Origin: Terriglobia bacterium
GTDB taxonomy: Bacteria; Acidobacteriota; Terriglobia; Terriglobales; Acidobacteriaceae
Length of the DNA: 32,949 nt
Assembly (NCBI GenBank): GCA_021324365.1
Contig: JAJPJE010000107.1
Span: 1-32,949 of the forward strand
Reading direction: 5' to 3'
Numbering within the stretch: position 1 is the stretch's first letter; every line of letters begins with the position of its first letter. The position numbers and the translations under genes are program-made. The notes under the pieces were generated by a model. It was not told the origin of the DNA, did not search any database, and was given only the letters and a program-made list of their open reading frames with translations. This document shows, one piece after another, positions 1 through 32,949 of this stretch.

Positions 1-107
1 AGAAATTTCTCTCCGACCGTTGACTCCGTTAGAGAGGCGAGTAGAATCCCTCAACACACCTCGAATCTTTCCGACTCCTCCCCCGGACGTAGCGAAGGAG
101 CCATATC

Positions 108-1667
108 ATGTTCGCTTTTGTTTCTCGCCCGGTTTTCGTGTCTTACCCCTCTCTGATTCTCTTTGCAGTTCTTCTCGCGCTACAAAGTTGCACCAGTTGC
201 AAAGGAAAAGGCCACGGAGGATGCGACCTCGCCTGGTACGAAATGCAATATGTGTCTGCGTCCAGTGCTCCACAGAACACTCCAGCGAATGCTATGACCG
301 GAACGCCGGCCAGCAGCACCGATGGGCGCTTCATCGCGTTTGCTTCCCTGGCGACAAATCTGACCTCTCCTGCTCCGGCCGCGAGCAATCAACTGGTGTA
401 TTTGCGAGACATGTGCACGGGCTCTTCGGCTCCAAGCGGATGTCAGGCCAAGACAGTTCTAGTTTCCGCAAACTCCAGTGGGCAGCCGCCCTCCAACTGT
501 TTCGGCTCGCCTGGTATTAATTCCCGGCCCGGGATCAGCGGAGATGGCCGTTATGTCGTTTTCGAGTCGAATGGATGCAATTTGGGATTCGGAGCCAATG
601 ATGGCGTGACGTGGCAAATCTACGTGCGCGATACGTGCACCGGACCGAATGGTCCCGGAACGCTGTCCGGCTGCACGCCGAATACGGTCGCAATCACCCA
701 AAGCCACTTGCCGAGCCGGCACCCCACTATCAGCTCGGATGGAATGTACGTATCCTTCATGTCCAATGCGACAGATCTTCCAAACGACCGCCAGGGAAAT
801 CCTCCGGCGGGTACGCAAATCTACGTCGCCGATATCAGCCGTTGCCAAGGGCCTGGCGGCATCAGAGCCTGTCTGCCGAACATCATCCTCGTGTCACAAG
901 ATTCCAGCGGAAATCAGGCGAATTCCGGCGTCAACGAAAACGGAAACACCAATTCACCGCAAATCAGCCCGAACGGGCGATTCGTTGTCTTTACCTCCAA
1001 CAACAGGAATCTCGGTGCCGGCGGCCTGGGAGCTTCGCCCACGCAGGTATTCGTAGCGGATGCATGCATCAGCGGCGGCGTGGGCATCGCAGGATGTAAT
1101 GTACAGGCATACGGCCCTTTCTCGATCGCTTCAGGTGGGGCCCTGGCGAGCAGCGATGCTCAGACGCCGACGATCGATGGCTCCGGCCGGTTTCTTGCGT
1201 TTGCTTCAACTGCAACCAACCTCGCATCGAACGCCACCAGCGGCACGACTCAGATCTATTTCGTAGACGACTGCACGGTGCCCAAGGCTCAGACGGGCTG
1301 CGCTACCTCTGTCAAGCTTGTTTCGACGACACTGGACGGAACGCCCGGCAACCAGGCGAGCACTGCGCCGTTTATGGCCTCGAATGGGGGAGCCGTCCTT
1401 TTTCAGTCGTTGGCGACTAACTTCGTCCAGCCGGGAACGGTCCCGGGCGGCAGCATCTTCGTCAGCAGCACCTGTGCAGGCAATCCCAGTGGTTGCGTTA
1501 CGGGCGCAGTTGGTTTCGACACATCGACTTGCGGTGTGCCAAACGGTGCCATCAGCCAGCCGGTGTTCGATCTCAACTCGGATCTGATTGTTTTCACTTC
1601 GAACGCCAGCAACCTTGATCCCGGCGCCACTTCTCAGGGTGTCTTTACCGGGAAACAGGGCCCGTAA
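108..1667 (+). CDS. Predicted lipoprotein with PD40/TolB-like beta-propeller repeats and paired cysteines
   Basis: The 519-residue product begins with a hydrophobic leader (about residues 12-27) ending in LQSC, a plausible lipobox with Cys28 as lipid site, so it is probably exported and membrane-anchored. The body carries about seven copies of a PD40/WD40-like strand motif of the form P-x-I-S-x-D/N-G-R-[FY]-[VI]-x-F-x-S-x-x-x-N-L (near 68-84, 141-159, 207-224, 285-302, 355-372, 421-439 and 485-503), as in TolB-type propellers. Between repeats lie hairpins with a cysteine pair: 103/112, 177/189, 246/255, 320/330, 389/398, 456/463. Start ATG 108 is supported by GGAG 7 nt upstream. The role is unknown; a structural or ligand-binding periplasmic or surface propeller is an inference. 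No enzyme motif is visible. Confidence 0.85.
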   Translation: MFAFVSRPVFVSYPSLILFAVLLALQSCTSCKGKGHGGCDLAWYEMQYVSASSAPQNTPANAMTGTPASSTDGRFIAFASLATNLTSPAPAASNQLVYLRDMCTGSSAPSGCQAKTVLVSANSSGQPPSNCFGSPGINSRPGISGDGRYVVFESNGCNLGFGANDGVTWQIYVRDTCTGPNGPGTLSGCTPNTVAITQSHLPSRHPTISSDGMYVSFMSNATDLPNDRQGNPPAGTQIYVADISRCQGPGGIRACLPNIILVSQDSSGNQANSGVNENGNTNSPQISPNGRFVVFTSNNRNLGAGGLGASPTQVFVADACISGGVGIAGCNVQAYGPFSIASGGALASSDAQTPTIDGSGRFLAFASTATNLASNATSGTTQIYFVDDCTVPKAQTGCATSVKLVSTTLDGTPGNQASTAPFMASNGGAVLFQSLATNFVQPGTVPGGSIFVSSTCAGNPSGCVTGAVGFDTSTCGVPNGAISQPVFDLNSDLIVFTSNASNLDPGATSQGVFTGKQGP

Positions 1668-1715
1668 CCTAGTCGGACATGCGGTAGTCGCGTTGACGGT
1701 CACAGAAACAAGGAC

Positions 1716-1782
1716 AGCGCAAGAACTGATCGGCTAAAAGGCTGATTGGCTGAAATGACGGACCGACTGACGAGAGGGACGA
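1716..1782. repeat. Degenerate GGCTA/GATTGGCTGA-type spacer repeat
   Basis: This spacer between two convergent genes contains imperfect iterations of words such as GATCGGCTAAAAG, GCTGATTGGCTGA and GACCGACTGACGA. It resembles the word families at 11693-11780, 12773-12950 and 17952-17980. It has no coding potential that I can support. Confidence 0.4.
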
Positions 1783-2544
1783 CTAAATCACCGCTGCGCG
1801 CATTTCTTCGACAATCGCTCGCGCCGCTTCGGCAGGGTTCGGAGCGCCGGTAATCGGTCGTCCTACGACAATGTGAGAGACGCCGGCGCGGATGGCATCG
1901 GTCGGAGTTACCACGCGGGCCTGGTCGCCGACATCGGCGCCATGAGGGCGGATGCCCGGAGTGACGATTGCGAATCCAGTACCCAGTTCGCGGCGGATGG
2001 AAGCCGCTTCGCGGGCCGAAGTCACGATGCCGCCGCACCCGGCCATGCGCGCCATGCCCGCAAGCCGAAGTACTTGCGGTCCGATACCGCTGCTCAGACC
2101 GATCTCAGTCAGGTCCTCCTCGCTAAAACTGGTCAGAACAGTGACCGCCAGGACCATTGGCTTCGATGCGGATGAGTTTGCCACCTCCGTCGCTGCGGTC
2201 AGCATCTTGAGGCCGCCAGAGGCGTGTACGGTCAACATGCTCACTCGTAGCCTGGCTGCCTCGGCTACAGCATGCGAAACGGTGTTGGGGATGTCGTGGA
2301 ATTTAAGATCGAGAAAAACCTTACGGCCGGAAGCCACCAGGTCGCGAACGACTTGGGGCCCCTCGGCCGTAAACAACTGCTTACCGACTTTATATATCTG
2401 GGCTGACTCGCCTATCGCCGACACTATTTTTCGTGCTTCGGCGGCACTGGATACGTCCAGTGCGACGATTAACCGATCCTCTACTGCAATGGGCCCATTC
2501 GGCGTCGGGCTAGGGTCGTGTACTGCTACGGATCGATTCGACAT
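1783..2544 (-). CDS. pyrF: Orotidine 5'-phosphate decarboxylase (class I)
   Basis: PyrF converts orotidine 5'-monophosphate to UMP, the last step of de novo pyrimidine synthesis, in the cytoplasm. The 253-residue product has the expected N-terminal strand LIVALDVSS, the phosphate/ribose-contacting lysine in YKVGKQLF, the catalytic Asp-x-Lys-x-His-Asp core in FLDLKFHDIPNTV, the later TPGIRP motif, and the phosphate-binding VVGRPITGA near the C terminus. Length is a little above the roughly 230-240 of small bacterial class I enzymes because of a short Pro-rich N-terminal extension before residue 25. The RBS is weak (AAAAG upstream of ATG 2544). It lies 106 bp downstream of the rlpA-like gene on the same strand and may share its transcript. 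Confidence 0.95.
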   Translation of the reverse strand: MSNRSVAVHDPSPTPNGPIAVEDRLIVALDVSSAAEARKIVSAIGESAQIYKVGKQLFTAEGPQVVRDLVASGRKVFLDLKFHDIPNTVSHAVAEAARLRVSMLTVHASGGLKMLTAATEVANSSASKPMVLAVTVLTSFSEEDLTEIGLSSGIGPQVLRLAGMARMAGCGGIVTSAREAASIRRELGTGFAIVTPGIRPHGADVGDQARVVTPTDAIRAGVSHIVVGRPITGAPNPAEAARAIVEEMRAAVI

Positions 2545-2650
2545 CTTTTGTCAGCCTGCCGGACTTCCCTCACGGATGGTTGGCCGCGATACGGGAATGC
2601 CTGACGGTTCCTTCCTGCCCCACTAGAGGCTCGCCGGAACCACTAGGCTG

Positions 2651-3187
2651 CTATCTGCCCGGTAGTTCCGCGTTCTGGTTCATGGCCACCGTAGTCGGGG
2701 TACGGACTATGTCCAACCTGACCGGTTCTATTCCATGTCCGGGAATCTGCAGCATCCGGGCCGCACCGTACGACAAATCAATGATTCGCGTATGGGGCAC
2801 GGGGCCGCGATCGTTCACCCGGACGATCACGGATCTGTTATTGCGCAGGTTCGTGACCTTTACCAGGGTCCCAAGGGGTAACCTGCGGTGAGCGGCCGTA
2901 AACTGAAACATATCATACGGTTCGCCACTCGCCGTTTCCTTACCGTGGAACTGCTTGCCATACCAGGACGCATTGCCTACCTGGTAGGGCTTAGGGGCTT
3001 TTGCATGGCTCGGGCTTACTGCTGCCTTCGCCTGCACCGAATTGTGTTGCCTTCCTTTCTCGGGTCGAACCTCACTTCCGGTATTCCGGTTGGAGGCTTG
3101 ACTGCCGGTGATGTTTGGCGGCTGTGCCGCCAGCAGGCTGGTAGCCGAAAAAGCTGCCACCAGAATGTTGGCCAGAGCTTGTCGCAT
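2651..3187 (-). CDS. rlpA: RlpA-family septal ring lytic transglycosylase-like protein
   Basis: The product has a signal peptide (ALANILVAAFSATSLLAAQ), a low-complexity linker to about residue 70, and an RlpA-like double-psi beta-barrel: GNASWYGKQFHGKETASGE, then the AAHRRLPLGT and VTNLRN motifs, VRVNDRGP, and the IIDLSYGAA motif. RlpA proteins cleave peptidoglycan lacking stem peptides in the periplasm; the HGKETASGE Glu and the NDRGP Asp are the conserved active-site residues. It lacks a C-terminal SPOR domain, so septal targeting is not shown, and no lipobox is evident. ATG 3187 is chosen over TTG 3190 because an AAGGAAGG Shine-Dalgarno lies 6 nt before it. The stop is only 106 bp upstream of pyrF. 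Confidence 0.92.
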   Translation of the reverse strand: MRQALANILVAAFSATSLLAAQPPNITGSQASNRNTGSEVRPEKGRQHNSVQAKAAVSPSHAKAPKPYQVGNASWYGKQFHGKETASGEPYDMFQFTAAHRRLPLGTLVKVTNLRNNRSVIVRVNDRGPVPHTRIIDLSYGAARMLQIPGHGIEPVRLDIVRTPTTVAMNQNAELPGR

Positions 3188-3338
3188 CAAACACCTTCCT
3201 TCAGTTGTTTTCGACCCTCCCTTCTACGCCGAAGTTCGTGTAAGTCTATGGAAAATGGAAGAATCGTGTCAACCGTGGCTTGGGAGTTAACGGCAGGTTA
3301 ATAAACCTGCATCGGCTACTCTGAACTCCAAAAACCAA

Positions 3339-3392
3339 GCGCGCCAGAAAGACCGACCTCAAGGGAGGGTCCAAGTCTGCTTTCTGGCGCGC
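3339..3392. repeat. 13-bp perfect inverted repeat with 28-nt loop
   Basis: GCGCGCCAGAAAG at 3339-3351 is exactly complementary to CTTTCTGGCGCGC at 3380-3392. Inside the loop, GACC and GGTC can add a further short stem. No run of T follows on either strand, so it is not a standard intrinsic terminator. It could be an RNA structure, a dyad binding site or a remnant of a mobile repeat. Confidence 0.6.
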
Positions 3393-3574
3393 AGTAACTT
3401 GGATGGGGAGTTTAGGCCTGATGTTGGCAGGGAGGCGAGCTGTTTTCAGGACAGGGGGAGGGATCGTACCAGGGGAACAAGGGAGATTTGGACATTGGAT
3501 AACTTGCCGATCTAACAACTGATCCTTTGGGTCGTTGAGGTCCAGTTCTCGCTTCGGCAGATAACTCATTTGTT

Positions 3575-3612
3575 ACTTGCCAAATCACAGAATTACCCAA
3601 TTCCCAGCAGGG
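3575..3612. repeat. Degenerate AATTGGGTAATT / GATTTGGCAAGT spacer words
   Basis: Read on the - strand this stretch contains words such as AATTGGGTAATT and GTGATTTGGCAAGTAAC, very like AATTTGGTAATTGGCTAATTG at 12776-12797. The similarity suggests a shared dispersed spacer repeat, but it is short and imperfect. Confidence 0.3.
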
Positions 3613-3689
3613 TGCCATTTTGTGGAGGAGAGTGAAAAAAACTGACAGCGACATTTCACGCACAGGACCGTTTGAATTACATTTGCGCC

Positions 3690-4493
3690 ATGGTAAATCC
3701 CCCTGTCATTTTGTCGATCGCAGGTTACGATCCGTCATCGGGAGCTGGCGTTACTGCGGACGTAAAGACGGCGGCTGCGAACGGCTGTTTTGCGGTCACG
3801 TGTGTTACCGCATTGACGGTCCAGTCGACCCAGGGAGTTCGAGAAGTTCGTCCGGTCGAACCGAAGCTGGTGAAGCAGACACTCGCCGACTTGGGGAACG
3901 ACTTCGAGTTCGCTGCGGTCAGAATTGGCATGCTGGGATCGAGCCCGGTCGCGGCGGAGGTGGCGCAGTTCCTGGAAGCGGTAAAGCTGAAGAATGTTGT
4001 GCTGGATCCGATCGTGCGATCGACGTCAGGGGCCGAACTGATCGACGCAAAGGGAGCCGAGCAGATGCGCGACAGGCTGCTGCGGCTCGCGGACGTGATC
4101 ACGCCCAACATTGACGAGGCAGCGGCGCTTACCGGCATGAAGGTGACCACTACGGCGGAGATGAAAGCGGCTGCGATGCGACTGCACGAAATGGGCGCGC
4201 ATAATGTGGTGATTACTGGTGGACATCTGTCAGAGGCGATTGATGTTCTGAGCATGAATGGGACCGCGAACTCGATTGAGGAGTTCCGGTCCCAGATGGT
4301 GGCGTCGAAGTCGACCCACGGTACGGGATGCGCGTTTGCAACGGCGCTTGCATGCTATCTCGCCGTCGGAAGGCCGTTGCGGCAGGCGGTTATTGAAGCG
4401 AAGGTATATGTGCGGGAAGCGATCGCCAAAGCCTATGCGATGGGCAAGGGCATCGGGCCGGTGAACCATTTATGGAGACTGGAACAAAGATAG
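3690..4493 (+). CDS. thiD: Hydroxymethylpyrimidine/phosphomethylpyrimidine kinase
   Basis: ThiD phosphorylates HMP and HMP-phosphate to HMP-pyrophosphate for thiamine synthesis. The product (267 residues from ATG 3690) shows the ribokinase-fold hallmarks: LSIAGYDPSSGAG at the N terminus, binding substrate, then TCVTALTVQST, VRIGMLGS, VVLDPIVRSTSG, and the anion-hole/ATP motif STHGTGCAFATALA near residue 210. A TTG start at 3672 is possible but adds six residues with no family support, and neither start has a clear Shine-Dalgarno. ThiD homologues often begin with LSIAG very near the N terminus, which favours 3690. No other thiamine gene lies nearby. Confidence 0.93.
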   Translation: MVNPPVILSIAGYDPSSGAGVTADVKTAAANGCFAVTCVTALTVQSTQGVREVRPVEPKLVKQTLADLGNDFEFAAVRIGMLGSSPVAAEVAQFLEAVKLKNVVLDPIVRSTSGAELIDAKGAEQMRDRLLRLADVITPNIDEAAALTGMKVTTTAEMKAAAMRLHEMGAHNVVITGGHLSEAIDVLSMNGTANSIEEFRSQMVASKSTHGTGCAFATALACYLAVGRPLRQAVIEAKVYVREAIAKAYAMGKGIGPVNHLWRLEQR

Positions 4494-4520
4494 ATCGGGT
4501 CATTTAGTGATTTCACCATC

Positions 4521-4557
4521 GAGCCATTGAAAATCGCACGCAATGACTCAATGGCTC
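4521..4557. terminator. Candidate hairpin between convergent thiD and TPR genes
   Basis: GAGCCATTGA (4521-4530) and TCAATGGCTC (4548-4557) form a perfect 10-bp stem with a 17-nt loop, 3 bp from the stop of the - strand gene and 28 bp from that of thiD. No T-run follows, so it may act as a weak, bidirectional or factor-assisted terminator. This reading is based on position and symmetry only. Confidence 0.45.
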
Positions 4558-4559
4558 AC

Positions 4560-6032
4560 TCATTTGGGCTGTTCATTGTCGGGCAGCGGCATCATGATTC
4601 CGTTGTCAATCTTCCCCTGTTTTTGCTGTGGCACCGAAGACTGGTTCGGCGGATTTTGTTGCGGCGCATTCTGCTGAGGCGTGCTCTGTTGTCCCGGCTG
4701 TTGAGCGGCACCAGGCTGCTCGTTGTCGGGGAGCGGCATCATGATTCCGTTGTCAATCTTACCCTGCTTCTGTTGGGGAGCCGGTTGCGCGGAGGTGTTT
4801 GGCTGATCTGCTCCGGGTTGTTCGTTGTCCGGGAGCGGCAGGAGCAGCCCATTCTGACTCGGACCTTGTCTCACCGGCGGACGCGGAACAACATGTGCCT
4901 GGGGACGTGGGGTCAACTGCGGCGGCGGCGCTGCTGGCTCGATCACGGGAGTGTTATCGCGGTGACGAAGGACGACCGGGCCACCAAGCCTCTCGCGCGC
5001 CATGCGCTCGGCGTCAATGCGCTGCTGTAGCTGACCATCGAAATTGCTGGCTACTTCGCCGATTTTCTGTCCCTCGATATCCTTCCGAGTCGCCATGGTG
5101 ACATGCGCGCCATTACGATTCGCTTCGCGGGCCTTCTCGTAGTAATACTGCGCTGTCTCCTGGTCACCGTCGAGTTCCGAGAGGTACCCCATGTTATTGA
5201 GGGTGAAGGCGTCGTCGGGCGCGAGCTTATAAGCCTGGTTGAAATCTTCACGCGCAGTGCGTAGATCGTTGCGGTTCATGGCAGAGACGCCGCGGAGATT
5301 CAGGCGCGCGACGCGCATCTCCGGCGTCTCTTGTTTCTGCATCAGTTTTTGCAAAGCGCGTGCATTTCGAGAGGCGATTTCGCTAATTGGACGTCCACGC
5401 CATTCTTTGTTGATGGCCACCTGAACATTTTCCGTGGAGCCCAAACTTGCTGCCGCCGTGTAGTACTGCAGGGCAGACTCGTATTCGCCTTCCTGCTCAC
5501 GAGCGAAACCCAGATTGTTTAGAGTGAATGGATTCTTGGGATCGAGTTTCAGAGCCTTTTGCAGGACCAGATCCGCTTCTGACGCGCGATCCTTATTTAA
5601 GAGTGAAATAGCGTCGATGTTGTAGCGGTTGATCTGGACCTGCTGATCGTCGGTGTTGCCGGCCACCTGGTCGACCGGCTTGCCCTCCAGCCTCGCATTA
5701 TTGGATCGAGCGATGAGAGCGGAGGACCGCTGCTGCGCAGCGAGGTCATAGTAGCGCTGGGCGCGGTCGACCTGGCCATCGAGTTCTGCCATATATCCAA
5801 GGTTATTCAAGGTGAAGGGATCGTTCGGATCGAGCAGGTAGGCCTTATAAAAGAGCTTCTTCGCCTTGTCGTATTCGTGCTTCTCGACGGCTTTCACTCC
5901 ATCCTGATTCAGTTGTTGAACCGGCGTGGGCTTGGTTCGCTTCGGAATGCTAATGCGGAGATCACCGGCATACAAAAGAGAAGTGCCCAAAAGCAGAGCT
6001 CCAGTCAGCGAGAGGGAGCGAGAACTGAACAT
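4560..6032 (-). CDS. Secreted modular TPR protein with Pro/Gln-rich repeated tail
   Basis: From ATG 6032 the 490-residue product has a signal peptide (SLTGALLLGTSLLYAG) and three tandem modules of about 90 residues (roughly 41-130, 137-225, 244-333). Each holds a TPR pair centred on D-P-x-x-[PA]-F-T-L-N-N-[LM]-G-[YF] followed by E-x-[DE]-G, A-x-x-Y-Y and a closing G-[KR]-x-[IV]-x-[EQ]-[VI]-A-[SG]-N-like motif. After residue 360 comes a Pro/Gln-rich tail carrying PLPDNEQP three times (399-406, 433-440, 482-489), two within a longer KQGKIDNGIMM repeat. TPRs mediate protein-protein contacts; the partner is unknown. An open frame continues upstream to 6170, but GGAGGT 10 nt before ATG 6032 and the signal peptide fix the start here. 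Confidence 0.85.
   Translation of the reverse strand: MFSSRSLSLTGALLLGTSLLYAGDLRISIPKRTKPTPVQQLNQDGVKAVEKHEYDKAKKLFYKAYLLDPNDPFTLNNLGYMAELDGQVDRAQRYYDLAAQQRSSALIARSNNARLEGKPVDQVAGNTDDQQVQINRYNIDAISLLNKDRASEADLVLQKALKLDPKNPFTLNNLGFAREQEGEYESALQYYTAAASLGSTENVQVAINKEWRGRPISEIASRNARALQKLMQKQETPEMRVARLNLRGVSAMNRNDLRTAREDFNQAYKLAPDDAFTLNNMGYLSELDGDQETAQYYYEKAREANRNGAHVTMATRKDIEGQKIGEVASNFDGQLQQRIDAERMARERLGGPVVLRHRDNTPVIEPAAPPPQLTPRPQAHVVPRPPVRQGPSQNGLLLPLPDNEQPGADQPNTSAQPAPQQKQGKIDNGIMMPLPDNEQPGAAQQPGQQSTPQQNAPQQNPPNQSSVPQQKQGKIDNGIMMPLPDNEQPK
4571..4774. repeat. Direct DNA repeat encoding the PLPDNEQP tail motif
   Basis: About 57 bp at 4571-4627 recur with a few substitutions at 4718-4774, an offset of 147 bp. 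A shorter third relative lies near 4820-4850. They encode the repeated IDNGIMMPLPDNEQP peptide in the tail of the TPR protein. The near-identity at DNA level, including codon choice, points to recent duplication. Confidence 0.75.
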
Positions 6033-6226
6033 GAAAACAGCGACCTCCGACAGGAGAGCAGAGCTGCTGGCTATACGCAGCCTCTCTCCTGTTCCTTGGA
6101 TGGGTAAAGTTGAAACGTGTTTGCCTGCCTTCAAGAACAAACATGCTTCAGATGGATACCTAAGCGCCATCTGAATGGGGCCATTTCATCCAACTCACGT
6201 TGCCGGAAGCATCATCGAAGGCAAAG

Positions 6227-7159
6227 ATGAAGCGTTTCTACCCATTTTTGTCTTTGGCTGCACTGGTGGCGTTCGCGATCAGCTCGTCGGGGCAGAATTC
6301 GGCTCCCAAAGGAGTAGCCAACAATTCGTCCGGTTCGGGACCTGCTACAGGCGCGAACAGCAGGACGGCAGCTCCGGTCACGGAACGTTATGACACCGGT
6401 GATCAAACGGCGGTCGGCGAGCCCATCCTGCCTGCGCCTCCGATGCCGAAAGGCAGCACCACCCTGATCGGCGGGACGGTGGAGGGGGTGGATCATGTGC
6501 GCAATCGTGTCGCGATCAAGCCATTCGGCGGCAAGCGGATGATGGTGCATTTTGACGAGCGAACGCATATCTACCGCGACGGCGTGGAAACGACGCAGTT
6601 GGCAATCCGGAAAGGCGAGCGGGTCTATGTAGACACGATGGCCGCAGGCAGTGAGGTGCTGGCGCGCAATATTCGGGTAGTGACCCAGTTGAATGCGGCC
6701 GACACGCGCGGACAGGTAATCAATGCTTCGAATGGCGAGCTTTCGATTCGCGATGAGCTTTCCGGCGAACCGGTGAAACTCGCCGTCGATGACAATACGC
6801 GGGTGACGCGCGACGGTAGACAGGTGCCTCTGACCGAAGTGACGCCTGGATCGCTCGTGGCAATTGAATTCTCGCCGAACAAGGCTGATCGCGGTGTGGC
6901 GCGACAGATCGATCTGTTGGCCGCACCCGGATCGATGTTTACATTTGCCGGGCGGGTCACGAATCTGGATTTATCGCAAGGGCTGATGTCGATCGCGAAT
7001 CAGAGCGACGATAGGACCTACGATGTCAGTGTGCTGAGGCCGCAACTTCCCGGAGACCTGATGGTCGGATCGGACGTGGTGGTGAAAGCAGTGTTCGACG
7101 GGAAGGAATACAAAGCAAATAGCGTGGACGTAACGCAGGCCCGAACGCAGAATCGGTAA
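6227..7159 (+). CDS. Secreted protein with DUF5666-like repeats
   Basis: The 310-residue product starts with a signal peptide (FYPFLSLAALVAFAISSSGQ), then a low-complexity Ser/Gly/Ala linker to about residue 60, then three beta-rich repeats of about 75 residues. These begin near LIGGTVEGVDHVRNRVAIK, TRGQVINASNGELSIRD and FAGRVTNLDLSQGLMSI, each followed by a T-x-[IV]-x-R/D-G-like and R-x-[IV]-x-like segment. The pattern resembles DUF5666 domains, small beta-barrels of unknown function in secreted proteins. ATG 6227 is preceded by GAAGG at 5 nt spacing and starts the signal peptide directly; TTG 6200 would bury it. It is divergent from the TPR gene across 194 bp. Confidence 0.75.
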   Translation: MKRFYPFLSLAALVAFAISSSGQNSAPKGVANNSSGSGPATGANSRTAAPVTERYDTGDQTAVGEPILPAPPMPKGSTTLIGGTVEGVDHVRNRVAIKPFGGKRMMVHFDERTHIYRDGVETTQLAIRKGERVYVDTMAAGSEVLARNIRVVTQLNAADTRGQVINASNGELSIRDELSGEPVKLAVDDNTRVTRDGRQVPLTEVTPGSLVAIEFSPNKADRGVARQIDLLAAPGSMFTFAGRVTNLDLSQGLMSIANQSDDRTYDVSVLRPQLPGDLMVGSDVVVKAVFDGKEYKANSVDVTQARTQNR

Positions 7160-7268
7160 GAAGCACGCGCTCAAGTGGACGCCCCGGACTCTTGCCTTGG
7201 GAAGTCTTTCAGAGCATTTTAATAGTCTCCTCGTCCAGCGAAAGTCCCGCCCAGAGGCGTGGTTTTGC

Positions 7269-7285
7269 GCCGTTTTGAAAACGGC
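7269..7285. terminator. Small hairpin between convergent genes
   Basis: GCCGTTT-TGA-AAACGGC is a perfect 7-bp stem with a 3-nt loop, located between the stop of the DUF5666-like gene and the stop of the PAP2 gene. There is no T-run after the stem on either strand, so the terminator role is tentative. Confidence 0.35.
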
Positions 7286-7313
7286 TCGACCGCTCGATCG
7301 TCAAATCGCTCGA

Positions 7314-8096
7314 TTATTTGTGCTTCTGCTTCAGGATCACGCGGTTGCTGTGTGCATGGTAGATGTGAGTGCCTACCAGGTACCCGAGCGTGCCACCCAT
7401 AATCACATCGGAAGGGAAGTGGTCGCGGCCAATCACGCGGCTACCCGCCACCGCAGTGCCCAATCCATACCATAAGATCTTACTCAACGTGGACGGATAT
7501 TCGTGGGCGAGAACTGAATCCATCGAGAATTCTAAGGTCGCATGTCCTGAAGGGAAAGAACTGTCAATTGTGTTGTTAGAGAAGAAGTCTCCGCGACCGT
7601 TGCCTTCGGTCGGCCGCTGGCGTCCCGCGATCACGTTCGTGACCGCATAGAGCGCGGCAGCATTGGCGAAGCTTTCGGCGCTGAGCAGGCCAGTTTCGCG
7701 TGCGTGATCGTTTCCTTCCATGGAGCCGTAGAGAAAAAGTCCGGCGACCACTGCTCCGGTACCTCCCAGTGCCACGTTCGAGAAGGTGGAAGCCTGGCTG
7801 TAGCCCTTCACCGGCAGATAGCCGGAAAGATGCCGGTCAGCGGGGATGAATGCCGCAACGATCATGAAAGGGATTATGTATTTGGCGCGGTAACTCGTGG
7901 AATGGAATGGCGCGGTATAGATGTCGCGCTGATCCTTCAGCAGGCGTACCGCGATGTATTCGAGGCCGTGTTGCGATCCGGTAGTGGAGCTGGACGAGGG
8001 TTTCGGTGCGTTCGGGAGCCCCGCGTCGCCTTGCGACAATGCAGGTGACGAGGTGAGCGCAACCAGCAGCGCAAATGCAGCTACTTTCATAGCCAT
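7314..8096 (-). CDS. PAP2-superfamily phosphatase, exported or membrane-associated
   Basis: The 260-residue product has an N-terminal signal (VAAFALLVALTSSPALSQ) and the phosphatase triad of the PAP2/vanadium haloperoxidase superfamily. Motif 1 is degenerate (NVIAGRQRPTEG, with the RP pair and no Lys at its usual place). Motif 2 is SSFPSGHAT with the catalytic His, and motif 3 is SRVIGRDHFPSDV with the conserved Arg, His and Asp. Such enzymes hydrolyse lipid phosphates such as phosphatidic acid or undecaprenyl diphosphate at the outer face of the membrane; the substrate cannot be told here. Hydrophobic stretches near residues 70-85, 105-125 and 205-235 fit membrane association. The start has no strong Shine-Dalgarno; MxM leaves ATG 8090 as an alternative. 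Confidence 0.88.
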   Translation of the reverse strand: MAMKVAAFALLVALTSSPALSQGDAGLPNAPKPSSSSTTGSQHGLEYIAVRLLKDQRDIYTAPFHSTSYRAKYIIPFMIVAAFIPADRHLSGYLPVKGYSQASTFSNVALGGTGAVVAGLFLYGSMEGNDHARETGLLSAESFANAAALYAVTNVIAGRQRPTEGNGRGDFFSNNTIDSSFPSGHATLEFSMDSVLAHEYPSTLSKILWYGLGTAVAGSRVIGRDHFPSDVIMGGTLGYLVGTHIYHAHSNRVILKQKHK

Positions 8097-8285
8097 TTCG
8101 ATGATGCAGAATAAACGTCTGGTGGCAGTGCAGAGATGAAGTTGTGTTCATGTCTGCGACGGCAATACAGGTCGTGTGTCATGTGGCTCAATCGGACGCG
8201 GGCATACAATAATGGGTTGGGGAACGGCATCGAAGCATCCAGAGGAGCTGCTGTCTGCCGGCGGCGCATGGGTGAAGGGGATAGC

Positions 8286-10313
8286 ATGGCGCAATCATTG
8301 CTGGAGCGGAAAGTCGAAAAGCGGCCTGCGTCGGTGCGTCTGAAGGGGCGCATTTTGTTTCTGACTGAAGATCCGGAGCTGATCAAAAAGCAACTGAACG
8401 GCTGGGATTTGCCATGGGACAGCAAAAAACCGGGGAATAATCCGAAGCTGCGGGATGACATCTCGACGGACGAGATCACACCGGCGCACTTGTGTTTCTA
8501 CTTCGACGAGACATTGGGCGAGATTCCGTACGCGGGGCTGAAATGCGGTAACGAACTCCCAATCAGGCGCGGCGACGTGAAACGTGGCGGATTCGTCGCG
8601 TCGGTGAGCGGCAAGCGGCGCGGCAAGGGATCGAGCCGAGAGCAGTCGCCCTACGCGGAGATGTCGGCCGGGATAAAGCTCGTCATCGCCGAGAACATCG
8701 AGCGCATATACAAGCAGAACTGCCAAAACCTAGGGATGCTGACGTCTACGAACTTTGCGCTGGTCGACAAAGTGCAAACCGGCGAAGAGATTCCTTTGAG
8801 CGAGTTTACAGCAGGCGAGGATGAGATCACGAAGCAGGTCATCGAGTACGGCGGGCTTTTTCCGTTCAACATTGCTCGCATGCAGAAGAAGGTTTTCCTG
8901 CCAGCGATCCAGACAGGGCCCCGGCCGATGACCTTGGCGGAAAAGATTCTTGCGCGGCATATGGTTGGCGCCGACGGAACCGTTGGCGTTCAAGCGGTGA
9001 AGCCGGGTGATACGGGGTTCACGCGCGTCGATCTGCGATTCTCCCATGAGTACGTCACCCCAATGGCGGCGATCTTCTACGAGCAGCTAGTAGGTAAAGA
9101 TGTCCCGGTGAATGATCGTGAGAGCATCAAGTTCTTTCGTGATCATCTGACGTTTCTTGACGAGGTGATGTCAGAAGAGAAGCGAAAAATGGGACTACTC
9201 GATCTAGCGACTCAACTGAAATTCAAGCAGCAGGATTTCGCCAAACAGCAGGGGATCCAGTTGCATGGAGAATTAAAGGATCGCAAAGGCTCGGAGGGTA
9301 TCTGCCATTCGGTGATGCTCGAGACCTATGCATTGCCGGGGCAGGTGAATGTTGGGTCCGATTCACACACACCGCACGTGGGGGCAATGGGTTGCGTTGC
9401 TTTCGGGATTGGCACGACCGATGTCTTCAATTCGTGGATTACGAAAGACGTGCGAGTTCGGGTGCCAGAATCGGTGAAGATCATCGTTCGCGGCAAACGT
9501 CACGCGAACGTTACCGCGAAGGACTTCATCCTGAAAATTCTTTCGCTGGATTACGTTCGTAGCGGGAAAGCGCTTGCAAAAGTCATGGAGTACGCGGGTG
9601 ATGCCATCGAGGAGTTGAGCGTCGATGAGCGTGCCACGATGACGAACATGGCGGCCGAGATCGGCGGATTTACAGGCATCGTGGCGCCGGATCAGAAGGT
9701 GGTGGACTTCCTGGTGGAACGGCGAGGGATGAGACGAACTGAGGCTGAGAAGCTCATTGAGGGACTGTATAGCGATCCGGGAGCAGATTATGCAGAAGTC
9801 ATCGAACTTGATGCAGCGGAGATCACGCCGCTGGTGGCGACACCCGGTGATCCGGGTAACGGAAGGTATGTTCGCGATCTGAATGCGCCGGTTCCCGTCG
9901 AGATTGCTTACGGCGGCACCTGCACCGCAGGCAAGAACGAGGACATGGACATGTATGCGCGGGTCTTGGCCGACGCGCTCAAGCATGGCAGGCGGATCGC
10001 GGACTCCGTGAAGTTCTACATCCAGTTCGGATCACAGCAAACACGGGAATATTGTATTCGTAAAGGATATCTGGACATCTTCGAGAAGGCCGGAGCACAT
10101 GTGATCGAACCCAGTTGCGGCGCATGTATCAACGCTGGACCGGGAGTTTCGACGCGTCCGGACCAGGTAGTGATCAGTGCGCAGAATCGCAACTTCCCAG
10201 GGAGAAGTGGGCCAGGCCAGATGTATCTGGCAAGTCCGCTGACCGTCGCGGCAAGTGCGGTAGCTGGATACATCACCGAGTACGAACCGGTTGAGGAATT
10301 GGTCAATCGGTAG
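8286..10313 (+). CDS. Aconitase-superfamily hydro-lyase with N-terminal swivel domain
   Basis: The 675-residue product has the aconitase parts in the swivel-first order. Residues about 10-190 form the swivel domain, with the substrate-binding SGKRRGKGSSREQ motif near 112-118. The three-domain catalytic half follows, with GSDSHTPH near 357, the first cluster cysteine in GGTCTAG (Cys546) and the CGAC pair (Cys611, Cys614) that complete the [4Fe-4S] site. Aconitase-family enzymes isomerise citrate/isocitrate or similar hydroxyacids such as isopropylmalate or homocitrate. The order resembles AcnB without its HEAT-like domain and differs from AcnA. ATG 8286 is chosen because AAGGGG lies just upstream; the frame is open further but unconvincing. 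A TCA-cycle aconitase is likely; another substrate is possible. Confidence 0.88.
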   Translation: MAQSLLERKVEKRPASVRLKGRILFLTEDPELIKKQLNGWDLPWDSKKPGNNPKLRDDISTDEITPAHLCFYFDETLGEIPYAGLKCGNELPIRRGDVKRGGFVASVSGKRRGKGSSREQSPYAEMSAGIKLVIAENIERIYKQNCQNLGMLTSTNFALVDKVQTGEEIPLSEFTAGEDEITKQVIEYGGLFPFNIARMQKKVFLPAIQTGPRPMTLAEKILARHMVGADGTVGVQAVKPGDTGFTRVDLRFSHEYVTPMAAIFYEQLVGKDVPVNDRESIKFFRDHLTFLDEVMSEEKRKMGLLDLATQLKFKQQDFAKQQGIQLHGELKDRKGSEGICHSVMLETYALPGQVNVGSDSHTPHVGAMGCVAFGIGTTDVFNSWITKDVRVRVPESVKIIVRGKRHANVTAKDFILKILSLDYVRSGKALAKVMEYAGDAIEELSVDERATMTNMAAEIGGFTGIVAPDQKVVDFLVERRGMRRTEAEKLIEGLYSDPGADYAEVIELDAAEITPLVATPGDPGNGRYVRDLNAPVPVEIAYGGTCTAGKNEDMDMYARVLADALKHGRRIADSVKFYIQFGSQQTREYCIRKGYLDIFEKAGAHVIEPSCGACINAGPGVSTRPDQVVISAQNRNFPGRSGPGQMYLASPLTVAASAVAGYITEYEPVEELVNR

Positions 10314-10383
10314 AACGCCATTAAGCGGTGTTTCCGCTGCACTCAGGATTGTGCAATTACAGGTAAGTGGAATTTCGCAATCC

Positions 10384-10408
10384 TTGACAGTCCCTTTGTT
10401 AATATAAG
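10384..10408 (+). promoter_or_regulatory. Possible promoter for the ferredoxin gene
   Basis: TTGACA (10384-10389) and TATAAG (10403-10408) flank a 13-nt spacer, well short of the usual 16-18, about 50 bp before the ferredoxin start. The -35 match is perfect but the spacing weakens the call. Confidence 0.3.
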
Positions 10409-10457
10409 CGGTTGCAATCAATCTTCCCCGCTAAATAGATCAGGAGAGAACTAGTTT

Positions 10458-10724
10458 ATGGCTTATATCATTGCAGAACCGTGCATCGGGACCAAGGACA
10501 CGGCGTGTGTGGATGCGTGCCCGGTGGACTGCATTCATCCCAAGAAGGATGAGCCGGCGCATGCGACCGCGGAGATGCTGTATATCGATCCGGTAGAGTG
10601 CATCGATTGCGGCGCTTGTGTGCCGGTGTGCCCGGTTTCGGCTATTTTCGCGCTGGATGACCTGCCGGAGAAGTGGAAGCAGTACGCCGAAAAGAATGCC
10701 GCCTATTACGGCCGTAGCGCCTAG
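10458..10724 (+). CDS. fdxA: 7Fe ferredoxin ([3Fe-4S][4Fe-4S])
   Basis: An 88-residue cytoplasmic electron carrier. Cysteines at 9, 17, 21 and 25 (C-x7-C-x3-C-P-x2-C) and at 48, 51, 54 and 58 (C-x2-C-x2-C-x3-C-P) reproduce the Azotobacter FdI spacing. In that family the [3Fe-4S] cluster uses the first, second and last cysteine and the [4Fe-4S] cluster uses Cys21, 48, 51 and 54. The first motif has Thr where a 2[4Fe-4S] ferredoxin would have a cysteine, which supports the 7Fe assignment. A GGAG-type site (AGGAGAGAA) precedes ATG 10458. It stands alone between the aconitase-like gene and a strong terminator, so its redox partner is not revealed by context. Confidence 0.95.
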   Translation: MAYIIAEPCIGTKDTACVDACPVDCIHPKKDEPAHATAEMLYIDPVECIDCGACVPVCPVSAIFALDDLPEKWKQYAEKNAAYYGRSA

Positions 10725-10743
10725 TTCAGTCGAGTTAGCACTG

Positions 10744-10776
10744 AGGCGCGCATCCGCTGGGAATGCGCGCCTTTTT
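10744..10776 (+). terminator. Rho-independent terminator after ferredoxin gene
   Basis: AGGCGCGCAT (10744-10753) pairs perfectly with ATGCGCGCCT (10763-10772) around a 9-nt loop and runs directly into TTTTT. It sits 20 bp after the ferredoxin stop and separates that gene from recO. Confidence 0.92.
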
Positions 10777-10954
10777 GTCTCTGCGGCTATTTTGCAGCAG
10801 AGCACGCTCATGCTTTCCAAGGCTGGAACGGTCATTTAGAATCAAAGTTTGCGCGAGGCGGTAGACCTTCACTCGGCTGCAAGGGATCTGGCCGAGTTCC
10901 GGAAACCTGAGGGAGTGTCTCCCCACCTGAACGCACCCGACAACGGAACGATCG

Positions 10955-11692
10955 ATGGCCTTGAAGCAGTCCGAGGCAGTGGTACTGCGCAGTTATCCGC
11001 TGCGCGAAGCGGACCTGCTGGTGACATTTTTCACCCGCAACGAAGGCAAGATCCGAGGAGTGGCCAAGGCTGCTCTGAAGTCGAGACGGCGATTTGGTGG
11101 AGCGCTGGAGCCGCTGACCTGCGTTCGCGTGTACTACGAGGATCGTGAAAAGCAGGAGCTGTCGCGCATCGATTCCTGCGACGTTTTGCAGTCGCCGCTG
11201 ACGTCAGCAGTGGATTATCCCCGCGCCGTGGCGCTGGCGCACGTGGCGGAAGTGCTGGATGAACTGATGCCGGATCGCGAAGTGAACGATCCGATGTTCC
11301 GCCTGGCTGTCGCAGTACTGGCGCACTTACCGGCTGGCGCGATCTGGATGCCAGTGACCTACTTCGACCTGTGGATGGTGCGACTGGTCGGGTATTTGCC
11401 AGACCTGGGGGCGTGCGTGATTTGTGGCGAGCCGCTCGATGGAGAGCGCGCTTTTTTCCAGGCAATGGCCGATGGGCTGATGTGCGCGCGCGATAAGCGG
11501 CTTGCCTCGTCGGAGCTGTCGCTAGATTCGCGACAACTGGCAGCGGAGATTTTTCGGTCGCCGATTGATGCGTTTGAGAAGTGTCCGTGGCCGAAGGAAC
11601 GAGCCGCCGATCTGCGGAAGATGCTGGTGCAGATTATGGAGCGGCACATAGAGAAGAAGCTGGTCGCTACCGCGATGTTAGCAAAGCTCTAG
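10955..11692 (+). CDS. recO: DNA repair protein RecO
   Basis: RecO helps load RecA onto SSB-coated single-stranded DNA together with RecR in the RecFOR pathway. The 245-residue product has the N-terminal OB-fold start SEAVVLRSYPLREADLLV, the TRNEGKIRGVAKAA strand, an alpha-helical middle, and the central YLPDLGACVICGEPL motif. It has Cys154, Cys157 and Cys177; the usual fourth zinc ligand is not obvious (Asp180 or a nearby residue could serve). Length is normal. It is the first gene of a same-strand run recO-glyQ-glyS-ppdK; only a weak GGAA lies upstream of ATG 10955. Confidence 0.93.
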   Translation: MALKQSEAVVLRSYPLREADLLVTFFTRNEGKIRGVAKAALKSRRRFGGALEPLTCVRVYYEDREKQELSRIDSCDVLQSPLTSAVDYPRAVALAHVAEVLDELMPDREVNDPMFRLAVAVLAHLPAGAIWMPVTYFDLWMVRLVGYLPDLGACVICGEPLDGERAFFQAMADGLMCARDKRLASSELSLDSRQLAAEIFRSPIDAFEKCPWPKERAADLRKMLVQIMERHIEKKLVATAMLAKL

Positions 11693-11780
11693 TGGTGGTC
11701 AGTGGCTGGTTGAGGTGGTGTGGCTGGCTGCGGAAGTCTGAAGTTTGAAGTCAGAAGTTTGACGGTAAGAGATTAGGTTG
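11693..11780. repeat. Degenerate GTGGCTGG / AGTTTGAAGT spacer repeat
   Basis: The recO-glyQ spacer is built of imperfect short iterations: GTGGTCAGTGGCTGGT, GTGGTGTGGCTGGC, then AGTCTGAAGTTTGAAGTCAGAAGTTTGAC. Such heptamer-like wording occurs in other spacers of this window and not in the genes. Confidence 0.55.
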
Positions 11781-11797
11781 TCTCGCGAAAGCGGATC

Positions 11798-12772
11798 GTG
11801 AACGAAATCAAGAAGAACTCGCTGACTTTTCAGGAATTGATCCTGCGCCTCCAGAGCTTTTGGGCGGAACAGGGATGCGTGCTTCAGCAGCCATTCGATG
11901 TCGAAGTCGGCGCGGGAACCATGGCTCCCGAAACATTTCTGCGCGTGCTGGGGGGGAAGCCATACAACGTAGCCTATCTCCAACCATCGCGGAGGCCGGC
12001 CGACGGCCGCTATGGCGAGAATCCGAATCGGCTCTATAAGCACACACAGTTGCAGGTGATCCTTAAACCTCCACCGGAAGATGTACAGGACCTGTATCTG
12101 AGATCGCTGGAGGCGATTGGGATCGACTTGCGCCAGCACGATCTGAAATTCGAGGAAGACAACTGGGAATCGCCGACCCTGGGTGCGTGGGGCATTGGCT
12201 GGCAGGTCATGCTGGATGGCCTCGAGATTACTCAATTCACTTATTTTCAGCAGTGCGGCGGAGTCGATCTGGATCCGATTTCCGCAGAGCTGACCTATGG
12301 TTTGGAGCGGATTGCTGCATTTTTACAGGACGTTGACAGCATTTATGACATCGTGTGGGCGCGGGATCCGAAAGACGCGAGCAAAGTCTTCACTTACGGT
12401 GACGTTCGGTTCGCAGATGAACTGCAGATGTCGGTCTACAACTTCGAGGCCGCAAACGTCGAGAATCTGTGGACGCATCTCGGACTGTACGAGCGCGAAT
12501 GCCAGGAACTACTGCGGGATTTCGAAGAGTTAAGCAAGAAGAGGGACCGGTACGAGATTCAGCGCTTCCCATTGCTGGGAGCCTTTGAGCTATGCCTGAA
12601 GTGCTCGCACTTGTTTAATCTGCTCGATGCGCGAGGAGCGATTTCGGTGACGGAGCGAGTCGGTGTAATCGCTCGCATTCGGCAACTTGCAGTTGGAGTG
12701 GCAAAGGCGTGGGTCCAGCAACAGGAGAACCCCACCGAGGAGCCGATGGAAGCAGCGCAAGCCATTGGGTAA
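11798..12772 (+). CDS. glyQ: Glycyl-tRNA synthetase alpha subunit
   Basis: GlyQ is the catalytic class II subunit of the alpha2-beta2 bacterial glycyl-tRNA synthetase; it makes glycyl-adenylate. The product begins [19 protein letters not shown], followed by [21 protein letters not shown], the family signature, then [12 protein letters not shown] with its motif-2-like arginines, and [17 protein letters not shown] with the downstream [10 protein letters not shown] active-site segment. The 324 residues slightly exceed the usual 290-300 because of a polar C-terminal tail. The start is GTG 11798 with only a poor Shine-Dalgarno (AGCGGA); the start matches the family N terminus. Confidence 0.96.
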
Positions 12773-12950
12773 GTGAATTTGGTAATTGGCTAATTGAAAC
12801 GCCAGCGGTTAGCAATTAGTAGTTAGCATTTAGCTCCTAAACAGCGAGGCTAAGTTCTGACGGCTAATCGCTAACAGCTAAGATACGTGAGCAAAAGACT
12901 CACGTTTTGACGAGAACTGGCTACTGACTACTGTCTGCTAGCCACTGCAG
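12773..12950. repeat. Spacer of TTAGC/GCTAA and GGCTACTGACTA words between glyQ and glyS
   Basis: The 242-bp glyQ-glyS gap is mostly degenerate short repeats: AATTTGGTAATTGGCTAATTG, GGTTAGCAATTAGTAGTTAGCATTTAGC, GGCTAATCGCTAACAGCTAAG, and TGGCTACTGACTACTG ending in GCTAGCCA. TTAGC-rich and GCTAA-rich parts are mutually complementary and could fold. It has no T-box features and no coding frame. Confidence 0.65.
12885..12908 (+). terminator. Hairpin with short T-run between glyQ and glyS
   Basis: ACGTGAG (12885-12891) and CTCACGT (12899-12905) form a perfect 7-bp stem with loop CAAAAGA, followed by TTT. It could attenuate readthrough from glyQ to glyS or end a glyQ transcript. The short T-run keeps confidence moderate. 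Confidence 0.45.
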
Positions 12951-13014
12951 TTGTGACCCTGCTCACAGTCGGTTCGGTTCTGGATCGACGAAAATCAATG
13001 GGATACGCTGACAG

Positions 13015-15180
13015 ATGCCAGATTTCCTGCTCGAAATAGGTTGTGAAGAGATACCAGCCCGAATGATTGACGGCGCGCGCGAAGAACTGGCGCGACGTGT
13101 CGGTGACCTGTTGAGCCGCGAGCGTCTCGCCGAATCTGCCGTGCTGGAGCCCTATTCCACCCCGCGACGAATAGCCTTAGTGGCGCGTGGTGTCGCCTCG
13201 GCACAGTCCGACGTGGAAGAGCAGGTCACGGGTCCGGCGGTAAAGGTGGCGTTTAAAGATGGCCAGCCGACGCCTGCAGCGCATGCGTTTGCAAAGAAGG
13301 TCGGCGTCGACTTGTCGCAGGTCAAAACCGTCTCCACTCCGAAAGGCGAGTATCTCTCTGCCAGAGTGGTGAAGAAGGGCCGCAGTGCCGCTGAGATTCT
13401 CGGTGAAGCGCTCCCGCGGGAGATCAACAGCTTGTACTGGGCCAAGAATATGTATTGGCGTCCAGGGAAGACTTCCGAGCGTTTCGTGCGCCCGGTGCGG
13501 TGGGTAGTGGCGATGCTTGGAGAAAACCCGGTTTCGATGGAGTTCGACGGAATCCGGGCTGGAACGGAGACATCAGGGCACCGGATTTTGAGTAATGGGC
13601 CGGTTTCGCTGCGCACACCGAACACCTATGCGGAAGCTCTGCTCAAAGCGGCCGTTGTTGCCTGTCCGCAGCAGCGCGAGCAACGCATTCGCAAAGCGCT
13701 CGACGCTGCTACTCGAACCATTCCCGGCGCGCGCTGGCGCGAAGACAAAGATCTGCTGGAAACCGTAGTCAACCTCACGGAATTTCCTTCTGTCATTCTC
13801 GGCAACTTCGATCGCGAGTTTCTCAGCCTGCCGGAAGAAGTGCTGGTGACGGTGATGCGCGATCATCAGAAATACTTTGCGGTGGAAGATGCCAACGGGA
13901 AATTGGTACCGCATTTCCTGGCAGTGCTGAATACGGATGGCGATCCGCAGGGGCTGATCCGGCATGGCAATGAGCGTGTGCTCCGAGCTCGATTCCGCGA
14001 TGCGCGCTTCTTCTGGGATACCGACCAGAAGAAGCCCCTCCGCGAGCGCGTGGAGATGCTGAGGTCGGTGACCTTCCAGAAAGATCTGGGCAGCTACTTC
14101 GATAAGACGATGCGCGTGCAGTTCATCTGCAGCCAGATTTCGACGTGGCTCAATCCCGACAATCCCGATGCAACGAAGGTCGTACGTGACGGCGTGGTGC
14201 ATAAGGCTGCGCTGCTGGCAAAAACTGACCTTACGACCGAACTGGTGAAGGAATTTACTGAGTTACAAGGCATCGTGGGCGGGTTATATGCGCGCGTGCA
14301 GCAACTCGATGCTTCTTTGCCGGAACCCACGCGTTTTGCGATTGCGGATGCGATTTATGACCAATACAAGCCGGAGTCGATGGAAGACTCGGTCCCGCGC
14401 ACGACTGAAGGCGCCGTTCTCTCGCTCGCCGATAAGGTCGACAGCATCGCGGGAATGTTTGCTCTGTGCCTGATCCCAAGCGGCTCCAAAGATCCCTTTG
14501 CCCTACGCCGGCAGGCGAACGGCATGGTAAAGATAATCGCAGAGCACAGGCTGCCACTCAGCCTGGCGAGACTGTTTGAAACGGCCCGCGAGGCCTATCA
14601 CGGGACGGCGGCAGAAAAGAAATTTAAATCGCTTACTTACGACCAGGACATTCGCAACTTCTTCCGCGAGCGCCTGGAGTTCTACCTTCGGGACGTGGGT
14701 GGCTTCGCTTACGACGTTGTGAATGCTGTGCTCGCCGCTGGAGCCGATGACGTGGTGAATGCGGCTGAGCGTGCGCAGGCTGTCGCGAAAGTCCGTCCGT
14801 CGGAGGACTTCGAATCCATCTCAGTGGCATTCAAGCGCATGAAAAACATCTTGCGCCAAGCGGGCGAAACCGGGAAGCACGTTGGGGAACGAGTTGATCC
14901 AGCATTGCTGCGCGAGGAAGAAGAGCGTGCGCTTGCAGAAGCGCTGCCGAAAACTGCCGACTCAGTCCGGCAATTGGGCAGCAAAGGGAACTACGAACAG
15001 GCGCTGCTGGAAATCGCGAAGTTGCGCCCGCTGGTGGATTGTTTCTTCGACAAGGTAATGGTGATGGTCGAAGACGAAGGTGTGAGGGCGAATCGCCTCG
15101 CCCTGCTACAGGCGATGCTCAACGAATTCTCGACGATTGCGGATTTCTCGGAGATCGTCACGGAAGGCAAGAAATCCTAA
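13015..15180 (+). CDS. glyS: Glycyl-tRNA synthetase beta subunit
   Basis: GlyS provides tRNA recognition for the heterotetrameric glycyl-tRNA synthetase. The 721-residue product opens with the typical DFLLEIGCEEIPARMI, then TPRRIALVARGV, GPAVKVAF and a central HD-like region containing MRDHQKYFAVEDANGKL and FRDARFFWDTDQKKPL. Toward the C terminus are an SLADKVDSIAGMFALGL-like segment (here FALCLIPSGSKDPFALRRQ), and a DALR-type anticodon-binding tail ending VDCFFDKVMVM and NRLALLQAM. Length is normal. There is no clear Shine-Dalgarno at ATG 13015. It is 242 bp after glyQ and only 26 bp before ppdK, so the latter two are probably cotranscribed. Confidence 0.96.
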   Translation: MPDFLLEIGCEEIPARMIDGAREELARRVGDLLSRERLAESAVLEPYSTPRRIALVARGVASAQSDVEEQVTGPAVKVAFKDGQPTPAAHAFAKKVGVDLSQVKTVSTPKGEYLSARVVKKGRSAAEILGEALPREINSLYWAKNMYWRPGKTSERFVRPVRWVVAMLGENPVSMEFDGIRAGTETSGHRILSNGPVSLRTPNTYAEALLKAAVVACPQQREQRIRKALDAATRTIPGARWREDKDLLETVVNLTEFPSVILGNFDREFLSLPEEVLVTVMRDHQKYFAVEDANGKLVPHFLAVLNTDGDPQGLIRHGNERVLRARFRDARFFWDTDQKKPLRERVEMLRSVTFQKDLGSYFDKTMRVQFICSQISTWLNPDNPDATKVVRDGVVHKAALLAKTDLTTELVKEFTELQGIVGGLYARVQQLDASLPEPTRFAIADAIYDQYKPESMEDSVPRTTEGAVLSLADKVDSIAGMFALCLIPSGSKDPFALRRQANGMVKIIAEHRLPLSLARLFETAREAYHGTAAEKKFKSLTYDQDIRNFFRERLEFYLRDVGGFAYDVVNAVLAAGADDVVNAAERAQAVAKVRPSEDFESISVAFKRMKNILRQAGETGKHVGERVDPALLREEEERALAEALPKTADSVRQLGSKGNYEQALLEIAKLRPLVDCFFDKVMVMVEDEGVRANRLALLQAMLNEFSTIADFSEIVTEGKKS

Positions 15181-15206
15181 GCGCTGTCAGAAGAAAGGAC
15201 TTATAG

Positions 15207-17951
15207 ATGGCCGCAACATTAACTCCCGAAGTAGAGGAAAAAATGGCAACTGCAACTCCAGCTAAGACTAAGTACGTGTACTTCTTCGGCGGAGGCAAGG
15301 CCGAAGGCGATGGCAAGATGAAGGATGTTCTCGGCGGAAAAGGCGCCGGACTTGCCGAGATGACGAACGCGGGTCTGCCTGTCCCGCCGGGCTTCACGAT
15401 TCAAACCGAAGCTTGTCGTGAGTGGATGAAAGCAGGCAAAACTGCCGGCCACGTCGATCAGGAAATGGATGCGGCCCTGAAACGCCTGGAAGATCTGCAG
15501 GGACAGAAGCTGGGCGGCGGCGACAATCCTCTGCTGGTCAGCGTTCGCTCGGGCGCAAAATTCTCCATGCCGGGCATGATGGACACCATCCTAAATCTCG
15601 GCCTGAACGACCAGAGCGTGGAAGCGCTGGCAAAGCGGTCGAACAATCCGCGTTTCGCATACGACAGCTATCGCCGGTTGATCCAGATGTTCGGCAACGT
15701 GGTGATGGAGATTCCGAAGCACGCGTTCGATGAAGTCTTCGATGCGAAAAAGAAGCAGAAAAAGGCGAAGCTCGACACGGAACTCGATGCCAAGGCGCTG
15801 AAGGAAGTGGTCGAAGAGTACAAGAAGGTCGTGAAGAAGTATACCAAGCGCGACTTCCCGCAGAATGCGCACGAACAACTCGTAATGGCTCGCGATGCCG
15901 TGTTCCGCAGCTGGAATAACGATCGCGCGAAGCACTACCGCCGTATCAACAACATCGACGACATGCTGGGCACGGCTGTCAACGTTCAGGCGATGGTATT
16001 CGGAAACCTCGGCGAGACCAGCGGCACGGGCGTGGGCTTCACCCGCAATCCGGGAAATGGCAAAAAGGAATTCTATGGCGAGTTCCTTATGAATGCGCAG
16101 GGCGAGGACGTGGTTGCCGGCATCCGCACCCCGGTGCATATTAGCGAACTGGAGAAGATCAATCCCGGCGCCTACAACGAGCTGCGCGACATCACCAGCC
16201 GTCTCGAGAAGCACTACCGGGACATGCAGGATTTCGAGTTCACCATCCAGGAAGGCAAGCTTTACATGCTGCAGACCCGCAACGGCAAGCGTACGGGACT
16301 AGCGGCAGTTCGCGTTGCCATCGACATGGTGAGCGAAGGGTTGATTTCGAAAGAAGAAGGCTTTATGCGTGTCGAGCCGAACCAGTTGTATGACTTCCTG
16401 GTTCCGCGCCTCGACGAGAAGAGCACCAAGGTTGAAGTTCTGACCACGGGATTGCCGGCATCGCCTGGCGCTGCCGTCGGCCAGATCGTCTTTACGGCAG
16501 AAGACGCAGTCGAGAAGGCTGGGCACGGAAAGAAGGCTTCGGTCATCCTTGTGCGTGCAGAAACCACGCCTGAAGATATCCAGGGAATGGAAGTTGCGGC
16601 GGGTATTCTCACGTCGCGAGGCGGCATGACGTCACATGCGGCCGTCGTGACTCGCGGCATGGGTAAGTGCTGCGTGGCCGGCGCAGGCGAACTCGAAGTC
16701 AACGAGAAAACGAAGGAACTCAAGGTAAAGGGCTACACCTTCAAGGAAGGCGACTGGATTTCGCTGGATGGCACGACTGGACGCGTGATCAAGGGCAGGC
16801 TGAATACGCTTCCTGCTTCACCTGATGATCCCGATCTCCAGAAGCTCATGGGTTGGGCGGAGCAGTATCGCAAGATGGGTGTCCGCGCCAACGCTGACAT
16901 TCCTCGTGATGCGATCCAGGCGCGCGCGTTCGGCGCCGAGGGCATCGGGCTCTGCCGTACCGAGCACATGTTCTTTGCAGAAGACCGCATCGGTCACATG
17001 CGCGCGATGATTCTTGCCACGACCGAGAAAGATCGCCGCGCCGCTCTGAAGAAGCTATTGCCGATGCAGCGCGCCGATTTCACTGGCGTCTTCCGTGCGA
17101 TGGATGGCTTCCCTGTCACGATCCGCACCCTGGACCCGCCCCTACACGAGTTCCTGCCGAGCCGTGAAGAACTCATGGTGCAGATCGGGGTGCTTGAAGC
17201 GACGAAGCCGAAATCACCCAAGCTGAAGGAACTGAAGTCGTTGCTGAAGCGCGTGAACGATCTGCACGAACTCAATCCGATGCTCGGTCACCGCGGTTGC
17301 CGTCTCGGAATCACCTACCCGGAGATTACCGAGATGCAGGCGCGCGCCATCTTCGAGGCTGCCTGCAACGTCGCGAAAGAAGGCGTGAAGGTCTTCCCGG
17401 AGATCATGATTCCGCTGGTCGGCAATGTGAAGGAACTCGCCAACCAGGCCGCAATCGTGCGTCGCGTCGCGGAGGAAGTATTCACAGAGAAAGAGCGTCG
17501 CGTGGATTACCTGGTGGGAACAATGATCGAGTTGCCGCGTGCCGCCCTGGTAGCGGACGAGATCGCGAAAGAAGCCGAGTTCTTCTCATTCGGCACCAAC
17601 GATCTTACGCAGACCACGTTCGGCTTCTCGCGCGACGACATCAACAAGTTCCTGCCGACGTACCTGGCGGAAGGCATCCTGAAGCAGGATCCCTTCGCGG
17701 TGCTGGATCGCGAGGGGGTAGGACAACTAGTACGGATGGGAACCGAACGCGGCCGCAAGACCCGCGAGAAGCTCAAGGTCGGTATCTGCGGTGAGCACGG
17801 CGGCGAACCATCGTCGGTGGAATTCTGCTATCAGGTGGGCATGAACTATGTCTCGTGCTCTCCATTCCGTGTGCTGACAGCGCGTCTGGCAGCTGCACAG
17901 GCTGCTTACACCAAGGAGCACTCCGGAGCTGAAGCAGGCAGAACTAAGTAA
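15207..17951 (+). CDS. ppdK: Pyruvate, phosphate dikinase
   Basis: PPDK interconverts pyruvate + ATP + Pi and phosphoenolpyruvate + AMP + PPi in the cytoplasm. The 914-residue product has all domains: an N-terminal ATP-grasp half (GGKGAGLAEMTNAGLPVPPGF; SVRSGAKFSMPGMMDT), the swivelling phosphohistidine domain with GGMTSHAAVVTRG (His477), and the C-terminal PEP/pyruvate barrel with GLCRTEHMFF, GHRGCRLG, FGTNDLTQ and the active-site Cys884 in YVSCSPFRV. ATG 15207 has AAAGGA upstream at 8 nt; ATG 15243 is also preceded by GAGG and cannot be excluded. The 26-bp gap from glyS and the terminator after it place it at the end of the recO-glyQS cluster. Confidence 0.96.
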   Translation: MAATLTPEVEEKMATATPAKTKYVYFFGGGKAEGDGKMKDVLGGKGAGLAEMTNAGLPVPPGFTIQTEACREWMKAGKTAGHVDQEMDAALKRLEDLQGQKLGGGDNPLLVSVRSGAKFSMPGMMDTILNLGLNDQSVEALAKRSNNPRFAYDSYRRLIQMFGNVVMEIPKHAFDEVFDAKKKQKKAKLDTELDAKALKEVVEEYKKVVKKYTKRDFPQNAHEQLVMARDAVFRSWNNDRAKHYRRINNIDDMLGTAVNVQAMVFGNLGETSGTGVGFTRNPGNGKKEFYGEFLMNAQGEDVVAGIRTPVHISELEKINPGAYNELRDITSRLEKHYRDMQDFEFTIQEGKLYMLQTRNGKRTGLAAVRVAIDMVSEGLISKEEGFMRVEPNQLYDFLVPRLDEKSTKVEVLTTGLPASPGAAVGQIVFTAEDAVEKAGHGKKASVILVRAETTPEDIQGMEVAAGILTSRGGMTSHAAVVTRGMGKCCVAGAGELEVNEKTKELKVKGYTFKEGDWISLDGTTGRVIKGRLNTLPASPDDPDLQKLMGWAEQYRKMGVRANADIPRDAIQARAFGAEGIGLCRTEHMFFAEDRIGHMRAMILATTEKDRRAALKKLLPMQRADFTGVFRAMDGFPVTIRTLDPPLHEFLPSREELMVQIGVLEATKPKSPKLKELKSLLKRVNDLHELNPMLGHRGCRLGITYPEITEMQARAIFEAACNVAKEGVKVFPEIMIPLVGNVKELANQAAIVRRVAEEVFTEKERRVDYLVGTMIELPRAALVADEIAKEAEFFSFGTNDLTQTTFGFSRDDINKFLPTYLAEGILKQDPFAVLDREGVGQLVRMGTERGRKTREKLKVGICGEHGGEPSSVEFCYQVGMNYVSCSPFRVLTARLAAAQAAYTKEHSGAEAGRTK

Positions 17952-17980
17952 GTGGTTGTTGATTAGTGGCTAGTGGTAAG
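17952..17980. repeat. Short GTGGTTGTTGATTAGTGGCTAGTGG spacer words
   Basis: Immediately after the ppdK stop is a short run of GTGG/GATTAGTGGCTAGTGG words like those at 11693-11780 and 12773-12950. It ends where the terminator stem begins. Confidence 0.4.
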
Positions 17981-18010
17981 AAGGCCCGGTGAAAGCCGGG
18001 CCTTTCTGTT
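17981..18010 (+). terminator. Intrinsic terminator after ppdK
   Basis: AAGGCCCGG (17981-17989) pairs with CCGGGCCTT (17996-18004) around loop TGAAAG, followed by TCTGTT. The stem is strong and the T-tract is interrupted. It lies 30 bp after the ppdK stop. Confidence 0.8.
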
Positions 18011-18140
18011 GTGGCGGCGATGGTGAGCGAAGCGAATCCATCTGCTGGTTCGCTTGGAGCAGCAACTCCAGCAAGTGGAAAACCATCCAGAACAGGTGTC
18101 CTGTAGCATCCACCCACGTCTATAACGCAGGAGGATGGCT

Positions 18141-18614
18141 ATGCAGAGCGTGTCGGCAAAAATGGCCCCGGCTAAGAGAAGCCTGTGGCCTGCAATTCTG
18201 ATCGGCGGAGGTGTCGCCGGAACCTTCGACATCATTTCAGCATTTATCACCTATGGCTGGGGTGTTCCGCGGGCGATTGCCAGCGGCGTGCTTGGATCGA
18301 AGGCCTTCCAGGGTGGAACTGGCGCGTGGATTCTCGGACTGGCGCTGCACTTCGTGATCGCGCTCGGCGCCGCTACGATCTATTGCTATGCGAGTCGGAA
18401 ACTGGAGTTTCTTGCACCGCATTTCTTCGTCTGCGGACTGTTTTTTGGAATCGCAATTTTCCTCGTGATGAACCTCATCGTCCTGCCACTTTCCGCCGTG
18501 CCGTTCAAGGTCGGGCCCTTTAGTGTGAGGGGTATGATCCAGGGACTACTGGTTCACATGTTCTTGATCGGTCTGCCGATTTCGTTCAGCTTGCGAAAAT
18601 TTGGTAGCAGATGA
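18141..18614 (+). CDS. Small integral membrane protein of unknown function, about four helices
   Basis: The 157-residue product has about four hydrophobic segments: LWPAILIGGGVAGTFDIISAF, WILGLALHFVIALGAATIY, FFVCGLFFGIAIFLVMNLIVLPL and MIQGLLVHMFLIGLPISFSL. There is a basic N terminus and a basic last turn. I do not recognise a named family. Start choice: GGAGG touches ATG 18135 directly, but stands at 6-nt spacing from the in-frame ATG 18141, so 18141 is the likely start. It is a lone gene between the ppdK terminator and a convergent peptidase gene. A transport or membrane-structure role would be a guess. Confidence 0.75.
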   Translation: MQSVSAKMAPAKRSLWPAILIGGGVAGTFDIISAFITYGWGVPRAIASGVLGSKAFQGGTGAWILGLALHFVIALGAATIYCYASRKLEFLAPHFFVCGLFFGIAIFLVMNLIVLPLSAVPFKVGPFSVRGMIQGLLVHMFLIGLPISFSLRKFGSR

Positions 18615-18630
18615 GTCCGCGAAAGTGAAT

Positions 18631-18665
18631 CCCAGGTTAGCGCCAACTGACGGCACGAACCTGGG
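18631..18665. terminator. Candidate bidirectional hairpin between convergent genes
   Basis: CCCAGGTT (18631-18638) pairs with AACCTGGG (18658-18665), with GCC/GGC pairing inside the 19-nt loop. It lies between the stops at 18614 (+) and 18689 (-). It lacks a T-run, so termination is inferred from position. Confidence 0.4.
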
Positions 18666-18688
18666 CACAACTCAAATGTGCTCGCCGA

Positions 18689-20341
18689 CTATTTCCCGCT
18701 CGTACTACCAATGAAGTTATCTACGTCGTCGTGCATCTTCTTCAGCGATGGCGTGTTGAGATACACCATGTGTCCCGAATCATAGGTCGCGTAAGAAATG
18801 TTTTTGCGGTACGTGTCGGGTAGGTCCAGATGGTCCATGGTGTAGTTCGCGGCCAGATACGGCGTGGCCAGGTCGTAGTAGCCCTCCAGAACGAAAACCT
18901 TCAGGTACGGATTCTTGACCATCGCCTGGCGGAGCGCGCTTGCGGTATCCGGGAATCCTGCTCCGGCAGACCCCCAGTTCCACTCAAACACGTGCTCGCC
19001 ATAAGCGTCACGCGCCGAAACGTAGTAAGGAACATCAGATTTGTAATTGAGCTCACTACTTAAGTAGTGGTAGAACACCGACGTGAAGGGTGGTTCCGTC
19101 GCCGACCCGGTCGGATCATAAAATCGGGTCTGCAGAAAGCCGTCAGGATCAGGTGCGCTGTAGCGGCCGTCGAGGCGCCCTACCCGTAGTTGCTGATCGG
19201 CGAGCAGGTAGTGCGTGAACGTCATTACGTCGACCCTCAGGTTCGCCCACTCGATGACCTCTTTGCTAAGCCCGGTGTAGTGCGCCAGTTTGTCGACGAT
19301 GTTCTGATGCTCCTGCTGCGTCAGCGCATCTCCCTTTGCAAGTGCCAGCGTGTACTCGTTCATTGCCCACTGTTCTGCCTCCTTGCGGCTCTGCTCCAGA
19401 TTTTGCGTCAGGTCGGGAGCAAGCTTGTGATGATAAGCGGCGATCATCATGTAAGACGGGATAAGCAGGGGATAAGGAACATCGTTTGTCTTGTTGAACT
19501 CCAGGGTCTCAAAGCTCAGAACTGTGGAGAGCAGGGTGATCCCATTGAAGGAAATTCCGTGAGACGCGAGATATCCTGCAACTCCCGCTGACCGCGTGGT
19601 TCCGTAGCTTTCACCGAAGAGATACAGCGGTGATGCCCAGCGCTGATTTCGCGTGATGTACAGGCGGATGAATTCGCCGAACGACTCGATGTCGCCCTTT
19701 ACGCTCCAGAATTTCTTTGCTTCCTCCAAACTGGCGAAGCGGCTGTACCCGGTTCCAATGGCGTCGACCAGAACCAGATCGGTTCTGTCGAGAATGCTCT
19801 CGGTATTGTCTTCGAGTCGGTAGGGAGCAGGGGGCATTGATCCATCCGGCTTCAGGACGACCTTGCGCGGACCGAGTGCGCCCATATGGAGCCAGATCGA
19901 TGACGCTCCCGGGCCACCGTTGAACGCGAACGTCAGGGGCCGCTGTCCTGCCGGGACGCCTTCTTCTGTGTAGGCAACGTAGAACATCAGCGCTTCCGTA
20001 TTACCGACGGCATTCTTGATGGGAAGCTTGCCGACAGTAGCCGTGTAACGAATGGTGCGGCCGCCGATCACGATCTGATGATGTGTAATGACCGGAGAGG
20101 GTTCCGTCATATCGAAGTGCAGGTTCTGCGGAGTTGCCTTGAGAGCCTCGGGCGCTGCGCTCTTCTCTGCCTGAGCCTGCTCGGGAGTATGGCGAGGTTC
20201 TTCTGGCTTCGGGTTCGTTGTTTCAGTTGGGCTGGTTTTTTCAACCTGCGGCTTCGGTGGTTTCTTCTGCTGCGCGAACGTAGGCAAGGAAAAGGCGATC
20301 AGCAGTAAAAACGCGATTCGCATCGTGTGGTTTCGACTCAT
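18689..20341 (-). CDS. Secreted S10-family serine carboxypeptidase
   Basis: Peptidase family S10 (alpha/beta-hydrolase fold) removes C-terminal residues from peptides. The 550-residue product has a signal peptide (RIAFLLLIAFSLPTFAQ), a Lys/Pro/Glu-rich linker to about residue 70, then the fold. The oxyanion-hole motif is FAFNGGPGASSIWLHMG, the nucleophile elbow is LFGESYGTTR (Ser245), the acid is in LEGYYDLATP (Asp490) and the base in YDSGHMVYL (His524). The complete triad suggests an active enzyme in the periplasm or outside. ATG 20341 has GGAG 13 nt upstream; ATG 20323, at the basic start of the signal peptide, is the alternative. No operon partner is evident. Confidence 0.93.
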   Translation of the reverse strand: MSRNHTMRIAFLLLIAFSLPTFAQQKKPPKPQVEKTSPTETTNPKPEEPRHTPEQAQAEKSAAPEALKATPQNLHFDMTEPSPVITHHQIVIGGRTIRYTATVGKLPIKNAVGNTEALMFYVAYTEEGVPAGQRPLTFAFNGGPGASSIWLHMGALGPRKVVLKPDGSMPPAPYRLEDNTESILDRTDLVLVDAIGTGYSRFASLEEAKKFWSVKGDIESFGEFIRLYITRNQRWASPLYLFGESYGTTRSAGVAGYLASHGISFNGITLLSTVLSFETLEFNKTNDVPYPLLIPSYMMIAAYHHKLAPDLTQNLEQSRKEAEQWAMNEYTLALAKGDALTQQEHQNIVDKLAHYTGLSKEVIEWANLRVDVMTFTHYLLADQQLRVGRLDGRYSAPDPDGFLQTRFYDPTGSATEPPFTSVFYHYLSSELNYKSDVPYYVSARDAYGEHVFEWNWGSAGAGFPDTASALRQAMVKNPYLKVFVLEGYYDLATPYLAANYTMDHLDLPDTYRKNISYATYDSGHMVYLNTPSLKKMHDDVDNFIGSTSGK

Positions 20342-20464
20342 TTGGGCGCAAACTCCGGCAACGAAGTGCGACGGTCGATTTCGCCGGCCGTCGGGAAAAC
20401 CTGCAATTGTATCGTGATCGAAAGGATTATGCTTTCACTGGGAAGAGATTTTTGAAATCGAGTG

Positions 20465-21058
20465 TCATTGAACTTTCTGGAGCCGGGCGATGAGTTTCTG
20501 CGCGAGGTTCTCCTCGGATTCCGACCACAGCACGCGGCCTGTGATCCCGCAGTTCTTTTCCACATTGCTGGTAAACTGGACGAGCTTCTGGACGTTCGCC
20601 CGTACGCGCGCTTCTTCTACGGCGGTGAATTCGATGTCCTCGTAAAGGAATGGTGTGTCGAGTCCGAAATCGATCTGCACATGTCCATTCTGCTGATAGC
20701 TGCCCTCATCGAACTCGGTACCGTTCGCGATAATGCGTACAAGAGAAGGTGACAGCGACCACTGGTTGGTTTCTTCGCTGGGCGACCACAGATCCCAATA
20801 GGTTTCGAAGACGTAGGCATAATCCGTGTGGAGAAGATCGCCGGCCATGGCGACCGCCTGCTCTGCGTCCAGGCCCGGGCGGAAGCGCCGTTCAAGAATG
20901 CTGGCTTCGGTCCAGGAAACGGGTTGCACGATGACGCCGGCTACACCGGGACGCGTAGAGGAATAGGGGAATTGCTTCAGGATAGAGAGCGCGCGCGGCA
21001 GCATCTCCGGCGCGGCGAAACTCGGAAACCAAACAGTAAGATAAAGAGGGTCAGGCAT
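20465..21058 (-). CDS. Hypothetical protein, cytoplasmic, unknown family
   Basis: The 197-residue product has no signal peptide or membrane segment. It begins DPLYLTVWFPSFAAPEMLPR and contains a Trp/Tyr-rich centre (DYAYVFETYWDLWSP) and an acidic, mixed alpha/beta composition, ending in a helical segment with LAQKLIARLQ. I do not recognise the family. Codon use and good third-position GC bias resemble those of the neighbours, which supports a real gene. It lies 124 bp upstream of the S10 peptidase gene on the same strand and is divergent from the broken rmlD-like gene. There is no convincing Shine-Dalgarno at ATG 21058. Confidence 0.7.
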   Translation of the reverse strand: MPDPLYLTVWFPSFAAPEMLPRALSILKQFPYSSTRPGVAGVIVQPVSWTEASILERRFRPGLDAEQAVAMAGDLLHTDYAYVFETYWDLWSPSEETNQWSLSPSLVRIIANGTEFDEGSYQQNGHVQIDFGLDTPFLYEDIEFTAVEEARVRANVQKLVQFTSNVEKNCGITGRVLWSESEENLAQKLIARLQKVQ

Positions 21059-21160
21059 AGCTTGCTGTGGCGAACGGCTGGCTCACCCCAATTTGATTGT
21101 AACCGCTCGCACCCGTTTTCGCTGCAGCACTGAGTTTGTTATGGTGCGGGCGATGGAGGG

Positions 21161-21999
21161 ATGGTGCGAATCGCGATTACCGGAGCGGCGGGATTGTTCG
21201 GCAAAGGTCTGCAGAAGGTGATGGAAGAGGCCCATGAAGTGACCGGCTTGCGGCATTCGGAGCTGGATATCACCGAACGCGATCAGGTGTTGCGGGTGTT
21301 CACAGAACTAGGACCGGAGTTGATCGTGCATACTGCAGCGCTGCCCGATATCGATTACTGCGAAACGCACCCTGACGAAGCGCAACTGGTCAACGTGCAA
21401 GGAACAAGAAACCTTGTCGATGCTGCCGTTGTAACAGGTGCAGGGCTTGTACATATTTCCACCGACGCAGTATTTGATGGGCAGAAGCGGACGCCGTACG
21501 TTGAGAGTGACGTCACTAACCCCATCAGTGTTTACGGCCACTAAACTCGACGCAGAGCGTGCGGTTCAGCGTTATCCAAAGCATTGGATATTCCGAGTGT
21601 CGGTTCTGTTTGGTCCGGGCAAAGACAACTTCGTGAGCAAGGCCATTGCGCGCGTGCGTGCCGGACAGAAACATCTCGTCGCTTCCGACCAGCTGGGTTC
21701 GGCGACCTACACAATCGATGCGGGCCGAAAAATCCTCGAAGTTGTAGTAGCCAGGAAGTACGGGCTCTATCACCTCTGTAATACGGGGCCGTGTACGCGC
21801 CTTGAACTGGCACAGGAAACGATCCGGCGGGCCGGACTCGATGCAGCGCTGATCGAAGGGGTTCCGGGGGGCTCGATGGGGGCCCGGACCAAGACTGAAG
21901 TATGCTGTCATGGAGATGAAAGCACTTCGTGATAATGGATTTGTGCTGCCGCGACCGTGGAAGGAGGCGCTGTCAGACTACTTGCGTAATGAGATTTGA
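21161..21999 (+). pseudogene. rmlD: RmlD-like dTDP-4-dehydrorhamnose reductase gene broken by two indels
   Basis: Three consecutive frames encode one RmlD/SDR-extended protein. Frame one (21161-21538) gives the Rossmann start RIAITGAAGLFGKGLQ, then HTAALPDIDYCE and HISTDAVFDG, and reaches TNPISVYG. There two bases appear to be missing (at 21538-21540), in the middle of the catalytic Y-G-x-T-K. The second frame continues TKLDAERAV, RVSVLFGPGKDNFV and LYHLCNTG. One extra G in the G-run 21878-21882 then shifts to the third frame, which gives the expected C terminus RLKYAVMEMKALRDNGF and ends at TGA 21999. The family reduces dTDP-4-keto sugars for cell-surface rhamnose. GTG 21164 may be the original start, since GGAGGG adjoins ATG 21161. 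True decay and sequencing error cannot be separated here. Confidence 0.85.
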
Positions 22000-22080
22000 G
22001 AGCGGATCAATTCGAAGAAACAGAAGACACGAAGGAACTTGATTAAATTAGCGCTACCGAAAAATCCAAGGAGGAGAGTT

Positions 22081-22860
22081 TTGATCGTGAGGCGATTGAG
22101 AACCGCAGGGCGGTTATGTGTGTTGCTTTTGTTTGGCAGTTTAGGTCTATATGCGCAATATCTTCAGGCAGTCCCGAAACCAACTCCGGATAATGCGGAG
22201 CAGAGAGCGACAGTCATGTGGAAATGGTTGCAGGATTGGCCCAATCTCGCGCGGTATCGGCAGGCGGATCAGGAACTCGGCGCGCCAAAAGCGGGTGAAC
22301 ATCGCGTCGTGTTCATGGGCGATTCGATTACGGACATGTGGAACCTAGCTCAATACTTTCCCGGCAAGCCGTATGTAAATCGCGGGATCAGCGGCCAGAC
22401 GACCTCGCAGATGCTGGTGCGCTTTCGCCAGGACGTGATCGATCTTCATCCTAAAGTCGTCGTAGTCCTTGCGGGGACTAACGATATCGCAGGCAACACT
22501 GGACCGATCACGCTGGAAGAAATTGAGCGGAACTTCCAGTCAATGTCCGACTTGGCACACGCGAACGGCATCAAGTTAGTGCTGTCATCGATCACGCCGA
22601 TTAACAATTACACGTTGCGATCAAAATTGTTTTTTGCGGAACGCTCACCCGAAAAGATCGTCGCCCTGAACAAGTGGCTCAAACAGTATGCGAGCGAGCA
22701 CGGGTATATGTATCTCGATTACTTCACGCCGATGGTGGACGAAAATGGCATGCTGAAGAAAGATCTGGCCTCGGACGGTCTGCACCCGAACGATACCGGA
22801 TACAAGATCATGGTCCCATTAGCTGAGAAGGCCATTGAGCAGGCAATGGCAGGGGCGTGA
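22081..22860 (+). CDS. Secreted SGNH/GDSL-family esterase
   Basis: The product (259 residues from TTG 22081) has a basic start and signal peptide (LCVLLLFGSLGLYAQ) and all SGNH hydrolase blocks. Block I is VVFMGDSITD (nucleophile Ser82), block II is NRGISGQTT with its oxyanion Gly, block III is LAGTNDIAG (Asn134) and block V is SDGLHPNDTGY (Asp232, His235). It is close in style to PAF-acetylhydrolase-like and acyl-/carbohydrate-esterase members; the substrate is not deducible. TTG 22081 is preferred because AGGAGG lies 6 nt before it. TTG 22039 would add 14 residues, and GTG 22087 is a weaker alternative. It follows the broken rmlD-like gene on the same strand. Confidence 0.92.
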   Translation: MIVRRLRTAGRLCVLLLFGSLGLYAQYLQAVPKPTPDNAEQRATVMWKWLQDWPNLARYRQADQELGAPKAGEHRVVFMGDSITDMWNLAQYFPGKPYVNRGISGQTTSQMLVRFRQDVIDLHPKVVVVLAGTNDIAGNTGPITLEEIERNFQSMSDLAHANGIKLVLSSITPINNYTLRSKLFFAERSPEKIVALNKWLKQYASEHGYMYLDYFTPMVDENGMLKKDLASDGLHPNDTGYKIMVPLAEKAIEQAMAGA

Positions 22861-22876
22861 CGCTTGTATTTCTCTC

Positions 22877-22894
22877 GTCGCCAAAGTAGGCGAC
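22877..22894. terminator. Small hairpin between convergent SGNH and nrfD genes
   Basis: GTCGCC (22877-22882) and GGCGAC (22889-22894) form a 6-bp stem around AAAGTA in the 60-bp gap between the stops at 22860 and 22921. It has no T-run and is weak as a terminator call. Confidence 0.3.
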
Positions 22895-22920
22895 AGGGTG
22901 GGGTACGCTTAGTGCTTCCG

Positions 22921-24021
22921 CTATGCGCGCCTGGGTTCACGTACGGCTTCGACCATGCGTGCCGGGAGGGGCTTCTCCTGCGGGCGCTTGTCCTCCACCT
23001 CCAGCGGCAGTCGCCAGTCTTTGGTTGACGCGCGACCCGCGGACATCCATGCGTAGCGTGTGAGCACGGATCCGGCGATGCCACAGCATGCGGCGAGTTT
23101 TCTCAGGCTGTCCGAGTTCTTCGAGAATACTGCTGCCAATCTCAGCAGCAAAGGCGTCGGGCCGGAGAGCACGCCTCCGGCCCGCGTGAGAAATCCGCTG
23201 CGGCCTCGCTTCAGTGGAGTGAGTACACGATTCGAATCGCTTTCAATATTGAAGCCTTCCCAGCTTTCGAAAGCAGACGCCAGAATGCCGAGCCAGTTTA
23301 GCGCTGCATTTTCGTTTCCCATTAACTCGAGCACCGACACGCCAGCCTGTAGACCCGACATGCCAAAGTGGACCGGAAGGGTCTTTACATTTTTATTCCA
23401 GACAGGAACGGCTGAGGCACCAATAAGAACGCCGGTGTAGTTGTGCAGGGGAAGCCCGAGGAGGGCTGCCATGCCCTGGCTGATTTCGCCGACGATGCGA
23501 ATGGGAAGCCAGTCATAGCGGCTGCGCAACAATTTCGCGAAGGTAGCGGCGCCGGCCGCGCTGCCGAATGCAGTGAGCGTCCACGCGCCAACACTCATCG
23601 GGCTCTGCAGCTTGAACACGCGCAGCATCCCAAGGAAGCGTTTCGGCCGTCCGAGATCGGAAATCAACAGGACCGACGAGAGAGCTGCGCCGCCGACCGC
23701 AATCCAGCGCGCATCTTGCGCGAGCTTGTCATCATCGGCAATCCAGTCGGCGAGAGCGGCGATAACAGCGGCCGCGCCGGCCGCGCCGCCCACCGCGAAG
23801 TAGAGTGGAATCTCCCATGTCCACGGGGGCTGCTTCAGCAGCGGTATACCGTAGTATCCCGTTTCCACGCTCGCCCGAGGAAAAGGAGCGCCTTCAGGGT
23901 GCACACCCACGTGCTCGACTCTGCCTTTGCGCTCGGCCTGGCTACGAAGTTCATGCAACCGCGCCTCACTGGTTGCGGTCGGTTGTCGTTGCTTTTGAGA
24001 TTCCGACGGCCAGGTACTCAT
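22921..24021 (-). CDS. nrfD: NrfD-type membrane subunit of formate dehydrogenase
   Basis: The 366-residue product has a polar N-terminal 65 residues, then PPWTWEIPLYFAVGGAAGA, the typical NrfD/PsrC entry, followed by SDLGRPKRFLGMLRVFK and SPMSVGAW, NrfD signatures, and about eight hydrophobic segments. NrfD proteins anchor ferredoxin-like subunits and pass electrons to or from membrane quinones. This replaces the cytochrome b subunit (FdnI) of the E. coli enzyme. Its start overlaps the stop of the ferredoxin-subunit gene by 4 nt (24018-24021), showing translational coupling. It is the last gene of the operon; the C terminus is polar and Arg/Glu-rich. Confidence 0.9.
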   Translation of the reverse strand: MSTWPSESQKQRQPTATSEARLHELRSQAERKGRVEHVGVHPEGAPFPRASVETGYYGIPLLKQPPWTWEIPLYFAVGGAAGAAAVIAALADWIADDDKLAQDARWIAVGGAALSSVLLISDLGRPKRFLGMLRVFKLQSPMSVGAWTLTAFGSAAGAATFAKLLRSRYDWLPIRIVGEISQGMAALLGLPLHNYTGVLIGASAVPVWNKNVKTLPVHFGMSGLQAGVSVLELMGNENAALNWLGILASAFESWEGFNIESDSNRVLTPLKRGRSGFLTRAGGVLSGPTPLLLRLAAVFSKNSDSLRKLAACCGIAGSVLTRYAWMSAGRASTKDWRLPLEVEDKRPQEKPLPARMVEAVREPRRA

Positions 24022-24899
24022 GCTCGACTCCTTCGAGCGCTCACTTTGCGCTGCGAACGGCTGCTATGGCGTGATCCGGTGAATGCTATCAGCGCGGCGA
24101 GAAGGAATGCTCCGGAACCGATAACCGCTGACCGCCATGCGTCTTTCTGGTAGACGATTGGGACCTCAGGTTTAGGCGGCAGGTTGTACATGCGCGGATC
24201 GCCTCGAACCAGGAAGAAGGCATGCAGACCTTTAACGCTCGTGTCCTTCGGGTCGTATATTTGCGCATCTTTCATGCCTTTGCCGTGCAAGTCTGAAAGT
24301 CGGCTTTGTGCGTGCTCACGAAGTTCTTCCAAGTTGCCGAACATGATCGACTTGGTCGGGCATGCCGTGGCGCAAGCAGGCTCCAGTCCAACTTTCTGGC
24401 GATCGGTGCAGAAGGTGCATTTGAAGGCGCGTCCGTCGTCCTCATTACGCTGAACGACTCCAAACGGGCAGTTCACGGTGCAGTATCCACAGCCATTGCA
24501 AACGTCAGGTTGAAGGAAGACGGAACCAAATTCAGTTCGCACAAGCGCACCCGTCGGACATGCCTCCAGGCAACCGGCGACCTCGCAATGTTTACAGACG
24601 TCCGACGAAAATTCCCACGACAGATGATTGCCAGAGTTACCACCATCCCCTGGCTTAATCTCGCCTTCAACGAATTTCACGTGGCGCCAAGTGGAGAAAC
24701 TCAAGCTGCCAGTATTGTCGTAGGAATAGCCGCTCAAGTTCAGCCCGTCTTCAGGAACATCGTTCCATTCCTTGCAAGCGACCTCACAAGCCTTGCAGCC
24801 GATGCAGAGGGTGGAATCGGTAAAGAATCCCGTGGTGTGCGACGAGTGAATGTCTGGATTCTCGGTGGGCGCGTTCATCGCGTGTATGAATGTGCTCAT
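24018..24899 (-). CDS. fdnH: Formate dehydrogenase iron-sulfur (beta) subunit
   Basis: FdnH-like electron-transfer subunit of 293 residues with sixteen cysteines in four groups: 32/35/38/42, 102/105/110/114, 134/137/140/144 and 161/164/176/180, enough for four [4Fe-4S] clusters. The first group is CIGCKACEVACKEW, the family signature. A C-terminal transmembrane helix (about 257-274) is followed by an Arg/Lys-rich tail, which by the positive-inside rule lies in the cytoplasm and would put the clusters outside, as in E. coli FdnH. The gene overlaps the catalytic-subunit gene by 4 nt at its start and the nrfD-type gene by 4 nt at its end. It carries electrons from the molybdenum/tungsten subunit to NrfD. 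Confidence 0.95.
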   Translation of the reverse strand: MSTFIHAMNAPTENPDIHSSHTTGFFTDSTLCIGCKACEVACKEWNDVPEDGLNLSGYSYDNTGSLSFSTWRHVKFVEGEIKPGDGGNSGNHLSWEFSSDVCKHCEVAGCLEACPTGALVRTEFGSVFLQPDVCNGCGYCTVNCPFGVVQRNEDDGRAFKCTFCTDRQKVGLEPACATACPTKSIMFGNLEELREHAQSRLSDLHGKGMKDAQIYDPKDTSVKGLHAFFLVRGDPRMYNLPPKPEVPIVYQKDAWRSAVIGSGAFLLAALIAFTGSRHSSRSQRKVSARRSRA

Positions 24900-27800
24900 G
24901 CCACCCTCTGGATTTCGCGTTGGAACTGTTCGAGTGCTCCGGCACCATCGGGGAAACGGTGGCCCCTGGTTAGATTGCAGACCAGAGCCTTGGTTTCCAT
25001 GATGCGAACATTGGGTTCTTCAGAAATCGCAAGCAGGTCGTTGGCTACATCGCCCTGAGCCATGCCTTTCCATCCCCAGTGATACGGAATGCCGACCGTG
25101 TGGATCTTGCGGCCACCAATCGTGACGGGGCGAACTCGTGAGGTAACCAGTGCATGTGCGGAGACGATCCCGCGCGGAGTCGTAATGGTGACCCACTCCC
25201 CATTGATGATGCCGAGCTCGCCGGCGAGTTCAGGCGAGATTTCGCAAAACAGTTCCGGCTGCAATTCGGCGAGATGCGGTAGGGTCCGGCTCATCCCTCC
25301 GGCCGTGTGATGTTCGGTCAGCCGATATGTCGAAAGGACATACGGGAAACGAGGATCGTTCGGTTGCTTGGCGTACGGGTTATCCGGACGTTGCTTGGTC
25401 TGCGCTGCCGGGTTGGTACCGTGATCCGGATATAGCGGATTGCTGATAATGGACTCGAGCGGCTCGTAGTGAGCTGGTAGAGGACCGTCTTTCAGGCCGC
25501 TGTTCACAAAAAGCCAGGCGACCCCATCGGAGTGCAGGATGAAAGGCGCATCTCCGGGCAAGGCATCGACCCCTTTTCCGTTGCGTAAGTCCCCCGGATG
25601 ATCGGGGGACTTCCGCAGGTCGAAATCCGGGCGATCCAGGCCCGTCCACGTCTTCTTCTGCTCGTCCCACCAGACTAGCTTCTTCTTCTCGCTCCATGGC
25701 TTTCCGTCGGGAGCGGCAGAAGCCCGGTTGTAGATGACGCGCGAGTCGTTGGGCCACGCGAATCCCCAGCCGTGGCCAAGATAGTCTTTCGGTTCGCGCT
25801 GATTTGCTTTGTTCAGAGTGGGCTCAGGATGGAAGCCTGCATAAATCCAGCAACCACACGCGGTAGAACCGTCGCTCTTTAATTCTTTGTACGACTTGAT
25901 CAGCTTGCGGTCAGTCCACGTGAAGCCATTGATCTCCCAGTCGATTTCATCGATTTTCGGTTCGGCAGTCGGGCCTTCAGTGGGATAGTTCCATTGCAAC
26001 GCGTTCATCGGCTCATTACGAGCCGAGCGGTTGCGAGCAGCCTTGTCTTTGAGCAGGCGTCCAAGATGATAGATGAACCAGGTATCGCTGCGTGCATCGC
26101 CCGGGGGATCGACAGCTTTGTTGTGGAATTGCAGCAGGCGCTGGGTGTTGGTGAACATGCCACTTTTCTCGGCCTGACCGGCCGCCGGCATGAGGAAGAC
26201 TTCGGTCGCAATGGACTTTGGATCCAGTTCACCTCGGCGAACTTCGGGAGAGTCGTACCAGAACGAAGCCGTTTCGGTTTCCACCATGTCGCGCACCACC
26301 AGCCACTTGAGCTTCGAGAGTGCGATGCGTTGCAGCCTGCCGTTGGGCGCGCCTACGACTGGGTTCTGGCCGATGACGAACAACCCGTCCATTTTGCCGT
26401 CTTCCATCTGGAGCCAGTAGCCGAGCTGAGAGTGATCGCCAGTTACACGTGGCAGCCAGTCGAAGCCCCAATCATTTTCTTTTTTCGCGTTATCGCCGTA
26501 GTACGCCCGCAGCAGACTGACAATGTAGCTTTCGTAGCTCGCCCAGATTCCAGTTTGCGCGGTATGTTTTTCGAGATACTTATCCCACGTGTAGGTGCCG
26601 ACGTCGAAGAAGGGCATCGGTAGATATCCCGGAAGAATGTCGTAGAGCGTGGGGATATCGGTCGACCCCTGAATGGAAGCGTGACCGCGCAAGGCGAGGA
26701 TACCGCCGCCCGGACGGCCAATGTTGCCGAGCAGCATCTGCAGGATTGCAGCAGAGCGGATGATCTGTGGACCTTTGGAGTGCTGCGTCCACCCGACCGC
26801 ATAACAGATGGCTGCGGTTTTCTCCGGCCCCGAAGCATTGGTGAAGGCCTCGGCGGCCTTCAAGAAGACATCTTGCGCTACGCCGCAGTATTCTTCCACC
26901 ATCTCCGGCGTGTAGCGGGCAAAGTGCCGCTTCAACACCTGGAACACGCAGCGTGGATCCTGCATGCTCTCGTCTTTGATGAAAATGTTGGATTTACTCG
27001 CCTCGCCGCCTCGTTGTCCGTGCCCACCTGCTGTCGGTGCGGTGCCAGTCGCGCCACGAGTTTCCTTTTCTGGCGACTCTTCGTAGAGCCAGGAAGTGGG
27101 ATCGTACTGACGCTTCTCCTCGTCCCAGCCGGAGAAGACCCCGCCGAGGTCTTCCGTATCTTTGAAATCCTGGCGGAGCAGAAACGTAGCGTTGGTGTAA
27201 TGGCGCACGTACTCGTCAAACCACCTGTTGTTCGTGAGCACATAGTTGATCAGCGCGCCAAGGAAGATGATGTCGCTACCCGGGCGGAGTGGCACCCAAA
27301 TATCTGCCATTGCCGAAGTGCGAGTGAATCGCGGGTCAACATGGATTAAAGTAGCGCCGCGCTCTCGGGCTTCCATCACCCACTGAAATCCAACGGGGTG
27401 GTTCTCCGCCATAGACGAGCCCATGATCAGGATGGCGTCTGCTCGTGCAAGATCAGTTTGTGCCGTCGTGGCGCCACCGCGACCGAACGAGGTGCCCAGA
27501 CCGGGCACCGTCGAGCTGTGTCATATACGGGCCTGGTTGCTGATACAACTCATTCCCAGGCCACCGGCGAAGAGCTTCTTGATCAGATAGTTTTCTTCAT
27601 TATCGAGAGTGGCGCCGCCAAGGTGAGCCATGGCCGCGGTGTGCATCACCGGTTCGCCCTTGTCGTTTTTCTCGACAAACGTGCGCTCGCGGGTGTCCCA
27701 CACTCGGTCGGCAATCATCTGCATGGCCGTGTCGAGATCGACTTCTTCCCACCGGGTTCCGTAGGGACGACGGTACTTTACTTTCTTCAAGCGACCTTCA

Positions 27801-28084
27801 TGAGTGTGGAGCTGATAAGTGGCCGAACCTTTGGGGCAGAGCCGTCCCCGCGAGATTGGCGATTCGGGATCGCCTTCGATCGAGACCAGCTTATTGTCTT
27901 TGTGGAAGATAAGCTGCCCGCACCCCACGCCGCAGTACGGGCAAATAGATCGAGCTACTTCTGCCCCGTGATTCTTGGGAACCAGGTGTCGCGTACGCTC
28001 GCTCCAGGACTCCGGCCCCGTTCCATCGGCACCAGTTTGTATCTGCTTGATAACAGGCCAGCGAGACAGCAGCTCTCGAATCAT
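24896..28084 (-). CDS. fdnG: Selenocysteine formate dehydrogenase catalytic (alpha) subunit, FdnG-like, UGA-encoded Sec188
   Basis: Formate is oxidised to CO2 at a Mo/W-bis-pyranopterin centre ligated by selenocysteine. The 1062-residue product is read through TGA 27521-27523 (codon 188), which lies in NQARI-Sec-HSSTV, matching FdnG's ARV-Sec-H context. The [4Fe-4S] ligands are Cys48, 51, 55 and 83 (CPYCGVGC...LCPKG). Downstream are FGRGGATT, the ENHPVGFQWVMEAR and DPRFTRTSAMAD motifs, GWTQHSKGPQ, GGGILALRGHASIQG, STACGCWIYAG and TYRLTEHHTAGG. Both halves share one frame. ATG 28084 has GGAG 5 nt upstream. There is no twin-arginine signal. An odd Gly/Ala-rich insert lies in the middle (about 27000-27070). 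The gene overlaps the beta-subunit gene by 4 nt. Confidence 0.93.
27491..27523 (-). promoter_or_regulatory. Bacterial SECIS element with its UGA selenocysteine codon
   Basis: Reading the - strand, UGA (27523-27521) is followed after exactly 11 nt by GGUGCCC (27509-27503), loop GGUCU (27502-27498) and GGGCACC (27497-27491), a perfect 7-bp stem. E. coli fdhF has the same 11-nt offset and a GGUC-type loop recognised by SelB. The E. coli elements also have a bulged U in the stem; here the equivalent U is paired. Confidence 0.88.
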
Positions 28085-28217
28085 GAATGCTCCAGGGATG
28101 GGAGAGGCGGAATTGCCCCTCCCTCGTAGAAGCCTGACACCGTCCCGCGGTTGCCAGCGAAAATGAAGGGCGTGCTACGCTGATCGCGTTTGTCAGCAGC
28201 ACGTAAAGGAGCATCAC

Positions 28218-28592
28218 TTGGCGAAGGGCTATATCAATCTTCCTGGCCGTGAGAATTTACCATTCAGCGACGGAGTTCTGGTTGGAGATACGCTTTACAT
28301 GTCGGGACGCATCGGAATTGATCCAAACACAGGCTATGCGCCGGCGGATGTAGATCAGGAGATCACATTCCTGATGGATGGAATCAAATCGGTACTGGCA
28401 AAAGTGCAGATGAGCATGGATGATCTCGTTTATGTTCAGATCTTTTGCCCTGATCTATCGTTATTCGATAAATTCAACCAGAGATATCGGACATATTTCG
28501 GCGGAAGTCTGCCGGCACGTGCGTTCATTGGATCGGGGCCGCTGTTGAGAGGCGGAAGATTTGAAATCATGGCGATGGCAAGGAAAGGCTGA
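28218..28592 (+). CDS. RidA family (YjgF/YER057c/UK114) protein
   Basis: The 124-residue product has the RidA core: GVLVGDTLYMSGRIGIDP, DVDQEITFLMDGIKSVLAK, LVYVQIFCPDLSLFDKFNQRY and PARAFIGSGPLLRGGRFEIMAMA. The conserved Arg of the last motif, which in RidA binds the imine/enamine carboxylate, is present. RidA deaminates reactive 2-aminoacrylate-type intermediates; other subfamilies lack that activity, so the subfamily is uncertain. The start is TTG 28218, supported by AAGGAG at 6-nt spacing. It is divergent from the formate dehydrogenase operon across 133 bp and faces the SatP-like remnant. Confidence 0.9.
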   Translation: MAKGYINLPGRENLPFSDGVLVGDTLYMSGRIGIDPNTGYAPADVDQEITFLMDGIKSVLAKVQMSMDDLVYVQIFCPDLSLFDKFNQRYRTYFGGSLPARAFIGSGPLLRGGRFEIMAMARKG

Positions 28593-28593
28593 T

Positions 28594-28889
28594 CCAAGTT
28601 CGCACAACATAGTATCCATGTCGGGAAAGAGCACGGCTCCGCTTTGTATGACCACATGCCGGCGAGAAACTGAGCGATTCCGCCAAAGGTTGCGGCGAAA
28701 GGCGCAAGATAAAGTTCGGTAACAGAATTACCGTACCAGTGAGCGATGCGGGTCGCTACCATGAAGGTAGCGCCGGCAAAGCCGTAAAGCCCAAGGATGG
28801 AGGGCGCCGCAATCGGCGCAACAATACTTCTGTGGAACCTGATCGTTTGTTAACGGTTGCTGTGGCATTCTGATAACAGGATTGGGCAT
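28594..28889 (-). pseudogene. satP: Decayed SatP/YaaH (GPR1/FUN34) acetate-transporter fragment
   Basis: ATG 28889 has a good Shine-Dalgarno (GGAGG, 8 nt upstream) and starts PNPVIRMPQQP. The frame then jumps near 28825-28835, after which another frame reads SILGLYGFAGATFMVATRIAH and APFAATFGGIAQFLAGMWSYK. These are the first helix and the FGGIAQ-x-x-AG-x-W-x-Y-K signature of SatP/GPR1-type acetate/succinate permeases. Past SYK (about 28660) the frame is lost again, only a trace remains, and similarity stops before the RidA stop codon at 28592. The last four helices of a normal transporter of about 190-200 residues are absent. Confidence 0.8.
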
Positions 28890-29054
28890 GAGTTTTTCCT
28901 CCAAGGCTGAGCGCGAGTCCACCAGCGCCGGCGCCGTTATCCCTTTCGATATTGGAATCCGTGGACTGGCTACGCAGATGCGAGGCGAAGGATCATGTTA
29001 TCCGGGGGATACGCCAATATCGATACGGCAACGAGGATACGTTGCGAAAAGGTA

Positions 29055-30245
29055 ATGAATACAGGTACGGTGTTGCGTATGTTTTCTGGCCGGAGCCGCT
29101 GGAATCTTCAACCGAACGAGTTCTCTTTAGCCATCGAGCGGCAACGAAGCTCCGCTTCCGGAGTTCTGGATCTGACAGCTTCTAATCCGACCACTGTCGG
29201 ATTTGACTATGACGAAGAGGCGATTCTGTCTGCCATGAATAATCGCAAGTCGCTGACATATGAGCCGGACCCGCGAGGTTTGCTGAGCGCCAGAGAAGCG
29301 GTCGTGCACTATTACAACGAGGTACTGCCGGCAGCTGATATCGATGAGCGATGTTTGATTTTAACGGTCAGTACGAGCGAGGCCTACTCGTACGCATTCC
29401 GGTTGCTCTGCGATCCGGGAGACGAGATTCTGGTCGCAGCTCCCAGCTATCCTCTATTCGAGTACCTGGCGGAAATACAGGATGTGCAACTCGTCTCGTA
29501 CGAACTGGTGTACGACCACGGATGGCAGATCGACTTCCACTCTTTGCGTCAGAAACTGACTGCGCGCACTCGCGCCATCGTGCTCGTGAACCCGAACAAC
29601 CCAACTGGATCGTACATTTCCGGCCAGGAAAAAACAGAGCTGAACCAGATTGCGGCGGAGGACAATCTCGCACTGATTGTGGATGAAGTGTTCCTGGATT
29701 TTGCGCTCGACGGAGCACGACACTTCAGTCTCTTCGCCAACCAAGACGCGCTGACATTCACCTTGAGTGGTATCTCGAAAATCTGTGCTCTACCGCAGAT
29801 GAAACTCTCATGGCTCGCAGTTTCAGGTCCCGCGCAACAGAAGCGAGAGGCGATGGACAGGCTGGAGGTGATCGCCGACACATATTTGTCACCAAGCGCT
29901 CCGATCCAACATGCATTGGGAACTCTTTTAGAGACCAGAGCAGGCATTCAGACGCAAATCACCGGTCGACTACGGCAGAACCTTGCGGAACTGGACCGTC
30001 AGCTGGCTGCACAACAATTATGCTCTCGCTTACAGGTGCAGGGTGGCTGGTACGCTGTCCTCCGAGTCCCCGTGACTCAGTCGGACGAACAACTCGCGAC
30101 CGAACTCGTCGAACAGCAATCAGTGGTCGTGCATCCGGGCCATTTCTTCGACTTTCATGTCGACGGCTATCTGATCGTGAGCTTGATTACGCCTGAACGA
30201 GAGTTTTCCGAAGGCATTCGCCGGGTTCTGTCTTTTTTCCACTGA
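29055..30245 (+). CDS. Class I/II (fold type I) PLP-dependent aminotransferase
   Basis: The product has the fold-type-I landmarks: LTASNPT, YEPDPRGLLSAREAV, LVNPNNPTG for the PLP ring, DEVFLDF with the Asp bonding the pyridine nitrogen, and LSGISKICALPQMKLSW. The Schiff-base lysine is in SGISK (codon at 29778-29780). The residues of the substrate-binding C-terminal domain end VSLITPE. The family transfers an amino group to a 2-oxo acid such as pyruvate or 2-oxoglutarate; the specificity is not clear. The frame is open from 28995, but ATG 29055 (AAAAGG 4 nt upstream) or ATG 29079, which begins MFSGRSRWNLQPN as many homologues seem to, fits better. It is convergent with the SDR gene, 2 bp apart. 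Confidence 0.88.
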   Translation: MNTGTVLRMFSGRSRWNLQPNEFSLAIERQRSSASGVLDLTASNPTTVGFDYDEEAILSAMNNRKSLTYEPDPRGLLSAREAVVHYYNEVLPAADIDERCLILTVSTSEAYSYAFRLLCDPGDEILVAAPSYPLFEYLAEIQDVQLVSYELVYDHGWQIDFHSLRQKLTARTRAIVLVNPNNPTGSYISGQEKTELNQIAAEDNLALIVDEVFLDFALDGARHFSLFANQDALTFTLSGISKICALPQMKLSWLAVSGPAQQKREAMDRLEVIADTYLSPSAPIQHALGTLLETRAGIQTQITGRLRQNLAELDRQLAAQQLCSRLQVQGGWYAVLRVPVTQSDEQLATELVEQQSVVVHPGHFFDFHVDGYLIVSLITPEREFSEGIRRVLSFFH

Positions 30246-30247
30246 GT

Positions 30248-30967
30248 TTAAGGCTTCTGCAGCGGACGAATCAGCACTTCGCTGACAAAGGAGCGAGGTT
30301 CCTGGGTGACGAGCATTTCCACTACATGAGCAACGTCATCGCCCTGGAGCATCTTCAAGACGTTCTTACCTTCGTGCGGGCTGAGCTCCGACTGGGTTGA
30401 GCCCGGACAGATCACTGTGACGCGGATGTTGTGGGGCCGAAGTTCCTCCGCGACCGAGTAGCTCAGGCCATTCAGACCCCACTTCGAGGCTGCATAGGCC
30501 GCTCCCTTCGGAAGCGGGTTCTTACCTGCCAGCGAGGAGATGTTGATGATGTCGCCCCGCTTGGCCGCAATCATCAGGGGTGCGAAAGCGCGAATCATGT
30601 AGTAGACGCCGCGCAGATTTGTATTGAGGATGGTGTCCCATTCCGCGGGAGACAATTCGTGCAACATCGTCGAAAATCCCCCAATTCCAGCATTGTTGAC
30701 CAGAACCTGTAAACCTCCAAATTCACGGTTGACCTGATCGGCAGCAGACTGCACAGAATTGAGATTTGTTACGTCACAGGGTAGGGGACGGCATTTTCCG
30801 CCGTGAGCCTGAATTTCAGCAGCAGTCCGCTGCAGCGTGGTGTGGTCTCGTCCGGCGATCAGGACAGTGGCACCCAGTTCGGCCAGTTTTTGTGCGATGG
30901 CACGGCCAATCCCACGGCCACCGCCGGTAACCACCGCAGTTCCATTTTGCAACTTTTGGGCAGGCAT
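30248..30967 (-). CDS. Short-chain dehydrogenase/reductase (FabG-like)
   Basis: The 239-residue classical SDR has the NAD(P)-binding TGGGRGIGRA (residues 14-23), CDVTN, NNAGIGG (91-97), the NTN segment near 115-117, and the catalytic Ser144/145-Tyr158-Lys162 of ISSLAG and YAASKWGL. Arg40 after the second strand (LIAGRD) favours NADP(H), as in 3-oxoacyl-ACP reductases. The substrate is unknown; a ketoacyl or hydroxy compound is typical. ATG 30967 has AAAGGA 5 nt upstream. It is a lone gene facing the aminotransferase gene tail to tail. Confidence 0.9.
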   Translation of the reverse strand: MPAQKLQNGTAVVTGGGRGIGRAIAQKLAELGATVLIAGRDHTTLQRTAAEIQAHGGKCRPLPCDVTNLNSVQSAADQVNREFGGLQVLVNNAGIGGFSTMLHELSPAEWDTILNTNLRGVYYMIRAFAPLMIAAKRGDIINISSLAGKNPLPKGAAYAASKWGLNGLSYSVAEELRPHNIRVTVICPGSTQSELSPHEGKNVLKMLQGDDVAHVVEMLVTQEPRSFVSEVLIRPLQKP

Positions 30968-31309
30968 CGGTGTCCTTTCTTATGAAGGTGAAGGTGAAAG
31001 CGCTTCGAAAGCGGCCAAAAACGGCAACATTGTCATTTTGGGCAGCATCGAAATTAGCATTGATGACGGCGGGACCACACCGTTGCATTTACATTACTTG
31101 CCTTAGACGAACTCTGGTTCTTATAATCCAGCGTCCGACAATTCCGTGTCGCTGCTGTCGCAGTGAGATCCGGACAGGCGGAGAAATGTCTGTTCCAGGC
31201 TCGCATTGTGCGGGTGGGTGATTCTACCGCGCTGGCTTGATTCGTTGCTGGGTGCGTGCCGTGATATGACTCGCGTCACTACTTTTCCCGGAAGTTAAGG
31301 AGCTACTTG
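30968..31309. other. 342-bp non-coding region upstream of the TPR-like gene
   Basis: No supportable reading frame. It must carry the promoter of the - strand SDR gene and of the + strand gene at 31310. The only strong sequence signal I see is the promoter at 31098-31127, which would leave a leader of about 175 nt before the coding start. Confidence 0.5.
31098..31127 (+). promoter_or_regulatory. Sigma-70-like promoter candidate upstream of the TPR-like gene
   Basis: TTGCCT (31098-31103), an 18-nt spacer and a perfect TATAAT (31122-31127). It would give a 5' leader of roughly 175 nt before ATG 31310. Confidence 0.45.
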
Positions 31310-32611
31310 ATGAAGAAGTCGCTAGCGATGCTCGTGCTAATGTTTGCGACTGGGGCGCTTGCCCAAACTACGCCACAACAGCCAGCCGCTGGACAAGCCG
31401 GAACTGCGGCTCCAGCGCAGCAGAAGAAGGAAATTAAGAATCCGGCCGAATACAACGCTTACATGGGCGCGATCCAGCAAACAGATCCCAACGCCAAAGC
31501 GTCGGCTCTGGAAGCCTTCCTGCAAACCTATCCCGATTCAGTGATGAAGGAAGATGCGCTTGAACTGCTGATGCGCACCTATCAGCAAACTAACAATCTT
31601 CCCAAGACCGAGGACGCCGCGAACCGGTTGCTGCAGGTAAATCCCAAGAATGTAACCGCTCTCGCTTTGCTGAGTTATGCCCGCCGGATGCAAGCGTTGC
31701 AGGGCGGCCCCAACGCACAGCAGACCCTGGCGCAAGCTGCCGATTACGGCCAAAGAGGCATTGAAGCGCTGGAGACATATCAGAAGCCCGAAGGCATGAA
31801 CGATCAGCAGTTTGCGCAATTGAAGACGCAGCTTGCCGGAATCTTCAATGCGTCGGTTGGGTTGAACGCGCTACAGACGAAAGACTATCCGAAGGCTCAA
31901 TCGCATCTTGCGGTTGCCGTGGCTTCGAACCCAACAGATTTTGCGACCACCTATCAGTTAGCCCTAGCCGATCTGGATGCCCCGCAGCCTGATTACCTGG
32001 ATGGCCTGTGGTACGTTGCGCGCGCGGCCAACCTGGCGCCTTCTCCGCAATACAAGCAGCAGATCGGCGAATACGGACGCCGTAAGTACATCAAGTACCA
32101 CGGCGGCGATGACGGCTGGTCGGATATTCTGGCGCAGGCCGCGGCGAGTCCGGACAAGCCGGCAAACTTCACCATTAAGCCGGCTCCAACACCGGCCGAG
32201 CAGGCCGCGGCACTGGTGCAGCAAAAGCCCGTAGCCCAGATGTCATTCGATGAAATCCAAATGGTGATGACGTCGGGTAATCAGGATGCTGCCTCAAAGG
32301 TCTGGAATGATCTCAAGGATAAGCCCATCGCTATTGAAGGCAAGCTTATCTCGGGCACGCCGACGAAGCTGATGATCGCCGGGACCTACGATGATATTCA
32401 GGCCAACAAGGCTGATATCGAACTGACGATGACGACGACGATCCCCGCTCGGATCATGCCGAAAGATGGCGCTACCATTCAGTTCCAGGGATATCCGGTC
32501 ACCTATGATCCGAATCCGTTCATGGTGCACATGGATCGTGGAACGCTGATCCTTCCCAAGGGCGCGGAGACACCGAAGAGAACAGCTCCAAGCCGTCGCC
32601 GGTCGCAGTAA
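31310..32611 (+). CDS. Secreted TPR-like protein of unknown function
   Basis: The 433-residue product starts with a signal peptide (SLAMLVLMFATGALAQ) and a Gln/Ala/Pro-rich linker. A helical region of about 50-240 follows, in which TPR-like helix pairs can be read (AYMGAIQQTDPNAKASALEAF, ALELLMRTYQQTNN, AANRLLQVNPKNVTAL, AQSHLAVAVASNPTDFATTY). The C-terminal 100 residues are beta-rich (EGKLISGTPTKLMIAG, ADIELTMT, TIQFQGYPVTYDPNPF) and might bind a ligand or partner. ATG 31310 is preferred to TTG 31307 because AAGGAG stands about 7 nt before it. No enzyme motif is visible. Export to the periplasm is likely; a scaffold role is only an inference. Confidence 0.85.
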   Translation: MKKSLAMLVLMFATGALAQTTPQQPAAGQAGTAAPAQQKKEIKNPAEYNAYMGAIQQTDPNAKASALEAFLQTYPDSVMKEDALELLMRTYQQTNNLPKTEDAANRLLQVNPKNVTALALLSYARRMQALQGGPNAQQTLAQAADYGQRGIEALETYQKPEGMNDQQFAQLKTQLAGIFNASVGLNALQTKDYPKAQSHLAVAVASNPTDFATTYQLALADLDAPQPDYLDGLWYVARAANLAPSPQYKQQIGEYGRRKYIKYHGGDDGWSDILAQAAASPDKPANFTIKPAPTPAEQAAALVQQKPVAQMSFDEIQMVMTSGNQDAASKVWNDLKDKPIAIEGKLISGTPTKLMIAGTYDDIQANKADIELTMTTTIPARIMPKDGATIQFQGYPVTYDPNPFMVHMDRGTLILPKGAETPKRTAPSRRRSQ

Positions 32612-32628
32612 TTCCGCTATAAAGAAAG

Positions 32629-32658
32629 AAGGCAGCCCATTGTGGCTGCCTTTTCTAT
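32629..32658 (+). terminator. Intrinsic terminator after the TPR-like gene
   Basis: AAGGCAGCC (32629-32637) pairs with GGCTGCCTT (32644-32652) around loop CATTGT, and the T-run TTTTCT begins in the stem end. It lies 18 bp after the stop. On the - strand the upstream A-rich stretch gives TTCTTTCTTT, so it may also serve the convergent Fis-type gene. Confidence 0.88.
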
Positions 32659-32683
32659 TTCTATTTCAGAAACTCTAAGAGAG

Positions 32684-32949
32684 CTAGCGAGCGGCTTTTT
32701 TCTCGAGTGCGAAGGCTGGGCGGGCACTGCGCGGCGGACGCTTGGAATCACGCAAGGCGCGCATATCAATCTTCAACTCGTCGATCGTCCGGGACAAGGT
32801 GTTGCGGTGCATGCCAAGCTGCCTGGCAGCCCGGCATTGATTGCCGTTGCTTTCCTGAAGAACGGTGATGATGAATCGCTTTTTGAATTCTCGAACAGCT
32901 TCAGAGTATAAAATCCCGCCTTTGTACATTTGCGTGACGAGTGCTTCCA
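32684..32949 (-). CDS. Fis-family helix-turn-helix regulator (5' end cut by window edge)
   Basis: The visible part ends in a Fis/HTH_8-type DNA-binding motif, GNQCRAARQLGMHRNTLSRTI, preceded by a helix SEAVREFKKRFIITVLQ and followed by a basic, Pro/Arg-rich tail (PPRSARP). ATG 32929 is available but has no Shine-Dalgarno. The frame stays open to the edge and reads (N)TG-GAA-GCA-CTC-GTC-ACG-CAA-ATG, so the true start is probably the NTG codon whose first base is the base after this window. The product would then be about 88 residues. It is a small nucleoid or transcription regulator; its targets are unknown. Confidence 0.85.
   Translation of the reverse strand, partial: EALVTQMYKGGILYSEAVREFKKRFIITVLQESNGNQCRAARQLGMHRNTLSRTIDELKIDMRALRDSKRPPRSARPAFALEKKAAR

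Follow-up and report, generated by a model that had tools for sequence, protein, structure and literature searches.

We identified a three-gene operon in a member of the Acidobacteriaceae that almost certainly encodes a formate dehydrogenase with selenocysteine (Sec) at residue 188 of its catalytic alpha subunit, the in-frame UGA being decoded by SelB and a hairpin downstream of it (Table 1). The operon lies on contig JAJPJE010000107.1 of assembly GCA_021324365.1, within the window, by which we mean the whole stretch of 32,949 nucleotides that was analysed. A selenocysteine formate dehydrogenase had been proposed here in an initial annotation made from the letters alone, and the proposal is supported by family models, alignment at the Sec site, the hairpin, the Sec genes of the genome and the codons found in relatives.

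Table 1. Features of the predicted formate dehydrogenase operon; positions are those of the window.
Feature	Position	Strand	Details
fdhA/fdnG-like gene, formate dehydrogenase alpha subunit	24896..28084	-	1062 residues, predicted Sec at 188
In-frame UGA, predicted selenocysteine codon, residue 188	27521..27523	-	Sequence and alignment with 1KQF and 1H0H
SECIS-type hairpin	27491..27509	-	7-bp stem GGUGCCC/GGGCACC, loop GGUCU, 11 nt after UGA; in order of reading: UGA 27523..27521, 11 nt 27520..27510, GGUGCCC 27509..27503, GGUCU 27502..27498, GGGCACC 27497..27491
Rfam RF01989 (SECIS_3), full-length match (1-59/59)	27465..27526	-	42.1 bits
Formate dehydrogenase beta-type iron-sulfur subunit, 293 aa	24018..24899	-	Pfam Fer4_11 etc.
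NrfD-like membrane subunit, 366 aa	22921..24021	-	Pfam NrfD/NrfD_2, above cut-off

In a mechanical list of ORFs the alpha gene appears as two, of 187 and 870 residues. The initial annotation held these to be a single frame interrupted by one TGA, and translation shows this to be exact in both coordinates and frame; with TGA read as U, the gene runs from an ATG at 28084 to its own stop, a TGA at 24896-24898. The joined protein fits the NCBIfam model NF041513 (formate_DH_Act) over its full length (span 6-1052; 1535.9 bits, cut-off 1400) and passes TIGR01553 (951.9 bits, cut-off 814.2), while it fails TIGR01591 (358.4 bits, cut-off 666.25). The name of NF041513 includes the actinobacterial kind, whereas for the window alpha subunit the nearest named relatives, at 72% identity, are Acidobacteria, which makes it an acidobacterial member. 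All three molybdopterin domains, PF04879 (Fe4S4), PF00384 (oxidoreductase) and PF01568 (dinucleotide-binding), score above their cut-offs. A palindrome at 25587-25612 within the gene was considered as a genome repeat and rejected, being single copy within 3 mismatches.

The best solved relative of the joined protein in a phmmer search is FdnG of E. coli (1KQF; E = 6.8e-224), followed by the D. gigas enzyme (1H0H). In both alignments the window TGA stands opposite X (Sec) and is followed by His, and the comparison with FdnG for which the initial annotation had called thus places the TGA on the FdnG selenocysteine. Residues 41-335 and 369-1039 align with FdnG, leaving an extra unaligned stretch at about 336-368, and enterobacterial relatives are about 39-40% identical to the window protein. 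The flanking residues, NQARI and HSSTV, had been said to match those of FdnG, which holds only in part: 1KQF actually reads NQARV-Sec-HGPTV, so that 4/5 and 3/5 residues agree, and agreement with 1H0H (HQARI-Sec-HSATV) is 4/5 on either side. The motif UHxP is listed for the formate dehydrogenase family in a review (PMC13188914), whereas the window protein has UHSS, and we count this difference against the Sec reading.

Relatives were compared at 102 loci, 72 of them named and 30 from a search of family genomes that placed alpha loci in 30 of 150 genomes, among the matches listed (the window's own being one of the 30). Of the 44 rows with at least 50% identity, window included, 42 carry TGA at the site, 1 TAG and 1 a Cys codon, TGT; 14 of these rows are named loci (12 TGA, 1 TAG, 1 TGT) and the 30 unnamed loci, again with the window, have TGA throughout. 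Below 50% identity the 58 rows divide into 27 TGA, 17 TGC and 14 TGT. Counted by hand among the matches listed, TGA is present in 38/38 rows of at least 50% identity that cover residue 188 (window included), and one of these (G095) also carries TAA. Close homologues with Cys and no hairpin, which by the initial annotation would have told against a Sec codon, come down to L030 (52% identity), the sole Cys row at or above 50% identity; it retains 4/6 inner pairs and has no GGUCU loop, as expected where Cys replaces Sec. In every other actinobacterial row of 51-54% identity the Sec position is a TGA or TAG codon. The TAG row, L028, is titled Geodermatophilaceae and has the same hairpin; UAG-Sec formate dehydrogenases have been published for that family of bacteria (PMC5330540), and L028 belongs to the same protein family as the window alpha subunit, which uses UGA in a genome with a UCA anticodon. 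A tRNA scan found no CUA tRNA-Sec on the 13 kb piece of L028. Lastly, dN/dS in 5 of the 43 relatives (L095, L096, L098, L107 and L119) was 0.076-0.135 upstream of the TGA and 0.089-0.164 downstream, ratios that are rough given saturated dS (1.5-2.9). The downstream frame is clearly constrained, which points to purifying selection similar to that upstream.

The hairpin, with its 7-bp stem, GGUCU loop and distance of 11 nt from the TGA, is present exactly as the initial annotation described it. In the bSECIS model, as given in PMC13188914, a stem-loop lies 16-37 nt from the UGA, with a loop of 3-9 nt and a G in the first two loop positions; the window hairpin, at 18 nt by that model and with the 5-nt loop GGUCU, agrees with it. 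Rfam SECIS_3 aligns over its full length (E = 1.2e-8 in 241 bases searched) with a score below the gathering threshold of 63 bits, and we therefore speak of a SECIS-type hairpin and not of a formal member of RF01989; a search of the window at the gathering threshold gave no match. An E-value of 0.01 for SECIS_3 was reached by only 3/10 loci scanned, the window's own included, and so the case for the hairpin rests on pair counts instead. Folding energy is not unusual (z = -0.36; 55/200 shuffles equally good). A core pattern derived from the relatives occurs once in the window at 0 mismatches, namely at this hairpin, and with 3 mismatches allowed there are 2 occurrences, no significant excess over the 0.82 expected. 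The ordinary stability, the sub-threshold SECIS_3 score and an outermost pair that forms in only 27/43 stop-bearing rows were all counted against the Sec reading. That the hairpin is beyond chance follows from its arrangement, as measured by the SECIS_3 E-value, and from the pairing kept in relatives, not from folding energy.

Each of the 43 stop-bearing rows of at least 50% identity, window included, forms the inner six pairs with standard pairing (43/43), and the loop is GGUCU in 36, AGUUU in 5 and AGUCU in 2. In the third inner pair, the third position of a Val codon is matched with that of a Gly codon. The pair is standard in every row through six pair types; in 20000 shuffles it was standard in 23.6 rows on average and in 35 at most. 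Over 42 distinct rows, 94.6% of cells are paired (85.3% in shuffles) and the covariation score is 0.231 (0.081 in shuffles), with 0/500 shuffles as high in either case; structures slid from the hairpin register score far lower in both respects. Two of five covariation measures were not above the shuffles (both-side pair changes, 2 vs 2.0; further pair types, 7 vs 6.5), and both the pair-count and the covariation shuffles ignore kinship among rows. Among the Cys rows, which are mostly distant relatives, 0/32 form the complete set of six inner pairs in this register.

The genome also holds the Sec machinery, absence of which had been named as a ground for giving up the initial annotation. In the assembly (4444665 bases in 125 contigs, 95.39% complete), selA (C47, 551.4 bits), selB (C48, 379.5 bits) and selD (C7, 368.2 bits) all exceed their cut-offs, and a tRNA-Sec on C89 scores 66.1 bits and is called SeC with anticodon tca (UCA) by ARAGORN. 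A second locus over the tRNA-Sec cut-off (48.2 bits) is a tRNA-Ser by ARAGORN, and the cut-off alone is therefore not decisive. An in-frame TGA also occurs early in selD itself (context UASK), and a second formate dehydrogenase alpha gene on C15 (42% identity) reads NQARV-stop-HGPTV with a SECIS_3 match of 59.7 bits; the Sec machinery would thus have several clients. At the C15 locus the alpha gene is accompanied by a beta gene and then by cytochrome b561-type and FdhE-like genes, and its product begins with RREFLK, which we take to be twin-arginine-like. An extra TAG counted at this gene lies, on our own reading, beyond the alpha stop as translated. Within the family, SelA exceeds its cut-off in 37/39 genomes with the enzyme of the window vs 54/111 without (150 genomes; sets typed from the matches listed, which may omit weak or short rows), and the two misses among enzyme-bearing genomes, G073 and G106, are 68 and 69% complete.

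These observations bear on three other accounts of the TGA. Were the gene a pseudogene, or the TGA a sequencing error, it would be a nonsense change in a codon for Cys or another residue, and the two separate ORFs of the mechanical list and the Cys homologue L030 can be cited in favour. However, a stop occupies the same aligned site in 43/44 rows of at least 50% identity, the frame beyond it appears to be under purifying selection and the hairpin is kept in relatives, and we regard such decay or error as extremely improbable. It is just as hard to credit that the 187- and 870-residue pieces are two separate polypeptides of a split-gene enzyme: although a GTG soon after the TGA opens the 870-residue ORF, the break would fall exactly at the metal-ligand residue, in front of a SECIS-type hairpin and in a genome with the full Sec machinery.

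Insertion of some other residue at the UGA, e.g. Cys or Trp, is compatible with the sequence taken by itself, but the genome has a tRNA-Sec with a UCA anticodon together with SelA, SelB and SelD, and homologous solved enzymes have Sec at this very place. Moreover, the alpha gene terminates at a TGA of its own, evidence against a genetic code with UGA as a sense codon throughout, and we consider this option to have hardly any chance of being correct. Sec at residue 188 is the reading that we retain.

The beta gene starts within the alpha stop (ATGA). By hydropathy its product has a single hydrophobic segment, at 257-275 close to the C-terminus; it scores below the cut-off of TIGR01582 FDH-beta (197.9 bits, cut-off 334.7). 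The third gene encodes the presumed quinone-reactive gamma subunit, in which a simple hydropathy scan finds only one strong hydrophobic stretch; it is NrfD-like, in contrast to E. coli formate dehydrogenase-N, where the corresponding subunit, FdnI, is a cytochrome b. A beta gene (by ORF picking) and an NrfD-like homologue were each found beside alpha in 7/8 relatives' loci examined. The alpha N-terminus has neither a hydrophobic stretch nor a Tat-like signal, the in-frame stretch upstream of the ATG being 30 codons; in this it differs from FdnG, and the want of a recognisable Tat signal makes it likely that the active site lies in the cytoplasm. We infer Sec insertion, the metal, the activity of the enzyme, its direction and the electron acceptor, and the scheme would be as follows. 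SelA would make Sec-tRNA-Sec with selenophosphate from SelD, and SelB loaded with Sec-tRNA-Sec would bind the hairpin just past the UGA, so that Sec is inserted and termination avoided. In the resulting molybdenum- or tungsten-dependent formate dehydrogenase of alpha, beta and NrfD-like gamma subunits, Sec at alpha residue 188 would ligate the metal and aid the oxidation of formate to CO2, and electrons would pass from the beta subunit to the membrane subunit and on to quinone. The likeliest reading is therefore a membrane-bound complex that would oxidise formate on the cytoplasmic side and reduce quinone.

FdhD is a sulfur-transfer chaperone. It is essential for the three formate dehydrogenases of E. 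coli (PMC6239281). No match to TIGR00129 or PF02634 was found in the 95.39% complete assembly of the window's genome, and this too was counted against the reading as a Sec formate dehydrogenase. FdhD occurs in 24/150 family genomes drawn and, among the matches listed, in 4/29 genomes with this enzyme; a cross-table, likewise among the matches listed, gave 5/39 with FdhD and none detected in 34/39, and 11/66 genomes with either type of formate dehydrogenase vs 13/84 with neither, i.e. no association with the enzyme. In a single-contig genome (G032) with two Sec-type formate dehydrogenase genes, one of each type, FdhD was not detected. Of the 20 genomes reached via named loci, 19 have FdhD, the miss being L033, titled Acidobacteriaceae; those with FdhD include five titled with acidobacterial names (L022, L023, L024, L026 and L032). 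Matches to FdhD are either strong or absent, which suggests that the absence is real, though a very divergent FdhD is possible. Maturation of the Sec-type formate dehydrogenases of this bacterial family by an FdhD-independent route is a tentative idea that we consider rather unlikely. In the surroundings of the operon at 8 loci of relatives, no conserved stand-in for FdhD was seen: alpha, beta and gamma are the only genes to recur widely, and an aminotransferase recurs in 3/8. FdhE was found by PF04216 in 0/15 genomes; the FdhE central and C-terminal domains are nevertheless present in the protein beside the second formate dehydrogenase on C15, and PF04216 alone therefore misses FdhE here. The portion of PMC8808070 that was available contains nothing specific to this formate dehydrogenase.

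The initial annotation expected automated annotation to split the gene. The mechanical ORF list does so, and with it the full catalytic subunit is lost, but NF041513 already recognises the joined protein. Annotation pipelines are described as error-prone for selenoproteins in a 2026 review (PMC13188914). In a 2006 survey Acidobacteria accounted for 4 selenoproteins, from 3 families, and FdhA for 103 selenoproteins overall (PMC1794560). For Occallatibacter riparius, a member of the Acidobacteriaceae, a 2025 paper lists 3 selenoprotein genes as known (PMC12013277). The kind of enzyme, the bacterial group and the mechanism are thus all already known, and the window gene is a further well-supported selenoprotein. 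By itself it leaves the understanding of selenocysteine decoding unchanged. The genome contributes two further cases beside it, the second Sec-type formate dehydrogenase on C15 and a SelD of Sec type. The missing FdhD, if real, would leave sulfuration of the active site in these bacteria to be explained.

The genome to which the window belongs (G000) encodes a second Sec-type formate dehydrogenase, on contig C15. Its gene matches SECIS_3 at 59.7 bits, and its N-terminus is twin-arginine-like; cytochrome b561-type and FdhE-like genes lie downstream. A profile search (TIGR00129/PF02634) detected no FdhD in G000, and FdhD was likewise undetected in 34 of the 39 sampled family genomes with the window's Sec-type enzyme, carriers being counted among the matches listed. 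FdhD is described as a requirement of E. coli formate dehydrogenases (PMC6239281).

Features located in the window and on other contigs of G000
Feature	Coordinates	Locus or remark
Second Sec-type formate dehydrogenase	C15:43923-46979	L125, L131
selD	C7:14120-15067	L018
Perfect palindrome, AAGTCCCCCGATCATCCGGGGGACTT-type hairpin	25587-25612	inside alpha gene
725-residue ORF	8136-10313	aconitase/isopropylmalate dehydratase model matches

The palindrome sits in a stretch left unaligned with FdnG, and a genome-wide search allowing ≤3 mismatches returned this single copy. The 725-residue ORF joins, in one chain, a small-subunit match (residues about 104-221) followed by a large-subunit match (residues 265-715).

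In L028, a homologue titled Geodermatophilaceae, TAG replaces TGA at the Sec site (5559-5561) and the hairpin after it is kept, in agreement with published UAG-Sec recoding (Geodermatophilaceae, PMC5330540); a tRNA scan of the 13 kb piece around this locus found no tRNA-Sec.

Lastly, because selD of G000 carries an in-frame TGA close to its start (context UASK), its selenophosphate synthetase is probably itself a selenoprotein.
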